Part shown: positions 1-64,000 of the stretch, in pieces | Position numbering within the stretch: position 1 is the first letter of the stretch | How the letters are laid out: every line of letters starts with the position of its first letter | From: Pseudomonadota bacterium | GTDB lineage: Bacteria > Pseudomonadota > Gammaproteobacteria > Burkholderiales > Burkholderiaceae_C | Length of the DNA: 64,000 nucleotides | NCBI GenBank assembly: GCA_020161065.1 | Contig: JAIUPH010000011.1 | Location: forward strand, 62,001 to 126,000 | Reading direction: 5' to 3' | Program-made: the position numbers and the translations under genes | The notes under the pieces: model-generated | The model's database searches: none | Seen by the model: the letters and a program-made list of their open reading frames with translations, nothing else | What the model was told of the DNA's origin: nothing

Positions 1-671
1 AGCGCGCCGTCGATGCGCGCCGCCTCATACAGGTGCGACGGGATGTTCTGCAGCCCGGTGAGCAGGATCACGACGAACAGCCCCAGCATCTGCCACACGG
101 CCGCCACCATCACCGCCGCCAGCGCGAACTGCGTGCTCTCCAGAAAGGCGATGGGCCGCGAGATCAGCCCCATCGACTGCAGCGCGTAGTTCACCAGGCC
201 GCCGCGGTCGTTGTACAGCCAGCGCCAGACGATGCCGACGGCCACCACCATCATCGGGTAGGGCAGGAAGATGATGCTGCGATAAAGGCCCTTGCCGACC
301 ACCTTCTGGTCGACCAGCAGCGCCAGGCCGAGCGCCAGCGCGATGGACAGCGGCGTGGCCAGCATGAACAGCCCCGTGTTCTTCAGCGCCACCCAGAAGG
401 TCTCGTCCTGGAACAGCATCTCCTCGTAGTGGGTGAGGCCGGCGAAGGCGATGGCCTTGCCGGGCGCCCAGTAGCTGAACGACAGCACCACGTTCCACAG
501 CAGCGGCACCACGCGGTAGGCCAGGTAGATCAGCAACGCCGGCGCCAGCAGCAGCGCGATGAACAGCCATTCGCGGCTGCGCCGGCGGGCGAAGAAGCCG
601 CGTCGCGCGGCGGTGGCGGCAGCGGCAACCGTGCCGCCGCCCGCCACCGGCTCAAGGACGGGCGAGCTCAC
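1..671 (-). CDS. Sugar ABC transporter permease, MalF/UgpA type (partial, 3' end off window)
   Basis: Inner-membrane permease subunit of a carbohydrate importer. The visible 223 residues have a short cytoplasmic N-terminus, a first membrane helix at about residues 32-55, further helices, and the start of the EAA loop (EAARIDGA) that docks to the ATPase. The C-terminal helices lie beyond base 1. I chose a GTG start at 671 because AGGAG lies 10 bases upstream and no ATG fits. This start overlaps the 3' end of the binding-protein gene by 20 bases, so the two are probably translationally coupled. A second permease (MalG type) would be expected to the left. Family is clear; substrate is unknown. 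Confidence 0.85.
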   Translation of the reverse strand, partial: MSSPVLEPVAGGGTVAAAATAARRGFFARRRSREWLFIALLLAPALLIYLAYRVVPLLWNVVLSFSYWAPGKAIAFAGLTHYEEMLFQDETFWVALKNTGLFMLATPLSIALALGLALLVDQKVVGKGLYRSIIFLPYPMMVVAVGIVWRWLYNDRGGLVNYALQSMGLISRPIAFLESTQFALAAVMVAAVWQMLGLFVVILLTGLQNIPSHLYEAARIDGA

Positions 672-1911
672 GGTCGATGCGCTCCTGCGCCTTGGCGAGC
701 GCGGCCGCCGCGTCGCCCTTGCCCAGCAGCACCGGCTGCACCTCGGTCCAGAAGATGTCCTTGACGCGCGCGTCCTTCGGCGTCTTCAGGTAGCCGGTCA
801 TCTTGTCGAGGTTGCGCGTCGTCAGCTCCAGCGCCTTGGCTTTCAGCGGGTTCTCGTCGCGCATCTTTTCGAGCAGCGCCTTGTCGACCGCGGTGTTGAG
901 CGTGGCCACCGAGAAGTTCTCGGCGAACACCTTCTGCCATTTGTCGGAGGTGGCGATCTTGATCAGCTCGACCGCGGCGTCGGGGTACTTGCTCGACTTC
1001 GAAACGCCGAAGCCATGGTTGTTGGGCACTGCGTAGAGGCCGGCCAGCTCGACCACCTCGACGCCCTTCTCGTCGATCCAGTCGGCCTTGCTCGCCGCCC
1101 AGAACAGCGCCGAGGTCGGCGCCAGGTACATCGCCACGTTGCCCGAGGCGAAGGCGGTGTTGGGCTCGACCCAGCGGCCGGTCCACGAGATGTTGTTGAT
1201 GACGCCGTTGCGCGTGGCTTCCGACAGCTTGGCCAGCGTCGCCGCGCCGGCGGCGGTGTTGAAGGCAGCCTTGGTCAGCGTCGGGTTCAGCACGTCGACG
1301 CCGTTCATCTTGAACAGCGGCCAGTACAGCCAGTCGAAGTTGGTGGTGAGGAAGCCCGACTTGCCCGGCCCCTTGACCTTGGCCGAGGCCGCCATCAACT
1401 CGTCGAAGCTGCGCGGCATCGCGTCGATGCCCGAGGCCTTCATCAGCGCCTTGTTGCCGAACAGCAGCGTCTTGCTGAAATACCAGGGCAGCAGCCAGTT
1501 CTTGCCGTTGGCGCTCCAGATGTCCAGCGCGCCGGGCGCGAAGCGGGCCTTCAGCGCCGCGTCTTTCGCGAGGTAGGGCGTGAGGTCGAGCAGGCGGTCG
1601 TCGAGCGCGTACTCGGCCCACAGCGTGCCCTGGATGTTGACCACGTCGGGCGCCGTGCCGGCCGCCAGCTGCGCCTGGTAGAAGGTGGCCCACTCGGTGC
1701 CCTTCTTGTCGATCCACTCGACCTGGATGTCGGGGTACTTCTGGTTGAACTCCTTGGTCCAGGCGGCGATCTTCTCGCCGTAGACCGGCAGGTTCCAGGT
1801 CAGCAGCGTGATCTTCTTCTGCCCCTGGGCCTGCGCCGGCAGCGCGGCGGCAACGGTGCCCAGCAGCAGGGCGGCGGCGGCGCGCGTCAGTAAGGTCTTG
1901 CGGTTCAACAT
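652..1911 (-). CDS. Sugar ABC transporter substrate-binding protein (family 1)
   Basis: Periplasmic receptor of 419 residues for the importer encoded around it. It has a Sec signal peptide (residues 1 to about 28, ending ALPAQA) and then the usual start of a cluster-B/extracellular family 1 receptor (ITLLTWNLPVYGEKI), with many Trp and Asn residues typical of sugar-binding clefts. A strong Shine-Dalgarno AAGGAG lies 6 bases before the ATG. The gene sits between the ATPase gene (82-base gap upstream) and the permease (20-base overlap). Ligand cannot be read from sequence; the neighbouring sugar-acid enzymes suggest a sugar, sugar acid or derivative. Confidence 0.9.
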   Translation of the reverse strand: MLNRKTLLTRAAAALLLGTVAAALPAQAQGQKKITLLTWNLPVYGEKIAAWTKEFNQKYPDIQVEWIDKKGTEWATFYQAQLAAGTAPDVVNIQGTLWAEYALDDRLLDLTPYLAKDAALKARFAPGALDIWSANGKNWLLPWYFSKTLLFGNKALMKASGIDAMPRSFDELMAASAKVKGPGKSGFLTTNFDWLYWPLFKMNGVDVLNPTLTKAAFNTAAGAATLAKLSEATRNGVINNISWTGRWVEPNTAFASGNVAMYLAPTSALFWAASKADWIDEKGVEVVELAGLYAVPNNHGFGVSKSSKYPDAAVELIKIATSDKWQKVFAENFSVATLNTAVDKALLEKMRDENPLKAKALELTTRNLDKMTGYLKTPKDARVKDIFWTEVQPVLLGKGDAAAALAKAQERIDRELARP

Positions 1912-1993
1912 GGTGTCTCCTTGGTGTCGTTGGCGGGTCGGGAAACGGGAATCGGCAGCAGGCGAGTCAGCGGGTGGCAGGCTCAGGCGCGGC

Positions 1994-3073
1994 TCACGAT
2001 CGCAAGGCCACGCCCGACGGGGCCGCGAACAGGTGCGAGCGCTGCAGGTCCAGCCGCAGGCCGATGGCCGAGCCCGGCAGCGGCCGCACCTCGGGGCGCA
2101 CGCGCGCCACCATCGACTGGCCGCTGATGCTGGCGAAGACCAGCGTGTCGGGGCCCAGCGCCTCGACGACGTCGACCGTGCCGCTGACGTCGGCCATGCC
2201 GGCCGGCGTCTCGCCTTGCGCCACCGTCACGTCTTCGGGGCGAATGCCCAGCACCACCGCGGCATGGTCACCGGCCTGGCCCGGCGCCAGCGGCACGCTG
2301 ACGGGGCCGTCGCCCAGCACCAGCTGGCCGCCGCGGCAGGTGCCGTTCAGCAGGTTCATGGTGGGCGCGCCGATGAAGCCGGCGACGAACTGCGTGCGCG
2401 GGCGGTGGTACACGTCGTCGGGCGAGCCCACCTGCTCGATGTGGCCGCCGCGCATCACCACCACGCGGTCGGCCAGCGTCATGGCCTCCACCTGGTCGTG
2501 CGTCACGTAGATGGTGGTGATGCCGAAGCTGCGGTGCAGGCGCTTGATTTCCAGGCGCATCTGTCCGCGCAGTTTGGCGTCCAGGTTGGACAGCGGCTCG
2601 TCGAACAGAAAGACCTTGGGCTTGCGCACGATCGCCCGCCCCATCGCCACGCGCTGGCGCTGGCCGCCCGACAACTGCTTGGGCTTGCGGTCGAGCAGCG
2701 CGCCGAGGTCGAGCACGCGCGCCGCCTCGCGCACGCGCTCGCCGATCTCGGCGGCCGGCACGCCGCGGTAGCGCAGCGAGAAGGCGATGTTCTCGAACAC
2801 GCTCATGTGCGGGTACAGCGCGTAGTCCTGGAAGACCATCGCGATGTCGCGGTCGCGCGCGTCGACTTCGTTGACGACGCGGCCGTCGATCAGGATCTCG
2901 CCGCCGCTGATGTCTTCCAGCCCGGCCAGCATGCGCAGGCAGGTGCTCTTGCCGCAGCCCGAGGGCCCGACCAGCACCACGAATTCGCCGTCGGCCACCT
3001 GCAGGTCGATGCCGTGCACGATGGGCACGGCGCCATAGTTCTTGGCCAGCTTGCGGAACTCCACCGTTGCCAT
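1994..3073 (-). CDS. Sugar ABC transporter ATP-binding protein (MalK/UgpC family)
   Basis: ATPase subunit of 359 residues that powers the importer. Walker A is GPSGCGKST (36-44), the Q-loop glutamine is in VFQDY (about 82), the signature LSGGQ is at 134-138, Walker B VFLFDEP at 154-160 and the H-loop is in YVTHDQ. The C-terminal 120 residues form the MalK-type OB-fold regulatory domain. The start at 3073 is preferred over an open extension upstream because it has GGAG 8 bases before it and begins like the family. It lies 13 bases after the dehydratase gene, so transport and catabolism share one transcript. MalK-type ATPases are often shared between several sugar importers. Confidence 0.93.
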   Translation of the reverse strand: MATVEFRKLAKNYGAVPIVHGIDLQVADGEFVVLVGPSGCGKSTCLRMLAGLEDISGGEILIDGRVVNEVDARDRDIAMVFQDYALYPHMSVFENIAFSLRYRGVPAAEIGERVREAARVLDLGALLDRKPKQLSGGQRQRVAMGRAIVRKPKVFLFDEPLSNLDAKLRGQMRLEIKRLHRSFGITTIYVTHDQVEAMTLADRVVVMRGGHIEQVGSPDDVYHRPRTQFVAGFIGAPTMNLLNGTCRGGQLVLGDGPVSVPLAPGQAGDHAAVVLGIRPEDVTVAQGETPAGMADVSGTVDVVEALGPDTLVFASISGQSMVARVRPEVRPLPGSAIGLRLDLQRSHLFAAPSGVALRS

Positions 3074-3086
3074 TCGTCGTCTCCGT

Positions 3087-4295
3087 TCACGCGCTCGGGG
3101 CGGTGCGCGCGGGCGCATGCTCGGGAGACGGCGTCGCCCAGGCCTGCGGCTCCAACAGCCAGGGCGCCAGCGGCGGCACCACGCCGGGCGTGTCGGGCAG
3201 GGACACCACGCCGTCGCGCACCACCAGGGGTTCGGCAAACGCCTCGCTGCGCTGGCGGTTGGGGTTGGCGTCCATCTCCACCATGCCGGCGCCGCCGATC
3301 GCGGCCTTGAACTGCAGGCTCGCCATCAGGCCGATGCCGCCGGCCAGCCAGTGCGGGCAGATCGACGCCGGCGTGCCCTGCAGGCGGCGCGCCAGTTGCA
3401 GGTTCTCGCTGATGCCGCCCCACTTGCCCAGGTCGGGCTGCAACACGCGCACCGCGCCGCGCTCGACGGCGTCGACGAAGCGCTGCTCGCCGAGCAGGTT
3501 CTCGCCCCCGGCGATGGGCAGCGAAGGCGCCAGCGCCGCCAGCAGCCGCCAGTCGTCCCACGCGGCATCGGCGCGCAGCGGTTCTTCGCACCAGGCGATG
3601 CCGGCTTCGGCCAGGCGCGGCAACCAGGCCTTGGCCTGCTCGACGGTCCAGCCCTGGTTGATGTCCACCATCAGCGTGGCGCCGCGCGGCAGCGCGTCGC
3701 GCGCGGCGGCGAGGCTGGCGTGGTCGGTCGCGTCGTCGAAGCCCAGCTTGATCTTGAAGCCGCGGTGGCCGGCGGCGTGCTGGGCGCGCACCGTCTCGGC
3801 CACGTGGCGCGGGCCGATGCCGCTGGCGTACACCGGCACCTCGCGCCGGCCGCCGAGCAACTGCCACAAGGGCTGGCCGGCGCGCTTGCCGAACAAGTCC
3901 CAGGCCGCCTGGTCCACGGCCGCGATCAGCTGCGCCATCGCGCCGTAGTCGGCGCACTGCAGGCGCAGGATGGCGAACAGCGCGTGCAGCCGGGCCTGCA
4001 CCTCGGCGGGCGCGGCGAAGCGCTGGCCTTGCAGCGCGGGGCGCACGTACTGCTCGATCAGCGTCGCCTTGTAGCGCGCGCCGCCGGCGGGAAAGTTGCA
4101 CCAGGCCTCGCCGAAGCCTTGCACGCCGTCGGCATCGGTCAGCCTGACGATCAGGCCCGGGCGCGAGTGCATGCTGCCGAACGAGGTGCGCACCGGCACG
4201 GCAATCGGATCGTCGAGCAGCCGCAGGTCGACCTGCGCGACCGTGGCCGGCGACCAAGCGACGGATGGGCGGGGCGCGTCGTCGATCGCCGCCAT
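3087..4295 (-). CDS. Mandelate racemase/muconate lactonizing-type sugar-acid dehydratase
   Basis: Enolase-superfamily enzyme of 402 residues, most likely a sugar-acid dehydratase that removes water from an aldonate or aldarate to give a 2-keto-3-deoxy acid. Visible active-site elements: KIK at 181-183 (K183 as general base), Mg ligands D211 (VDINQGW), E237/E238 (CEEP) and E265 (GGEN), D288 (QPDLG) and H315 (CPHWLAGG) as the His-Asp dyad. This K...H arrangement is that of the mandelate racemase subgroup. The ATG overlaps the stop of the aldolase gene as TGATG, and the product would feed that aldolase. Which sugar acid is used cannot be told from sequence. Confidence 0.88.
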   Translation of the reverse strand: MAAIDDAPRPSVAWSPATVAQVDLRLLDDPIAVPVRTSFGSMHSRPGLIVRLTDADGVQGFGEAWCNFPAGGARYKATLIEQYVRPALQGQRFAAPAEVQARLHALFAILRLQCADYGAMAQLIAAVDQAAWDLFGKRAGQPLWQLLGGRREVPVYASGIGPRHVAETVRAQHAAGHRGFKIKLGFDDATDHASLAAARDALPRGATLMVDINQGWTVEQAKAWLPRLAEAGIAWCEEPLRADAAWDDWRLLAALAPSLPIAGGENLLGEQRFVDAVERGAVRVLQPDLGKWGGISENLQLARRLQGTPASICPHWLAGGIGLMASLQFKAAIGGAGMVEMDANPNRQRSEAFAEPLVVRDGVVSLPDTPGVVPPLAPWLLEPQAWATPSPEHAPARTAPSA

Positions 4296-5089
4296 CAGTA
4301 GCCTGCGCTCTTGGCGGGCGCCGCGGCCTGGCGGCCGAACACGCCCATGTGCGACTTGATCGTTGCGTTCATGGCAGCCAGGTCAGAGCCGATGGCGACG
4401 AAATCGTAGCCGACCTCTGCCAGGCTGCGCGCCAGTTCCGCCGTCGGCGCCACCACGCCGGCCTTGCGCCCGGCGCGGTGCACGGCCTGCGGGGCCTGGC
4501 GCACCGCCGCCTGCACCTCGGGGTGCAGCACGTCGCCGAGGTGGCCCATGCTGGCCGCCAGGTCGCCGGGGCCGATGAAGACGGCGTCGACGCCGTCGAC
4601 CGCCGCGATCTCGGGCATGCGGGCGTAGGCCTCGACCGTCTCCACCTGCACGATGACGAACAGCTCGGGCCCGCTGCGCACCAGGTAGTCAGCCAGCGTG
4701 CCGTAGTGGCTGGCGCGATGGACGGCGGCCACGCCGCGGATGCCGGCCGGCGGATAGCGCGTGGCGCGCACGGCGGCGGCCGCCTGCTCGGGCGTCTGCA
4801 CCATCGGGAACATCAGCGTCTGCGCGCCGGCGTCGAGCACGCGCTTGACCGTCACCGCGTCGTTCCACGGCAGGCGCGTGATCGTGCCGGCCGGCGTGCC
4901 GGCCAGCGCGCGGTGGATGTCGACCATGTCGGGCAACTCGATCGGCACGTGCTCCATGTCGACGACGAGGAAGTCGAGCCCGCTCCAGCCCAGCGCCTCG
5001 GCGCAGGTGGCGGAAGCCGACATCAGCCAGGTGCCCAGCGGCGTTGGCGCTTCCTGCAGGCGGCGGGCGAAGCGGTTCTCGAAGCTCAT
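4295..5089 (-). CDS. HpcH/HpaI-family class II aldolase
   Basis: Pyruvate-type class II aldolase of 264 residues, expected to split a 2-keto-3-deoxy acid into pyruvate and an aldehyde. Family residues are present: D44-E46-H47 in VVDMEH (H47 as base), R72, metal ligand E150 in VQVE and D176 in IGPGDLA. The preceding gene's stop overlaps the upstream GTG at 5098, two codons before the chosen ATG at 5089, so either start gives nearly the same protein. No clear Shine-Dalgarno is seen, which fits translational coupling. It sits between a dehydrogenase and the dehydratase, as expected for the last step of a non-phosphorylative pathway. Confidence 0.9.
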   Translation of the reverse strand: MSFENRFARRLQEAPTPLGTWLMSASATCAEALGWSGLDFLVVDMEHVPIELPDMVDIHRALAGTPAGTITRLPWNDAVTVKRVLDAGAQTLMFPMVQTPEQAAAAVRATRYPPAGIRGVAAVHRASHYGTLADYLVRSGPELFVIVQVETVEAYARMPEIAAVDGVDAVFIGPGDLAASMGHLGDVLHPEVQAAVRQAPQAVHRAGRKAGVVAPTAELARSLAEVGYDFVAIGSDLAAMNATIKSHMGVFGRQAAAPAKSAGY

Positions 5090-5094
5090 GAGGT

Positions 5095-6123
5095 TCACCG
5101 TGAAGGGTTGGTGGGCGACGCTGGCGTCAACTCGATGGCGCGCTTTTCGACGAAGGCGCGCTCGGCCGCCAGCGAGACGGCGACGCTCGGCCGCGCCTGC
5201 TCGGGCGACATCACCGAGCGGCCCGCGTGGAAGCCCTGGTAGGCGCGGCGCAGGTTTTCTTCCAGCTCGAACACCTCGCCCGAGAGCGGGATGGTCAGCG
5301 TCTGCACGTCCGCATCGCCGCGCCGCAGCTTGAGCTCGAAGCTCGGCGTCAGCGTGCGGTCGAGCGTGCCGCTCCACCAGGTCCTCAAAGCGCCCGCGCT
5401 GCCGGCCAGTTCGAGCACCGTGTGGTGCTCGAAGCCGCCCAGGCATTGGTTGAGCACGGCGGTCGAGCCGTCGGCCCATTCGAGCACCACCGTGAAGTGC
5501 TCGCTCAAGGCGCCGCCGAGTTCGTTGCCGAAGGCGCTGACTTTCGCCGGCGGCCCGTTGCCTTGCGCGTACCAGAGGATGAGGTCGATGAAGTGCACCA
5601 GCTCTTCGAGCACCCACGAGCCGACGCGGCCCGGGTCGTAGCGCCAGCCGCCGGCGCCGCTGCGAAACGGCTTGCGGAACAGCGAGAGGTGCTGGTGGCG
5701 CACGGCGCCGATGGCGCCTTCGTCGAGCAGCGAGCGCACCAGGCCCCATTGCCGCGACACCCGCAGCTCGTGGTTGACGGCCACCTGCCGGCCGGCGCGC
5801 CGCGCGGCCGCGGCGACGGCGTCGCACTGCGCGAGGTCGAGGCCCAGCGGCTTCTCCAGGAAGACATGCTTGCCGGCTGCGAGCGCGTCGATGGCGGTCT
5901 GCGCATGCAGATGGTTAGGCAGCACGACGTTGACGACGTCGATGCCGTCGTCGCGCAGCATGGCGGCGCCGTCGTCGTACAGCCGTGCCGCGGGCACGGC
6001 CTCGGCCGCCGCCCGGCGCGCCGCCTCGCTGCGCGCCAGCACGGCCACCACCTGCGCGCCGTCGATGGCGCGGATGGCGGTCGCGTGCATCAGGCCCCAG
6101 GCCCCGAAGCCGGCCAGGGCCAC
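5095..6123 (-). CDS. Gfo/Idh/MocA-family NAD(P)-dependent oxidoreductase
   Basis: Sugar or sugar-derivative dehydrogenase of about 342 residues. The Rossmann fold opens with ALAGFGAWG close to the N-terminus, followed by the EKP motif (LEKPLGLD) that carries the conserved lysine of this family, and the C-terminal alpha/beta domain with a Glu/His-rich active site (ELVHFIDL). Start is uncertain: the GTG at 6123 places the Rossmann strand right at the N-terminus; a TTG at 6180 would add 19 residues but has no ribosome site, and no ATG is available. About 98 bases separate it from the upstream PLP-enzyme gene, the widest gap between catabolic genes of this operon. Confidence 0.82.
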   Translation of the reverse strand: MALAGFGAWGLMHATAIRAIDGAQVVAVLARSEAARRAAAEAVPAARLYDDGAAMLRDDGIDVVNVVLPNHLHAQTAIDALAAGKHVFLEKPLGLDLAQCDAVAAAARRAGRQVAVNHELRVSRQWGLVRSLLDEGAIGAVRHQHLSLFRKPFRSGAGGWRYDPGRVGSWVLEELVHFIDLILWYAQGNGPPAKVSAFGNELGGALSEHFTVVLEWADGSTAVLNQCLGGFEHHTVLELAGSAGALRTWWSGTLDRTLTPSFELKLRRGDADVQTLTIPLSGEVFELEENLRRAYQGFHAGRSVMSPEQARPSVAVSLAAERAFVEKRAIELTPASPTNPSR

Positions 6124-6221
6124 GCGGGTGGGCTTCGTCGGAGAGGGGTTTGGCGAACTTATGCGGGCCTCGCGTTGCAAGCGGTGGAGTGGAGAGAGAC
6201 GGCGCTGGTGGCTCGGATCGC

Positions 6222-7322
6222 TCAGCTCACGCGGCCGCGCGCATCGATGTCGAGGTGCCCGGCCGGCACGCCGCCGCGCGTGCACAGCAGCCGGTCGGCC
6301 AGGTTGCTGACGACGCAGGCGTGGTTGGGCAGCACCCTCACCTGCTGGCCGATGGCCGGCACCTCGGCGCAGGCCGAGACGTCGACGAAGCCATGCTCTT
6401 CGGCCAGCTTGTACAAACGCGCCTGCGGGTAGTCGATCAACAGCCCGTGGCCGACCTGGCCCGAGAGGTCGGACGACAGCGTCTTCGAGCCGGCGTCGAT
6501 CAGCACGCGGCCCGGCTCCGGGTGGCTGACCACCGTGGCGACCACGGTCAACGCGCAGTCGGCCAGCGTGGCGGCGCCGAGCGCCACCATCTGGCGGTCG
6601 TTGTAGACGTAGGTGCCGGCGCGGTACTCGGTCTCGCCCAGCGTGCCGATGCGCGCGCGGTTGGGCGTGCCGCCGCTGCAGAGGGTGCGCAGCGGCTGGC
6701 CGCGCGCTGCGCATTCGCGCCGCGCCTGCGCGATGAACGCGGCGCTCGCCGACAGCTCGCCTTCCGGCGGATAGAGCAGCAGGCCGTCGAACACCAGGCC
6801 CGGCAGGCCGGCGATGTGGGCGGCGAGATCGGCGGCGGCGCCGGCCGTCGTCACGCCGCAGCGCTGGCGGCCGGTGTCGCACTCGACCAGCAGGCGCAGC
6901 GGCGCGCCCGCGCGGCCGGCCAGCGCCTGCGCATAGCCGTCGGCGGCCTCGCGGCTGTCGCAGCACAAGCTCAGCGTGCAGCGATCGGCCAGCGCACGCA
7001 GGCGATGGTGCTTGGCGACGCCGACCACGTTGTACGAGATCAGGATGTCGGCGATGCCGGCCGCGGCCATCACCTCGGCCTCGCCGAGCTTCTGGCAGGT
7101 GATGCCGATCGCGCCGGCCGCGAGCTGCAGGCGCGCCATGCGGATGGACTTGTGCGTCTTGATGTGCGGCCGGTTGGCCACGCCCTGCCGGTCGCACAAG
7201 GCCTGCAGGCCGGCGATGTTGCGCTCGGCGACGTCGAGGTCGACGACGGCCAGCGGCGTGTCCAGCGGCATGTCCAGCAACGGCATCGCTTGCGGCATCG
7301 CTTGCGCAGCAACGGCGTTCAT
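6222..7322 (-). CDS. Alanine racemase-fold PLP enzyme, D-threonine aldolase / D-serine dehydratase (DSD1) type
   Basis: Fold-type III PLP enzyme of 366 residues. The PLP-lysine motif RPHIKTHK is at 51-58 (K55 presumed Schiff-base lysine), and near the C-terminus NHAC carries the HxC zinc site typical of DSD1-type D-serine dehydratases and D-threonine aldolases. It could deaminate or cleave a D-configured beta-hydroxy amino acid, including an amino-sugar acid. Its ATG overlaps the amidohydrolase stop as ATGA. The first residues are encoded by four 12-base tandem units (7258-7305), giving a low-complexity N-terminal tail before the conserved domain at LAVVDLD. Exact substrate is unknown. Confidence 0.85.
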   Translation of the reverse strand: MNAVAAQAMPQAMPLLDMPLDTPLAVVDLDVAERNIAGLQALCDRQGVANRPHIKTHKSIRMARLQLAAGAIGITCQKLGEAEVMAAAGIADILISYNVVGVAKHHRLRALADRCTLSLCCDSREAADGYAQALAGRAGAPLRLLVECDTGRQRCGVTTAGAAADLAAHIAGLPGLVFDGLLLYPPEGELSASAAFIAQARRECAARGQPLRTLCSGGTPNRARIGTLGETEYRAGTYVYNDRQMVALGAATLADCALTVVATVVSHPEPGRVLIDAGSKTLSSDLSGQVGHGLLIDYPQARLYKLAEEHGFVDVSACAEVPAIGQQVRVLPNHACVVSNLADRLLCTRGGVPAGHLDIDARGRVS

Positions 7323-8548
7323 GCCGCGGCCCCTTCGCGCGGCAGTTCCCAGGGCCGCGGCAGCGGCGCATGGTGGCGGCCGCCGCGCCACAGCGCCAGC
7401 GGCTTGAGCAGGCGCACGCCGTCGCGCTGCACGCCGGCCGCGTCGGTGAAGCGCAAGGCCACGTCGACGGGCTTGAGCAGCGCCACGTCGGCGCAAGCGC
7501 CAACGCCCAGGTGGCCAAGGTCCGGCCGCCGCAACGCCTGCGCCGGCGCGACGGTGACCATGCGCACCACGTCGCTCAGGCCGAGCCCGCAGTTCAGCAG
7601 CTTGTTCATGGTGTGCAGCAGGTCGAAGGCCGGGCCGTCGACGCTGAGGCCGTGCACGTCGCTGGAGATGCAGTCGGGCAGGAAGCCTTCGGCGATGGCG
7701 GCATCGGCGCTGGCAAAGCCGAAGGCGCCCATGCCGTGGCCGATGTCGAACAGCACGCCGCGCTGGCGGCCGCGGCGCAGCGATGGCAGCACGTGGCCGG
7801 CGTCGTCGACCGGCGCGTTCGGCGCCGGGCGGAAGCAATGGGTGAGGATGTCGCCGGCGCGCAGGCGGTCGACGATCTCGGCGTAGCCGGGCGGCGGCCG
7901 GCCGACGTGGCACATCACCGGCAGGGCGAGCAAGGCCGCGGCCTCGATGGCGCGGTCCAGCGCTTCGAGCCCGACCTCGCCAGACACCGCGCCGCCAAGG
8001 CGGACCTTGATGCCGACCACGCTGTCGGCATGGCGGCGCGCTTCTTCCACGCAACGCGGCACGTCGAGCAGCGCGCGGTGCGCCGCTTCGCCGACCATCA
8101 CGCGGCGGTCGAAAGCGAAGATGCCCGGGAACGAGATGTTCAGGAAGGCCAGCACGCGCGTCGCGGCGCGGCCGATCACGAAGTCGGCCAGCCCCGCGTA
8201 GTTGCCGGCGCCGGCGCTGCCCGCATCGACCATGGTCGTGACGAGCGAGCGCCGCGCCACCGCGTCGGGGTCCACGCCATACGACGTGGCCTTGTGGTAG
8301 ACGTGGGTGTGCAGGTCGATCAGGCCCGGCAGCGCGATGGCGCCGGCCGCGTCGTGCACGGCGGCGGCACCGGCCGTGCGCGCCAGGTCGCGGCCGAGGC
8401 GCGCGATGCGGCCGTTGCCGATGCCGATGTCGAGCGTCTCGTCGATGCCATGCGTGGGATCGATGACGCGGGCGCCGGCGATCACGGCGTCGAGCGGAGC
8501 GTCGAGCGCGGTGTCGAGCGAAGTGCCGAGTGAAGTGCGGTTCACCAT
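7319..8548 (-). CDS. Amidohydrolase/deacetylase, EF_0837/AHA_3915-type metallo-dependent hydrolase
   Basis: Metal-dependent hydrolase of 409 residues in the amidohydrolase superfamily. Metal ligands are visible: HTH of DLHTHVYH (strand 1), a lysine in GIKVRLG (candidate carbamylated lysine), H of MCHVG, H of THCF, and SSDVHG (strand 8 Asp). It resembles the deacetylase-like COG3964 group often found next to amino-sugar or amino-acid PLP enzymes, so de-N-acylation or ring opening is likely. The ATG overlaps the SDR stop by 7 bases. Codons 3-18 are built of 12-base tandem units (8487-8534) encoding a TSLG/TSLD/TALD/APLD repeat before the conserved domain. The substrate is inferred only from context. 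Confidence 0.83.
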   Translation of the reverse strand: MVNRTSLGTSLDTALDAPLDAVIAGARVIDPTHGIDETLDIGIGNGRIARLGRDLARTAGAAAVHDAAGAIALPGLIDLHTHVYHKATSYGVDPDAVARRSLVTTMVDAGSAGAGNYAGLADFVIGRAATRVLAFLNISFPGIFAFDRRVMVGEAAHRALLDVPRCVEEARRHADSVVGIKVRLGGAVSGEVGLEALDRAIEAAALLALPVMCHVGRPPPGYAEIVDRLRAGDILTHCFRPAPNAPVDDAGHVLPSLRRGRQRGVLFDIGHGMGAFGFASADAAIAEGFLPDCISSDVHGLSVDGPAFDLLHTMNKLLNCGLGLSDVVRMVTVAPAQALRRPDLGHLGVGACADVALLKPVDVALRFTDAAGVQRDGVRLLKPLALWRGGRHHAPLPRPWELPREGAAA

Positions 8549-9210
8549 GGCAGCGGCTGGCCGTCGAAGCTGACGTAGGTGCCCGTCTCGTGGTTGCCCA
8601 TGCGCGCCACGGTGGCACGCATGGCGCTGACGCTGTCGCGCGCGCTCAGCGGCGCCTGCGGGCTGCCGCCGGCGGTGTTGACCCAGCCGGGGTGGATCAT
8701 CGTGACGGCGACGCCGCGGCGGTGCAGGTCGAGCGCCAGGCTGCGGCCGACGGCGTTGAGCCCGGCCTTGCTGGCGCGGTAGCCGTAATGGCCGCCGGTG
8801 AGGTTGCTGGCGATCGAGCCCATGCGGCTGGTGACCAGCACGATGCGGCGGATGCCGCTGGCCGCCACGTTGTCGACGAAGGTCTCCACCAGCTTCAGCG
8901 CGCCCACAAGGTTGACGGCCAGCATGCGGTGCACGTAGTCGAAATCGAGCTGGCCCAAGTGCCCGCTGTCGAGGCCGATGCCGGCGTTGGAGACCAGCAG
9001 GTCGAGCGGCGCGCCGCCGATGCGTTGGCGCAAGGCCTCGAAGTCGCCGAAGGCCGTGACGTCGAGCGCCGCATGCTGCATGCGATCGTCGGCCAGCGCG
9101 TTGGCGATGTCGCGGTAGGTGGCCCACACGGTCCAGCCGGCATCGGCATATTGCTGCGCGAATTCGCGGCCGAGGCCGCTGTCGCAGCCGGTGACCAGCA
9201 CGCTCGTCAT
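8542..9210 (-). CDS. Short-chain dehydrogenase/reductase (SDR)
   Basis: Classical SDR of 222 residues. The cofactor motif is TGCDSGLG (7-14), followed by NAG (SNAGIG), the catalytic Ser in VTSRMGS and the YxxxK pair in YGYRASK. It would oxidise or reduce a hydroxyl/carbonyl in the sugar pathway, perhaps generating the lactone opened by the SMP-30 neighbour. The ATG overlaps the SMP-30 gene stop as ATGA. The protein is slightly short for the family (usually about 250) because the C-terminal substrate loop is brief, but no motif is missing. Confidence 0.9.
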   Translation of the reverse strand: MTSVLVTGCDSGLGREFAQQYADAGWTVWATYRDIANALADDRMQHAALDVTAFGDFEALRQRIGGAPLDLLVSNAGIGLDSGHLGQLDFDYVHRMLAVNLVGALKLVETFVDNVAASGIRRIVLVTSRMGSIASNLTGGHYGYRASKAGLNAVGRSLALDLHRRGVAVTMIHPGWVNTAGGSPQAPLSARDSVSAMRATVARMGNHETGTYVSFDGQPLPW

Positions 9211-10127
9211 GGCTTGGCCCTCGTGGTCGTCGTGACGGGTTGATCGAACAAGCTGAAGAAGGGCTCGGGCACGCCGCGCGCCCCCAACCCGTCGATGCTG
9301 AACAAGGCGCCGGCCTGCGGCCAGGCGGCGCGCTCGCCTTCGGCCAGCAAGCCGCTGGCGCTGCTGACGTACAGGCGGTCGAGCCGCGGGCCGCCGAAGG
9401 CCACCATCGTCGGGTGCTTGGCCGGCACCGCGATGCGCTCGACCAGGCGGCCGGCCGGCGAGATGCAGGCGACGGCCGCGCCATGCACCAGCGCGCACCA
9501 GTAGTTGCCTTCGCGGTCGCAGGTGGCACCGTCGGCGCGGCCTTCGATGTCGGCCGTCGAGAAAAAGACGCGCTTGTTGCCGATGCGGCCGCGTTCGAGG
9601 TCGAAGTCGTAGACCCACACGGTTTCGTCGCGGCTGTCGGCCAGGTACATGCGGCTGTCGTCGGGCGCGAAGGCGATGCCGTTGCCGATGATGAAGTCGC
9701 CGTCCATGCGCCGGGGCTGCAGGTCGGCGCCCAGCTGGAACAGCTCGGCCGAGCGGCCGATGAAATCGGAGTGCACGCTGGCACACCAGTAGCGGCCGCG
9801 GCGGTCGCACTTGCCGTCGTTGAGCATCAGCCGGCGCTCGCGCGCCAGCGGGTCGGCGAGCAGGCTGCAGTGCGCCTGGCCGTCGTGCAGGCGGATGTGC
9901 TGGAAGCCGGCGCGCGTGCCGGCAACCAGGCTGCCGTCGCGGCAGAAGACGAAAGAGCCGATGTCGAACGGCAAGGCGAAAGACTCGACGACGCCGCTTG
10001 CGGGGTCGAGCCGGCGGATGGCCGGCGCGAAGCTGTCCACCCAGTACAACCGCTGCTCGCCGGCATGCCACAGCGGCGATTCGCCCAGCCGGTCGGGCCC
10101 CGGCACGACGACTTGCACGTCGCTCAT
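9207..10127 (-). CDS. SMP-30/gluconolactonase/LRE-family lactonase
   Basis: Six-bladed beta-propeller lactonase of 306 residues. Family metal ligands are visible: Glu of LGESPLWH, Asn of MLNDGK and GNGIAF, and Asp of LADSRDE. It is expected to hydrolyse an aldonolactone to the free acid, the step before a mandelate-racemase-type dehydratase. ATGA overlap with the aldose epimerase stop couples translation. The gene lies second in the operon. Confidence 0.9.
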   Translation of the reverse strand: MSDVQVVVPGPDRLGESPLWHAGEQRLYWVDSFAPAIRRLDPASGVVESFALPFDIGSFVFCRDGSLVAGTRAGFQHIRLHDGQAHCSLLADPLARERRLMLNDGKCDRRGRYWCASVHSDFIGRSAELFQLGADLQPRRMDGDFIIGNGIAFAPDDSRMYLADSRDETVWVYDFDLERGRIGNKRVFFSTADIEGRADGATCDREGNYWCALVHGAAVACISPAGRLVERIAVPAKHPTMVAFGGPRLDRLYVSSASGLLAEGERAAWPQAGALFSIDGLGARGVPEPFFSLFDQPVTTTTRAKP

Positions 10128-10987
10128 GGCCGAGGCTCCCGGCAGCGATAGCGCAGGCCGTAGCTCGCGCGCTCGCCCGGCGGCAACCGGCAGGTGGACG
10201 GGCGGCCGGCGAAGTCGCCTTCGAAGTCGTCGCGGTCGCCGTGGCCGGTCCACGACTCGATGCACAAGAAGGGCGCGCCGCGCGGCTGCCAGAACGCCCA
10301 ATGCGCGAAGCCGCGGCTTTGCACGTCGACCGCCGAGCCGTCGGCCGCCTGCAGCGTGACGCTGCGGCTGCGCGCGTCCAGCAGGCACAGCGCTTCGTCG
10401 GCGAACAAGGCCTCGTCGAGCGCCAGCCGCCGCTGCGCCAGCGGAATGGCCCGGCGCGCCGCCGTGAACAGGCCTTGCGCGGAGATGACGGGCACCTCGG
10501 CGCGCTCGTCGGCCTCGAAGCGCAACTGCCCACCGCCCGCCCAGGGGAAGCCCGGGTGCAGCCCCAGCGAGTAAGGCAGTGGCCGCGTGCCGGTGTTGCC
10601 GACCTGCAGCTCGACCGTGAAGGCGCGCGCTTGCAGCGTGCAGTTCACGCGCAGCTCGAAGTCGAAGGGGTAGCAGGCACGCGTCGCGCCATCGCTGCGC
10701 AGCAGCAGGCCGACGCGGTCGGCCGACTGCTCGACGACGCTGAAGCTCGATGCAGCAGCGAACCCATGCGTCGGCATCGCGAGCGCCCGGTCGCCGAAGC
10801 GCGCCAGGCCGCCGCGCAAGCGGCCGACCACGGGGAACAGCAGCGGGCTGTGGCGCGGCCACCAGCGAGCGTCGCCCGACCACAGCCATTCGCGGCCGCC
10901 GCAGGACCAGGCGCACCATTCGGCGCCGCGCGTCGAGACGCGCGCCGTGGCGTCGCCGCAGGCCAGCGTCAAGGTCGCCGGCGTCAC
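10124..10987 (-). CDS. Aldose 1-epimerase family protein
   Basis: Galactose-mutarotase-fold protein of 287 residues, first gene of the carbohydrate operon. Catalytic-type residues are visible: His in MPTHGF, His in LGLHPGF (general acid) and Glu in CIESWTG (general base). It would interconvert anomers of the incoming sugar. The start is GTG at 10987; its first bases overlap the stop (GTGA) of a possible 16-codon leader ORF that begins at 11034. A GAGG lies 8 bases upstream. It is close to the LacX-like subgroup, where the true sugar is generally unknown. Confidence 0.88.
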   Translation of the reverse strand: MTPATLTLACGDATARVSTRGAEWCAWSCGGREWLWSGDARWWPRHSPLLFPVVGRLRGGLARFGDRALAMPTHGFAAASSFSVVEQSADRVGLLLRSDGATRACYPFDFELRVNCTLQARAFTVELQVGNTGTRPLPYSLGLHPGFPWAGGGQLRFEADERAEVPVISAQGLFTAARRAIPLAQRRLALDEALFADEALCLLDARSRSVTLQAADGSAVDVQSRGFAHWAFWQPRGAPFLCIESWTGHGDRDDFEGDFAGRPSTCRLPPGERASYGLRYRCREPRP

Positions 10988-11034
10988 GCCGCGGCCTCGG
11001 CCGTCATCTCGGGGCTGGCGAGGTCTTGGTCCAT
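10984..11034 (-). CDS. Possible 16-codon leader peptide ORF ahead of the sugar operon
   Basis: A short frame, MDQDLASPEMTAEAAA, starts with ATG only about 4 bases after the predicted transcription start and stops exactly over the GTG of the aldose epimerase gene (GTGA overlap). If real, it would be translated nearly leaderless and couple ribosome traffic into the first structural gene. It has no family resemblance, and its alanine/acid-rich composition is what GC-rich DNA readily produces. Treat as a candidate only. Confidence 0.25.
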   Translation of the reverse strand: MDQDLASPEMTAEAAA

Positions 11035-11044
11035 GTCGTCGGGC

Positions 11045-11074
11045 AATCTACGCCAGCGCGGCGCCGGACGGCAA
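11045..11074 (-). promoter_or_regulatory. Candidate sigma70 promoter of the carbohydrate operon
   Basis: On the minus strand, TTGCCG (11069-11074) and TAGATT (11045-11050) are separated by 18 bases, resembling the -35 and -10 hexamers (4/6 each). Predicted start is about 11038. It is the only reasonable promoter in the 135-base gap upstream of the eleven-gene minus-strand operon. No regulator gene for the operon is visible in the window. Confidence 0.4.
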
Positions 11075-11122
11075 GGCCCGGCGCGCCCGGCAGGTCGACC
11101 TGTGCGGCGCGAACGACACGCT

Positions 11123-12052
11123 TCACGCCCAGGCCAGCTCGCCCGCCGCGGCGGGCAGGCCCGCGGCCAGGCCTTCGCGAACCGTCGGATGGCGCAGCGT
11201 GAAGCGCAGTTCGCGCTTGATGCGGCCGTTGTCCAGGCGGCGCGATTCGCTCATGAAGCTCAGGCTGGCGCCCGGCAGCTGGGCTTGCGCTTCGGCGCGG
11301 CCGAGGCGCGGCGGGCGCGGCAATCCGCTCAGGTCGGCCGCCAGGTCGAAGTAGTCGCCCATGCGCAGTTCGCTGTCGTCGCTGGCGTGCAGCACGCGCT
11401 GCGGGCGGCCGCGCAGCAGCGCCGCCACGCACAGCCGGGCCAGGTCGTCGGCGTGGATGTGGTTGGTGTAGACGTCGTCCTCGGCGCGCAGCACCGGGCT
11501 GCCGCGCCGCAGCCGCTCGCGCGGGTCGCCGCCGGGGCGGTCGGCGGCGTAGATGCCGGGCACGCGCAGGATGCTGACCGCCACGCCGTGGCGGCGGCCG
11601 AAGGCACGCAGCGCGCTTTCGGCATCGGCGCGGCGCCGCGCGCGGTCGGTGGCCGGCGCGATGGCGCGCGTTTCGTCGAAGCGCGCGCCGCCGCAGTCGC
11701 CGTAGACGCCGCTGGTGCTGGCGTAGACGATGCGGCGCAAGCCCCCATCGCGCGCCAGCGCCTGCAGCAGGTGGCGCGTGCGCGTGTCGGCGCTGCCATG
11801 CGCCGGCGGCGGCGCCAGGTGCAGCACGTGGTCGGCCAGGTGGGCCAGCCGGTGCAGGGTGGCCGGCTCGTCCAGGTTGCCCAGCAAGGGCAGCGCACCG
11901 GCCGCGCGCAGCGAGGCCAGGCGCTCGGGCGCGCTGGTCAGCGCCAGCACGCGCCAGCGCGGCTGCAGCAGGCGCAGCACGCGCAGCCCGATGTCGCCGC
12001 AGCCGACGATCAGCAGGCGCGGCCGGCGCGAGGCGGGTGCGGGAACGGGCAT
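11123..12052 (-). CDS. NAD-dependent epimerase/dehydratase family protein (extended SDR, YeeZ-like)
   Basis: Extended-SDR protein of 309 residues. The N-terminal nucleotide motif is VGCGDIG, with an STSGVYG motif followed by the sugar-epimerase-like region, but the YxxxK is not standard, as in the YeeZ-like group of atypical SDRs. Function is unknown; homologues are annotated as NAD(P)-dependent epimerases. The ATG at 12052 is preferred; an open extension to 12163 reaches into the divergent promoter region and lacks family similarity. It is transcribed away from the ferredoxin reductase gene, with a 112-base shared upstream region. Confidence 0.85.
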   Translation of the reverse strand: MPVPAPASRRPRLLIVGCGDIGLRVLRLLQPRWRVLALTSAPERLASLRAAGALPLLGNLDEPATLHRLAHLADHVLHLAPPPAHGSADTRTRHLLQALARDGGLRRIVYASTSGVYGDCGGARFDETRAIAPATDRARRRADAESALRAFGRRHGVAVSILRVPGIYAADRPGGDPRERLRRGSPVLRAEDDVYTNHIHADDLARLCVAALLRGRPQRVLHASDDSELRMGDYFDLAADLSGLPRPPRLGRAEAQAQLPGASLSFMSESRRLDNGRIKRELRFTLRHPTVREGLAAGLPAAAGELAWA

Positions 12053-12164
12053 GGCGAGGCGGCTCGGGTCAAGGCGGGGCGCGACAGGGTGTGACAGCGC
12101 GAGGGCACAATCGGCGGCCCAGTGTAGGTGGGCGCAACCCGCAGCCGCCCGTGAAGGCACCACC

Positions 12165-13208
12165 GTGAGTTTTCAAGTCACCCTCAAGCCGGCCGAACGC
12201 AGCTTCTCCGTCGAGCGCGATGAGGCCATCCTCGCCGCCGCCATCCGCCAGGGCATCGGCCTGCCCTATGGCTGCCGCGACGGCGCCTGCGGCTCGTGCA
12301 AGAGCCGGCTGCTCGAAGGCCGCGTGATCCACGGCGCACACCAGCTCAAGGCCTTGTCGCAGGCCGAGGAGGAGGCCGGGCTGATCCTCACCTGCTGCGC
12401 GACGCCGCAGACCGACTGCGTGGTCGAGGCGCGCAGCGTGCCGGGCGCCGGCGAGCACCCGGTGCTGAAGATGCCCAGCCGCGTGATGGCCATCGAGCGC
12501 GCCGCGGCCGACGTGATCGTGCTGCGCATGCAGTTGCCGGCCAACCAGACCTTCCGCTACCGCGCCGGGCAGTACATCGAGTTCATCCTGCGCGACGGCT
12601 CGCGCCGCAGCTACAGCATGGCCACCGCGCCGCAGCGCCTGGGCAACCCGCCGGCGATCGAGCTGCACCTGCGCCACATGCCGGGCGGCAAGTTCACCGA
12701 CCAGGCCTTCGGCACGCTGAAAGAAAAGGACATCCTGCGCATGGAAGGCCCGTTCGGCAGCTTCTTCCTGCGCGAGGACGGCGACAAGCCGCTGATCCTG
12801 CTGGCCAGTGGCACCGGCTTCGCGCCGATCAAGGCGCTGGTCGAGCAGATGCAGGACCAGGCCATCACGCGGCCCGCCGTGCTGTACTGGGGCGCGCGCC
12901 GCAAGGCCGACCTCTATCGGCACGACTGGTGCGTCGAGCAGGCCGCCGCGATGCCCACGCTGCGCTACGTGCCGGTGCTGTCGGAGCCGACGGCCGACGA
13001 CGGCTGGAGCGGCCGCACCGGCTTCGTCCACCAGGCGGTGATGGCCGACTGGCCCGACCTCTCCGGCCACGAGGTCTACGCCTGCGGCGCGCCGGTGATG
13101 GTGGACGCCGCGCAGCGCGACTTCGTGCAGCGCTGCAGCCTGCCGGCCGAGGCGTTCTACGCCGACTCTTTCACCTCCGAAGCCGACAAGCACGGCGCCA
13201 CGGCATGA
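12165..13208 (+). CDS. Ferredoxin-type NAD(P)H reductase (CDP-6-deoxy-delta-3,4-glucoseen reductase-like)
   Basis: Electron-transfer flavoprotein of 347 residues. The N-terminal plant-type [2Fe-2S] ferredoxin domain has the Cys pattern CRDGACGSC plus CC further on (about residue 75); then come an FAD-binding domain (RSYSMAT) and an NAD-binding domain (LASGTGFAP). It passes electrons from NAD(P)H via FAD to the Fe-S cluster and an unknown acceptor. In Burkholderiales this protein is usually annotated as the glucoseen reductase, although no deoxysugar cluster is present, so the true partner is unclear. GTG start with GAAGG 8 bases upstream; its stop overlaps the next gene's ATG (ATGA). Confidence 0.9.
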   Translation: MSFQVTLKPAERSFSVERDEAILAAAIRQGIGLPYGCRDGACGSCKSRLLEGRVIHGAHQLKALSQAEEEAGLILTCCATPQTDCVVEARSVPGAGEHPVLKMPSRVMAIERAAADVIVLRMQLPANQTFRYRAGQYIEFILRDGSRRSYSMATAPQRLGNPPAIELHLRHMPGGKFTDQAFGTLKEKDILRMEGPFGSFFLREDGDKPLILLASGTGFAPIKALVEQMQDQAITRPAVLYWGARRKADLYRHDWCVEQAAAMPTLRYVPVLSEPTADDGWSGRTGFVHQAVMADWPDLSGHEVYACGAPVMVDAAQRDFVQRCSLPAEAFYADSFTSEADKHGATA

Positions 13209-14200
13209 TCCATCGTCGTCACCTGCTGGCCGCGGCGCCAGGCCTGGCCCTGGCGCTGAATGCGGCGCCTTCGTGGGCGCAGCAAACCGCGCGCAGCATC
13301 CGCCTCGTCGTCCCCTACCCGCCCGGCGGACCGCTGGACGTGGTGGCGCGCGCGCTGGCCGAGCGCGTGAAGGACAGCCTCGGCACCGTGGTCGTCGACA
13401 ACCGACCCGGCGCCGGCGGCAACCTGGGCGCCGACCTCGTCGCCAAGGCCGCGCCCGACGGCCAGACCCTGGTGATGGGCGCGGTGGCCACGCATGCCAT
13501 CAACCCCTGGCTGTACGCCAGACTGCCCTACGACCCGGTGCGCGACTTCACGCCCATCACGCGCGTGGCCCAGGTGCCCAACGTGGTGGTGCTGAACGCG
13601 CAGACCGCGGCGCGCCTGCAGATCGACACGCTGGCCGACCTGGTGGCCTACGCCAAGCGGCACCCGGGGCAGCTCAACTACGGCAGCGGCGGCAACGGCA
13701 GCGCCGGCCACCTGGCCGGCGAGATGTTCAAGCGCCAGGCGGGGCTGTTCATCGTGCACATCCCTTACGCCGGCGGGCCGCCGGCGCAACTGGCGCTGCT
13801 CTCGGGGCAGGTCGACTTCACGATCGACAACCTGGCCACGGCCTCGGCCAACATCCGCAACGGCAAGCTCAAGGCGCTGGCGGTGACCACCGCGCGGCGC
13901 GCGGCCGCGATGCCCGAGCTGCCCACCGTGGCCGAAGCCGGCGCCCAGCTCGGCCTGGCGCAGTTCGACATCCACACCTGGTTCGGCCTGTTCGGCCCGG
14001 CGCACCTGGACCCGGCGCTGACGCAAAGGCTCAACAAGGCCTTCATCGACGCGCTGGCCACGCCCGAGTTGAAGGCCCGCATGACCACGCTGATGGCCGA
14101 GGCCGCGCCGACCACGCCCGAACAGTTCGGCGCCTTCGTGAAATCCGAGCTGGCGAAGTACGAGGCGGTGGTGAAGGCCAGCGGGGCGAAGGCGGATTGA
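13205..14200 (+). CDS. Bug/TctC-family tripartite tricarboxylate transporter substrate-binding protein
   Basis: Periplasmic receptor of 331 residues with a signal peptide (1 to about 24, ending SWA) and family motifs: PYPPGGPLD near the mature N-terminus, NRPGAGGN, and NYGSGGNG. It binds small carboxylates in this family. It is translationally coupled to the ferredoxin reductase. No TctA/TctB membrane components are nearby, so it is one of the many orphan Bug receptors of this order, which either share a distant TctAB or act in sensing. Confidence 0.93.
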   Translation: MIHRRHLLAAAPGLALALNAAPSWAQQTARSIRLVVPYPPGGPLDVVARALAERVKDSLGTVVVDNRPGAGGNLGADLVAKAAPDGQTLVMGAVATHAINPWLYARLPYDPVRDFTPITRVAQVPNVVVLNAQTAARLQIDTLADLVAYAKRHPGQLNYGSGGNGSAGHLAGEMFKRQAGLFIVHIPYAGGPPAQLALLSGQVDFTIDNLATASANIRNGKLKALAVTTARRAAAMPELPTVAEAGAQLGLAQFDIHTWFGLFGPAHLDPALTQRLNKAFIDALATPELKARMTTLMAEAAPTTPEQFGAFVKSELAKYEAVVKASGAKAD

Positions 14201-14270
14201 CCACCCTATAGTGGCGGCCGTCCGGCTGCGGCCGGCCTTGCGACCACACTTTCAACTGGAGGACTTTCCG

Positions 14271-14783
14271 ATGCGCCGTACCACCTTGACCCTGGCCCTG
14301 ACGGCCGGCGTGGCCTTGCTGGCCGCTTGCCAGAGCACGTCCAGCCCCGGCAGCTCATCGAGCAGCACCGCCGCGACGCCGGCGCCGGCCGCCGCGTCGA
14401 ACAAGATCGGGCCCGGCATGAACGCCCGCGGCGAGGTGGTCGACTCATCCAAGGTCGAAGCGGGCTACGGCCAGAAGGTCAAGGGCGTGGGCGACTGGGA
14501 AGGCGAGATCACCGGCAAGCCGGCGCCCGGCACCAAGTTCACGCGGCTGCAGATCGGCATGAGCCGCCAGCAGGTGCTGGACATCGTGGGCCAGCCCACC
14601 GACCAGGGCGCCTACGTCACCGGCAAGGCCTGGATCCCGTTCTTCTTCGGCGCCGACCGCTACCGCCACGAACTGGCCTACAAGGGCCAGGGCCGGCTGA
14701 TCTTCGCCGGCTCGGGCGGCTTCGATTCCAACGCCCACCTGATCTGGATCATCCACAACGCCAGCGACACGGGCTATCGCTGA
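14271..14783 (+). CDS. BamE/SmpA-like outer-membrane lipoprotein
   Basis: Lipoprotein of 170 residues. The signal peptide ends in the lipobox LLAAC (Cys at about 20), followed by a Ser/Ala/Pro-rich linker of about 25 residues and a BamE-like domain with the hallmark IGMSRQQVLDIVGQP. It may help outer-membrane protein assembly or bind peptidoglycan; it is probably not BamE itself, which is normally next to fur. GGAGG lies 8 bases before the ATG. Its stop is 27 bases from the convergent livF stop. The central FFFGADRYRHEL stretch is conserved-looking but unassigned. Confidence 0.82.
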   Translation: MRRTTLTLALTAGVALLAACQSTSSPGSSSSSTAATPAPAAASNKIGPGMNARGEVVDSSKVEAGYGQKVKGVGDWEGEITGKPAPGTKFTRLQIGMSRQQVLDIVGQPTDQGAYVTGKAWIPFFFGADRYRHELAYKGQGRLIFAGSGGFDSNAHLIWIIHNASDTGYR

Positions 14784-14810
14784 GCGCCGGCGCGCCGGGG
14801 GCGGCTGGCT

Positions 14811-15524
14811 TCACTCGCCCAGGTAAGCCGCCCTCACCTTGGGATCGTCCAGCAGCGCCTTGGCTTCGCCGCTCATCGTGATCTCGCCGGAGTCCATCAC
14901 GTAGCCGCGGTTGGCCAGGCTCAAGGCGCGGCTGGCGTTCTGCTCGACCAGCAGCACCGTGGTGCCGCGGCCGTGGATGTCGGCCACCACCTCGAAGATC
15001 TTGTCGACCATGATCGGCGACAAGCCCATGCTGGGCTCGTCCAGCAGCAGCAGCTTGGGGCGCGCCATCAGCGCGCGGCCCATCGCCAGCATCTGCTGCT
15101 CGCCGCCGCTCATGGTGCCGGCCAGCTGGTTGCGGCGCTCCTTCAGGCGCGGGAAGATGGCGAACACCTTCTCGATGTCGGCATCGACCTCGTTGTCGTT
15201 GCGCACGAAGGCGCCCATCTGCAGGTTCTCGGTGATGGTCATGCGGGTGAAGGTGCCGCGGCCCTCGGGCACCATCACCAGGCCTTGCTTGACCAGGTCC
15301 CAGGGCCCCTGGCCCTTGATCGGGCGGCCCATGAACTCGATGTCGCCGGCGGCCACCGGCTGGGTGCCGGTGATGGCCTTCAGCGTCGTCGTCTTGCCGG
15401 CGCCGTTGGCGCCGATCAGGCTGACCAGTTCGCCCTGGCGCACCTCGAAGCTCACGCCCTTGACGGCCTGGATGCCGCCGTAGGCCACCTTCAGGCCGCT
15501 GACCTTCAGCATCGTCGCGCTCAT
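14811..15524 (-). CDS. livF: Branched-chain amino acid ABC transporter ATPase LivF
   Basis: ATPase of 237 residues, second nucleotide-binding subunit of a LIV-type importer. Walker A is GANGAGKTT, the signature is MSGGEQQML and Walker B is LLLLDEPSMGLSP. It ends the liv operon, 3 bases after livG. No livJ/K receptor is found in the window, so substrate is set by a receptor elsewhere; LIV systems in this order also carry urea, amides or aromatic acids. Confidence 0.95.
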   Translation of the reverse strand: MSATMLKVSGLKVAYGGIQAVKGVSFEVRQGELVSLIGANGAGKTTTLKAITGTQPVAAGDIEFMGRPIKGQGPWDLVKQGLVMVPEGRGTFTRMTITENLQMGAFVRNDNEVDADIEKVFAIFPRLKERRNQLAGTMSGGEQQMLAMGRALMARPKLLLLDEPSMGLSPIMVDKIFEVVADIHGRGTTVLLVEQNASRALSLANRGYVMDSGEITMSGEAKALLDDPKVRAAYLGE

Positions 15525-15527
15525 CGC

Positions 15528-16298
15528 TCAATGTCCTCCGGTGCCGAGGTAGGCCTCGATCACCTTCTCGTTCTTCTGCACCTCGGACGAGGTGCCCTCG
15601 GCGATCTGCTTGCCGTAGTCGAGCACGGTCACGCGGTCGCACAGGCCCATCACCAGCTTGACGTCGTGCTCGATCAGCAGAATGGTGCGGTTGTCGTGGC
15701 GGATGCGGTCGATCAGCTCGCGCAGCACCACCTTCTCGGTGGCGTTCATGCCGGCGGCCGGCTCGTCGAGCGCGATCAGCTGCGGGTCGGTGGCCAGCGC
15801 GCGGGCGATCTCCAGCCGGCGCTGGTCGCCGTAGCTCAGCGTGCGCGCCTTGTAGTCGGCATAACGGCCGATGCCGACGTAATCGAGCAGTTCCTGCGCG
15901 CGCGCCTTGATCGCCGCCTCCTCGGCCTTGAAGCCGGCGGTGCGGAAGATCGCGCCGAGCAGCCCCGAGCCGGTGCGCACGTGGCGGCCGACCATCACGT
16001 TCTCCAGCGCCGTCATCTCGGGGAACAGGCGGATGTTCTGGAAGGTGCGCGCGATGCCGGCCTTGGCCACCTCGTGCACCGCGGCCGGCTTGTAGGGCTT
16101 GCCGCCCAGCTCGAAGCTGCCCGAGTCGGGCGTGTAGAGCCCGGTGATGACGTTGAAGAAGGTCGTCTTGCCGGCGCCGTTGGGGCCGATCAGCCCGTAG
16201 ACCTGGCCGCGCTGGATCTTGATGCCGACGTCGGACAAGGCCTGCAGCCCGCCGAAGCGCTTGGACACGCCTTGCACGTGGAGGACGGTATCGCTCAT
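15528..16298 (-). CDS. livG: Branched-chain amino acid ABC transporter ATPase LivG
   Basis: ATPase of 256 residues with Walker A GPNGAGKTT, signature LSYGDQRRLE (family variant), Walker B LIALDEPAAGMN and the extended LivG-type insert (FRTAGFKAEE). It pairs with LivF to drive the importer. A 123-base gap containing a hairpin-rich repeat separates it from livM, unlike the tight spacing elsewhere in the operon. Confidence 0.95.
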   Translation of the reverse strand: MSDTVLHVQGVSKRFGGLQALSDVGIKIQRGQVYGLIGPNGAGKTTFFNVITGLYTPDSGSFELGGKPYKPAAVHEVAKAGIARTFQNIRLFPEMTALENVMVGRHVRTGSGLLGAIFRTAGFKAEEAAIKARAQELLDYVGIGRYADYKARTLSYGDQRRLEIARALATDPQLIALDEPAAGMNATEKVVLRELIDRIRHDNRTILLIEHDVKLVMGLCDRVTVLDYGKQIAEGTSSEVQKNEKVIEAYLGTGGH

Positions 16299-16330
16299 GT
16301 CTGCCCCTGGTCCGGCGAGTACGTCGGCCG

Positions 16331-16385
16331 ATCCCCCGAGGGGATGGCGGGCCGGCTTGGGAGCGGCCCGGCGCTCGGCCCGCCT
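16331..16385. repeat. Hairpin-rich intergenic element between livM and livG
   Basis: The segment contains ATCCCC..GGGGAT and GCGGGCCGG..CGGCCCGGC inverted repeats, giving two nested GC hairpins in the 123-base gap between livM and livG. Similar CCCC-GAGGGG-type elements recur between genes in Burkholderiales genomes, from memory. On the liv transcript it could stabilise or partly terminate the message, changing the ratio of permeases to ATPases. Confidence 0.5.
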
Positions 16386-16421
16386 CTGACGTTTGATTGC
16401 CTCATATGCGGTCCCAGGCCT

Positions 16422-17501
16422 TCAACGGGTGGGCGCCGGCACGGCCTTGCCGTGCTCGGGCGACGGCCACAGCCCGCGCGGGCGCAGCAGCATGATGATG
16501 ATCATCGCCAGCGCGATCAGCAACTGGCGCAGGATGGCCGCGTCGATGCGGCCGCCGCTCATGTTCTGGATGTCGCCGGCCACATAACGCAGCACTTCGG
16601 GCAACGCGGCCAGCATCAGCGCGCCGAGGATCACGCCGGGGATGTGGCCCAGCCCGCCGAGCACGATCATCGCCACGATCATCACGCTCTCCATCAGGCT
16701 GAACGACTCCGGCGAGACGAAGCCCTGGAAGGCCGCGAACATCGAGCCCGACACGCCGCCGAAGGTGGCGCCCATGCCGAAGGCCAGCAGCTTCATGTTG
16801 CGCGTGTTGATGCCCATCGCCTTGGCGGCGATCTCGTCCTCGCGGATGGCCATCCAGGCGCGGCCGATGCGGCTGGTCTCCAGCCGGTGGCAGATGACCA
16901 CGCTGCCGACCACCAGCGCCAGGAACAGGTAGTAGTACAGCGTGACCGAGGGGATGCGGAAGTCGCCGATCTCCAGCGCCTTGCCGAAGTCGAAGCCGAA
17001 GATGCGCATCGAGTCGATGCGGTCCAGCCCGCGCGGCCCGTTGGTGATGTTGACCGGCTGCTCCAGGTTGTTCATGAAGACGCGGATGATCTCGCCGAAG
17101 CCCAGCGTCACGATGGCCAGGTAGTCGCCGCGCAGCTTGAGCACCGGCGTGCCCAGCAGCACGCCGGCCAGGCCGGCCAGCAGCGCGGCGGCCGGCACCA
17201 CCACCCAGATCGGCGTGTGCAGCCCGTTCGGGAAGACCTGCGCGAACCACTCGAAGTTCTCGCCCAGGTGGGGGCTGGCCATCAGCGCGTACATGTAGGC
17301 GCCCACGGCGTAGAAGGCGACGAAGCCCAGGTCCAGCAGCCCGGCATAGCCGACCACGATGTTGAGGCCCAGCGCCAGCAGCACGTACAGCAGCGCGATG
17401 GCCATGATGCGCACCCAGCCCTGGCCGAACTGCTGCACGAACAGCGGCAGCGCAACCAGCGCCACCGCGCACACCAGGAAGACGACGAACTTGTTCTTCA
17501 T
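16422..17501 (-). CDS. livM: Branched-chain amino acid ABC transporter permease LivM
   Basis: Polytopic inner-membrane permease of 359 residues with about 8-10 hydrophobic segments, the LivM core motif LGLNIVVGYAGLLDLG at about 40-55, the TNGPRGL motif and the RAWMAIREDE cytoplasmic loop that contacts the ATPase. It starts at ATG 17501, 8 bases after livH. Confidence 0.94.
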   Translation of the reverse strand: MKNKFVVFLVCAVALVALPLFVQQFGQGWVRIMAIALLYVLLALGLNIVVGYAGLLDLGFVAFYAVGAYMYALMASPHLGENFEWFAQVFPNGLHTPIWVVVPAAALLAGLAGVLLGTPVLKLRGDYLAIVTLGFGEIIRVFMNNLEQPVNITNGPRGLDRIDSMRIFGFDFGKALEIGDFRIPSVTLYYYLFLALVVGSVVICHRLETSRIGRAWMAIREDEIAAKAMGINTRNMKLLAFGMGATFGGVSGSMFAAFQGFVSPESFSLMESVMIVAMIVLGGLGHIPGVILGALMLAALPEVLRYVAGDIQNMSGGRIDAAILRQLLIALAMIIIMLLRPRGLWPSPEHGKAVPAPTR

Positions 17502-17509
17502 GGCGTTCC

Positions 17510-18433
17510 TCAGGCGCGGTCGGCCACGCGCTCGCCCAGCAGGCCGGCGGGCCTGAGCGTCAGCACCAGGATCAGCGCCGCGAAGGCGAAGATGTCGACG
17601 TACTGGCTGCCGAGCACGCCGCCCGTCAGGTCGCCCAGGTAGCCGGCGCCGATGGCCTCGATCAGGCCCAGCAGCACACCGCCCACCACCGCGCCGGCCA
17701 GGTTGCCGATGCCGCCCAGCACGGCGGCCGTGAACGCTTTCAGCCCCGGCAGGAAGCCCATGCTGTGCTGCACGGTGCCGTAGTTGGCGGCCCACATGAC
17801 GCCGGCCACGGCCGCCAGCGCCGCGCCGATGATGAAGGTGGCCGAGATCACCATGTCGGGGCGCACGCCCATCAGCGAGGCGACGCGCGGGTTCTCGGCC
17901 GTGGCGCGCATCGCGCGGCCGAGCTTGGTGCGGTTGACGAGGTACATCAGCGCCAGCAGCAGCACCACGGTCAGGCCGAGGATCATGCACTGCGTGATGG
18001 TGATCACCGGCCCGCCGAGGTCGATGGGCGCCGACGGCAGCAGCGACGGGTACGGCTTGGGATTGGGCTTCCAGACGATCATCGCCAGCGTCTGCAGCAG
18101 CAGGCTCATGCCCATCGCGGTGATCAGCGGCGCCAGCCGCGGCGCGTTGCGCAGCGGTTTGTAGGCGAACTTCTCCACCGTGAAGTTGAGCGCCGCGCAG
18201 ACGACGATGGCCGCCAGCATCGAGATGAGCAGCAGCAGCCACCCGGGCAGGCCCGAATCGGACATCGCGGTGACCAGCGTCCAGCTCACCATGGCGCCGA
18301 CCATCAGCACCTCGCCGTGCGCGAAGTTGATCAGGTTGATGATGCCGTACACCATGGTGTAGCCCAGGGCCACCAACGCATACATGCTGCCCAGCACCAG
18401 GCCGTTGATGACCTGCTGGATGAAGATCTCCAT
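17510..18433 (-). CDS. livH: Branched-chain amino acid ABC transporter permease LivH
   Basis: Inner-membrane permease of 307 residues with the family start (QQVINGLVLGSMYALVALG), the NFAHGEVLM motif and the RAMRATAEN loop for ATPase contact. First gene of livHMGF, with AGGAG 9 bases before the ATG. The 196-base gap upstream holds a terminator hairpin for rarA and presumably the liv promoter, which I could not place. Confidence 0.94.
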   Translation of the reverse strand: MEIFIQQVINGLVLGSMYALVALGYTMVYGIINLINFAHGEVLMVGAMVSWTLVTAMSDSGLPGWLLLLISMLAAIVVCAALNFTVEKFAYKPLRNAPRLAPLITAMGMSLLLQTLAMIVWKPNPKPYPSLLPSAPIDLGGPVITITQCMILGLTVVLLLALMYLVNRTKLGRAMRATAENPRVASLMGVRPDMVISATFIIGAALAAVAGVMWAANYGTVQHSMGFLPGLKAFTAAVLGGIGNLAGAVVGGVLLGLIEAIGAGYLGDLTGGVLGSQYVDIFAFAALILVLTLRPAGLLGERVADRA

Positions 18434-18515
18434 CGCGTGTGACTCCTGTCCTGCTTGATGTCCGCCCGTCCCGGCACGGATCTCGTGCGGCTGCCGGCGT
18501 TGTCGCTATTAGCAA

Positions 18516-18540
18516 GAACCCGGCCTGTTGGGCCGGGTTC
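18516..18540. terminator. Perfect 10-bp hairpin between livH and rarA
   Basis: GAACCCGGCC and GGCCGGGTTC form a perfect 10-bp stem with a 5-base loop. It lies downstream of rarA (minus strand) and upstream of livH. On the minus strand it is followed by TTGCTAAT rather than a long U-run, so termination may be partial. Best explained as the rarA terminator. Confidence 0.65.
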
Positions 18541-18629
18541 GTTGGGTGGCGGATTCTAGGTGCCGCGGCGGCTGGTGCCGGGCAGGTGTTTCCCGCGTCA
18601 GGCGGGCACCGTCCGGTATCGAGGCATGC

Positions 18630-20027
18630 TCAAGACGCATCGGCCGGCGGCTGTCGCGCGGCCTCGTTGAGCCGGCGCAACTCGGCCAGGCGCTCGCCGA
18701 TGCGCAGTTCCAGGCCGCGCGCACTGGGCTCGTAGAAGCGCCGCTCGGGCACATCGTCGGGAAAGTAGTTCTCGCCGGCGGCGAAGGCACCGGCCTCGTC
18801 GTGCGCGTAGCGGTAGCCGGCGCCGTGGCCGAGCTGCTTCATCAGCCGCGTCGGCGCGTTGCGCAGCCGCTCGGGCACCGGCCGCGTGCCGTCTTGCTTG
18901 ACGGCCGCGCGCACCTCGTTCCAGGCGCGGTAGACGGCGTTGGACTTCGGCGCCACCGCCAGATAGGCCACCGCTTCGGCAATCGCCAGCTCGCCTTCGG
19001 GCGAGCCCAGGCGCTCGTAGACCTCGGCAGCATCGAGCGCCAGCCGCAGCGCCCGCGGGTCGGCCAGGCCGACGTCTTCGCTGGCCATGCGGATCACGCG
19101 GCGCGCCAGGTAGCGCGGGTCGGCGCCGCCGTCGAGCATGCGCGCCAGCCAGTACAGCGAGGCGTCGGGGTCGGAGCCGCGCACCGCCTTGTGCAGCGCG
19201 GAGATGATGTCGTAGAACTGGTCGCCGCCCTTGTCGTAGCGGCGCAGCAGCTCGCCCAGCGTGCGCTCCAGCGCCGGCTCGTCCAGTTCGAATTCGCCGG
19301 CCGCGCCTTCCACCAGGCTTTCGTAGGCGTTGAGTAGCCGGCGGCCGTCACCGTCGGCATGCGCCACCAGCCGCGCGCGGGCGGCGGCCGTCAGCGGCGG
19401 CGCCTGCAGTTCGGCCGCGGCACGGTCGAGCAGCAGCGACAGCTCGTCGTCGGCCAGCACCTTCAGCACATGCACCGTGGCGCGCGACAGCAGCGCCGAG
19501 TTGACCTCGAACGACGGGTTCTCGGTCGTCGCGCCGATGAAGGTGAAGAGGCCCGATTCGACGTGCGGCAGGAAGGCGTCCTGCTGCGCCTTGTTGAAGC
19601 GGTGCACCTCGTCGACGAAGACCAGCGTGCGCCGCCCGCGCCGCGCCTCGCGCTGCGCGGCGTCGACCGCCTCGCGGATGTCCTTGACGCCGGCCAGCAC
19701 CGCCGACAGCACGATGAACTGCGCCTCCACCGCATGCGCCAGCAGCCGCGCCAGCGTGGTCTTGCCGACGCCCGGCGGGCCCCACAGGATCATCGAATGC
19801 ACGCGGCCGCTTTCCAGCGCCGCGCGCAGCGGCCGGCCCGGCGCCAGCAGGTGGCGCTGGCCGATCACCTCGTCCAGCGTGCGCGGGCGCAGCCGCTCGG
19901 CCAGCGGCGCGGCCAGACCGGGCGCCGGATCGGCGGCGCTGGCGGTGCCTCCGGTGCCCTCGGTGCCGCCACGGCCACCACGCTGGGGCGAGTCTTCCTC
20001 GAACAGCGAGTCCTGCTGCGCGGCCAT
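18630..20027 (-). CDS. rarA: Replication-associated recombination protein RarA (MgsA)
   Basis: AAA+ clamp-loader-like ATPase of 465 residues that acts at stalled replication forks. Walker A GPPGVGKTTLA, Walker B FVDEVHRFNKAQQD, sensor 1 GATTENPSFEVN, and the C-terminal tetramerisation domain (YWLARMLDGGADP, RRFYEP) are all present. The order ftsK-lolA-rarA is the usual one in beta-proteobacteria. It starts 12 bases after lolA. Confidence 0.95.
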   Translation of the reverse strand: MAAQQDSLFEEDSPQRGGRGGTEGTGGTASAADPAPGLAAPLAERLRPRTLDEVIGQRHLLAPGRPLRAALESGRVHSMILWGPPGVGKTTLARLLAHAVEAQFIVLSAVLAGVKDIREAVDAAQREARRGRRTLVFVDEVHRFNKAQQDAFLPHVESGLFTFIGATTENPSFEVNSALLSRATVHVLKVLADDELSLLLDRAAAELQAPPLTAAARARLVAHADGDGRRLLNAYESLVEGAAGEFELDEPALERTLGELLRRYDKGGDQFYDIISALHKAVRGSDPDASLYWLARMLDGGADPRYLARRVIRMASEDVGLADPRALRLALDAAEVYERLGSPEGELAIAEAVAYLAVAPKSNAVYRAWNEVRAAVKQDGTRPVPERLRNAPTRLMKQLGHGAGYRYAHDEAGAFAAGENYFPDDVPERRFYEPSARGLELRIGERLAELRRLNEAARQPPADAS

Positions 20028-20039
20028 CGACAGACGCCG

Positions 20040-20654
20040 CTACTGCTCCACCACGTCGGCCCCGGCCGGCGGCGTGAAGCGGAACTGCTCCGGCGCGATG
20101 GCAGCATTGGCCGCGAAGCCGCTGAACTGCAGCAGCGAGCGCTGGCCGAAGTTGTCGACGATCTCCACCGCCGCCAGCTCCTTGCCCTTGAAGCCGACCT
20201 TCATGCTCTTGAACGAGCCGTCGGCCGCCTTCGGCGTGGCCAGCGCCCAGTCGAGCCCGCCTTGCGGGCTTTCCGCCTTCAGCGTGAAGTCGGCGTCCAG
20301 GCTGCCGCCGGCCAGCAGCGCCGCCGGCGTGCTGCCCAGCGCCTGCGCCAGCTTGCGCGAACTGGCCTGGTTGAGGTCGGCGTCGTAGATCCAGACCTTG
20401 GCGCCGTCGGCAACGATCAACTGCTCGAACGGCTTGGCGTAGGCGAAGCGGAAGCGGTTGGGGCGCTGGAACTCGAAGCTGCCGCTGCTCACCTTCTTCT
20501 TCGCACCGTCGACCGAGGTGACGGTCTGCGTGAACGCGGCGCGGCCGCTCTTCACGTCGCGCACGAAGTCGCGCAGCGTGTCGACGGCATCGGCGTGCGC
20601 GGCGCCGGCGGCGCCAGCGGCAAGCACCAGCGCGATCAAAGCGGCAGCTCTCAT
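20040..20654 (-). CDS. lolA: Outer-membrane lipoprotein carrier LolA
   Basis: Periplasmic chaperone of 204 residues that ferries lipoproteins from LolCDE to LolB. Signal peptide 1 to about 22, then the LolA start ([19 protein letters not shown]), the [11 protein letters not shown] strand and hydrophobic cavity residues. ATG overlaps the ftsK stop (ATGA). Length matches the family. Confidence 0.94.
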
Positions 20655-22996
20655 TCGTCCTTCTTCGGCAGCAGCAGGTCGCGGTTGCCGTTGGTGGCCA
20701 TGGCGCTTACGAGTCCGCTCTTCTCCATTTGTTCCAACAGCCGCGCCGCGCGGTTGTAGCCGATGCGCAGGTGGCGCTGCACCAGCGAGATCGACGCCCG
20801 CCGGTGCTGCAGCACCACGGCCACCGCCTGGTCGTACAACGCATCGCCCTCGCCGCCGCCGGTGGGGCCGTCGAGATTGAGCGCGCCGTCGCCGTCGCCT
20901 TCGAGCAGGCCGCCTTCGAGGATGCCTTCGATGTAGTTCGGCTCGCCCTGGCTGCGCAGGTAGTCGACGACGCGGTGCACCTCGTCGTCGCTGACGAAGG
21001 CGCCGTGCACGCGCACCGGCACGCCGCTGCCGGGCGGCAGGTACAGCATGTCGCCCTGGCCCAGCAGCGCTTCGGCGCCCATCTGGTCGAGGATGGTGCG
21101 GCTGTCGATCTTGCTGCTGACCTGGAAGCTCAATCGCGTCGGGATGTTGGCCTTGATGAGGCCGGTGATCACGTCGACGCTGGGCCGCTGCGTCGCCAGG
21201 ATCAGGTGCAGCCCGGCGGCGCGCGCCTTCTGCGCCAGGCGGGCGATCAGCTCCTCGATCTTCTTGCCGACCACCATCATCAGGTCGGCCAGCTCGTCGA
21301 TCACCACCACGATGTGCGGCAGCCGCTCCAGTGGCTCGGGTTGCTCCGGCGTCAGGCTGAAGGGGTTGCCGATCGATTCGCCGCGCTCGGCGGCGTCGGC
21401 GATCTTCTTGTTGTAGCCCGAGAGGTTGCGCACCCCGAGCTTGCTCATCAGCTTGTAGCGGCGCTCCATCTCGCCGACGCACCAGTTCAGCGCGTTGGCA
21501 GCCTGCTTCATGTCGGTGACCACCGGCGCCAGCAGGTGCGGGATGCCTTCGTAGACCGACATCTCCAGCATCTTGGGGTCGATCAGGATCAGCCGCACGT
21601 CGCGCGCCTCGGCCTTGTACAGCAGGCTCAGGATCATCGCGTTGATGCCCACCGACTTGCCCGAGCCGGTCGTGCCGGCCACCAGGCAGTGCGGCATCTT
21701 GGCCAGGTCGGCGACCACCGGGTTGCCGATGATGTCCTTGCCCAGGCCCATGGTCAGCAACGACGCCGCATCGTTGTAGACCTGCGAGCCCAGGATCTCG
21801 GCCAGCCGGATCGTCTGACGTCGCGCGTTGGGCAGTTCGAGCGCCATGTAGTTCTTGCCCGGCACCACCTCGACGACCCGGATGCTCACCAGCGACAGCG
21901 AGCGCGCCAGGTCCTTGGCCAGGTTGACGATCTGCGCGCCCTTGACGCCGGTGGCCGGCTCGATCTCGTAGCGCGTGATCACCGGCCCCGGCTGCGCCGC
22001 CACCACGCGCACCTCGACGCCGAAATCTTTCAGCTTCTTCTCGATCAGCCGGCTGGTCATCTCCAGCGACTCGGGCGTCACGCTCTCCTGGCGGCCGGGC
22101 GCGGCATCCAGCAGGTCGACCTGCGGCAGCTTGGTGTCGGACAGCTCCTTGAACAGCGGCTGCTGGCGCTCGCGCGCCACGCGCTCCGACTTGGGCACCT
22201 GCAGCACCGGCGGCTCGATCACCAGCGGCACGTGCTCTTCCTCGGTCTGGCGCTCCAGCTCCAGCTCGACGTCGTGTTCGCGCTCGCGCTGCGCCAGTTC
22301 GCCGATGCGGCGGTCCTGCTCCTGCTCCTTGCGCTCCTGGCGGCGCTCCAGCAGCGCTTCCACGCGCTCGCCGATGGCGTCGGCCAGCCGCGCCCAAGAG
22401 AAGCGCAGCGCCATCGCCAGGCCCAGCAGCCCCAGCACGATCCAGACGACGCCCGAGCCGGCGAAGCCCAGCCAGCGCATCGACGCCGGTCCCAGCACAT
22501 AACCCAGCACGCCGCCGGCATGGCCGGGCAGCGCCGCCTCCCAGCGGTACAGGCGCGTCCACTCCAGGCCGCAGCTGGCCAGCAGCAGCAGCGCCAGCCC
22601 GGCCCAGAACATCCAGCGCGGCGGCCGCGGCGCCGCGGCGCCCAGCGGCCCGCGCAAGGCGCGCGCCAGCGCCGACAGCCAGGCCCGCCACGTCACCGGC
22701 ACCAGCCACCAGGCCGACCAGCCGAACAGGAACAGCAGCAGGTCCGACACCCAGGCACCGATGGCGCCGGCCTTGTTGCGCACCGCCTCGCCGCTGCCCG
22801 AGGTGGTGAACGCCGGATCGGCCGCGTGGTGCGTGGCCAGCGCCAGCAGCAGCAGCGCGCAAGCGACGAAGCCCAAGGCCAGCATCAACTGGCGCCGCGC
22901 GCCCATCATCGGCGGCTGGGCGTCGCGCGTGCCCATGGCCGTGCCAGCGGCGGCGGCGGCGCCGTCGGCCTGCAAGGAGCCGAGAGGAAAACTCAT
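20651..22996 (-). CDS. ftsK: DNA translocase FtsK
   Basis: Septal DNA pump of 781 residues for chromosome segregation and Xer recombination. Four N-terminal membrane segments (about residues 30-170), a Gln/Glu/Arg-rich linker (about 190-260, short compared with E. coli), a RecA-like motor with Walker [11 protein letters not shown] and Walker [13 protein letters not shown], and a winged-helix gamma domain at the C-terminus ([18 protein letters not shown]) that reads KOPS. Start is uncertain: ATG 22996 is used; GTG 23002 adds two residues. Neither has a ribosome site because a palindrome occupies that position. Confidence 0.95.
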
Positions 22997-23011
22997 GCGC
23001 ACATTGTGCGC
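22997..23011. promoter_or_regulatory. Palindrome touching the ftsK start codon
   Basis: GCGCACA-T-TGTGCGC is a perfect 7+7 inverted repeat ending directly at the ftsK ATG, where a Shine-Dalgarno should be. As DNA it could be an operator; as RNA the inner bases would form a small hairpin over the ribosome site. It lies in the 40-base gap after the crp-like gene. Confidence 0.35.
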
Positions 23012-23036
23012 GATGGCGGCCGACGGCCGGCCGCGT

Positions 23037-23705
23037 TCAGTCGTTCTGCAGCCGTTCCTTGATGACCACGAAGCCGTTCTCCTGCGTCTCGATGACGCCG
23101 CGGTCTTCCAGGTCCTTCATCACGCGGCTGACCATCTCGCGCGAGGCGCCCACCACCTTGGCCATGTCCTGGCGCGACACCTTGTGGCGGATGATCTTGA
23201 TGCCGTTGTCTTCCTCGGCCATGTCGAGCAGCGTGCGCGCGACGCGGCCGTACACGTCCAGCAGCGCCAGCGATTCGATCTGCCGGTCGGCGTTGCGCAG
23301 CCGGCGCACCAGGCCGCGCAGGATGGCGTAGGCCAGCGTCGAGCCCTCGGGCAGGCAGCGCGCGAAATCGCCGCGCGCCAGCACCAGCATGTCGGTCTGC
23401 ACCTCGGCGCGCACGGTGGCCGAGTGCGGCTCGTTGTCGATCAGGCTCATCTCGCCGACGTAGTCGCCCGACTCCAGCACCGCCAGGATGACCTCGCGTC
23501 CGCGCGAGTCGGAGGTCAGCACCCGCGCCCGGCCGTTGAGCAGGATGAAGAGCGCATTGCTCTTGCGCCCCTGCTCCACCACCAGCTCGCCGCGGCGAAA
23601 GCGCCGCTTGACCACGCTGTCGGCCACGGCCTGCGCCTGGTCGGCGGTGAGCATCGAGAACAGCGGGACCCGGCGGATGAGATCCAGGTTCGACAACATC
23701 GACAT
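23037..23705 (-). CDS. Crp/Fnr-family transcriptional regulator (CRP-like, no Fe-S cysteines)
   Basis: Regulator of 222 residues. An N-terminal cyclic-nucleotide-type beta-roll ([21 protein letters not shown]) is followed by the dimer helix and a winged helix-turn-helix with recognition helix [15 protein letters not shown]. The RE...SR spacing resembles CRP more than FNR. There is no N-terminal cysteine cluster, so it is not an oxygen-sensing FNR. The pocket GEMSLID with downstream HSATVRA is compatible with nucleotide binding. It stands between ftsK and divergent trxB and may co-transcribe with ftsK. Confidence 0.9.
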
Positions 23706-23760
23706 GGGCAGTCCTCTCTTGTTGTGACGATCGCAGCGGCCCCGGCTCCTGGCCCCGGGG

Positions 23761-23800
23761 CTTGTCCGCAGGGCCCGCGGCCGGGCCGCGGGTCTGCAAG
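23761..23800. other. Long hairpin in the crp-like/trxB intergenic region
   Basis: CCCGCGGC (23774-23781) and GCCGCGGG (23785-23792) form a perfect 8-bp stem with a 3-base loop, extended outside by GCAG/CTGC and CTTG/CAAG pairs to a nearly 40-base structure. It lies between two divergent genes, so it is not a 3' terminator; it may be a leader structure of either transcript. The rest of 23706-23932 shows no gene. Confidence 0.4.
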
Positions 23801-23887
23801 AATCCGCCTATTGTGCCCACAGGCGCCGTGGCGGCCAGCGGCAGCGGCCCCTGGCTGCGCTGCGCGGCCTGCAATCCGTGGGCCTGA

Positions 23888-24892
<1,005 letters not shown>

Positions 24893-24907
24893 AAACCGCG
24901 TTGCGGC

Positions 24908-24913
24908 TATACT
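24908..24913 (+). promoter_or_regulatory. Candidate -10 element for rpmB-rpmG
   Basis: TATACT is a 5/6 match to the -10 consensus, in the 156-base gap between trxB and rpmB. No good -35 lies 16-18 bases upstream, so the promoter assignment rests on one hexamer and position. The leader would be about 130 bases long. Confidence 0.35.
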
Positions 24914-25048
24914 TCGCAGCTTTGCCGGAAAACCGGCAACAGGCTACCGCCACCTGATCCTGGCGAGGTCAAGCCGTCACACACCGAGGCCAGCGCGAGC
25001 CAGCAAGCGCGACCGAGGTGCCGGCTGTTTTCAAAGAAGAGAGCTGTC

Positions 25049-25282
25049 ATGGCACGCAAGTGCGAAGTCACGGGCAAGGGCCCGATGGTGGGAAACAACG
25101 TCTCCCACGCCAACAACAAGACCAAGCGCCGGTTCCTGCCGAACCTGCAGTACCGCCGCTTCTGGGTCGAGAGCGAGAACCGCTGGGTGCGCCTGCGCAT
25201 CTCCAACGCGGCGCTGCGCCTGATCGACAAGAAGGGTATCGACGTGGTCCTGAAGGACCTGCGCACCCGCGGCGAAGCCTGA
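25049..25282 (+). CDS. rpmB: 50S ribosomal protein L28
   Basis: Ribosomal protein of 77 residues with the family start [20 protein letters not shown] and the motif RRFLPNLQ. It binds 23S rRNA near the E-site side of the large subunit. AAGAGAG lies upstream as ribosome site. Followed by rpmG 25 bases later, the usual pair. Confidence 0.98.
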
Positions 25283-25307
25283 GACCCACCGACGATAGGA
25301 GCATCCC

Positions 25308-25478
25308 ATGGCCACCAAAGGCGGACGCGAAAAGATCAAGCTCGAGAGCACGGCCGGCACCGGCCACTTCTACACCACCAACAAGAACAAGAAGACGACG
25401 CCCGAGAAGCTCGAATTCCTGAAGTTCGATCCCAAGGCGCGCAAGCACGTGCTGTACAAGGAAACCAAGCTGAAGTGA
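25308..25478 (+). CDS. rpmG: 50S ribosomal protein L33
   Basis: Small ribosomal protein of 56 residues beginning [15 protein letters not shown] and ending YKETKLK. It contains no cysteines, so it is the zinc-independent (C-minus) form. Located 25 bases after rpmB with AGGAG upstream of the ATG. Confidence 0.97.
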
Positions 25479-25501
25479 GCGGGCGGCCGGCAACGGCCCC
25501 T

Positions 25502-26431
25502 TCACCCTGAACGAACCCGCCCGCGTGGCGGGTTTGTCGCTTCTGGCGCCTGCGGCACCCGCGGCACCAGCGCCAGCCAGGCCTGCAGCAGCGGCTGCGC
25601 CTCGTCGTCGGGGCGCCAGACGCAGTGCAGTTCCGACGTGGCGTCGACGTCCTTCAGCGCGATGAAGCGCACGCCGGCCAGGCCCGAGCGGCGCATCGGC
25701 GCCGGCGCGATGGCCACGCCCAGGCCTTGCGCCACCGCCGCCACCACCGACAGCCAGTGCCGCAGTTCGTGGCGCACGCGCGGGTAGAAGCCCGCCTGCG
25801 CGCACAGCTCGACGATTTGCGCGTGATAGGCCGGCGAGACCTCGCGCGAGAACAGGATGAAGGCCTCGTCGCGCAGCGCGCCGAGCGCCACCGAGCGCCG
25901 GGCCGCCAGCGCATGCGTGTCGGCCACGCAGGCGACGAAGGGCTGGGCGTCGACCTGCAGCGAACGCAAGGCGTCGGGCGTGCGGCGGCCGTGGACGAAG
26001 GCCACGTCCAGCTCGCGCCGCAGCAGCGCGTCGATCTGCTCCTGCGAATTCAGCTCCACCAGCGACAGCGCCACGCCCGGGTGCGCGCGCGCGAAGGCCT
26101 GCATCCAGCCCGGCAGCCCGCGGTACAGCAGCGAGCCCACCATGCCCACGCGCAAGCGGCCCACGGCGCCGGCGGCCACGTCGCGCGCCAGCGCTTTCGC
26201 CTCGTCGGCCTGCGCCAGCAGCGAACGCGCCCGCGGCACGAAGGCCTGGCCGGCCGCCGTCAGCCGCACGCCCTTGCTGTCGCGGTCGAACAGCCGCGCG
26301 CCGACGCTGGCTTCGAGCTGCTGGATGCTCAAGGACAGCGGCGGCTGCGTCATCGCCAGCCGCTGCGCGGCGCGGCCGAAATGCAGCTCGTCGGCCAGCG
26401 CCAGGAAGTGCCGCAGGTGGCGAAGCTCCAT
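25502..26431 (-). CDS. LysR-family transcriptional regulator
   Basis: Regulator of 309 residues: N-terminal winged helix-turn-helix (MELRHLRHFLALADELHFGRAA to about 65; AMTQPPLSLSIQQLE as recognition region) and a C-terminal effector domain. It is divergent from the acyl-CoA dehydrogenase/Bug/CaiB operon with a 97-base shared region, the usual layout for a LysR regulator of its neighbour. The effector is probably a carboxylic acid or its CoA ester (inference). The last codons contain a terminator hairpin. ATG 26431 matches the family N-terminus. Confidence 0.93.
   Translation of the reverse strand: MELRHLRHFLALADELHFGRAAQRLAMTQPPLSLSIQQLEASVGARLFDRDSKGVRLTAAGQAFVPRARSLLAQADEAKALARDVAAGAVGRLRVGMVGSLLYRGLPGWMQAFARAHPGVALSLVELNSQEQIDALLRRELDVAFVHGRRTPDALRSLQVDAQPFVACVADTHALAARRSVALGALRDEAFILFSREVSPAYHAQIVELCAQAGFYPRVRHELRHWLSVVAAVAQGLGVAIAPAPMRRSGLAGVRFIALKDVDATSELHCVWRPDDEAQPLLQAWLALVPRVPQAPEATNPPRGRVRSG
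25514..25534. terminator. Bidirectional terminator hairpin inside the 3' end of the LysR gene
   Basis: AACCCGCC and GGCGGGTT form a perfect 8-bp stem with loop CGCGT, 36 bases after the rpmG stop. On the plus strand TGTCGCTTCT follows. The same DNA encodes the last residues of the convergent LysR protein (NPPRGRV). Confidence 0.65.
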
Positions 26432-26528
26432 TTGCCGATCATATCGACGCAGCCAGAAATTGAATTGGACGTGAATCGCCGCCGCTGCCGATACTGCGCG
26501 CCCGACGACGCAGCCCCGAAGGACGCCG
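26432..26528. promoter_or_regulatory. Divergent control region LysR // acyl-CoA dehydrogenase
   Basis: An AT-rich island (about 26436-26475: ATCATATCG, AGAAATTGAATTGG) stands out in otherwise GC-rich DNA, and GATACT near 26490 could be a -10 for the plus-strand operon. LysR sites are usually T-N11-A inverted repeats; several loose fits exist and I cannot pick one. Confidence 0.4.
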
Positions 26529-28247
26529 ATGACCGCCGAGCACCCCATTCCCGACGCCCGCGGCACCAATCTGTACGCCGCCGACGCCGAGCTGCAGGCC
26601 CTGCTGCCGCTGTACCTGCCGGCCGACCTGCTGGCCCACCTGCAGCCGCATCTGCAGCGCCTGGGCGCGCTGGCCGGCGGCGTGCTGGACGACCTGGCGC
26701 TGGCCGCCGACAAGCACCCGCCGCTGCTGGAGCACCGCACGCGCACCGGCATCGATGCGCAGCGCATCGTCAAGCACCCGGCCTACGTCGAGCTGGAGCG
26801 CGTGGCTTTCAGCGAGTTCGGCCTGGCCGCGCTGTCGCACCGCGGCGGCGTGCTGGGCTGGCCGCAGGCGATGCCGGCGGCCGCCAAGTACGCACTGTCG
26901 TACCTGTTCGTGCAGGCCGAGTTCGGGCTGTGCTGCCCGCTGTCGATGACCGATTCGCTGGCGCGCACGCTGCGCAAGTTCGGCGCGCCGGCACTGGTGC
27001 AGCGCTACCTGCCGGCGCTGACGACGCAGGATTTCGACCAGCTCGCCCAAGGCGCGATGTTCATGACCGAGCAAGGCGCGGGCTCCGACGTGGCCGCCAC
27101 CACCACGCGCGCCGAAGCCCAGGCCGACGGCAGCTACAAGCTGTGGGGCGACAAGTGGTTCTGCTCCAACCCCGACGCCGGGCTGGCCATGGTGCTGGCG
27201 CGCATCGCCGGCGCGCCCGCGGGACTGAAGGGCATCTCGCTCTTCCTGCTGCCGCGCCGGCGCGGCGACGGCAGCGGCAACGCCTACCGCATCCTGCGGC
27301 TGAAGGACAAGCTGGGCACGCGCTCGATGGCCAGCGGCGAGATCCGCTTCGAAGGCGCCGAGGCCTGGCTGGTCGGCGAGGCCGGCCGCGGCTTCAACCA
27401 CATGGCCGACATGATCAACAACTCGCGGCTGTCCAACGGCATGCGCGCCGCCGGGCTGATGCGCCGCGCCTACGGCGAAGCGCTGCACGTGGCCACGCAC
27501 CGCGAGGCCTTTGGCCGCCGCCTGGTGCAACTGCCGCTGATGCGGCGCCAGCTGCTCAAGCTGCTGCTGCCCACCGAGCAGGCGCGCACCATGCTCTTGC
27601 AGACCGCCGATGCGCTGCGCCGCGCCGACGCCGGCGAAGACGGCGCCTATGCGCTGACGCGCATCCTGACGCCGCTTATCAAGTTCCGCGCCTGCCGCGA
27701 CGCGCGCAAGGTCACCGGCGACGCGATGGAAGTGCGCGGCGGCTGCGGCTACATCGAGGAATGGAGCGACCCGCGGCTGCTGCGCGACGCGCACCTGGGC
27801 TCGATCTGGGAAGGCACCAGCAACATCGTTGCGCTGGACGTGATCCGCGCCATCCGCCGCGAAGGCTCGCTGCCAGTGCTGCAGCAACATCTGCAGACGC
27901 TGCTCGACGGCGCCGAGCTGCACGCCGCGGCGCGCGCGGTGTTCGACGGCGCGCTGCAGCGCACGCTGGCGCTGGCCGCCCGCGTGGCCGAAAGCCATGG
28001 CCGCGACGACCACGCGGCGCGCCAGGCGGCATCCGCGCTGTACCACGTGAGCAGCGCCGTGGCGATGGCCTGGGAAGCCACGCGCTGCCGCTCGGCCCGG
28101 CGCATGACGCTGGCGCAGCTGGTGCTGCGGCAACGCGTGCTGCCGCAAGACCCGTTGCAGCCGCAGGACGCGCCGGCCTCGGCCGACGAGCTGCTGCAAC
28201 CCGCGGCGGCAGCGACCGCCGCGCCGGCCGCAGTCAACCTGTTCTGA
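26529..28247 (+). CDS. Acyl-CoA dehydrogenase, AidB-like
   Basis: FAD-dependent acyl-CoA dehydrogenase of 572 residues, longer than typical 380-residue enzymes and similar in layout to the AidB/very-long-chain group. Visible: FMTEQGAGSDV (FAD/substrate region, about 178-188), KWFCSNPDA, the arginine-rich LSNGMRAAGLMRRAYGEAL, and GGCGYIEEW with GTSNI near the active site. It starts an operon with a Bug receptor and CoA-transferase, so it likely oxidises the CoA ester made by that transferase. AidB-like DNA-repair function is less likely in this context. Confidence 0.88.
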   Translation: MTAEHPIPDARGTNLYAADAELQALLPLYLPADLLAHLQPHLQRLGALAGGVLDDLALAADKHPPLLEHRTRTGIDAQRIVKHPAYVELERVAFSEFGLAALSHRGGVLGWPQAMPAAAKYALSYLFVQAEFGLCCPLSMTDSLARTLRKFGAPALVQRYLPALTTQDFDQLAQGAMFMTEQGAGSDVAATTTRAEAQADGSYKLWGDKWFCSNPDAGLAMVLARIAGAPAGLKGISLFLLPRRRGDGSGNAYRILRLKDKLGTRSMASGEIRFEGAEAWLVGEAGRGFNHMADMINNSRLSNGMRAAGLMRRAYGEALHVATHREAFGRRLVQLPLMRRQLLKLLLPTEQARTMLLQTADALRRADAGEDGAYALTRILTPLIKFRACRDARKVTGDAMEVRGGCGYIEEWSDPRLLRDAHLGSIWEGTSNIVALDVIRAIRREGSLPVLQQHLQTLLDGAELHAAARAVFDGALQRTLALAARVAESHGRDDHAARQAASALYHVSSAVAMAWEATRCRSARRMTLAQLVLRQRVLPQDPLQPQDAPASADELLQPAAAATAAPAAVNLF

Positions 28248-28280
28248 CCGATCGACCAGCGAACACCGGAGACAAGCCCC

Positions 28281-29261
28281 ATGAACCTTCGCCGCCCCCT
28301 GCTCCACGCCTTGCTGGCCGCGCCGCTGTGGCTGGCCGGCCCGCCTCTGCAAGCCGCCGACTTTCCGACCAAGCCGCTGACGCTGGTCGTGCCTTTCGCG
28401 CCCGGCGGCCCCACCGATGCGATGGCGCGCGTCTTGGCCGCCGCGCTGAAGGGGCCGCTCGGGCAAACGGTGATCGTCGACAACAAGCCCGGCGCCGGCG
28501 GCAACATCGGCGCCGAATGGGTGGCACGCGCGCCGGCCGACGGCTACACCATGCTGTTCGGCACCTCGGGGCCGTTGGCGATCAACCAGTTCCTGTACCC
28601 CAAGATGGCCTACGACCCGCTGCGCAGCTTCGCGCCGGTGATCGAGATCGGCGACCTGCCCAACGTGCTGGTCGTCAACCCAAGCGTACCGGCGCGCAAC
28701 GTGCAGGAGCTGGTCGCGCTGGCCAAGGCGCGGCCGGGCACGCTGAGCTATGCCTCGTCGGGCAACGGCGCCTCGTCGCACCTGGCCGGCGTGATGTTCA
28801 ACCTGCGCGCCGGCACCGACTTGCAGCACATCCCGTACAAGGGCACCGGCCCGGCGTTGAACGACCTGCTGGGCGGCCAGGTGGCGATGACCTTCACCGA
28901 CGTGCTGACCGCGCTACCGCACGTGCAGGCCGGCAAGCTGCGCGCCCTGGCCGTGACCACCGCGGCGCGCTCGAAGGCGCTGCCCGACGTGCCGACGCTG
29001 GCCGAGCAAGGCGTGAAGGACATGAACGTCAGCGTGTTCTTCGGCATCGTCGTGCCGGCGGCCACGCCGCCCGACGTGGTGGCGCGGCTGAACGCCGCTT
29101 ACGTGCGCGTGCTGGCCGACCCCGAGGTGCGCGGCAAGCTGGCCGCGCAAGGCCTGGAGCCGCCGGCGGCCACCACGCCGGCGCACCTGACCGAGTACAT
29201 GCGCCAGGAGGCGGCGCGCTGGCAGGACGTGGTGAAAGCCTCCGGCGCAAGGCTGGACTGA
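28281..29261 (+). CDS. Bug/TctC-family substrate-binding protein
   Basis: Periplasmic receptor of 326 residues: signal peptide 1 to about 25 (ending LQAAD), then PFAPGGPTDAMAR, NKPGAGGN and SYASSGNGASSH motifs. It lies between the acyl-CoA dehydrogenase and the CoA-transferase and probably binds the carboxylate that is then activated. No TctA/B genes are nearby. Confidence 0.93.
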   Translation: MNLRRPLLHALLAAPLWLAGPPLQAADFPTKPLTLVVPFAPGGPTDAMARVLAAALKGPLGQTVIVDNKPGAGGNIGAEWVARAPADGYTMLFGTSGPLAINQFLYPKMAYDPLRSFAPVIEIGDLPNVLVVNPSVPARNVQELVALAKARPGTLSYASSGNGASSHLAGVMFNLRAGTDLQHIPYKGTGPALNDLLGGQVAMTFTDVLTALPHVQAGKLRALAVTTAARSKALPDVPTLAEQGVKDMNVSVFFGIVVPAATPPDVVARLNAAYVRVLADPEVRGKLAAQGLEPPAATTPAHLTEYMRQEAARWQDVVKASGARLD

Positions 29262-29266
29262 AGGCC

Positions 29267-30397
29267 ATGTCTGCACTCGATGGCATCCGCGTCGTCGACG
29301 CCTCGCGCATCCTCGGCGGGCCGTTCTGCGGCCAGGTGCTCGGCGACCATGGCGCCGACGTGCTGAAGGTCGAGCCGCCGCAAGGCGACGACACGCGTGC
29401 CTGGGGCCCGCCGTTCGACGCGCGCGGCGTCGCCTCGTACTACCACGGCCTCAACCGCAACAAACGCGTGCTGACGCTCGACCTCGGCGGCGAAGGCGGC
29501 CGCCAGCGCCTGCTGGAACTGCTGGCCGAGGCCGACGTCTTCGTCGAAAACTTCAAGACCGGCACGCTGGAGCGCTGGGGCCTGGGCTGGGAGCAGTTGT
29601 CGCAGCGCTTTCCGCGCCTGGTGCACTGCCGCGTCTCGGGCTTCGGCGCCGACGGCCCGCTGGGCGGCCTGCCCGGCTACGACGCGGCGCTGCAGGCGAT
29701 GTGCGGGCTGATGAGCGTCAACGGCGAGGCGGGCGGCGCGCCGCTGCGCGTGGGCCTGCCGGTGGTCGACCTGGTGACCGGCCTCAACGCCGCCTTGGGC
29801 GTGCTGCTGGCGCTGCAGGAGCGCGAACGCAGCGGCCGCGGCCAGTTCGTCGAATCGGCGCTGTTCGACAACGGCTTGTCGCTGCTGCACCCGCATGCCG
29901 CCAACTGGTTCCTGGGCGGCGGGCGCCCGGGGCGCAGCGGCAACGCCCACCCCAACATCTACCCCTACGACGTGCTGCGCACCGGCACCGCGCCGGTGTT
30001 CTTCGCGGTCGGCAACGACAAACAATTTCGCCAGTTATGCGCCGAACTGGCGGCGCCGGCGCTGGCCGAGGACGCGCGCTTCGCCAGCGCCGGCGCGCGC
30101 TCGGTGCACCGCGCCGAGCTGAAGCCGGCGCTGGAAGCGCTGCTGGCCGCGCACGACGGCCCGGCGCTGGCCGAGCGCTTGATCGCCCTGGGCGTGCCCT
30201 GCGCCGCGGTGCTGGACGTGCCCGAGGCGCTGGACCATCCGCACACGCGCCACCGCGGCATGGTGGTCGAGTTGCCCGGCGGCTACCGCGGCATCGCCTC
30301 GCCGGTCAAGCTCAGCCGCACGCCGGCCAGCTACCGGCTGCCGCCCTTGAGCGAGGGCCAGGCCTTCCTGCCGCGCGAAGCAGCCAACGACGGCTGA
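29267..30397 (+). CDS. CaiB/BaiF-family (type III) CoA-transferase
   Basis: CoA-transferase of 376 residues. Start LDGIRVVDASRILGGPFCGQ, then DVLKVEPPQGDDTR, RNKRVLTLDL and the GYDAALQA stretch, where the Asp is the expected catalytic residue. It transfers CoA from a donor ester to a free acid. Begins 5 bases after the Bug gene. With the acyl-CoA dehydrogenase it forms an uptake-activate-oxidise module for an organic acid. Confidence 0.92.
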   Translation: MSALDGIRVVDASRILGGPFCGQVLGDHGADVLKVEPPQGDDTRAWGPPFDARGVASYYHGLNRNKRVLTLDLGGEGGRQRLLELLAEADVFVENFKTGTLERWGLGWEQLSQRFPRLVHCRVSGFGADGPLGGLPGYDAALQAMCGLMSVNGEAGGAPLRVGLPVVDLVTGLNAALGVLLALQERERSGRGQFVESALFDNGLSLLHPHAANWFLGGGRPGRSGNAHPNIYPYDVLRTGTAPVFFAVGNDKQFRQLCAELAAPALAEDARFASAGARSVHRAELKPALEALLAAHDGPALAERLIALGVPCAAVLDVPEALDHPHTRHRGMVVELPGGYRGIASPVKLSRTPASYRLPPLSEGQAFLPREAANDG

Positions 30398-30421
30398 CCG
30401 TGGTGGCGCCCGCGTGCGCGC

Positions 30422-30462
30422 TTGAGATCCATCAAGCCCGGCAGCGGATGAGTCTCTAGACT
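30422..30462 (+). promoter_or_regulatory. FNR/Anr-type box and -10 upstream of the TonB receptor
   Basis: TTGAG-ATCC-ATCAA (30422-30435) matches the FNR/Anr consensus TTGAT-N4-ATCAA at 9 of 10 positions. TAGACT (30457-30462, 4/6 to TATAAT) follows, giving a start near 30469-30470 and a box centre at about -41, the class II position. The receptor gene begins 71 bases further on. Confidence 0.6.
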
Positions 30463-30540
30463 GCGCTTCATTCGCCGCCGCCCTGGCGGTTTGCGCCGGG
30501 TTCAGGCATTGCCGCCGCTTGCCGGCCGACAGGAGCCACG

Positions 30541-32553
30541 ATGACCCCACTGGGCCGCGCCCTTGCGCTGGGCGCCGGCGTGCTGGCCGCGCCGGCCGTC
30601 GCCGTCGCGCAGACCGAAGACCGGAACTTCGACACCGTCACCATCATCGGCACCGGCTTGCCGACCGAGGTGCTGCGCAGCCCGGCCTCGATCACCATCA
30701 TCTCGCGCGAGCAGATCGAGCAGACGGCGCCGGTGTCGATCGCCGCGCTGCTGCGCCACGTGCCCGGCGTGCAGATCTCCGAGGAAGGCATCGAGCGCAT
30801 CGCCATCCGCGGCGAGATCGCCCGCCGCGTCGCGATCCTGATCGACGGCCAGAAGCTGACCGACCACACGAGCTACGGCCAGCCCGTGCTGGTGGACCCG
30901 ACGACGATCGAGCGCATCGAGGTCGTGCGCGGCTCGTCGTCGGTGATCTCGGGCAGCAGCGCCATCGGCGGGGTGATCAACATCATCACCCGCAAGGGTG
31001 CGGCCCAGCCCTTGAGCTTCAGCACCACGGCGGGCTATTTGTCGGCGACGCAGGGCTACCGCGTGTCGGCCAGCGCGGCGGGCACCGTCGGCGCCGGGCC
31101 CGGCAAGCTGGACTACAACTTCAGCGCCGGCAAGATGAAGCAGGAAGACCGCCGCACGCCCGACGGCCGGCTGACCCCCTCCGACGTGGAGGACGCCAAT
31201 CTCTCGGCCCACCTCGGCTACCGGGTCGACGGCCACTACATCGGCCTCAAGGCGCAGGCCTACGACCTGGCCGCCAACGTCTACGTCGGGCAGCCCGACT
31301 TCCTGATCGCGCTGCCGCAGCGCGACCTGCGCAAGGCCTCGCTGTTCTACGAAGGCACGGCGCTGGCGCCGTGGCTGGCCAAGCTGGGCGTCAACGTCTA
31401 CCGGCAGACCATCGACCGCGATTTCCGCAGCGACGCCAGCACCAGCGCCGGGCCGTTGCGCATCCGCGTGCGCGCCGATTCGATCGACGAGCAGACCACC
31501 GCCGGCGCCAAGCTGCGCGCCGAGATGAAGTTCTCGGAAGGCAGCCGCACCGTCGCCGGGCTGGAATGGGAGGACGACGCGCTGGCCTCCGACAAGACCA
31601 CGCGCACGACGCGCACGCCGCCGGGCACGACGACCACGTCGCTGCGCCACGACGATGCGCGCACCGTCACCGTCTCGCTGTTCGGGCAGCACGAGATGAC
31701 GCTGCTGCCCGACCAGCTCACCGCCATCGTCGGCGCGCGCGGCTACCGCGTGCGCGCCGACCTCGGTGCGTCGGCCACCAATGGCGTTGCCAACCCCCGC
31801 CGCGACAACGCCGACAGCCAGGCGCTGGGCTCGGCCGGCGTGGTGTGGACGCCGGCCCGGCGGCTGGCCCTGCGGGCCAACGTTTCACAAGGCTATATCT
31901 ACCCGACGCTGGGGCAGCTGTTCCTGACTGCCACCGGCGGCGGCACCACGCTGGTGGGCAACCCCGACCTCGTACCCGAAAGGTCGACCACCTACGAGCT
32001 GGGCGCGCGCTACGCGACCGGTGCCACGGTGCTGGACGCCACGCTGTTCCACGCCCGCACCAACGACTACATCGCCACCGTGGCTTCGGGCAGCACCGGC
32101 ACCTACCGCAACGTCGACGCCGCGCGCAGCCTGGGGCTGGAGGTGTACGCCGAACACGCGCTGCGCGGCTGGCGGCTGACGCCGTACACCTCGTTTTCGG
32201 CGATGCGCCGGCAGCTGCGCTACGGCAACGGCCTGCGCACCGACGACGGCGGCTCGCCGGCCTTCAGCGGCCGCATCGGCCTGCGGCAGGATTGGAGCTG
32301 GGGCACGCTCGGCGGCAGCGTGGACGCCTTCGTGCGCGGCGAAAGCCGGGTGCGGCTGCGCAGCGAGACCGGCGCGCTCAGCGGCTCGGCCGCCGGCTAC
32401 GCAACCTTGCACCTCAGCCTGCACGTCGACTTCGGCGACGCGCTGGCGCTGGTGGCCGAGTTCAACAACCTGGCCAACCGCCGCTACGCGCCCTACGACC
32501 AGATGCCGGGCGCTGAGCGCTCGGTCAACCTGTTCGTGACGAAGCGGTTCTGA
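30541..32553 (+). CDS. TonB-dependent outer-membrane receptor
   Basis: Outer-membrane gated channel of 670 residues. Signal peptide 1 to about 23 (ending AVAVAQ), a plug domain (about 30-150) with VPGVQI, RGE and IERIEVVRGSSSVISGSSAIGGVINIITR, then a 22-strand barrel ending in aromatic F (VTKRF). AGGAG lies 6 bases before the ATG. The length and plug resemble colicin-I/heme/siderophore receptors; the ligand is not identifiable. No TonB, ABC or regulator genes lie next to it. It appears monocistronic, ending in hairpin repeats, and has an FNR-type box upstream. Confidence 0.92.
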   Translation: MTPLGRALALGAGVLAAPAVAVAQTEDRNFDTVTIIGTGLPTEVLRSPASITIISREQIEQTAPVSIAALLRHVPGVQISEEGIERIAIRGEIARRVAILIDGQKLTDHTSYGQPVLVDPTTIERIEVVRGSSSVISGSSAIGGVINIITRKGAAQPLSFSTTAGYLSATQGYRVSASAAGTVGAGPGKLDYNFSAGKMKQEDRRTPDGRLTPSDVEDANLSAHLGYRVDGHYIGLKAQAYDLAANVYVGQPDFLIALPQRDLRKASLFYEGTALAPWLAKLGVNVYRQTIDRDFRSDASTSAGPLRIRVRADSIDEQTTAGAKLRAEMKFSEGSRTVAGLEWEDDALASDKTTRTTRTPPGTTTTSLRHDDARTVTVSLFGQHEMTLLPDQLTAIVGARGYRVRADLGASATNGVANPRRDNADSQALGSAGVVWTPARRLALRANVSQGYIYPTLGQLFLTATGGGTTLVGNPDLVPERSTTYELGARYATGATVLDATLFHARTNDYIATVASGSTGTYRNVDAARSLGLEVYAEHALRGWRLTPYTSFSAMRRQLRYGNGLRTDDGGSPAFSGRIGLRQDWSWGTLGGSVDAFVRGESRVRLRSETGALSGSAAGYATLHLSLHVDFGDALALVAEFNNLANRRYAPYDQMPGAERSVNLFVTKRF

Positions 32554-32559
32554 CGCGCG

Positions 32560-32624
32560 TTCGCGACTAAACGCGCGCAGCGCGCGTTCGAGACTAAGCC
32601 CGCGCGGCGGGCTTTCGCGACTAA
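32560..32624. repeat. Three 27-base tandem units with hairpins between convergent genes
   Basis: TTCGCGACTAA (32560), TTCGAGACTAA (32587) and TTCGCGACTAA (32614) recur exactly every 27 bases. Between them sit GC palindromes such as ACGCGCGCAGCGCGCGT and AAGCCCGCCGCGCGGGCTT (minus strand), each followed by a short T-rich tail. They are tandem terminators between the convergent TonB receptor and desaturase genes; the third copy enters the stop codon region of the desaturase. Confidence 0.7.
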
Positions 32625-33847
32625 GCCCGCGCCGCGCGCAGCTTGAGCGAGAACTCCTGCAGCGCGGCGATGCCGCTGTCCTCGGCCTTGCGGCACCAGG
32701 CCTGCAGGTCGTGGACGAGCTGCTCGGCGGTCACGCTCTTGCGCGTCCACAGCTGGCGCAGCTCTTCGCGCATGGCCACCAGCTTGGCGAGCTTGGGCGC
32801 GTCGCCCATCGCCTTGGCCAGCTGCGGCTTCACGCCTTGCGGGATCTTGTCGTCGTCGCGGTGCAGCCAGGCTTTGGCCAGGTTCATGTTGACCCAGCGC
32901 ATGCTGTTCTCGGCGCCTTCGCGGCGCAGCCGCTCCAGTTCGCCGCCCACCGCGCGGCGCATCTCGGCGGCATAACGCGCCATCACCTCGTAGCGGTTGG
33001 CGATCAGCGCTTCCAGCGTCTGGTCGTCGGCCACCGGCTTGACGTCGCCCAGCGCCAGCCGCGGCGGCGTCTTGCGCACCTTGGCCATGCCGAGCATCTC
33101 CATCGCGCGGATGTAGCCCCAGCCGATGTCGAACTCGTAGGGCTTGACCGACAGCTTGGCCGAGGTCGGGTAGGTGTGGTGGTTGTTGTGCAGCTCTTCG
33201 CCGCCGATGATGATGCCCCAGGGGCTGATGTTGGTGGAGGCGTCGGCCGCCTCGAAATTGCGGTAGCCCCAGTAGTGGCCCAGGCCGTTGATGATGCCGG
33301 CCGCGGTGATGGGGATCCACAGCATCTGCACCGCCCACACCGTGGCGCCGATGGCGCCGAACAGCAGCAGGTCGATGATCAGCATCAGGCCCACGCCCTG
33401 CCACGAGAAGCGGCTGTAGAGCTTGCGCTCGATCCAGTCGTCGGGCGTGTTGTGGCCGTACTTGCTGAGCGTCTCCTGCACCTTGGCTTCGGCGCGGTAC
33501 AGCTCCGAGCCGGTCAGCAGCACGGTCTTGATGCCGCGGGTCACCGGGCTGTGCGGGTCTTCCTCGGTCTCGCACTTGGCGTGGTGCTTGCGGTGGATGG
33601 CCACCCATTCCTTGGTGACCATGCCGGTGGTCAGCCACAGCCAGAAGCGGAAGAAGTGCGACGGCAGCGGCCCCAGTTCCAGCGCGCGGTGCGCCTGGCA
33701 GCGGTGCAGGAAGATGGTGACGGCCGCGATGGTGATGTGCGTCATCACCAGGGTTGCCAGCACGATCTGCCACCACGGCAGGTCCAACAGGCCATCGCTC
33801 AGCCAGTCCACCGCCGCATTCAGAATCGCCCAATCGGGTAACAACAT
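32621..33847 (-). CDS. Fatty acid desaturase (delta-9 acyl-CoA/acyl-lipid type)
   Basis: Membrane di-iron desaturase of 408 residues. The three His boxes are HRCQAH (48-53), HRKHH (85-89) and HNNHH (220-224), the pattern of stearoyl-CoA-type delta-9 desaturases, with hydrophobic pairs at about 28-48, 60-75, 150-170 and 172-195. The C-terminal 130 residues are a charged, helical extension (KLAKLVAMREELRQLW) typical of the Burkholderiales members. It introduces a cis double bond for membrane fluidity. The stop lies within the tandem terminator repeat. Confidence 0.92.
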   Translation of the reverse strand: MLLPDWAILNAAVDWLSDGLLDLPWWQIVLATLVMTHITIAAVTIFLHRCQAHRALELGPLPSHFFRFWLWLTTGMVTKEWVAIHRKHHAKCETEEDPHSPVTRGIKTVLLTGSELYRAEAKVQETLSKYGHNTPDDWIERKLYSRFSWQGVGLMLIIDLLLFGAIGATVWAVQMLWIPITAAGIINGLGHYWGYRNFEAADASTNISPWGIIIGGEELHNNHHTYPTSAKLSVKPYEFDIGWGYIRAMEMLGMAKVRKTPPRLALGDVKPVADDQTLEALIANRYEVMARYAAEMRRAVGGELERLRREGAENSMRWVNMNLAKAWLHRDDDKIPQGVKPQLAKAMGDAPKLAKLVAMREELRQLWTRKSVTAEQLVHDLQAWCRKAEDSGIAALQEFSLKLRAARA

Positions 33848-33948
33848 GATCGCCAAACCTCGGTGCCACCGGGCACTGTCCAACCCTTGATTGTAAATGT
33901 GGCGTCCATTGGCACCAAGTACGGGCTTGCGCCGGGCTGGAGAATTCG

Positions 33949-35544
33949 CTAATAGCGGTGGGCCGCCAGCGCGTCGCGCACCTCGCGCCGCAGCACCTTG
34001 CCCAACGGCGAGCGGGGCAGCGCCTCCAGCACCCGCACCCGGTCGGGCAGCGCATGCGCGGGCAGCAGCGGGCGCAGGTGCCCTGTGAGCTCGGCGGCCC
34101 AGTCGGCCGCGCCCCGGCCCCCGGCCGAGCGGCGCAGCGAGACCACCAGCCAGACCGGGCCGGGGCCGTCGGCCGCCGGCGGCTGCACCAGCACGGCCTC
34201 GCGCACTGCGGGATGGCGGTGCGCCGCGTCTTCCACCTCCCGGGGGTAGACCGGCAGCAGCACGCCCCGGCGCTGCACCTGCACCAGGTCGGCCTGCCGC
34301 CCCAGGATGAAGAGATCGCCGTCGGCGTCGACGCGCCCGAGGTCGCCCATCGCCAGCCAGTCGTCGCCTGCCGGCACCAGGCCGTGCGCGCCCCAGTAGC
34401 CGGCAAAGCGCGTCGGGCTGCGCACCAGCACGGCGCCGACCTCGCCTGCCGGCAAGTCCCGGCCCTGGTCGTCGACGATGCGCAGCTCCACCCCGGCGAC
34501 GACGCGGCCGCAGGAGCCCAGCCGTCGCGGCTGCCCGGCCAGCGCGCCGGCGTGCGCCGGCGCCGACATCAGCGCCAGCGGCGGCAGCACCTCGGCGCTG
34601 CCGTAGCCTTGCTGCAGGATCGGGCCGAAGCGCTGCAGCGCCTCGGTCAGCTTGGGCACCGGCATCGACTCGGTGCCGTAGACGAGCTGGCGCACCGCCG
34701 CCAGCCGCCGCGGGGCGTCCGGCAGCTCCAGCAGGTCGATCAACTGGCTCGGCGTGACGAACAGCCGCGTGACGCCGTGCCGCGCGGCGCAGTCCACCCA
34801 GGCCGCGGTGTCGCGGCTGGGCGGGATCACCAGCGGGCTGCCGCTGAGCAAGGCCGGAAACAGCATGCCGCTGCCGGCGCCGCACAGCGGAATCGCCGTC
34901 AGGCAGGGCCCGGCGGGCGCCGCCGGCCCCGACAGGTCGGCATTGGCCAGCAGCATCTGCAGGCTGCGCATCTGCGCGCCGTGGGTCGACGCCATCAGCT
35001 TGGGCGCGCCGGTGGTGCCCGAGGTCGTGACCAGCACCGCCACGTCGTCCGGCGCCACCGGCACCGCCGCGGGCAGCGGCGGGTGGGCCGCCAGCCAGGC
35101 TTCGTAGTCGGGCCCGGTCAGCACGCGGCGCGCGCCCGGCGGCGGCGCGGCGGCGGCCAGCGGCAAGTCCGGCGAGGTGATGACCACGCGCGGCTGCACG
35201 CAGCCCAGCAGCGCGCGGGCCGCAGCGGCGTCGGCAAAGTCGGGCAGGCAGGCTGCCACCGCGCCGCATTCCCAGGCCGCCAGCCGCAGTTCGACCAGCT
35301 CGTGCTCGTCGTGCAACTGGTACAGCAGCAGTTCGCCCGGCTGGAGCCCGGCACTTTGCAAGGCCTGCGCCAGGCGCAGGCTGCGCTCGTGCAAGGCGCG
35401 AAACGTCCATTGCCCGCTGGGCGTGACCAGCGCCAGCCGGCCGGCGTAGCGCTGGCAGGCCCAGCGCACGGCATCCCTCGGCACGCGGAAGCGGCCCACC
35501 AGCCAGCACGCCAGGCGGTGGCGTAGACGATCGACCCAGCGCAT
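33949..35544 (-). CDS. AMP-dependent synthetase/ligase (acyl-CoA synthetase-like)
   Basis: ANL-superfamily adenylating enzyme of 531 residues. P-loop-like motif TTSGTTGAPK, the A5-like QQGYGSAEVLPP, the A7 motif MGDLGRVDADG, and A10 lysine in SPLGKVLRRE. These support carboxylate activation, with acyl-CoA or acyl-carrier transfer. The start ATG 35544 fits the family. It diverges from an AraC-type regulator. No dedicated carrier protein or partner enzyme is adjacent, so the acyl substrate is unknown. The moderately divergent A5 (GSAE instead of GxTE) is worth noting. Confidence 0.87.
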   Translation of the reverse strand: MRWVDRLRHRLACWLVGRFRVPRDAVRWACQRYAGRLALVTPSGQWTFRALHERSLRLAQALQSAGLQPGELLLYQLHDEHELVELRLAAWECGAVAACLPDFADAAAARALLGCVQPRVVITSPDLPLAAAAPPPGARRVLTGPDYEAWLAAHPPLPAAVPVAPDDVAVLVTTSGTTGAPKLMASTHGAQMRSLQMLLANADLSGPAAPAGPCLTAIPLCGAGSGMLFPALLSGSPLVIPPSRDTAAWVDCAARHGVTRLFVTPSQLIDLLELPDAPRRLAAVRQLVYGTESMPVPKLTEALQRFGPILQQGYGSAEVLPPLALMSAPAHAGALAGQPRRLGSCGRVVAGVELRIVDDQGRDLPAGEVGAVLVRSPTRFAGYWGAHGLVPAGDDWLAMGDLGRVDADGDLFILGRQADLVQVQRRGVLLPVYPREVEDAAHRHPAVREAVLVQPPAADGPGPVWLVVSLRRSAGGRGAADWAAELTGHLRPLLPAHALPDRVRVLEALPRSPLGKVLRREVRDALAAHRY

Positions 35545-35628
35545 GGCGCCGGCCTCAACAATTGGTTGCAGGCATGGGGCCGATGTTGCGCACCCTGTCG
35601 GCCCGAAAGCTTGAACACTTCTGCCACG

Positions 35629-36549
35629 ATGCCCGTCCACACCGCGTTTGCGATGAGCCTGGGGCCTGCCGTGCCGGGCAGCACGCTGGCCTCCTGGTGC
35701 CTGCTGGCGACGCGGGCGCTGGTCGCGTTGCCCGGCGGGCCGCCGCCGGCCGCGGCGCAGCACGCCGCGCCGGACGCCGCGCTGAAGGCCGCGCGCCAGG
35801 GCGCCGGCGCGCTGGCCGGCCGCGCAGCGGCGGCGGTGCGGCTGCTGCGCGGCGCTGCCGACCCGGCCGACTTCGTGGCGCGCTGGAACCACCTCGACGC
35901 CGCCGTGCCCAGCCGCCATGCCACGCGGCTGCGGCTGGACGGCACGCACGCCGTCTGGCTGCAGCACGGCGGGCGGACCGGCGGCGCGCTGGCCCACTCG
36001 CGCCTGGTGGTCGCCGGCACCGTCTGCGCGTGCCTGGCGCAACTGGGGCTGCACACCGTCTGCCAGGGCTGGGTGTTCGACGCTGGCGGGTTCCCTTCGG
36101 CGGCGGGCGGCGCGCCGCGCCCGGCACCGGCAGGGTCTCCTGGATCGTTCGCCATCGAGATCGTTCACCACGGCGCGCAGGCCGCGCGGCCGGCAGACCC
36201 GTTCCCGATCCCCGAGGACGTGCCCGCCCTCGCCCCGCTGCTGCGAGCGCTGACGCTGGAGCCGGGCCAGGCCCCGGCGCTGGCCGCCGCCGCGGCGGCG
36301 GCCGGCCTCTCGCCCCGCCGCCTGCAGCGCCTGCTGGCCACGGCCGGCGTCACCTGGCCGCAGGTGGTGCGCGCCGCCCGGCTGCAGGCGGCCGCGGCGC
36401 GGATGCTGGGCGAGCCGCGGACCTCGCTGACCCGCATCGCCCATGAACTGGGCTTTGCCGATTCGGCGCACTTCGCGCGCGGCTTCCGCGCGGCCGCCGG
36501 CCTCACGCCCAGCGCTTACCGCAACATCGCGCGCGGACGCGCGCCGTGA
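35629..36549 (+). CDS. AraC-family transcriptional regulator
   Basis: Regulator of 306 residues. A C-terminal pair of helix-turn-helix motifs (about 215-300) includes LSPRRLQRLLATAGVTW and the signature HELGFADSAHFARGFRAAAGLTPSAYR. The N-terminal 200 residues are Ala-rich and resemble the OruR/ArgR-type effector domain (cf. AraC_binding_2). ATG 35629 is preferred over 35566 because the extra residues are Cys/Arg-rich and unlike the family. Divergent by 84 bases from the AMP-ligase gene, its likely target. Alanine and proline runs make the linker unusual. Confidence 0.85.
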   Translation: MPVHTAFAMSLGPAVPGSTLASWCLLATRALVALPGGPPPAAAQHAAPDAALKAARQGAGALAGRAAAAVRLLRGAADPADFVARWNHLDAAVPSRHATRLRLDGTHAVWLQHGGRTGGALAHSRLVVAGTVCACLAQLGLHTVCQGWVFDAGGFPSAAGGAPRPAPAGSPGSFAIEIVHHGAQAARPADPFPIPEDVPALAPLLRALTLEPGQAPALAAAAAAAGLSPRRLQRLLATAGVTWPQVVRAARLQAAAARMLGEPRTSLTRIAHELGFADSAHFARGFRAAAGLTPSAYRNIARGRAP

Positions 36550-36558
36550 GCCGGACGC

Positions 36559-37821
36559 TCAGCGCCGTTGCCAGACGGCCGCGAAGAAGCCGTCGGTCTG
36601 CTGGCGCTGCGGCCACAGGCGCAGGAAGGGCCCTTCGACCAGGCCTTCGGGCGCCTCGACGTGCGCCGCGGCCAGCGCCTCGGCCGCCGGCAGGGCGACG
36701 AAGTCGCGGCCGTGCTGGGCCTCGAAGGCCTGCACGGTGGCCTCGTTCTCGTCGCGCAGCAGGCTGCAGGTGGCATACACCAAGCGGCCGCCGGGCTTCA
36801 GCAGCCGCGCGGCGCTGCCCAGGATGGCGATCTGCTTGGCCTGCAACTCGGCCACCGCGGCCGGGCTCTGGCGCCACTTCAGGTCGGGGTTGCGGCGCAG
36901 CGTGCCCAGGCCCGAGCAAGGCGCGTCGACCAGCACGCGGTCAATCTTGCCGGCCAGGCGGCGCACGCGGTCGTCGCGCTCGTGGGCGATCTGCGCTGGG
37001 TAGACGTTGGACAGCCCGCTGCGCGCCAGCCGCGGCTTGAGCGCGTCCAGCCGGTGGCCCGACACGTCGAAGGCGTACAGCCGCCCGGTGTTGCGCATCG
37101 CCGCGCCCAGCGCCAGCGTCTTGCCGCCGGCGCCGGCGCAGAAGTCCACCACCATCTCGCCGCGCTTGGGGTCGGTCAGCAGCGCCAGCAACTGGCTGCC
37201 TTCGTCCTGCACCTCCACCGCGCCGCCGGTGAAGACGTCGAGCTTGTTGAGCGCCGGCTTGCCCTGCACGCGCAGGCCCCAGGGCGAATGCGGCGTCGGC
37301 TCGGCGGCGATGCCGGCGTCGGCCAGCGTGCGCTGCACCTCGTCGCGCCGCGCCTTGAGCGTGTTGACGCGCAGGTCCAGCGGCGCCGGCGCCGACAAGG
37401 CCTGCACGAGTTGCCAGAACGCCGCCTCGTCGAGCTGCTCGCGCAGCGCCGCGGCCAGCCAGTCGGGCAGGTTGTGGCGCAGCTTGGCCGGCAAGGCGCT
37501 GCGGTCGACGGCCTGCACCTGTTCCAGCCACTGCTGCTCTTTCGGGCCCAGCGCGCCGCGCAGGAAGGTGGCGCTGCCCTGCCAGGCCAGGATGGCCAAC
37601 CGCCGTTCGAGCGCGCCGCTGCCCGACTGCGCCAGGTGCTGCAGCAGCAGGCGCTGGCGCAGCACGGTGTAGGCGGTTTCGGCCAGGCTGTGGCGTTCGC
37701 GCGCGCCCAGCGCCTTGTGCTTGCGGAAGAAGGCCGAGACCACGGCGTCGGCCGGCTGGTCGAGCTTGAGCACCTGCCGCAGCAGTTCGGTGGCCAGGTC
37801 GAGCAAGGCGTTGGGGTGCAT
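36559..37821 (-). CDS. rsmB: 16S rRNA m5C967 methyltransferase RsmB
   Basis: rRNA methyltransferase of 420 residues. N-terminal NusB-like domain (about 1-140, AETAYTVLRQR), then an SAM-dependent domain with VDFCAGAGGKTLALGA (SAM), DAPCSGLGTLRRNPD (motif IV catalytic Cys) and YATCSLL (motif VI Cys). Followed on the same strand by nothing; purN lies 4 bases upstream, so the pair is an operon. It converges with the AraC gene 9 bases away. Confidence 0.94.
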   Translation of the reverse strand: MHPNALLDLATELLRQVLKLDQPADAVVSAFFRKHKALGARERHSLAETAYTVLRQRLLLQHLAQSGSGALERRLAILAWQGSATFLRGALGPKEQQWLEQVQAVDRSALPAKLRHNLPDWLAAALREQLDEAAFWQLVQALSAPAPLDLRVNTLKARRDEVQRTLADAGIAAEPTPHSPWGLRVQGKPALNKLDVFTGGAVEVQDEGSQLLALLTDPKRGEMVVDFCAGAGGKTLALGAAMRNTGRLYAFDVSGHRLDALKPRLARSGLSNVYPAQIAHERDDRVRRLAGKIDRVLVDAPCSGLGTLRRNPDLKWRQSPAAVAELQAKQIAILGSAARLLKPGGRLVYATCSLLRDENEATVQAFEAQHGRDFVALPAAEALAAAHVEAPEGLVEGPFLRLWPQRQQTDGFFAAVWQRR

Positions 37822-37825
37822 CGCG

Positions 37826-38455
37826 CTACATCAACACTTGAGACGCGCCGTCGGCCTGGCGCACGATGCCGGCGTCGTCCAGCCGCAGCTTGCCTTCGAC
37901 GAACCAGCGCACCGCCAGCGGGTAGATCACGTGCTCGGTGGCCAGCACGCGCGCGGCCAGCGCCTGCTCGTCGTCGCCGGCCAGCACCGGCACGGCCGAC
38001 TGCATCACGATCGGCCCGTGGTCGAGGTCGGCCGTCACCAGGTGCACGGTGGCGCCACTCAGCTTGCAGCCGGCGGCCAGCGCGCGCCGGTGCGTGTGCA
38101 GGCCCGGAAAGGCCGGCAGCAGCGAGGGATGGATGTTGAGCAGCCGCCCCTGATAACGCGCGACGAAAGCCGCGCCCAGCACGCGCATGAAGCCGGCCAG
38201 CACCACGAGGTCGGGGCCGTAGCCGTCGATGGCCTCGGCCAGCGCGGCGTCGAAGGCTTCGCGCGAGGGCTGGGCCTTGTGATCGACCACCGCGGTGGCG
38301 ATGCCGCGGCCGCGCGCGAAGGCCAGCCCGCCGGCGTCGGCGCGGTTGGCGATCACCGCCACCACGGCCGCCGGCCAGCGCTGCTCGGCGCAACGCTGCA
38401 CGATGGCTTCCATGTTGGAGCCGCGGCCGGAGATCAGGATGACGATGCGCTTCAT
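37826..38455 (-). CDS. purN: Phosphoribosylglycinamide formyltransferase PurN
   Basis: Folate-dependent enzyme of 209 residues for the third step of purine synthesis. Visible: ILISGRGSNMEA, catalytic Asn-His in NIHPSLLPAFPG, and the Asp in VTADLDHGPI. Divergent from trpS with 63 bases between starts. Confidence 0.96.
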   Translation of the reverse strand: MKRIVILISGRGSNMEAIVQRCAEQRWPAAVVAVIANRADAGGLAFARGRGIATAVVDHKAQPSREAFDAALAEAIDGYGPDLVVLAGFMRVLGAAFVARYQGRLLNIHPSLLPAFPGLHTHRRALAAGCKLSGATVHLVTADLDHGPIVMQSAVPVLAGDDEQALAARVLATEHVIYPLAVRWFVEGKLRLDDAGIVRQADGASQVLM

Positions 38456-38518
38456 TGGGGGCGCCGGAGTGTAAGCCTGAGACAATGCGCGCCTTTCGTC
38501 GTCCGCCAGCCCTTTGCC

Positions 38519-39727
38519 ATGCGTTCCCGCGTCCTCTCCGGCATGCGCCCCACCGGCGCCCTGCACCTCGGCCACTACCACGGCGCCCTGAAGAACTGGG
38601 TGCGCCTGCAGGAGCAGCACGACTGCTTCTACTTCGTGGCCGACTGGCACGCGCTGACCACGCACTACGAAGAGCGCGAGGTCATCGAGAAGAACGTCTA
38701 CGAGATGGTGATCGACTGGATCGCCGCCGGGCTGGACCCCGACAAGAGCACCATCTTCATCCAGAGCCGGCTGCCCGAGCACGCCGAGCTGTTCACGCTG
38801 CTGGCGATGGGCACGCCGCTGGGCTGGCTGGAGCGCGTGCCGACCTACAAGGACCAGATCGACAAGCTGAAGGACCGCGACCTCGCCACCTACGGCTTCC
38901 TCGGCTACCCGCTGCTGCAGGCGGCCGACATCCTGATCTACAAGGCCAACTACGTGCCGGTGGGCGAGGACCAGAGCTCGCACGTCGAGCTGACGCGCGA
39001 GGTGGCGCGCCGCTTCAACCACCTGTACGGCCGCCTCGGCGGCTTCGAGGCGCAGGTGGCCGCGGCGCTGGCGCGGCTGTCCAAGGACGATCAGCGTTAT
39101 TACGAGAAGCAGCGCAAGGCCTTCGGCGAGACCGGCTCGGCCGAGGCCTGGGGCAAGGGCGAGGCGCTGGTCAAGCGCGCCGCCGCGGCGATCGAAGGCT
39201 GGAGCGAAGGCGACACCGAACTGCTGCTGGGCCACCTGCGTGGCAGCGGCCGCGCCATCCTGGTCGAGCCGCAGGCCCTGCACACCGAGGTGCTGCGCCT
39301 GCCCGGGCTGGACGGCACCAAGATGAGCAAGAGCTACGGCAACGCCGTGCTGATGCGCGACGCGCCGGCCGAGGTGGAAAAGAAGATCCGCGGCATGACC
39401 ACCGACCCCGCGCGCGTGCGCCGCACCGACCCCGGCGACCCCGAGAAATGCCCCGTGTGGCAGTTCCACAAGGTCTACAGCGACGAGGCCACGCGCGACT
39501 GGGTGGTGCGCGGCTGCACGACCGCCGGCATCGGCTGCCTGGACTGCAAGCAGCCGGTGATCGACGCCATCGTGCGCGAGCAGCAACCCTGGCGCGAGCG
39601 CGCCGCGGCGCTGACGGCCGACCCGAAGAAGGTGCACTGGATCGTCGAGATGGGCACCGAGCGCGCGCGCACCGTGGCTCGCCAGACGATGAAGGACGTG
39701 CGCGAGGCGATGGGCTTGAACTACTGA
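38519..39727 (+). CDS. trpS: Tryptophanyl-tRNA synthetase
   Basis: Class I synthetase of 402 residues. HIGH variant HLGH at 16-19 and KMSKS in GTKMSKSYG. It is longer than the E. coli enzyme (334) through an insert of about 60 residues (LGGFEAQVAAALARLSKDDQRYYEK and following) as in the B.-type beta-proteobacterial group. Its stop overlaps the esterase start (TGATG). Confidence 0.95.
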   Translation: MRSRVLSGMRPTGALHLGHYHGALKNWVRLQEQHDCFYFVADWHALTTHYEEREVIEKNVYEMVIDWIAAGLDPDKSTIFIQSRLPEHAELFTLLAMGTPLGWLERVPTYKDQIDKLKDRDLATYGFLGYPLLQAADILIYKANYVPVGEDQSSHVELTREVARRFNHLYGRLGGFEAQVAAALARLSKDDQRYYEKQRKAFGETGSAEAWGKGEALVKRAAAAIEGWSEGDTELLLGHLRGSGRAILVEPQALHTEVLRLPGLDGTKMSKSYGNAVLMRDAPAEVEKKIRGMTTDPARVRRTDPGDPEKCPVWQFHKVYSDEATRDWVVRGCTTAGIGCLDCKQPVIDAIVREQQPWRERAAALTADPKKVHWIVEMGTERARTVARQTMKDVREAMGLNY

Positions 39728-40419
39728 TGGCGACGACGACGATGACGACGACCCCTGCGCTGCAGACCATCGAGGTGGCGTCCACCGACCGCCCCGCCGC
39801 CAGCATCATCGTGCTGCACGGCCTGGGCGCCGACGGCACCGACTTCCTGGCCTTCGCCGACGAGGTCGACCTCGCGCCGGTGGGCCCCGTGCGCTGGGTG
39901 CTGCCGCGCGCGCCGGTACGGCCGGTGACGATCAACGGCGGCCAGCCGATGCGTGCCTGGTACGACATCCTCGGCACCGACCTCGCGCGCCGCGAGGACG
40001 CAGCCGGCCTGCGCGCGAGCTTCGCCGCCGTGCAGGCGCTGGTCGAGCGCGAAGTCGCGCGCGGCGTGCCCTCGCAGCGCATCGTGCTGGCCGGCTTCTC
40101 GCAAGGCTGCGCCATCACGCTGGGCGCCGGGCTGCGCTGCCCGCAGCGGCTGGCGGCGCTGGTCGGGATGTCGGGCTACCTGCCGCTGGCCGCCGCCAGC
40201 GCGGCCGAGCGCAGCACGGCCAACGCCGGCGTGCCCATCTTCCTGGCCCACGGCCGCGACGACCCGGTGGTGCCGCTGGCGCGCGGCAGCGCGGCACGCG
40301 ACGAACTGCAGGCGCTGGGCTACCCGGTCGAGTGGCACGAGTACCCGATGGAGCACTCGGTCTGCATCGAGGAGGTGCGCGCGCTGCAGGCCTTCTTGCG
40401 ACGCGTGCTGGCGGCCTGA
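39727..40419 (+). CDS. Carboxylesterase/phospholipase family protein (EstB type)
   Basis: Alpha/beta hydrolase of 230 residues. Motifs: LHGLGADGTDF (oxyanion loop), nucleophile elbow GFSQG (Ser at about 119), Asp in HGRDDPVVP and His in MEHSVC. It hydrolyses short acyl esters or lysophospholipids. One-base coupling to trpS (TGATG). Confidence 0.93.
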   Translation: MATTTMTTTPALQTIEVASTDRPAASIIVLHGLGADGTDFLAFADEVDLAPVGPVRWVLPRAPVRPVTINGGQPMRAWYDILGTDLARREDAAGLRASFAAVQALVEREVARGVPSQRIVLAGFSQGCAITLGAGLRCPQRLAALVGMSGYLPLAAASAAERSTANAGVPIFLAHGRDDPVVPLARGSAARDELQALGYPVEWHEYPMEHSVCIEEVRALQAFLRRVLAA

Positions 40420-40432
40420 AGCGAGGGGGGCC

Positions 40433-40891
40433 GTGGCCGGCCTGCACATCACCGACATCGAAGCCGCCATCAACTGGTGGCGCGAGCGCTCGCCGTCGAT
40501 CGACGGCATCACGGCCTGCGCCGAGGTGCGCGCGCTGGCCGAGGTCTATGCCCTGATGGTCTACTACCGCGAAGCCCGCTGCGACGAAGACCGCATGCCG
40601 GCGGCCGCCCGCGCCGCCTGGATGGCGTGGTATGCGAGCACACCCGATTCGCCGTGCATCGCCATCTGCTCCACCAGCCAGGGCGACGCCGTCTGCAAGG
40701 GCTGCGGCCGCACGTTCGACGAGGTGCAGCACTGGACGGCCTACGGCCCGGCCGCCAAGCGCGAGGTGTGGCGCCGCATCACGCAGCAGGCCACGGCCTG
40801 GCGCTTCAACCGCTATGCCGAGCGCGCCGCCGGCGACCCCGCCGCGGCGCCGCCGGCCGACGACGGCCCGCGCGCCGGGAGCCGCCGTTGA
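40433..40891 (+). CDS. DUF3717 + DUF1289 two-domain protein
   Basis: Protein of 152 residues. N-terminal DUF3717 (ITDIEAAINWWRERSP, about 4-75), then a DUF1289 module with a PCIAICS...CKGCGRT cysteine pattern (four Cys, about 81-97), likely a small metal site. GTG start with GAGGGGGG 2 bases before it. Function unknown; it is between an esterase and MATE exporter. The stop overlaps the next start (TTGA). Confidence 0.85.
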   Translation: MAGLHITDIEAAINWWRERSPSIDGITACAEVRALAEVYALMVYYREARCDEDRMPAAARAAWMAWYASTPDSPCIAICSTSQGDAVCKGCGRTFDEVQHWTAYGPAAKREVWRRITQQATAWRFNRYAERAAGDPAAAPPADDGPRAGSRR

Positions 40892-42285
40892 GCGGCCGCT
40901 TCAGCGACAGCGTCGGCCGCATCGCCGCCCTCGCCTGGCCGCTGTTCGTCGGCCAGCTCTCGGTGGTGGCGTTCTCCACCGTCGACACCGTGCTGCTGGG
41001 CCGCCACTCGGCGGCCGACCTGGCGGCGCTGTCGGTCGGCGCCTCGGCCTACATCACCGTCTTCATCGGGCTGATGGGCGTGGTGCTGGCGCTCGGCCCC
41101 ATCGTCGGCCAGCTGTTCGGTGCGCGCCAGCTGGTGCAGGCCGGCCGCCAGTTGCACCAGGCCGTGTGGCTGGCGCTGGCGCTGGCGGTGGTGGGCAGCG
41201 CGCTGCTGCTGTTTCCGGTGCCCTTCATCCGGCTGGCCCGCCTGTCGGGCGAGCAGGAGACGCTGGTACGCAGTTACCTGAGCGTGCTGGCGCTGTCGCT
41301 GCCGGCCTCGCTGCTGTTCTCGGCCTACCGCGGCTTCAACAACGCCGTCTCACGGCCGAAGGCGGTAATGGCGCTGCAGGTGGGCGGCCTGGCGCTGAAG
41401 GTGCCGCTGTCGGCGCTGCTGATCAGCGGCGTGCCGGCCCTGGGCCTGCCGCCGCAGGGCGTGGTGGGCTGCGCCGCCGCCACCGCGCTGGTGATGTGGA
41501 GCCAGCTCGCCGTGGCGCTGCTGGTGCTGCGCCGCGACCCCTTCTATGCGCCGTTCGAGATCTGGGGCCACGGCCTGCGGCCGCCCGACCGCCAGGCGCT
41601 GCTGGCGCAGCTTAGGCTGGGGCTGCCGATGGGCTTGTCGATCCTCATCGAGGTCAGCGGCTTCGCGCTGATGGCGGTGTTCATCGCGCGGCTGGGCACC
41701 ACCGCGGTGGCCGGCCACCAGATCGCCGCCAACCTGGTGGCGGTGATGTTCATGCTGCCGATGGCGCTGGCCACCGCCACCAGCACGCTGGTGGCGCAGC
41801 GCGTGGGCGCGCGCGACCGCCACGACGCGCGCCGCCTGGCGCGCCACGGCATCGGCCTGGGCATCGGCGTGGCGGCGGTGTTCGGCAGCGCGCTGTTCCT
41901 CGGCCGCGAGGCGGTGGTGCGCCTGTACACGCAGGACGCCGCGGTGATCGCCGCCGCGCTGCCGCTGCTGGCCTGGGTGACGCTGTTCCACGTGGTCGAC
42001 GCGGCGCAGACGCTGGGCGCCTTCGTGCTGCGCGCCTACCGCATCGCCACCGCGCCGATGTTCATCTTCGCCGCCTCGCTGTGGGGCCTGGGGCTGGGCG
42101 GCGGGTACTGGCTGGCCTTCGACGTGAGCGGCCTCACGCCGGCCGCGCTGCGCGGCGCGCCCGGCTACTGGGCGGCCAGCACGGCCGGGCTGACGCTGGC
42201 CGCGGTGCTGCTGCTGGCGCTGGTGGCGCGCGTCATGCGCGAGCAGAAGGCGCAGGGTTCGGCGGCGCCGGCAGCGCCAACGTGA
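40888..42285 (+). CDS. MATE-family multidrug/sodium efflux transporter
   Basis: Inner-membrane exporter of 465 residues with 12 hydrophobic segments in two six-helix halves. NorM-like features: LAWPLFVGQL, GPIVGQLFGA and AGHQIAANLVAVMFMLPMAL. TTG start at 40888 with GGGAG 7 bases upstream, overlapping the previous stop. The last 53 bases overlap the 3' end of the convergent histidine kinase. Confidence 0.93.
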   Translation: MSGRFSDSVGRIAALAWPLFVGQLSVVAFSTVDTVLLGRHSAADLAALSVGASAYITVFIGLMGVVLALGPIVGQLFGARQLVQAGRQLHQAVWLALALAVVGSALLLFPVPFIRLARLSGEQETLVRSYLSVLALSLPASLLFSAYRGFNNAVSRPKAVMALQVGGLALKVPLSALLISGVPALGLPPQGVVGCAAATALVMWSQLAVALLVLRRDPFYAPFEIWGHGLRPPDRQALLAQLRLGLPMGLSILIEVSGFALMAVFIARLGTTAVAGHQIAANLVAVMFMLPMALATATSTLVAQRVGARDRHDARRLARHGIGLGIGVAAVFGSALFLGREAVVRLYTQDAAVIAAALPLLAWVTLFHVVDAAQTLGAFVLRAYRIATAPMFIFAASLWGLGLGGGYWLAFDVSGLTPAALRGAPGYWAASTAGLTLAAVLLLALVARVMREQKAQGSAAPAAPT

Positions 42286-43606
42286 AGCAGCTGCCGCCGC
42301 CGTCGCGCGGCTCGCAGCGCACGCTGCCGCCGTGGCGCTCGGCGATCTGCCGCACCAGCGCCAGGCCGAGGCCGACGCCGCCGGCCCGCTCGGCATGGCC
42401 GGGCAGGCGGAAGAAGGGTTCGAACACGTGCTCGCGATAGGCCTCGGGCACACCGGCGCCGCGGTCGCAGACCTGCACTTCGACCTGGCCGCCGTGGCGC
42501 TGCACGCCCAGGTCGATCTCGCTGCCGCCGTAGCGGCGGGCGTTTTCCAGCAGGTTGCGCAGCGCGCGGCGGATCAGGCGCTCGTCGCCTTGCAGCATCA
42601 AGGGCTGGCCCTGCACGTTGGCGCCGACGCGCGCCGCCTCCTCCGCGGCCAGGCCCAGCAGGTCGAGCTCTTCATGGCGGTCGAGCGCGGCGGCGGCGTC
42701 CAGCCGGCTGGCCAGCAGCACCTCTTCGACCAGCGCGTCGAGCTCGCCGACGTTGACGTCGATCTCGTGCCGCAGCTGGCGGCGCTGCTCGGCGGTGGCG
42801 TCTTCCAGCATCGAGACCGCCATCTTCAGCCGCGTGAGCGGCGAGCGCAGCTCGTGGCTGGCGTTGGCCAGCAGGCTCTTGTGCGTCTGCAGCAGCGCCT
42901 CGATGCGGCCGGCCGCGCGGTTGAAGCTGGCGCCCAAGGCCGCGACCTCGTCGCGCCCGTCCTCGCTGACGCGCTGGTGCAGCGCGCCGGCGCCGAAGGC
43001 CTCGACGCCGCTTTTCAGCGCCTCCAGCCGCCGCGTCAGCCGCCGCACCACCGGCCAGGCGCCGCCGGCCACCGCGGCGAACAGCAGCAGCAGCAGCAGC
43101 GCCAGCGCCACGCCGTCGGGCAGCCCCGGCGGCAGCCAGCCTTGCGGCGGCGTGCCCACGCCCAGCGGCCCGGCCGTCATGCCGGGGCGCAGGACGCCCG
43201 GCGGCTGGCCGCCGCGCGGCAGGCGCAGCAGCCACAGCGTGCGGCCATCGTCCATGCGCACCGCCTGCTGGCGGCGCTGGAACAGCGGCCCGGCCTCGGC
43301 CTCGCGCCGCGCGTACGACTCGGAGGTGGCCACGCGCTGGCCCTTGGCATCGTCCAGCGCCAGCGGCAGGCGCAGGCGCTGCGACCAGTCGCGCACCGCC
43401 TGCTCCTGCTCGGCGGGCGGCGCGTCGGCCGCCGGCAGCGAGCGCTGCAGCAGGTCGGCCCAGGCCTCGGCACGGTCGCGCGCCGACGTCTCGAAGCGCG
43501 TGCGCTCCTGCTCCAGGTGGCGCTGCACCAGCCAGCCCGAAACCAGCGCGAACAGCGCCAGCGCGACCAGCACGGTGACGTAGATGCGCAGGTAGAGCGA
43601 GCGCAT
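42233..43606 (-). CDS. Sensor histidine kinase, CpxA/RstB-like
   Basis: Membrane kinase of 457 residues: helix at 8-26, periplasmic domain of about 130 residues, second helix at about 165-185, HAMP (RRLTRRLEALKSGV), HisKA with H-box NASHELRSPLTRLK, and HATPase with N-box RALRNLLENA and GLGLAL. It phosphorylates the response regulator encoded 25 bases upstream. Senses an envelope or metal signal by analogy with the Spy-linked systems. Tail overlaps the MATE gene by 53 bases. Confidence 0.93.
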   Translation of the reverse strand: MRSLYLRIYVTVLVALALFALVSGWLVQRHLEQERTRFETSARDRAEAWADLLQRSLPAADAPPAEQEQAVRDWSQRLRLPLALDDAKGQRVATSESYARREAEAGPLFQRRQQAVRMDDGRTLWLLRLPRGGQPPGVLRPGMTAGPLGVGTPPQGWLPPGLPDGVALALLLLLLFAAVAGGAWPVVRRLTRRLEALKSGVEAFGAGALHQRVSEDGRDEVAALGASFNRAAGRIEALLQTHKSLLANASHELRSPLTRLKMAVSMLEDATAEQRRQLRHEIDVNVGELDALVEEVLLASRLDAAAALDRHEELDLLGLAAEEAARVGANVQGQPLMLQGDERLIRRALRNLLENARRYGGSEIDLGVQRHGGQVEVQVCDRGAGVPEAYREHVFEPFFRLPGHAERAGGVGLGLALVRQIAERHGGSVRCEPRDGGGSCFTLALPAPPNPAPSARA

Positions 43607-43631
43607 GGGGGTGGTGACTCGACGCCGCCGC

Positions 43632-44339
43632 TCAGCTCTCGCCGTCCTGCTTGCGCGCGAAGACGTAGCCGCTGCCGCGCACGGTCAGCACCCGCTTGGG
43701 GTTCTTGGGATCGTCTTCGATGACCGCGCGGATGCGCGAGATGTGCACGTCGATGCTGCGGTCGAAGGCCTCCAGCGGATGGCCTTTGAGCGCGTCCATG
43801 ATCTGGTCGCGCGAAAGCACGCGGCCCGGGCTCTTGGCCAGCACCACCAGCAGCTCGAACTGGTGGCTGGTCAGCTCGCAGGGCTTGCCGTCCAGCCGCG
43901 CCTGGCGGGCGCCGAGGTCGATCTCCAGGCGGCCGAAGCCGAGCACGTCGTCGCTGCCCGGCTCGGGCGTGGCGCGGCGCAGCAGCGCCTTCACGCGGGC
44001 CAGCAGCTCGCGCGGCTCGAAGGGCTTGGGCAGGTAGTCGTCGGCGCCCAGTTCGAGGCCGACGATGCGGTCCATCGGCTCGCCACGCGCCGTCAGCATC
44101 AGCAGCGGCAGCCGGCGCAGCTTGGGGTCGGCGCGCAGCTCGCGCGTCAGGTCCAGGCCGTCGCCGTCGGGCAGCATCAGGTCCAGCAGCAAGGCGTCGT
44201 AAGGCGCGCCGCGCAAGCGCTCACGGCCGGCGCCCAGCGAGCCGGCGGCGTCGACCTCGTAGCCGTTGCGGCGCAGGTAGTCGCCCACCATGTCGGTCAG
44301 GCGTTGGTCGTCGTCGATCAGCAGCAGGCGGGGGTTCAA
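43632..44339 (-). CDS. OmpR-family response regulator
   Basis: DNA-binding response regulator of 235 residues. Receiver with acidic pair DDD, phospho-acceptor Asp in LLLDLMLPDGDG, and Lys in KPFEP; C-terminal winged helix with the RVLTVRGSGYVF hairpin. Partner of the adjacent kinase. A Spy/CpxP-type gene upstream suggests an envelope-stress target that this regulator may control. Confidence 0.95.
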   Translation of the reverse strand: MNPRLLLIDDDQRLTDMVGDYLRRNGYEVDAAGSLGAGRERLRGAPYDALLLDLMLPDGDGLDLTRELRADPKLRRLPLLMLTARGEPMDRIVGLELGADDYLPKPFEPRELLARVKALLRRATPEPGSDDVLGFGRLEIDLGARQARLDGKPCELTSHQFELLVVLAKSPGRVLSRDQIMDALKGHPLEAFDRSIDVHISRIRAVIEDDPKNPKRVLTVRGSGYVFARKQDGES

Positions 44340-44360
44340 GATGGGCAGGCTCCGGACGAG

Positions 44361-44402
44361 AAAAGGCCCCGGGGCGGCCGGCCAGGCCGTACACCCCGGG
44401 GC
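44361..44402 (-). terminator. Rho-independent terminator after the Spy/CpxP-like gene
   Basis: On the minus strand, GCCCCGGGG (44394-44402) pairs with CCCCGGGGC (44366-44374), followed by CTTTTC. It is a 9-bp GC stem with a 19-base loop that itself holds a GGCC hairpin. It sits between the spy-like gene and the response regulator on the same strand, so the two are separately or partly coupled. Confidence 0.7.
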
Positions 44403-44410
44403 TGCCGAGC

Positions 44411-44938
44411 TTACTTCGGCGCGGCGGCGCCGCGCCGGCTCATGCGCTCGGCCATGCTCTGCTGGCGCTGCTTGACCAGCGCGGCCAGCTTGGTGCGCTG
44501 GTCGGCCGACAGCACCCGGCTGACGTCGAGCATCGCCTGCATCATGCGCTTGCTGGCGGCGTCGTGGCGGGCCAGCTGCTGCTGGCGCAGCGCCTCGGCG
44601 GCGTTGGCGTCGACGGTGGGCTGGCTGAACAGCGTGATCATCTGGTCGTGCAGCGCCTGGCCGGAATCGCGCTGCGCCTTCAGGTCGGTGCGCGCGGCAT
44701 CGAAGATCTGGCGGATCTGCGTGCGCTGCTCGGTCGTGGCGTTGACCTCGTCGAGCATGCGCGGGCTCAGCATCGGCCCCATCATCATCGCGCCGGCGCC
44801 CGGGCCGCCGCCGTGGTGGCGCGGGCCATCGGGCGCGGCTTCGGCGGTCAGCACCATGCTGCCGGCCAGTGCCACCACGAGTCCGGTGGCCAGCAGGCGG
44901 CCGGCACTGCGGTTCCAGCGGTTGGCGTTCGTTTTCAT
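44411..44938 (-). CDS. Spy/CpxP-family periplasmic protein
   Basis: Exported protein of 175 residues. Signal peptide 1 to about 35 (ending AEA), His/Gly/Met-rich linker (HHGGGPGAGAMMMGP) that could bind metal, then a helical domain with an LTxxQ-type motif (LSADQRTKL) and QMITLFSQP. Family members are ATP-independent chaperones or sensor inhibitors. ATG 44938 has GGAG 10 bases upstream. Confidence 0.88.
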   Translation of the reverse strand: MKTNANRWNRSAGRLLATGLVVALAGSMVLTAEAAPDGPRHHGGGPGAGAMMMGPMLSPRMLDEVNATTEQRTQIRQIFDAARTDLKAQRDSGQALHDQMITLFSQPTVDANAAEALRQQQLARHDAASKRMMQAMLDVSRVLSADQRTKLAALVKQRQQSMAERMSRRGAAAPK

Positions 44939-45037
44939 CAAGACAGGCTCCAATCGGTGTTGCGATGGGCCGGGATGATGGGCGGGGCAGTTGTCGTCGC
45001 TGTGCGGGGCGGGTAAAGATCTGTTTGCAGCGCCATC

Positions 45038-45760
45038 TCAGTACGAGGTTTCGCGCGCGTCCTCGCCGCGGCGCACGGCCTTGTGGATGGCCTGGGCCGA
45101 GCGCGAATTCAGCTCGCCCACCAGCTCGACGGCCGGCTCGTCCACCGGCGCCAGCGAGAGCCCGTCGAGCACCACGCCGCCGTAAGCGGCGCGCAACGCT
45201 GCTTCGGCCTCGGCGGCCTCGTCGCCCTGCAGCGGCTCGGGGTGGGGCTGCGGCGCGCCGTCCAGCACCGAGGGTGTGGCTTCCAGCTCGCTGTCGCCGG
45301 GGGCGCGCGGCTCGGCGCCGGCCTCGGGTTCGCGTTCGATCAGCGCCACCGCCATCTTCGAGCGCAGGCTGGCCAGGCCTTCGTCGGACCAGTTGATGAC
45401 CACGCGCTCGAACTGCTCCAGCGCGCGCTTGAGCACGTCGTACGGGATCTTCTGCAGCGCGCGCACGCCCTTCTTGCCGAGCGCGTGCTCGATGAAGGCC
45501 AGCTGGCGCAGCGCCTGGCGGTTGTCGGGCATCTCGTCGAGCAGCGCCGCCAGCGACTGGCGGATGCGCAGCAGGTCCTGCTGCTCCTTCAACGCCGCCG
45601 GGTCGACCGGCTTGTCGCCGCGCTTGCGCGCCGCCGGCGCCGCCGATTCGGCCAGCACCAGCTCGATGCCGCGCTCGCCGCGCTGCACCTTCAGGTCGGC
45701 CTTGAAGAAAGCGCGGACGCCTTTGGCGAGAAGGGTGAAAGGAGCGGAGATCGAGGCCAT
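45038..45760 (-). CDS. Conserved hypothetical protein
   Basis: Cytosolic-looking protein of 240 residues, no signal peptide or membrane helix. It starts MASISAPFTLLAKGVRAFFK and has mixed charged helices (LRIRQSLAALLDEMP, YDVLKRALEQFERVVINW) then an acidic, Pro/Ala-rich 90-residue tail. I do not recognise a domain. It lies between the spy-like gene and the GGDEF gene on the minus strand, separated from each by about 100 bases, so could be monocistronic. Confidence 0.75.
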   Translation of the reverse strand: MASISAPFTLLAKGVRAFFKADLKVQRGERGIELVLAESAAPAARKRGDKPVDPAALKEQQDLLRIRQSLAALLDEMPDNRQALRQLAFIEHALGKKGVRALQKIPYDVLKRALEQFERVVINWSDEGLASLRSKMAVALIEREPEAGAEPRAPGDSELEATPSVLDGAPQPHPEPLQGDEAAEAEAALRAAYGGVVLDGLSLAPVDEPAVELVGELNSRSAQAIHKAVRRGEDARETSY

Positions 45761-45874
45761 GGCAAGCGGGCGGAAGAAGGCATGGGCGGTCTGACCGCCG
45801 ACGTCTTCGCTATCGGCCGCCGGCCAGAGGACTTGAGGCGGACTTGAGGCGGACTTGAGCCGCCCCCGGCGCAC

Positions 45875-47677
45875 TCAAGCGGCGCAGGTGCGGTTCTTGC
45901 CGGTGCGCTTGGCTTCGTACAGCGCCTCGTCGGCGCGGCCGAGCGCGGCTTCCAGCGCCTCGCCGGGGCGCCATTCGGTGACGCCGGCCGAGAAGGTGAC
46001 GAACACTTCGCGCTCGTCGTGCATGAACAGCGCCGCGCTCAAGGCGCGCTGCAGCCGCGTCAGCGTCTCGCGGGCCTCGTCCAGCGCGGTGGCCGGCAGC
46101 AGCACCACGAACTCCTCGCCGCCGAAGCGCGCCAGGTGGTCCACCGGGCGCAGCCGCTGGCGCACCTCGGCGGCCAGCGACTGCAGCGCCTTGTCGCCGG
46201 CGGCATGGCCCAGGCTGTCGTTGAGCTTCTTGAAGTTGTCGATGTCGATCAGCCCCACCGCCAGCGGCGCGCCGGCGCCGTCGCGCTCGCGGCGCGCGGC
46301 CTCCACCTCGAAGGCCTGGGTCAGGCCGCGGCGGTTGGCCACGCGGGTCAGCGCATCGGTGCTGACCTCGTCGGACAGGCGGCGCAGCTCGCCTTCGAGC
46401 GAGCGCACCTGCTCTTCGAGCTGGCGCGCGCGGTCGTGCTCGCCCTGCAGGCGCGACTGCGCCTGGCGCACGAGCTGCTGCACCGAGTGGCTGTCGTCGA
46501 CCAGTTCGCGCACCACGCCGGCCAGGCCTTCGATCGAATCGGCCGCCTCGATGGCCCGCACGTGGCGGCTGACGTTGTCGTGGAAGCGATCGGTCTGCTC
46601 GCCGAGCTCGCCGATCTCGCCCAGCATGCGGTTGATGAGCTGCTTGAGCGCGTTGCGCGCCTGCTCGCGCTCGGCGCGCACGCGGGCGTGGCGCTCGCGC
46701 GTCTCGGCCAGGATCACCGTCGCGGCGCGCACGCTGCGCACGTTCAGGCCTTCGGCCAGCCGCGCATGCAGCACCTCGGCCTGGCCACGCGCCCAACTTT
46801 CGTCCTCGGCCAGTTCGGCCAGGCCCAGGCCCAGCTCGGCGCACAGCCGGTTGACCTGGTCGACCAGGTGGTGGCGGTGCGCGAACAGGCGGCGGATCTC
46901 GTCGCACACCGCGTCCAGGTCCTGCAGGCAGGCGGTCGTCGGCCCTTGGCCCGCCAGGCGGTCGGCCAGCGCGCCCAGGCGGTCGGCCAGCTCGGCGGCG
47001 CGCGCCTCGCCGGGCGGCAGCGCGGCGTTGACGGTCAGGCGCAGGTGGTCGATGGCGGTCGGCCAATCGCCGCCGGCAACGGCACCGTGGCCGTTTTCGG
47101 CATGGGCATGGATATGGCCATTGGTGTGCGATTGCGCCTGGGCATCGGCGGCCTCGGCGGCCGCCGCCGATGGCCCTTCGGCCACCGCCACGCCGTCGTC
47201 GGCCGGCAGCGGGCCATCGGACTCCCAAGAGCCGACCAGCGCCGCCAGCCGCTGCTGCAGCCGCTGCAGGTCGCTGCGGCTGCCGTCCAGCACGCGCTGC
47301 AGGCTTTCCTTCTTGCGCGCCACCGACCATTGCCGGCTGCCGCGCTGCAGCGCGCGCACCAGGCGCTCGACCAGCGTGGCCCAGGCCTGCGCCTGCGCGC
47401 TGGCCGACTGCGCGTGCCGCTCCAGCGCCTGGCCGGCCTGTTCCCAGCGGCCCTGCATCAAGGCCTGCAGCAGTTCGTCGCGGCGCTGCGGCTCGTCGCC
47501 CAGGCGGGCCAGCAGCCGTTCCAGCAGCGGCCGCGCGCGCTCGGGCAGCACGGTGGCGGCGTGGCCGGCTTCCTCGGCAAAGGCGCGGGCGTAGTTCTCG
47601 GGGGTCGGTTCGAGCTGCGCCATCGCCAGGCGGCGCAAGGCGCCCTTGGCAATCTGCGCCGGGGTGGCGGCGGTCAT
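45875..47677 (-). CDS. Diguanylate cyclase with long N-terminal coiled-coil region
   Basis: GGDEF protein of 600 residues. The first 430 residues are helical and low complexity, with a His-rich stretch (HTNGHIHAHAENGHG) at about 185-200, and several coiled-coil segments (ALKQLINRMLGEIGELGEQ). The C-terminal GGDEF domain (about 435-595) has an FGGEEF active site and an RPVD inhibitory site five residues before it. It probably makes c-di-GMP with product feedback. No membrane segment. It starts 9 bases after the REC-PAS-GGDEF-EAL gene, so is cotranscribed. Confidence 0.9.
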   Translation of the reverse strand: MTAATPAQIAKGALRRLAMAQLEPTPENYARAFAEEAGHAATVLPERARPLLERLLARLGDEPQRRDELLQALMQGRWEQAGQALERHAQSASAQAQAWATLVERLVRALQRGSRQWSVARKKESLQRVLDGSRSDLQRLQQRLAALVGSWESDGPLPADDGVAVAEGPSAAAAEAADAQAQSHTNGHIHAHAENGHGAVAGGDWPTAIDHLRLTVNAALPPGEARAAELADRLGALADRLAGQGPTTACLQDLDAVCDEIRRLFAHRHHLVDQVNRLCAELGLGLAELAEDESWARGQAEVLHARLAEGLNVRSVRAATVILAETRERHARVRAEREQARNALKQLINRMLGEIGELGEQTDRFHDNVSRHVRAIEAADSIEGLAGVVRELVDDSHSVQQLVRQAQSRLQGEHDRARQLEEQVRSLEGELRRLSDEVSTDALTRVANRRGLTQAFEVEAARRERDGAGAPLAVGLIDIDNFKKLNDSLGHAAGDKALQSLAAEVRQRLRPVDHLARFGGEEFVVLLPATALDEARETLTRLQRALSAALFMHDEREVFVTFSAGVTEWRPGEALEAALGRADEALYEAKRTGKNRTCAA

Positions 47678-47685
47678 CGGCGGCT

Positions 47686-49929
47686 TCAACCTCGAACGGC
47701 GTCGGCGCTGGCTTCCAGCTCGCCGGCCTGCGTGATCCACGGCGCGCTGCGCGCCAGCACCGCCTGGTGCAGCCACTGCTCCAGGTCGCCGGCGGCGGCC
47801 GGGCGGCTGAACAGGAAGCCCTGCATCACCACCACGCCCAGGCGGTGCAGCACTTCCATCTGGCGCAGCGTCTCCACGCCCTCGGCGATGACGCGCAGGC
47901 CGAGCGAGCGCGCCAGCGCGATGATGGCGGTGACCACCGCCGAGCTTTGCGGGCTGACGCCGAGGTCGCGCACGAAGCTGCGGTCGATCTTCAGCTCGGA
48001 GATCGGCAGCGTGGTCAGGTACGACAGCGACGAGTAGCCGGTGCCGAAATCGTCGATCGCGATCTCGACGCCGATCTCGTTGAGCCGGTGCAAGGCCGGG
48101 ATCACGTTCTGCAGGTCCTTCATCAGGTTGTCTTCGGTGATCTCGAGCATGATCACGCGATGCGGCACGCCGTGCGCGGTGACGACCTGGTGGATGTGGT
48201 CGACCAGGTCGCTGCGCTCGAACAGCCGGCTGGGCAGGTTGACGGCGATCGACTCGCTGAAGCCGAAGCTCTGCTGCCAGGCCTTGGCCTGGCGCGCCGC
48301 CTCGGCCAGCGCCCATTCCGACAGCGGCACGATGAGGCCGGTCTCTTCGGCCAGCGGGATGAAGTCACCCGGCGGCACCAGGCGGCCGCCGCGCTGCCAG
48401 CGCATCAGCGCCTCGACGCCGATCATGCGCGCGTTGCGCACGTCGATCTTGGGCTGGTAGTGCAGCACCAGCTCGTCGCGCTCGATGGCCTTGTGCAGCG
48501 CCGTCTCCAGCTCGAGCTTCTCGCGCCCGCGGCCGGCCAGCTGCGGGCCGTACAGCGCCGAGGCATTGCGCCCGGTGGCCTTGACCGAGTACATCGCCAC
48601 GTCGGAGTTGCGCATCAGGTCGGCCACGCTGCCGCCGTCGCGCGGGTACATCGCGACGCCGACGCTGGCGGTGACGAAGCATTCCTGCGCGGCGACGACG
48701 ATGGGCTCGCGCATCACCTCCAGCATGCGCTGGGCCACGCGCTCGGCGTCGCGCTCGTCGGCCACCTCGGGCAGCAGCGCCACGAACTCGTCGCCGCCCA
48801 GGCGGCCCACGGCTTCCAGCGAGCGGTGCGAGCGCACGCCCATGCCGTGGCCTTCGTACACCGCCTCCAGCACCTGGTCGGAGTGGCGCACGCAGCCGCG
48901 CAAGCGGCGCGAGACCTCCATCAGCAACTCGTCGCCCGACTGGTGGCCCAGCGTGTCGTTGATGATCTTGAAGCGGTCGAGGTCGATCAGCAGCAGCGCG
49001 CACTGGTGGCCGAGCCGCCGCGCCATCTCCAGCGCGCGCTCGGCGCGCCACAGCAGCTGGCGGCGGTTGGGCAGGCCGGTCAGCGCGTCGAAGTTGGCCA
49101 GGTGGCGGATCTTGTCCTCGGCCACGCGGCGGTCGGTCACGTCCTGCACCACGCCGGTGTAGCCGACCATCTGGCCCTGCTCGTTGAACTCGGGCTCGGC
49201 CTCGACGTGCACGACGTGGTCGCCGCTGTACCAGTGCGGCGTGATGCGCATGTCGCTGGTCAGCACCGAGCCGTGCTGCAGCGTGCTACGCAGCATGCGC
49301 ATCAGCACGCGGCGGTCTTCGGCCGGCACCAGGCGCAGCAGGCCGCGGATGCTCAAGCCCTCGCCGGGCCCGAGGCCGAAGACGCGCAGCGCCTCCGGCG
49401 ACAGCAGCAGCCCGCCGTGGCGGCGCCAGTCGAAGCTGCCCATGCGCGCCAGGTCCTGCGCGCGCGCCAGCTTGCTCTTGCTGCGCTCCAGCTCCTGGCG
49501 CGTGCGCGCGGCGCGCAGCAGGTAGCGCAGGCGGCCGTCGAGCAGGCTCCACTGCTGCGTCCACTGCTGCGTCTTGACGAAGAAGTCGGTGGCGCCGGCC
49601 TCGTAGGCGCGGGTGATCGAGGCCTCGTCGTTGAGGCCGGTCAGCATCAGCACCGGCACGTGCTCGCCGCCGGGCAGCGCGCGCAGCGAGCGGCAGGTGT
49701 CGAAGCCGTCGAGCTCGGGCATCATGGCGTCGAGCACCACCACGTCGGGCATGCCGTCCTGCAGGGCCGCCAGCGCGGCACTGCCGCTGTCGACCTCGCG
49801 CACGACGAAGCCGCGCTCGCGCAGCGCGGCACCGGCGATCATCAACGTCACCTGGTCGTCGTCGGCCAGCAGCACGCGCGGATGGTCGCGAGCGTGCTCT
49901 TCGGCATAGGACGTGGCAACGGGACTCAT
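47686..49929 (-). CDS. REC-PAS-GGDEF-EAL c-di-GMP response regulator
   Basis: Response regulator of 747 residues. Receiver (about 15-140; acceptor Asp in VVLDAMMPELDG, Lys in VKTQQW), PAS (about 150-275, ending VVQDVTDRR), GGDEF (about 280-460; LGGDEF) and EAL (about 480-735). EAL catalytic residues are present: GVEALMRW, AVNLPS, LEITEDN, IDDFGTGYSS, KIDRSFV, AEGVET. A 20-residue insert separates the RHSD that should be the I-site from the GGDEF motif. Probably a phosphodiesterase, perhaps bifunctional. Upstream lies the Hpt gene. Confidence 0.92.
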   Translation of the reverse strand: MSPVATSYAEEHARDHPRVLLADDDQVTLMIAGAALRERGFVVREVDSGSAALAALQDGMPDVVVLDAMMPELDGFDTCRSLRALPGGEHVPVLMLTGLNDEASITRAYEAGATDFFVKTQQWTQQWSLLDGRLRYLLRAARTRQELERSKSKLARAQDLARMGSFDWRRHGGLLLSPEALRVFGLGPGEGLSIRGLLRLVPAEDRRVLMRMLRSTLQHGSVLTSDMRITPHWYSGDHVVHVEAEPEFNEQGQMVGYTGVVQDVTDRRVAEDKIRHLANFDALTGLPNRRQLLWRAERALEMARRLGHQCALLLIDLDRFKIINDTLGHQSGDELLMEVSRRLRGCVRHSDQVLEAVYEGHGMGVRSHRSLEAVGRLGGDEFVALLPEVADERDAERVAQRMLEVMREPIVVAAQECFVTASVGVAMYPRDGGSVADLMRNSDVAMYSVKATGRNASALYGPQLAGRGREKLELETALHKAIERDELVLHYQPKIDVRNARMIGVEALMRWQRGGRLVPPGDFIPLAEETGLIVPLSEWALAEAARQAKAWQQSFGFSESIAVNLPSRLFERSDLVDHIHQVVTAHGVPHRVIMLEITEDNLMKDLQNVIPALHRLNEIGVEIAIDDFGTGYSSLSYLTTLPISELKIDRSFVRDLGVSPQSSAVVTAIIALARSLGLRVIAEGVETLRQMEVLHRLGVVVMQGFLFSRPAAAGDLEQWLHQAVLARSAPWITQAGELEASADAVRG

Positions 49930-49940
49930 CGGCTGGCGCG

Positions 49941-50426
49941 CTACGTCGCGAGCATAGCCTCAACGGCCGCGAGCACCTGCCGTCCGTCGGCGACGAGCGA
50001 CTGCAACTCGGCCACCGGCGGCACCTGGCGCTGGCTGCGCAACTGCTGCTCGAGTTCGGCGCAACGCTGCGAGAAGTCCATGGCGCCGATCGCCGCCGAC
50101 GACGACTTCAGCGTGTGCGCCGCGCGCGACAGCCGATCGGCATCGCCCGTCGTCGCGGCCTGCTCGATGTCGGCCAGGTGGCGCTTGAGCGAGGCTTCGT
50201 AGGCCTGCAGCACGCGCCGCAGCACGCCGAGCTGGCCGCTGGGGTCCAGCTCGCGCAGGCGTTCGATGGCCTGCGGGTCGATCAGCGGCGTGGGCAGGGA
50301 CGGCGACGGCGACGGGGACGACGACGGCAATGCCGACGCCGCCGGCTGCGGCCACGCGGCGCCGCTGGCTTGCGAGGGGCCGTCGGCCCCATGGCGATCG
50401 AAACCCATGGCCTTGTCTTTCTTCAT
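49941..50426 (-). CDS. Hpt-domain phosphotransfer protein
   Basis: Cytosolic protein of 161 residues. A Pro/Ser-rich N-terminus (about 30-45, SSSPSPSPSLPTP) precedes the Hpt helical bundle (about 70-155) with the phospho-His in AAHTLKSSSAAIGAM. It likely passes phosphate from a kinase to the REC domain of the following c-di-GMP protein, whose gene starts 11 bases later. ATG 50426 is chosen for its AGG 7 bases upstream; ATG 50408 is also possible. Confidence 0.85.
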   Translation of the reverse strand: MKKDKAMGFDRHGADGPSQASGAAWPQPAASALPSSSPSPSPSLPTPLIDPQAIERLRELDPSGQLGVLRRVLQAYEASLKRHLADIEQAATTGDADRLSRAAHTLKSSSAAIGAMDFSQRCAELEQQLRSQRQVPPVAELQSLVADGRQVLAAVEAMLAT

Positions 50427-50648
50427 CTCGTACCTGCGCGTACCGCAGCCCCCTGGCGATCCGCCGGAGAATGCCGGCAGCACGACCTGGCCGTCAAGGC
50501 GACCGGCACGACGCCGTCAGGGAACTTCGGCGGCCTCTTGCGTCGGTTATCGGGCGTTGCGGCGCGCTCTTGAGGATGCTGTCGAGGACAGCGTCGAGGA
50601 CGGCGGCGCGCCCACGTCCTCGCGTGCGGTCTCCGTACAATCGACGCC
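50427..50648. promoter_or_regulatory. Divergent control region Hpt // orphan kinase
   Basis: Gap of 222 bases with no gene. It holds a short tandem GTCGAGGACAGC/GTCGAGGACGGC repeat near 50580-50605. Promoters for the Hpt/c-di-GMP operon and for the plus-strand kinase must be here, but no convincing hexamers were found. Confidence 0.3.
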
Positions 50649-51896
50649 ATGCGCGTGCTGTCCCTCGCGGCGACCTCGATCGCCCCGGCCTTGTCGGCAG
50701 CGGCCGATGGCAGCGCCTCTTCCGCCGGCAGCGGGCCGTGGATCTTCGCCAGCGTGGCCTTCATCGGCGTGGCCACCGCCAGCTACGCGGCCGGGCTGTG
50801 GCGCTCGGGCCGCGCCCGCGACGATGCGGCGCCACCGCCGCCGGCAGCCTCACCCCCAACTGCACCTGCCGCGCCGGACGCACCCACCGCCCCCGCGGCC
50901 CCCGCCGCCACGGCCGCCACCGCCGCGGCGCTGCGCCAACTGGCCGCCGGCCTGGCCGCCGACCCGCGCCCGGCGCTGCTGCTGCACACCGATCGCGCCA
51001 GCGGCCAGCGCCGCCTGCTGCAGGCCAACGCGGCCGCGCTGCAGCAGCTCGAAGCCACCGCGGCCGCGCTCGGCGGCCCGTGGTCGGCGCTGGAAGCGGC
51101 CGCGCCGGCGGCGCTGCGCCACGCGCTGGCCGACCCCGGCGCGCCCGGCGGCTGGTGGCTGCTGCGCGACGAAGGCGAAGGCCTGTGCCTGGCGCTGGGC
51201 CCCGACGACGGCGGCGGCGCCAGCGACGAGACGGCCTCGCTGGTCTACACCGTCTCGCACGACCTGCGCGCGCCGATCCGCGTGGTCGACGGCTTCACGC
51301 GCATCGTCAAAGAAGACTACGGCCGCCAGCTCGACCGCGTCGGCAACGACCACCTCGACCGCGTGCTGGCCGCTGCCGCGCGCATGAACCAGATGATCGA
51401 CGCCGTGCTCACCATGGCGCGGCTGGCCACGCAGCCGCTGGTGCGCCAGCCGGTGGACCTGTCGCAACTGGCCGGCTTCGTGATCGACGACCTGCGCCGC
51501 GCCACGCCCGAGCGCCAGGTGGAGGTGCAGATCGAGCCCGGGCTGCGCAGCCGCGGCGACCCCACGCTGCTGCGCCTGGTGCTGGAGAACCTGCTGGGCA
51601 ACGCCTGGAAGTACAGCGGCCAGAACCCGCGCGCGAAGATCGAGTTCGGCTGCAGCCGCGACGAGGAAGGCGCGCGCTGGGTCTATGCGGTGCGCGACAA
51701 CGGCGCCGGCTTCGACATGCGCGTGGCCGACCGCCTGTTCGGCCTGTTCCAGCGCCTGCACAGCGCCAAGGACTTTCCGGGCACCGGCGTCGGCCTGGCC
51801 TCGGTGCGGCGCATCGTGCAGCGCCACGGCGGCCAGGTCTGGGCCGAGTCGGAGCCCGGCCGCGGCGCGGTGTTCTACTTCACGCTGCCGGGTTGA
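50649..51896 (+). CDS. Sensor histidine kinase, phytochrome-like HisKA type
   Basis: Kinase of 415 residues: one membrane helix (about 30-50), an Ala/Pro linker (about 60-95) that is almost only Ala, Pro and Thr, a short PAS-like module (about 110-190), HisKA with VYTVSHDLRAPIRVVDGF (H-box about 200), and HATPase with N-box LVLENLLGNAWKYSG and GLASVRRIV. The H-box variant HDLRAPI is that of bacteriophytochrome-type kinases. It has no adjacent cognate regulator on its strand; the Hpt protein or ANTAR regulator are candidate partners. Confidence 0.88.
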   Translation: MRVLSLAATSIAPALSAAADGSASSAGSGPWIFASVAFIGVATASYAAGLWRSGRARDDAAPPPPAASPPTAPAAPDAPTAPAAPAATAATAAALRQLAAGLAADPRPALLLHTDRASGQRRLLQANAAALQQLEATAAALGGPWSALEAAAPAALRHALADPGAPGGWWLLRDEGEGLCLALGPDDGGGASDETASLVYTVSHDLRAPIRVVDGFTRIVKEDYGRQLDRVGNDHLDRVLAAAARMNQMIDAVLTMARLATQPLVRQPVDLSQLAGFVIDDLRRATPERQVEVQIEPGLRSRGDPTLLRLVLENLLGNAWKYSGQNPRAKIEFGCSRDEEGARWVYAVRDNGAGFDMRVADRLFGLFQRLHSAKDFPGTGVGLASVRRIVQRHGGQVWAESEPGRGAVFYFTLPG

Positions 51897-51915
51897 GCGC
51901 CCGGCAACGCCGCGC

Positions 51916-52563
51916 TCAATCGACGCCGCTGCGCGCCAGCTCTTCCACCGCCTGCACCAGCCGCTCGGCTTGCTGCTCGACCAACAGGCCCTGCTCCTGC
52001 GCCAGCCGCTGCACGCGCTGCCAGGCACGCTCGCGCGTCAGCGAGTAGCGGTGCATCACGATGCCCACCGCCATCGCCACCAGTTCGGTGGGCACGGCCG
52101 CGGCGGCGGCGGCCGATGACGCCGGCACCGCCGCTGCGGCGGGGCCGGCCGCCGGCTGCGGCTCGGCCGGCGCCGGCGGCGCGCCGCTGCGCAGGCGGGC
52201 CAGCGCGGCGTCGACGGTGGGCACGATCTTACCCACGTCCAGCGGTTTCACGAGGTAGGCCACCGCACCCAGCGAGCGCACCTTGGCGGCGGTGCCTTCG
52301 TCGGAGAAGGCCGACAGGAAGATGAAGGGGATGCGGCTCACGTCGCGCAGATACTCGGCGACGTCGAAGCCGGTCTTGCCTTCCATGCGGATGTCCAGCA
52401 GCGCCAGCTCGGGCTTGTGCTCGCGCGCCAGCAGGATCGCGTCGTCGCCGTTGTCGGCGTCGATCACCTCGTAGCCGGCCTGCGCCAGGCCGTGCACGAC
52501 GGTCGCCAGCACCAGGCGGTCGTCGTCGAGCACCAGGATGCGCCCCTTGTTCTTGCTGCTCAT
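51916..52563 (-). CDS. ANTAR-domain response regulator (PdtaR/EutV/AmiR type)
   Basis: Response regulator of 215 residues. Receiver (5-122; DDDR, acceptor Asp in LLDIRMEGKTG, Lys in VKPLD), an Ala/Pro-rich linker (125-150), and an ANTAR domain (about 150-210; VAMAVGIVMHRYSLTRERAWQR). ANTAR domains bind RNA hairpins and act by antitermination. AAGG is 6 bases before the ATG. Located 26 bases after the multi-PAS HisKA_2 kinase gene, and HisKA_2 kinases are the known partners of ANTAR regulators. Confidence 0.92.
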   Translation of the reverse strand: MSSKNKGRILVLDDDRLVLATVVHGLAQAGYEVIDADNGDDAILLAREHKPELALLDIRMEGKTGFDVAEYLRDVSRIPFIFLSAFSDEGTAAKVRSLGAVAYLVKPLDVGKIVPTVDAALARLRSGAPPAPAEPQPAAGPAAAAVPASSAAAAAAVPTELVAMAVGIVMHRYSLTRERAWQRVQRLAQEQGLLVEQQAERLVQAVEELARSGVD

Positions 52564-52589
52564 CGCTGCCTTGGCCCCTGCATGGGCGG

Positions 52590-55500
52590 TCATTGTGCGG
52601 CAACCGGCGCCAGCCCCGGCGGCGCCGGCGCGGCTTCGCGCTGCACGCTGGGGGCGCGCAACTGCACGCGCGCGACGACCTCGGCGCCCTGCTGCTGCAG
52701 GGTCAGCGTGGCGCTGCGGCGCGGCAGCAGCGCGCGCGCCAGGCCCAGCCCCGACAGGCTGCCCGGGAAGCGCGCCAGGTCGAAGCCCGGCGGCAGCAGC
52801 CCGCGGTTGGCGATGGTGATGCTGACCAGCGGGCCTTCGTCCACCGCCGTCTCGCAGCGCACGCCCTCGCCGCGGCCGTGCTTGACGGCGTTGGTCAGCA
52901 GCTCGTTGAGCGTCAGCGCGATCGGGATCGACTCGGCCTCGGGCATCACCCAGTGGCCGGCCTCGTCGGAGGTGCGCACCTCGATTTCGCGGCCGAAGGT
53001 GCGCTGCACCGAGGCCGCGATGGCCTGCAGCACGTGCGCCACGTGCAGCGGCCCGCCGGCGCCGACCTGCAGCCCGTAGACCTGGGCGATGGCCTGCACC
53101 TGGCTCACCGCCTCGGCCAGCATGGCGCCGGCGCCGGGGTGGCGCTCGGCGTGCTGCTGCAGCAGCCCGGCCACGCCCTGCAGGTTGTTCTTGATGCGGT
53201 GGTGCACCTCGCGCACCAGCACCTCGCGCTGGGCGATCGCGGCCTGCAGCCGCGCCTGCTCGGCGGCGCGCTGCTCGGTGACGTCGCTGGCCACCAGCAG
53301 CAGTTGCGGCGCCACCTCGGCGCTGGGTGCCAGCGTCACGATGCGCACGTCCCACACGCCGGCGCCGGCCTCGGCCTCGTCGCGCCATTCGTGGCGCTGC
53401 ACGGCCTCGTCGCGGCAGCGCGTCAGCCAGCCGGCCAGCGCCAGCGCCTTGGCCGCCGGGCAGCATTCGTCCGGGGCACGGCCGACCACCAGTTCCGACG
53501 CGCGGCCGAAGAAGGTGCCGGCCATCTGGTTGAGCTGCAGCACGCGCAGGCTGCGCGCGTCGAACAGCGCCATCGCCAGCGGCGCCGTCTCGATCATGCG
53601 CTGCAGCGAAGCCTGGGCCTGCGCGATGCTGACCTCGGCCTGGCGGCGGCGCTCGATGTCGAGCAGCGCGAAGGTCAGCTGGCCGTGCGCCTGCGGGTGC
53701 GCGCGCGCGGTGACGACGGCATTGCCGACCACCCAGAACTCGCGCCCGTCGCGCGCCTTCAGCCGGCATTCGAAGGTCTCGGACTGCCCTTCAGCCAGGC
53801 GCTGCAGCCAGTCGGTGCGGCGCAGCGGGTGGTCGGGCTCGGGCGTCGCGGCGATGCTGATCGCCTCGCCGACGAAGTCGGCCAGCTCGCCGCCGAACAT
53901 GCGCCGCGCCGAACGGTTCATCCATTCGATGCCGCCGTCGCCGACGGTGACGATGCCGACCAGCACCGAGTCGAGCAGCGCGCGCGTGCGCTCGGCCTGG
54001 CCGGCCAGGCTTTCGCGGGCGCGGTAGCGCTCGTCGACGTCGACGTAGGAGCAGATCACGCCGGCCTCGGGGTCGGCGGCGTCCACCGGGCGCGCCGCCA
54101 CCTGCACCCACAGCAGGCTGCCGTCGCGGCGGCGCAGCCGGCGCTCGGCGCTGTAGCGGCCCTGCTGGCGCAGCGAGCGCGCCATCGAGGTCTCGAACTC
54201 CACGCACTCGCGCGCGTCGGCGTGCAGCTCCAGCCCGTCCAGCGCCGTCAGCTCGGGCGGCGCGTAGCCGGTGAGCGCGGCCATCGCCTGGTTGGCGCGC
54301 TCGATGCGGCGGCCGCGCATGTAGACGATGCCGACGTCGGACAGGCTGAACATCAGCTCGCGCTCGCGGCCCACGGTCTCCAGGTCGGCCTGCTGCGACT
54401 TCAGGCGCGAGATGTCGGTCAGCACCGCCACCGCCTCGGGCGCGCCGGCGTGCGAATCCTCGGCGCGGCGCAGCGACAGCGTGAACCACACGGCGCTGCC
54501 GTCGCCGCCGGGCGCCTCGCCGCCGGGCAGCTCGGCCTCGAAGGCCTGGCCCTCGGCCAGCGCAGCGGCGGCCTGCTGCACCACGGCGGCGGCCTGCGGC
54601 GGCAGCGCGGCGAACAGGCCTTCGAAGCTGGCGCCGGCGGCGCCGCCGGGCGGCAGCCGCAGCATGCGCTCGAAGCGGCGGTTGCAGCGCACCAGCATCG
54701 CCCCGCGCAGGTAGGCGATGCCGGCGGTGGATCCGTCGAGGATGCTCGACAGCTCGCGCAGCAACTGCTCGTTGTGGCGGCGCGCGCGTTCCTGCTCGGT
54801 GATGTCGAGCGTGACGACCGAGGTCGCCGGGCGGTCGCTGCCGGCCGTGCCGGGCAGCGCGCCGGGCTCGACGCGGGTCAGCAGCCAGCGCTGGCCCAGC
54901 TCGGGGTGGCGCACGGCAAAGCGCACCTCGGCGCGCTCGCCCTGGCGCAGCGCGCGCTGCAGCCTTTCGTACTCGGGCAGCGAGTCGGCCTCCACCAGGT
55001 CGCGGCCGATGCCCAGCAGCCCGGCGCCGGCCGCCGGCGCCGGCGCCGGCACGCCGCCGCCCTGGCGCGCGCGCAGCGGCGCCAGCCAGCCGCGGCCGGG
55101 GTCGTAGGTGGCGACGCCGACGCTGGCGGTGTGCATCAGCGCGCCCATCTCCAACTGCGCGAGGTCGCGCTCTTCCTCGGCGCTGCGGTCTTCCACCACG
55201 GCCATGTAGCGGCGCTCGCCGCCCAGCGTGGCAAAGCTCGACAGCCGCGCGCTCAGGCGCCGGCGGCGGCCGCCGGAGAGCCGCACCGAGGCCTGCTGCT
55301 CCAGCGGCGGCGCGCCGGGCACCAGCTCGGGCAGCGGCGCGCCGCGCTGCCAGGCGAGCAGGTCCTGCAGTTCCTGCGGCGCGTCGGACAGCATCACCGG
55401 CACCTGCTCGACCAGCAGCTCGAAGGCGGGGTTGGAGCGCACGATGAGCCCGGCGTGGTCGAACACCAGCATGCCCGCCGGGCTCAGGTCGAACCATTGC

Positions 55501-56291
55501 GCCAGCTCGTGCAGCGAGCGCTCGGCCTGGGCGCGCGCCAGGTGCTCGCCGGTGGCGTCCTGCAGCAGTTCGAGCAGCAGGCGCTGGCCGCCGGCCTCGA
55601 TGGGGTACAGCGCCGAGCGGAACCAGCGCTCGGCGCCGCTGGTGTGCAGCAGCCGGCGCTCGATCAGCGTCGCCACCTGGCCGGCGGCCGGCGCGTCGCC
55701 GAGGGCGCGGCGCGCGGCGAGCAGCAGTTCCTGGTCTTCGGGCGCGGCCAGCAGCACGAGGTCTTGGCCGAGCAGCGCCGTGCGCGCGCGGCCGCTGAAG
55801 GCGACGAAGGCCTCGTTGGCGTCGACGATGCGGTGCGCGCGGTCGTGCAGCAGCGCCGGGAACGGCGAGGCCCACAGCATGCGCAGCAGCTCGCCTTGCG
55901 CCGCCGGGCTGCCGGGCGCGGCGCCGGCGTCCAGCGCCGTCAGCCGCGTCGCCAGCGGCGCCGCCAGCGCCTGCAGGCGCAGCAGCCGCAAAGCGCCGGC
56001 GCCGCGGTTGATGGCGCGCAGCAGCCCGGCGTCGCCGGCTTCCAGCAGCGTCTCGCTGCGGGCTTCGCCCTGTGCCGCGAACCAGCGCGCCAGCTCTTGG
56101 CCCAGCGGCGCCAGCACCTCGGTGGCCGGCGTGCCGGGCGGCGCCTGCAGGTTGAGCAGCGCGCGCGCCGCCGCGTTGGCGCCCAGCAGCAGCAGGCGTT
56201 GCGGCGCGAACCACAGCAGCGGCTCGGCGACCTCGTCCAGCAAGTCGGCCGGGACGTCCCTCGTCGGTGGCGTGGGGCTGCCGGGCGTCAC
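52590..56291 (-). CDS. Multi-PAS HisKA_2/HWE-type sensor histidine kinase
   Basis: Cytosolic sensor kinase of 1233 residues without membrane segments. About seven to eight PAS modules (starting near residues 20, 130, 255, 380, 510, 650, 775 and 900; e.g. LASPFPALL-like, [37 protein letters not shown]), then the HisKA_2 H-box [12 protein letters not shown] at about 1025 and an HATPase domain ([14 protein letters not shown]). GTG start 2 bases from the HDOD gene stop, so coupled. It would phosphorylate the adjacent ANTAR regulator. The number of PAS modules suggests integration of several redox or ligand signals. Confidence 0.9.
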
Positions 56292-56292
56292 G

Positions 56293-57525
56293 TCATTCGA
56301 GCTGCGCCGCCGAGGCCAGCGCCGACAGCAGCGCGCGGTTGACTTCCGACACGCCGAGCAGCAGCCGGTCGGCATGCTCGCGGATGTCGATCAGCGATTC
56401 CTGCTCGATCGCCTGCACCAGCTCCAGATAGGGCAGGAAGGGCCCGTCCTCGCCGAGCAGCGCCTGGCGCACGCGCTCGGCCACCGGCACCTGGCGCAGC
56501 AGCTCGGCAAAGGGCTGGCCGAGCAACCGGTCGAGCAGCGAGAACACGCCGCAGATGAACAGCTCGCCGCGCAACTCGGCGTCGCCGCTGCCCTTGACCA
56601 GCTCTTCCATGATCAGCCCGCGGCGCACGGCCGCGAACATCACCGGCTTCATGTTGACGTCCTTGCTGGCCGAGGCCAGCAGCAGCGCCAGCCAGCGCTT
56701 GAGCTTCTGGTAGCCGAGGATCATCAACGCGTGGCGGAACGAGCCGATCTCGACCGACAGCCCGAAGCCGGGCGAGTTGATGTAGCGGATCAACCGGAAG
56801 GCCAGCGTCGGGTCGTTCTTCAGCACCGCTTCGAGCCGCTCGACCGGCTCTTCGCGGTCGACGCGGTTGATCAGCTCCAGGATCACTTGCAGCTCCGGCG
56901 CCACCGCCTTCTTGCCGCTGCCCGGCGGCGGCGGCGCGCCCAGCGGCCAACCGGCCACGGCGACGCAGCCGGACTTGAAGGCGGCGTCGACCTCGCCGCT
57001 GCTGCGCACGCCTTCGCGCAGGCGCGGCAGGCCCGGCGACGCCGCAGCACCGGCGTCTTCGACCTGCAGCGCGAAGGCGCCTTCCAGCGCCGGCGGCAGC
57101 GGCTCGCGCGGCCGGCCCTTCAGCGCCATGCTGCCGCCGGCCTCGGCCAGCGCCTGCGCGGAGACGGCCATCAGCGGGTCGGCCAGCGTGAAGGCCGGCA
57201 CCTCGATCATGAAGCGCGGCAGCGCCGGCGCGTTGAGCAGCGCCAGCAGCATCGAATCGCCCGCGGCATTGAGCAGCAGCGGAATGCCGCCGATGCCGGC
57301 GCCGTTGGCACTGGCGCTGCCGTCCATCGGCCGCATGCGCAGCGACAGCGCGGCACCGCTCTCGGGCCACACCTCGGACAGCAGTTGCATCAGCTCGGTG
57401 CCGTCGACGGCGGCCTCGGGCTGGCCGGCGGCCAGCGTCAGCCGGGTGGCAACCACCGAACGCTGGCGGTCGATGACGGCGCTGTAGCCCAGCACCAGCC
57501 GGGCGAGAAGGGGGTGATCTTGCAT
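56293..57525 (-). CDS. HDOD-domain signalling protein with degenerate EAL-like N-terminus
   Basis: Protein of 410 residues. The C-terminal half (about 205-400) is [37 protein letters not shown], and [13 protein letters not shown]. The N-terminal part ([21 protein letters not shown]) resembles the start of EAL domains of YuxH-type proteins but the EAL Glu-Ala-Leu is replaced (ATRL), so it should not cleave c-di-GMP. Probably a scaffold or c-di-GMP-linked signalling protein. It lies 12 bases after flgL, i.e. at the end of the flagellar operon on the same strand. Confidence 0.85.
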
Positions 57526-57537
57526 GGAGCGCCGGCC

Positions 57538-58467
57538 TCAGCCGCTGATGTAATTGAACAGCGACATGCGCTGCACGAGCGAATAGGCCTTCAAGGCCGC
57601 ATCGTAGCCGGTTTGCTGGTTCTGGAAGTCCGAGATCGCCTGCACCATGTCAAGGTCCTCGGCGTTCGATTTCTCGGTCTGCGAGGCCAGCTTGCTGTCG
57701 GCGATGCGCTGCTCGAGCTGGTCCATGCGGTTGAGCGCCTCGCCGGCGCGGGCGCGCACGGCCAGCAGGTGGTTGTTGAAGGTGTCGAGGTCGCTGATGC
57801 CGGTCTTCACCGCGGCGGCCACGTCCTGGCTGCTGACGCCGGGGGCCGACAGGCTGTTGATGGCCGTGTCCAGCACCTTGAAGATCGACAGCGGCGGGTC
57901 GCCGGCGTTGGTGCCCGGCGCCTGCAGCCAGGCCTGCTGGCCGTCGATCGAGGTGCTGAGCGTCGATTCGGTGGCCACCAGCGTGTCGCCGGCCGAGCCC
58001 TGGTAGGTGACGCCGGTGGCGCCGTCGACGAAGGGCGGCGACGAAGCGCCCTGCCCGCCGAACAGGTAGGCGCCCGAGCCGTCGGTGCGGTTGGCCACGC
58101 CGAGCAACTGGTCGCGCAGGCCCTTGATCTTGTCGGCCAGGTTGGCGCGCTCGCTGTCGGTGTAGGTGGCGTTGCCCATGCCCACCAGCGCCTCGCGCGA
58201 TTGCTGCAGCAGCTCGCCGGCGTCGCTGAGCGCCGACTCCGACAACTGCGTGCTGCTGCGCGCCGCCTGCAGCGCGCGCTTTTGCGCATCGGCCTTGGCC
58301 ATGGCGGCCAGCGCGCGCTCGGCGGTGGCCGCGGCCACCGGGTCGTCGCTGGGCTTGGACACGCGCTTGCCGCTGGTGAGCTGCTCCTGCGTGGTCTGCA
58401 GCGAGCGCTGGCGCGTCTGCAGCTGGTTGATGGTGTTCTGGTAGGCGCTGTAGGTGGCGACGCGCAT
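57538..58467 (-). CDS. flgL: Flagellar hook-filament junction protein FlgL
   Basis: HAP3, 309 residues, joins hook to filament. Flagellin-like N-terminus (ATYSAYQNTINQLQTRQ, GKRVSKPSDDP) and C-terminal helix (LVQRMSLFNYI). Last of the flg genes; 38 bases after flgK. Confidence 0.95.
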   Translation of the reverse strand: MRVATYSAYQNTINQLQTRQRSLQTTQEQLTSGKRVSKPSDDPVAAATAERALAAMAKADAQKRALQAARSSTQLSESALSDAGELLQQSREALVGMGNATYTDSERANLADKIKGLRDQLLGVANRTDGSGAYLFGGQGASSPPFVDGATGVTYQGSAGDTLVATESTLSTSIDGQQAWLQAPGTNAGDPPLSIFKVLDTAINSLSAPGVSSQDVAAAVKTGISDLDTFNNHLLAVRARAGEALNRMDQLEQRIADSKLASQTEKSNAEDLDMVQAISDFQNQQTGYDAALKAYSLVQRMSLFNYISG

Positions 58468-58505
58468 GAAAAGGTCTCCGGTGCGGGCGGTCGGCTGCGG
58501 CGGGA

Positions 58506-60521
58506 TCAGCCGGCGATGTCGAGCAGGTCCTTGAACACGGCCTGGGCGATCTGCAGCACCTTGGCCGCCGCCTGGTAGCTTTGCTGGAACTGGATCAGCC
58601 GCGCGGCTTCCTCGTCGAGGTTGACGCCGGTCTTCGAGGTCTTGGCGTTGTCGGCCGCCGTCGAGCGGGCGGCCGAGATGGCGGCCGTGGAGTTGGCGCC
58701 CTGCGTGCGCACGCCGATGTCCGACAGCGAGGCGATGAAGCTCTCGGTGAAGCTCAAGCCCCCGCTCGTCTGGCCGCTGGGCAGTTCGGTCAGGCCGACC
58801 AGGTTGAGCGAGTCCAGCGCGTTCATCGCCAGCGCGTTGCCGTTGTTGTTGCTGGCGTCGGTGGTCGGCGCGATGACGATCTTGTCGCCGGCGGCGGGCA
58901 CGCCGCCGAGCTGGATCTTGAAGCCGTTGATGTCGGGCTCGCCGCTGGCCGGCGCCGCTTCGCCCGGCGTCCAGGTGCCGCTGCCCGAGCCGATCAGGAT
59001 GCCGCCGCTGTCGCGCAGCTCCCAGGTGTAGTCCATCTTCGACGGGTCGCTCGACGGCCCGGTGAAGGTGAGCGTGGCGGTGGCCGTCGGGTCGACCGGC
59101 GTCGAGGTCATGGTCAGCGAGCTGACCGCCGCGGTGCCGGTGTTGGCGCTGTCGGTGCTGGGCACGAAGGGCGACGCGGCGGCCACGTCCAGCGGGTCGG
59201 ACAGCAGCCGCTGCATGCCGCCGGCGGCGCGCGTCACCGGCTGCAGCAAGAAGCGCTCGCCGGCCGACGGCCCGCTGTTGAAGTGCACCACGAAGCCGTC
59301 GACCTGCTGGCCGTCGACCACCGCAATCGGCGCCGAGCCGTCGTCGGGCGAGCGCTTCAGCTGCCACTGGCCGGCGTTGTTGGGGTCCTCGCGCAGCTCG
59401 TATTCGGCGGCCTTCAGCTGGCTGGCGTCGACCACCTCGATCGACACGTTGCTCGTGTACTGGCCGCTGGCGTTCTTCAGGTTGGTGGTGGCCGGCATCA
59501 CCTGCGCCTGGGTGGCGGCGGTGAAGCCGAACATCGCCTTCGAGGCCACGCTGCCCACCGGCGGCTGCAGGTTCAGGCCCAGCATCTGCTGGTCGTTGAC
59601 GGCCGCGGCCAGCGCCTGGCTGAGCTGGCCCAGCTGCACCTGGCCGGCCACCAGGTCTTCGTCCTGGAACTTCAGCAGCCCGGCGATGCGGCCACCGCCC
59701 AGCGAATCGGTGCTCAGCGGACGCACCGTCGAGCCCTCGCTGATGGCCACCGCCGAGCGCGAGCCGTCGAAGGTGCTGTGCACGACCTCCAGCTTCTCGG
59801 CCACCGCGCCCAGCACCAGGCGCTGGCCGCCGCCGATGAACACGCCCACGCTGCCGTCGTCGGCCGCGATGGTGCTCACCTGCACGTGTTCGCTCAGCTG
59901 CGAGAGCAGTTGCTCGCGCTGGTCGAGCAGGTCGTTGGCGTCGTGCCCGAGGCCGCGCGCGGCGGAGATTTCCTTGTTGACCTTGGCGATGCTCGAGGCC
60001 AGGCTATTGACCGCACTGACCGACGACTGCAGGTCCTGGTTGACCTGCGTCTGCAGCGTGGTGAGCTGGGTGCCGGCCTCGTTGAAGCGCAGCGCCAAGT
60101 CTTGCGCCCGCGCCAGCACCACGCTGCGCGAGGCGCTGTCCGACGGGTGGCTGGCCAGGTCGGACAGCGACGAGAAGAATTGCGAGATCGAGTTGCCGAT
60201 GCCGGTCTCGCCGCTCTGGAACACGCTTTGCAGCTGCGTCAGCCGTTCGCTGCGCACCGCGTCCATCGACGCCAGCGCCTTGGCGCTGGCCGCCTCGCGC
60301 GTGAGGAAGGCGTCCTGCGAGCGCTGCACGCCCGCGATCTTGACGCCGGCGCCGAAGTAGCCCTGGCTGGTGCCCTGCCCCTGCGCGGTGGCCAGCAGCG
60401 TGGTCTGGCGCGAGTAGCCCTCGACGCCGGCATTGGCGATGTTGTTGCCGGTGGTCTGCATCGAGGCGTAGCTCGCGGCCATCGCGCGCACGCCGATCGA
60501 AAGCAGTGAGGTGGTGCCCAT
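58506..60521 (-). CDS. flgK: Flagellar hook-associated protein FlgK
   Basis: HAP1, 671 residues, between hook and FlgL. N-terminal rod-like motif (LLSIGVRAMAASYASMQTTGNNIANAGVEGYSR) and C-terminal coiled region (NLDEEAARLIQFQQSYQAAAKVLQ). Larger than E. coli FlgK (547) by an expanded surface domain around 330-560 with Ig-like repeats (TATATLTFTG). Confidence 0.96.
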   Translation of the reverse strand: MGTTSLLSIGVRAMAASYASMQTTGNNIANAGVEGYSRQTTLLATAQGQGTSQGYFGAGVKIAGVQRSQDAFLTREAASAKALASMDAVRSERLTQLQSVFQSGETGIGNSISQFFSSLSDLASHPSDSASRSVVLARAQDLALRFNEAGTQLTTLQTQVNQDLQSSVSAVNSLASSIAKVNKEISAARGLGHDANDLLDQREQLLSQLSEHVQVSTIAADDGSVGVFIGGGQRLVLGAVAEKLEVVHSTFDGSRSAVAISEGSTVRPLSTDSLGGGRIAGLLKFQDEDLVAGQVQLGQLSQALAAAVNDQQMLGLNLQPPVGSVASKAMFGFTAATQAQVMPATTNLKNASGQYTSNVSIEVVDASQLKAAEYELREDPNNAGQWQLKRSPDDGSAPIAVVDGQQVDGFVVHFNSGPSAGERFLLQPVTRAAGGMQRLLSDPLDVAAASPFVPSTDSANTGTAAVSSLTMTSTPVDPTATATLTFTGPSSDPSKMDYTWELRDSGGILIGSGSGTWTPGEAAPASGEPDINGFKIQLGGVPAAGDKIVIAPTTDASNNNGNALAMNALDSLNLVGLTELPSGQTSGGLSFTESFIASLSDIGVRTQGANSTAAISAARSTAADNAKTSKTGVNLDEEAARLIQFQQSYQAAAKVLQIAQAVFKDLLDIAG

Positions 60522-60537
60522 GGCGAGTTCCCCGTCG

Positions 60538-61413
60538 TCAGGCGCTGGCCGAGCGCTGCAGGCGCAGCGTCGTGTTGATCACGCGGGTCAGCTTCTCGGC
60601 GTAGGCCGGATCGGTGGCATAACCCGCTTTCTGCAGGCCTTGCGCGAAGCCCGCGGCGCTGCTGCCCTTGGCCACCACGTTGGCGTAGCGCGGGCTGTCC
60701 TTGATCAGCTTGGCGTAGTCGGCGAACGATTCCGCGTGGCTGGCATAGGCGCGGAACTTGGCCGTCACCTTGCGCGCCACGCCGCCAATGTATTCGGTGG
60801 TGGTGACCTCGGCCACCGGGCCGTTCCAGTTGGCGCCGGCCTTGATGCCGAACAGGTTGTTGGCCGGCGTGCCGTCGGCGTGCTTGATCTCCTTGCGGCC
60901 CCAGCCGGTCTCGTGCGCGGCCTGGGCGATCATGAAGGCCGCCGGGATGCCGGTGGCGCTTTCCGCCTGCGCGGCTGCCTCGGTATGTTGTTGCACGAAG
61001 CCGGCGGCGCTTTTCTCGGGGATCTTCACCGCCTTGTCCAGCCGGTCCAGCGGCTGCGCCGTGGTGTTGGCCGTGGCCTTGGCGCCGGTGGCCGGAATCG
61101 GCCCGGGCGACAAGCCCATCTGCCGTTCCAGCTGCTTCATGATGGCGTCCGACAGCCCGCCCTTCATGCCCGACAGGCTGGTCGCCATCTGGCTGTCCAG
61201 CATCTCGGTGCCCAGCTTGCTGCCCTGGTTGTCGAGCATGCCGCTGTCCAGCGTGGTGGCGCGCATGCTTTTCATCAGCTCCTGCATGAACAGCGATTCG
61301 AACTGGCGCGCCGCCTCGCGCACCGCCGCCTTGGGGTCGCGCGCGGCCGTGCCCTTCAGCGCGTTCAGCGACGTCGCGTCGTAGCCCAGGCGGTTGGTCG
61401 GTGCGACGGCCAT
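60538..61413 (-). CDS. flgJ: Flagellar rod-assembly protein/peptidoglycan hydrolase FlgJ
   Basis: Bifunctional protein of 291 residues: N-terminal rod-cap domain (ARQFESLFMQELMKSMR, about 35-100) and C-terminal glucosaminidase (about 140-290) with catalytic Glu in AQAAHETGWG and LFGIKAG. It opens peptidoglycan for the rod. 12 bases after flgI. Confidence 0.95.
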   Translation of the reverse strand: MAVAPTNRLGYDATSLNALKGTAARDPKAAVREAARQFESLFMQELMKSMRATTLDSGMLDNQGSKLGTEMLDSQMATSLSGMKGGLSDAIMKQLERQMGLSPGPIPATGAKATANTTAQPLDRLDKAVKIPEKSAAGFVQQHTEAAAQAESATGIPAAFMIAQAAHETGWGRKEIKHADGTPANNLFGIKAGANWNGPVAEVTTTEYIGGVARKVTAKFRAYASHAESFADYAKLIKDSPRYANVVAKGSSAAGFAQGLQKAGYATDPAYAEKLTRVINTTLRLQRSASA

Positions 61414-61425
61414 GGCAGCGTCCCG

Positions 61426-62628
61426 TCAGATGACTTCGATTTCGGCGTTGAGCGCGCCGGCGCTCTTGATCGCCTGCAGGATCGCCAGCAGGTCCTGCGG
61501 CGTCGCGCCCAGCGCGTTGAGCGCCTTCACCACCTCGGCCAGCTTGGCACCGGCGGGCAGTTGCACGAGGGCGCCACCCTGCTGGGTGATCGCGATGTCG
61601 CTTTTCTCGCCCTGCACCGTCTGCCCTTGCGACAGCGGGCCCGGCTGGCTGACCACCGGCGTCGAGCTGATGGTGACCGACAGGCTGCCGTGCGCCACCG
61701 CGCAGGGGCCCAGCGTGACCGCTTCGTTGAGCACCACCGAGCCGGTGCGCGCGTTGAGCACGATGCGCGCGGCGCGCTTTTCCAGCTCGACCGGCAGGTT
61801 CTCGATGTCGGCCAGGAAGGCCACCCGCGCATCGGGGTCGGCGGGCACGCGCACCTGCACCACGCGGCCGTCCAGCGCGCTGGCCACGCCGCCCTTGGCC
61901 GCGTTGATGGCCTTGGCCACCGCGCGCGCGGTGGCGAAGTCGTTGCTGTTGAGGTCCAGGCGGATGGTCTCGCCGCGCTGCAGCGGCGTCGGCACCGAGC
62001 GTTCGACGGTGGCGCCTTCGGGGATGCGGCCGGCCGAGAGGTGGTTGATCTGCACCTTCGAACCGCCGGCCGCGGCGCCGGCGCCGCCGACGATCAGGTT
62101 GCCCTGCGCCAGCGCGTAGATCTGGCCGTCGGCGCCCTTCAGCGGCGTGGCGATCAGCGTGCCGCCGCGCAGGCTCTTGGCGTTGCCGATCGAGGCCACC
62201 GCCACGTCCAGCGGCTGGCCCGGCTGCGCGAACGGCGGCAGCGTGGCCGTCACCATCACCGCGGCGACGTTCTTCGATTGCACGGTGACGCCGGCCGGCA
62301 GCGTGACGCCCATCTGCTGCAGCATGGCCTGCAGGCTTTGCGCGGTGAACGGCGCCTGCGTGGTCTGGTCGCCGGTGCCGTCGAGGCCGATCACCAGGCC
62401 CAGGCCCTGCAGCGGGTTGTTGCGCACGCCCTGCACGCTGGCCAGTTCCTTGACGCGGGCAACCGCCGCCTTGGACGGCAGCGGCCACCACAGCGCGGCG
62501 CTGGCCAGCACGAAGGCGATGGCGACCAACAGGCGGAGCCAAGCATCAGCCGCGGATCCGGCTTTGCCGGTTCGCTGGCGGAGCCCCCCTGGGGGGGAGG
62601 CGCCGAAGGCGCTACGGGGGGGGGTCAT
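61426..62628 (-). CDS. flgI: Flagellar P-ring protein FlgI with repeat-encoded N-terminal extension
   Basis: P-ring protein; mature part typical (RVKELASVQGVRNNPLQGLGL..., IGLDGTGD, GNAKSLRGGTL). Signal peptide hydrophobic core VAIAFVLASAALWW, with cleavage near PSKA. From the ATG at 62628, which overlaps the flgH stop (ATGA), the protein is 400 residues with about 33 residues before the hydrophobic core. Residues 3-25 are encoded by a repeat element (62549-62624). A TTG at about 62530 would give a normal 24-residue signal. FlgI itself is certain, the start is not. Confidence 0.93.
   Translation of the reverse strand: MTPPRSAFGASPPGGLRQRTGKAGSAADAWLRLLVAIAFVLASAALWWPLPSKAAVARVKELASVQGVRNNPLQGLGLVIGLDGTGDQTTQAPFTAQSLQAMLQQMGVTLPAGVTVQSKNVAAVMVTATLPPFAQPGQPLDVAVASIGNAKSLRGGTLIATPLKGADGQIYALAQGNLIVGGAGAAAGGSKVQINHLSAGRIPEGATVERSVPTPLQRGETIRLDLNSNDFATARAVAKAINAAKGGVASALDGRVVQVRVPADPDARVAFLADIENLPVELEKRAARIVLNARTGSVVLNEAVTLGPCAVAHGSLSVTISSTPVVSQPGPLSQGQTVQGEKSDIAITQQGGALVQLPAGAKLAEVVKALNALGATPQDLLAILQAIKSAGALNAEIEVI
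62549..62624. repeat. GC-rich triple-hairpin repeat within the 5' end of flgI
   Basis: Three hairpins in series: CCGGC-TTT-GCCGG (62558-62570), CCCCCC-T-GGGGGG (62584-62596) and GCGCC-GAA-GGCGC (62600-62612), ending in a run of nine G. Repeats with this layout (CCCCCCTGGGGGG... GCGCCGAAGGCGC) are scattered through many Burkholderiales genomes, from memory. Here it is in frame with flgI and supplies no stop codon. Confidence 0.7.
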
Positions 62629-63314
62629 ATCGGCAGCAGGCTGAGGAAGACGCGGCCCAGCCAGCCCATCACTTGCGCATCGGCCTGGGCGCCGCGGCCG
62701 CGGTGCTCGAGCCGCACGTTGGCGATCTGCGTGCTGGGCACGGTGTTGCCGGCCTGGATGCTGCGCGGGTCGAGCTGGCCCGAGAAGCGCAGCGTGTCGA
62801 CGTTGTTGTTGACGCCGATCTGCTTCTCGCCGGCCACCAGCAGGTGGCCGTTGGGCAGCACCTCGCGCACGATCACGGTGATGGTGCCGGTGAAGTCGTT
62901 GCTGCTCTCGGTGGTGCCCTTGCCTTCGAAGGTGTTCGACCCGGTGGCCGAGGCGCTGGCGCGGCTCAGGCTCTTGACGAAGGGCAGCGCGCTGATGCCG
63001 CCGTCGACGGCGCCGTTCTTGTCGACCGAGCTGGTCGACTTGGCGCTGGCCGTGACCTTCTCGACGATCTGCACCGTCAGCGTGTCGCCGACCAGGCGCG
63101 CGCGCGGATCCTCGAACAGCGGCCGGTAGCTGGCGGCGCTGAAGATGGCGCCGGTGGGCACCGGCGCGGCCTGCGCCGGCGCGGCGGCCGGCAGCGGCTG
63201 CGGCTTGGTGTCGGTCATCTCCACCCGCGGGTACAGGAAGTCCTGCACCGTGCCCAGGCAGCCGGCCAGCGGCAGCGCCAGCAGCGCGATGCCTAACGAT
63301 CGAATCGAACGCAT
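62625..63314 (-). CDS. flgH: Flagellar L-ring protein FlgH
   Basis: Outer-membrane lipoprotein of 229 residues forming the L-ring. Lipobox LAGC (Cys at about 19), conserved GDTLTVQIVEKVTASAKS and GNLLVAGEK-like (NGHLLVAGEKQI) segments. ATG overlaps flgG stop (TGATG); its stop overlaps the flgI ATG. Confidence 0.96.
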   Translation of the reverse strand: MRSIRSLGIALLALPLAGCLGTVQDFLYPRVEMTDTKPQPLPAAAPAQAAPVPTGAIFSAASYRPLFEDPRARLVGDTLTVQIVEKVTASAKSTSSVDKNGAVDGGISALPFVKSLSRASASATGSNTFEGKGTTESSNDFTGTITVIVREVLPNGHLLVAGEKQIGVNNNVDTLRFSGQLDPRSIQAGNTVPSTQIANVRLEHRGRGAQADAQVMGWLGRVFLSLLPI

Positions 63315-64000
63315 CACAATTGCCCCAGCTTCTGCAGCATCTGGTCGGAGGTCTGGATGGCCTTCGAATTCAGCTCGTAGGCGCGCTGCGTCGCGATCAT
63401 CGAGACCAGTTCCTCCACCACGTTGACGTTGCTGCCCTCGACCATGCCTTGCGCCAGCGTGCCCAGGCCGGTGTTGCCCGGCGCCGCAGCCTGCGGCGCG
63501 CCGGAGCTGGCGCTCTCGGCGAACAGGTTGCCGCCGCGCGGCTCCAGGCCGGCCGGATTGATGAAGTTGGCGAGCTGGATCTGGCCCACCGTCTGCGCCG
63601 CGGTCTGCCCGGGCACGGTGGCGCTGACGGTGCCGTCCTGCGCGACGGTGACCTTCTGCGCGTTGGCCGGAATCGTGATGCCCGGCTGCAGCACCAGGCC
63701 GGCGTTGGTGACGAGCTGGCCGTTGGCGTCGATCTGGAACGAGCCGTCGCGCGTGTAGGCGGTGCTGCCGTCGGGCATGGTGATCTGGAAGAAGCCCTTG
63801 CCCTTGATGGCCAGGTCGAGGTCGCTGCTGCTTTGCTGCAGCGCGCCCTGGCTGAAGTTGCGCGTGGAAGCCGCCACGCGGGTGCCCAGGCCGACCTGCA
63901 ACCCGGTGGGCAGCACGCTTTGCGCGTCCACCGCCCCGCCGGTCTGGCGCAGGTTCTGGTACATCAGGTCTTCGAACACGACACCGCCACGCTTGAAGCC
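63314..64000 (-). CDS. flgG: Flagellar distal rod protein FlgG (partial, 5' end off window)
   Basis: C-terminal 228 residues of the distal rod protein. Visible: FEDLMYQNLRQTGG, the DLAIKGKGFFQI motif, GNLFAESASSG and the C-terminal helix EELVSMIATQRAYELNSKAIQTSD. The N-terminus and flgBCDEF would lie to the right. Confidence 0.96.
   Translation of the reverse strand, partial: GFKRGGVVFEDLMYQNLRQTGGAVDAQSVLPTGLQVGLGTRVAASTRNFSQGALQQSSSDLDLAIKGKGFFQITMPDGSTAYTRDGSFQIDANGQLVTNAGLVLQPGITIPANAQKVTVAQDGTVSATVPGQTAAQTVGQIQLANFINPAGLEPRGGNLFAESASSGAPQAAAPGNTGLGTLAQGMVEGSNVNVVEELVSMIATQRAYELNSKAIQTSDQMLQKLGQL

Follow-up and report, generated by a model that had tools for sequence, protein, structure and literature searches.

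What substrate could call for the enzymes of non-phosphorylative sugar breakdown together with an amidohydrolase (AH) and a pyridoxal phosphate (PLP) enzyme? An operon at the left end of the 64,000-nucleotide stretch analysed here (the window; contig JAIUPH010000011.1 of a Pseudomonadota bacterium) raises this question, since it encodes all of them on one strand.

Gene content and layout of the operon

Codon-position GC indicates minus-strand coding that is unbroken over about 11.0 kb, down to base 1 of the window (GC of the window, 70-76%). Eleven minus-strand genes of the operon lie in the window, ten complete and one, permease 1, running off the edge, and profile searches gave the expected Pfam families for all ten complete genes. 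Beyond the left edge, in the neighbouring stretch L003 (whose base 10001 is window base 1), follow permease 2 and then a small CarboxypepD_reg protein.

10124..10987, minus: aldose 1-epimerase (mutarotase), first gene of the operon, GTG start placed from the frame and the L007 comparison (PF01263, E 7e-24)
9207..10127, minus: SMP-30/gluconolactonase-type lactonase (PF08450, E 1.5e-69; nearest solved structure 7plb), ATGA overlap with the mutarotase gene
8542..9210, minus: short-chain dehydrogenase/reductase (SDR), 222 aa, ATGA overlap (PF00106)
7319..8548, minus: amidohydrolase/deacetylase family metallohydrolase (AH), proposed N-deacylase, start ATG 8548 or GTG 8545 (NF006689)
6222..7322, minus: fold-III PLP enzyme of the D-threonine aldolase / D-serine dehydratase family, proposed 2-amino-aldonate ammonia-lyase (PF01168 and PF14031)
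5095..6180, minus: Gfo/Idh/MocA oxidoreductase, proposed sugar 1-dehydrogenase, TTG start uncertain (PF01408, E 1.4e-26)
4295..5098, minus: HpcH/HpaI-type aldolase, proposed 2-keto-3-deoxy acid aldolase, start GTG 5098 or ATG 5089 (PF03328; nearest solved structure 2v5j)
3087..4295, minus: mandelate racemase / enolase superfamily enzyme (MR), putative sugar-acid dehydratase or epimerase (PF13378 and PF02746)
1994..3073, minus: UgpC/MalK-type sugar ABC transporter ATPase (NF008653, above cut-off)
652..1911, minus: ABC substrate-binding protein, SBP_bac_1 (PF01547; weak matches to sugar-binding proteins)
1..671, minus: ABC permease 1, cut by the window edge (complete in L003, 9697-10671; PF00528)
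L003 8865-9677, left of the window: ABC permease 2 (PF00528)
L003 8474-8848, left of the window: CarboxypepD_reg protein, 124 aa

Overlaps of the ATGA, GTGA or TGATG type occur at six of the ten in-window junctions. Mutarotase/lactonase, lactonase/SDR and AH/PLP overlap by 4 bases (ATGA/GTGA), and HpaI/MR by 1 base (TGATG); SDR/AH overlap by 4 bases if AH starts at GTG 8545 or by 7 if it starts at ATG 8548, and Gfo/HpaI by 4 bases if HpaI starts at GTG 5098, with a gap if it starts at ATG 5089. Of the remaining four junctions, SBP/permease overlaps by 20 bases, and intervals of 41, 13 and 82 bases separate PLP/Gfo, MR/ABC and ABC/SBP, respectively. The preliminary description of this DNA had given at least eleven minus-strand genes, overlapping at most junctions, and had named epimerase, lactonase, dehydrogenase, MR-type and HpaI aldolase families; the junctions and Pfam matches agree with it. 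Its operon segment of 1-11034 holds as an operon but not in its ends, as translation of the first gene begins at GTG 10987 and the operon extends to the left of the window. The operon is a real, transcription-direction-consistent gene set that includes AH and the PLP enzyme.

At the family level, the operon holds the hallmark set of a non-phosphorylative route, that is, a dehydrogenase, a lactonase, a dehydratase-family enzyme and a 2-keto-3-deoxy acid aldolase. The aldolase matches HpaI/GarL models, but under their equivalog cut-offs, and the nearest solved relative of the MR-family enzyme (3ddm, E 6e-85) is itself a 'putative' enzyme. Judged from its sequence matches, the SBP_bac_1 protein probably binds a sugar.

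Pairing of the amidohydrolase and PLP genes in other genomes

The only other full set found lies in genome G329, another genus of the same family (L007, 5505-18301; GC 65-66%), where all 13 genes are kept at 48-88% identity but in changed order. Despite this reordering, the AH and PLP genes are adjacent, and there is one extra gene, encoding RidA (PF14588/PF01042; 7500-7970), which overlaps both neighbours. The preliminary description had made its reading depend on the pair being kept in homologous clusters, and the single full one has it side by side.

With E<=1e-60, AH family members were found in only 28 of 398 phylum-wide genomes, own genome included; the genome samples behind the AH and homologue searches overlap in part. 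In a contig scan, AH was present at 16 of the 80 best-scoring PLP loci, and each of the other operon enzymes at 0-4 of the same 80 at the same threshold. Because the AH family is uncommon and yet occurs at 16 of these 80 loci, we judge, rather than compute, that proximity by chance is very unlikely. RidA accompanies AH at 14 of these 16 AH+PLP loci. It also does so at 12 of 21 AH-selected loci, several of which share a genus (L133-L138, L143-L145); the neighbourhoods read were 20 of 31 non-own places and one non-own place from another sample, with heuristic ORF calls in relatives.

The company of the pair varies. Carbohydrate-type ABC genes accompany it at L063, L080 and L146, the latter two also carrying FAH-hydrolase and aldehyde dehydrogenase genes. 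In AH-RidA-PLP arrangements such as L041, L139 and L141, there is a Dpp-type binding protein, and tblastn found none of the operon's sugar enzymes. In a Klebsiella record (L092), an AH homologue (36%) adjoins an annotated DgaE-family ammonia lyase, a KDGP aldolase family gene and a lactonase; L147 repeats this arrangement at 94-100% identity and hence is not independent of it. In Phyllobacterium, the AH gene is beside a class V PLP enzyme. The pairing, which had been taken as exceptional, thus recurs in other bacteria, and since AH neighbours include fold-III, DgaE-family and class V PLP enzymes, we suggest that the product of AH is an amine.

Family assignment, metal site and alternative readings

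AH scores 391.3 bits against the amidohydrolase/deacetylase model NF006689 (cut-off 371) and 259.4 bits against the EF_0837/AHA_3915 subgroup model TIGR03583 (cut-off 432.15), so that of the earlier name 'AHA_3915-type amidohydrolase' the family stands and the subgroup does not. We take the family to be COG3964 and read its metal ligands as a binuclear site. Solved members bear the names dihydroorotase and adenine deaminase, and a COG3964 enzyme reportedly acts on acetyl-(R)-mandelate, with weak activity toward N-acetyl-D-serine.

The PLP enzyme has Ala_racemase_N and D-ser_dehydrat domains (PF01168 and PF14031), both above cut-off, as expected for the DSD1/D-threonine-aldolase type named before. 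Its metal site is His334-x-Cys336. Of 83 aligned PLP sequences, counting the window's own, 81 show this H-x-C feature of the dehydratase branch and two have gaps there. D-threo-3-hydroxyaspartate dehydratase 3wqc shares it, and the mutants H351A and C353A, the latter in metal-free form, appear in PDB titles for that enzyme. The aldolases 4v15, 7dib and 6qkb, to which the comparison was confined, have H-x-D; outside it are the aldolase 7yqa and D-serine dehydratase from chicken (3anu), an enzyme with a zinc site. With H-x-C rather than the H-x-D of these three aldolases, beta-elimination appears likelier than cleavage. The RidA partner of AH and PLP belongs to the imine/enamine deaminase family, which fits an eliminating enzyme; of 'beta-elimination or cleavage', the alternatives first offered, the former gains and the latter recedes. 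BhcC 3-hydroxy-D-aspartate aldolase was rejected as an identity (NF045642, 161.2 versus 690 bits).

If the PLP enzyme were nevertheless a true retro-aldolase, it would split a 2-amino-aldonate into an aldehyde and glycine, leaving only the MR branch for the HpaI aldolase to serve. D-threonine aldolase is indeed the closest match in both sequence and fold (predicted model, pLDDT 90.7), and relatives carry the D-threonine aldolase family annotation; the H-x-C site and the frequency of RidA at the best-scoring AH+PLP loci point the other way, and we consider this reading quite improbable. Similarly doubtful to us is that AH is an O-deacylase, which would take an acyl ester off an acylated sugar acid, at the 2-hydroxyl or elsewhere, and supply the MR dehydratase instead of the PLP enzyme. 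Its family reportedly prefers acetyl-(R)-hydroxy acid esters in vitro, and the invariant AH residues in the alignment are compatible with ester or amide alike, but the adjoining PLP enzymes of three families suggest an amine product.

A broader alternative is a neutral-sugar non-phosphorylative operon in which AH and the PLP enzyme form an independent, hitch-hiking module for N-acyl-D-hydroxyamino acids. All enzyme families of such an operon are present without any need for the pair, and the loci with a Dpp-type binding protein show the pair apart from the operon's sugar enzymes, as far as tblastn finds them. However, the pair sits mid-run among overlapping genes, remains adjacent in the reordered L007 with a coupled RidA, and elsewhere keeps company with carbohydrate-type ABC genes, which makes this alternative unlikely.

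Proposed pathway and related systems

The reading that we favour, and hold to be slightly on the probable side, is that through this operon a 2-acylamino sugar, e.g. an N-acetylhexosamine, or the corresponding acid is taken up and then degraded oxidatively, with no phosphorylation step. Its reactions, their order and a perhaps GlcNAc-like substrate are what we infer from the observed gene content, families, conservation, co-localisation and metal site. The ABC transporter would import the sugar, on which the mutarotase would act next; the Gfo/Idh enzyme (or SDR) would oxidise C1 to give a lactone, which the SMP-30 lactonase would open to a 2-acylamino-aldonate. AH would then N-deacylate this to a 2-amino-aldonate, a D-beta-hydroxy-alpha-amino acid, from which the PLP enzyme would remove water and ammonia, and the resulting 2-keto-3-deoxy-aldonate would be split by the HpaI-type aldolase into pyruvate and an aldehyde, possibly reduced by SDR. 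As for the MR-family enzyme, it may form the same keto acid by dehydrating a neutral aldonate, or act as a C2 epimerase.

Neutral-sugar non-phosphorylative routes with an HpaI-type aldolase share the mutarotase, dehydrogenase, lactonase, MR-family enzyme and aldolase, but we know of none with an AH/PLP pair. The dga-related clusters (L092, L147), which presumably run through phosphorylated intermediates and a PTS, with PRD and DUF4310-4312 genes alongside, also bring together an AH homologue (36-37%), a PLP ammonia lyase, a keto-deoxy-acid aldolase and a lactonase, but the last three are of other families than in the window. DgaE and DgaF genes are absent from the window operon, whose PLP and aldolase genes are of the PF14031 and HpcH_HpaI families.

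A close likeness is the ong chitin-oxidation pathway (OngB-OngC-OngD-KdgK), in which deacetylation is followed by fold-III PLP deamination to KDG and RidA is essential (PMC9537276); the oxidative chitin pathway is also treated in PMC12017989. Both ong and our proposal would have amidohydrolase-superfamily deacetylation of an N-acyl 2-amino-aldonate and then fold-III PLP deamination, with OngC and the window enzyme alike at the level of the fold-III family, and a RidA partner that here is found in L007 only. OngB, in contrast, is a subtype V, D-aminoacylase-like GlcNAc1A deacetylase, and AH, being of another family, was rejected as its orthologue. Neither the ten complete window genes nor the three genes left of the window include a kinase, such as that for KDG, and RidA is absent from the window operon genes, the homologues in the own genome being confined to contigs C31 and C33. 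As proposed, the operon would work like the ong pathway, yet it is no member of it, as AH is not of the OngB family and the operon lacks kinase and RidA. Chitin as direct substrate was dismissed, as neither the own genome nor G329 gave a GH18 or AA10 match (chitinases, LPMO; E<=0.001).

Predicted GlcNAc clusters with chitinase in Natrarchaeobius combine a glucose dehydrogenase, a D-glucosaminate-6-phosphate-lyase homologue, a galactonate dehydratase and a RutC-family gene (PMC12343721). They differ in being archaeal, in CE14 deacetylation of the sugar before oxidation, in a DgaE-type lyase and in a proposed phosphorylated intermediate.

The N-acyl or amino-sugar-acid branch first suggested (deacylation, PLP step, aldol split) fits these findings, but not its supposed lack of precedent, as work on oxidised chitin has already described deacetylation and then a fold-III PLP lyase that yields 2-keto-3-deoxygluconate (PMC9537276). 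For this exact gene set, the searches of open-licence literature listed no description, though one of them carries little weight, as an unrelated 'dgae' term crowded its results. The cluster combines known enzyme types in an unusual way and is no new kind of system. A more specific and somewhat unlikely version is that a free N-acetylhexosamine is oxidised first and follows a fully unphosphorylated route, and that COG3964-type enzymes, wrongly annotated as dihydroorotase or adenine deaminase, are a second, independently evolved family of N-acyl-aminoaldonate deacylases pairing with RidA and several PLP lyase families. If the favoured reading is right, an amino sugar would be catabolised with neither a sugar kinase nor a GlcN-6-P deaminase, and the logic of deacylase, PLP lyase and keto-acid aldolase would have been assembled more than once from differing enzyme families. 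The operon offers a test of physiological role for an amidohydrolase family with oddly named solved members, and the same test reaches 'D-threonine aldolase family' proteins with a dehydratase-type metal site.

In the genome background, a NagB model gave nothing over cut-off in the own genome or G329. A missing classical GlcNAc route was not accepted as support, with NagA present in both genomes and the search for GlcN-6-P deaminases confined to the NagB family. In G016, a PLP gene (48%) accompanies a UgpC-type ATPase, two permeases, a binding protein, SDR and RpiR. It was rejected as a third cluster, as none of AH, mutarotase, lactonase, Gfo, HpaI and MR was matched in the 16 of 21.5 kb read; contamination is possible because its GC is 52%, compared with the values of L007 and the window. 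L130 and L131 carry AH at 55-56% identity, and were set aside as the same pathway because the gene content of L130 differs: next to Gfo, SDR, RpiR, PLP and RidA genes, it has an NMT1-type binding protein and an FMO-like monooxygenase.

Gene content of the operon

Codon-position GC, start/stop mapping and Pfam place a single minus-strand operon at window 1-10987, with these genes in transcription order:

Genes 1-5 (minus strand): aldose 1-epimerase, SMP-30 lactonase, SDR, an amidohydrolase/deacetylase-family metallohydrolase (AH) and a fold-III PLP enzyme
Genes 6-8 (minus strand): Gfo/Idh/MocA oxidoreductase (Gfo), HpcH/HpaI aldolase (HpaI) and mandelate racemase (MR)/enolase-superfamily enzyme
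Genes 9-11 (minus strand): UgpC-type ABC ATPase, SBP_bac_1 binding protein and permease

Two more genes in the adjoining stretch of the contig extend the operon, coding for a further permease and a small CarboxypepD_reg protein. ATGA, GTGA or TGATG occurs at 6 of the 10 gene junctions inside the window. The coupled operon of the preliminary description holds as to genes and junctions, while its limits are revised: the first gene starts at 10987, and the last genes lie beyond base 1 of the window. We take the AH to be COG3964. On the right flank (11123-14200) lie a minus-strand NAD-dependent epimerase-family gene and, on the plus strand, genes of the Fer2/FAD/NAD oxidoreductase and TctC-type receptor kinds. 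None of them seems to belong to the operon's sugar route, and hence the operon seems to be one block amid unrelated genes.

Conservation of the AH/PLP pair

With the PLP enzyme as query, matches were found in 3 of 399 same-family genomes, own included (E<=1e-50), and the own genome was the sole match among 399 genomes drawn from the order (E<=1e-80). One relative, G329, belongs to another genus (assembly 92% complete, 6% contaminated). Homologues of all 13 operon genes, 48-88% identical, lie there in a stretch of 13 kb, in the order HpaI, MR, RidA, mutarotase, lactonase, SDR, AH, PLP, ABC ATPase, Gfo, binding protein, permeases, small protein. A GntR/FCD regulator precedes this cluster, and its extra RidA (PF14588/PF01042) overlaps both neighbouring genes. 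Gene order has changed yet all genes, including the AH/PLP pair, are retained, which argues for one pathway; from this gene content, we think that the pair is part of the window operon. In the other relative, G016 (L008, contig G016:C90), the PLP gene accompanies a carbohydrate-type ABC system, SDR and RpiR, and AH was not found in the 16 kb read. GC of this contig is 52% versus 70-76% in the window's genome, although both are filed in the same family, so contamination of that assembly is possible.

More widely, AH is present in 28 of 398 phylum genomes, own included (E<=1e-60). The PLP alignment was also scanned against named genomes, and the following counts cover the best-scoring 80 PLP loci listed. 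AH occurs in 16, the order AH, RidA, PLP on a single strand in 11 (Microvirga, Bosea, Alsobacter and others), and RidA of any kind in 36, including 14 of the 16 with AH; a GNAT gene separates AH from RidA in L041. Other operon enzymes occur in 0-4 (threshold as for AH), while paralogue-rich families are more frequent (ABC ATPase 47, RpiR 17, Dpp-type binding protein 16, aldehyde dehydrogenase 13); homologues of the operon permeases occur in 10 and 13. AH was not found in the fetched stretch of 64 of these 80 loci, and AH and PLP stand with a Dpp-type binding protein in, for example, L041, L139 and L141; both observations count against the reading of the pair as part of the operon's pathway. 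The pair accompanies carbohydrate-type ABC genes in L063 (Martelella; AH 54%), L080 (Aminobacter) and L146, with FAH-hydrolase and aldehyde dehydrogenase genes also beside it in the latter two.

PLP enzyme reaction and proposed route

The two domains of the PLP enzyme are those of D-threonine aldolase/D-serine dehydratase (Pfam), and D-threonine aldolases are somewhat closer in sequence and fold. In these data, the feature that tells aldolase from dehydratase is the metal site. Aldolases 4v15, 7dib and 6qkb have H-x-D, whereas D-threo-3-hydroxyaspartate dehydratase 3wqc has H-x-C, as does the uncharacterised 3llx; the comparison excludes aldolase 7yqa and chicken D-serine dehydratase 3anu, whose site is presumably H-x-C. 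PDB titles name C353A (metal-free form) and H351A mutants of D-threo-3-hydroxyaspartate dehydratase, so these residues are the ones studied. The window enzyme has His334-x-Cys336, and H-x-C recurs in 81 of 83 aligned PLP sequences, own included, the remaining 2 being gaps. This site, together with RidA as a frequent partner, favours beta-elimination as the probable reaction.

Gene families, conservation and metal site of the operon are directly observed. We infer all reactions of the route. In the likeliest flow, the putative substrate sugar would be imported, mutarotated and oxidised at C1, and its lactone opened; N-deacylation, elimination with loss of water and ammonia, and aldol cleavage would follow. 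This flow has weak points. For the MR enzyme, the closest solved structure, 3ddm, is likewise no more than 'putative', and an amino-aldonate route can do without this enzyme; RidA is missing from the window operon, and two RidA homologues of the own genome sit on other contigs. GH18 and AA10 had no match in the own genome, making its own attack on chitin unlikely. NagA is present there and the NagB model gave nothing above cut-off, an outcome that is not decisive.

The operon resembles the ong oxidative chitin pathway (PMC9537276) in how it works. However, its deacylase is from another family, kinase and RidA are absent from the operon, and an HpaI-type aldolase is found instead; it is not a member of the ong pathway. 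Literature searches confined to an open-licence library brought up no paper with this set of genes.

Other settings of AH

Of the 21 AH loci read, 5 hold a fold-III PLP enzyme, 2 have a DgaE/SelA/class V-type PLP enzyme, 12 have RidA, and 7 contain none of these. In Martelella, a CutC-family gene (L063 1160-1912) directly adjoins AH, RidA and ABC genes of carbohydrate type. An AH homologue in L092 (7004-11196, Klebsiella record), and likewise in L147, stands in a run with a lactonase, a DgaE-family lyase and a protein of the KDGP aldolase family, next to PRD and DUF4310-4312 genes; this looks like a putative phosphorylated N-acyl-glucosaminate-type route. RidA, RpiR, ABC ATPase and Gfo genes lie near AH in L130, L131 and L133 (L134-L137 by tblastn), with an FMO-like (ArsO-related) monooxygenase in the first three and an NMT1-type binding protein in L130. 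This is a recurring AH context, distinct from that of the window operon. In L098 (6926-10813, Phyllobacterium plasmid) and L149, AH and RidA accompany a class V-type PLP enzyme, which is of a family other than fold-III.
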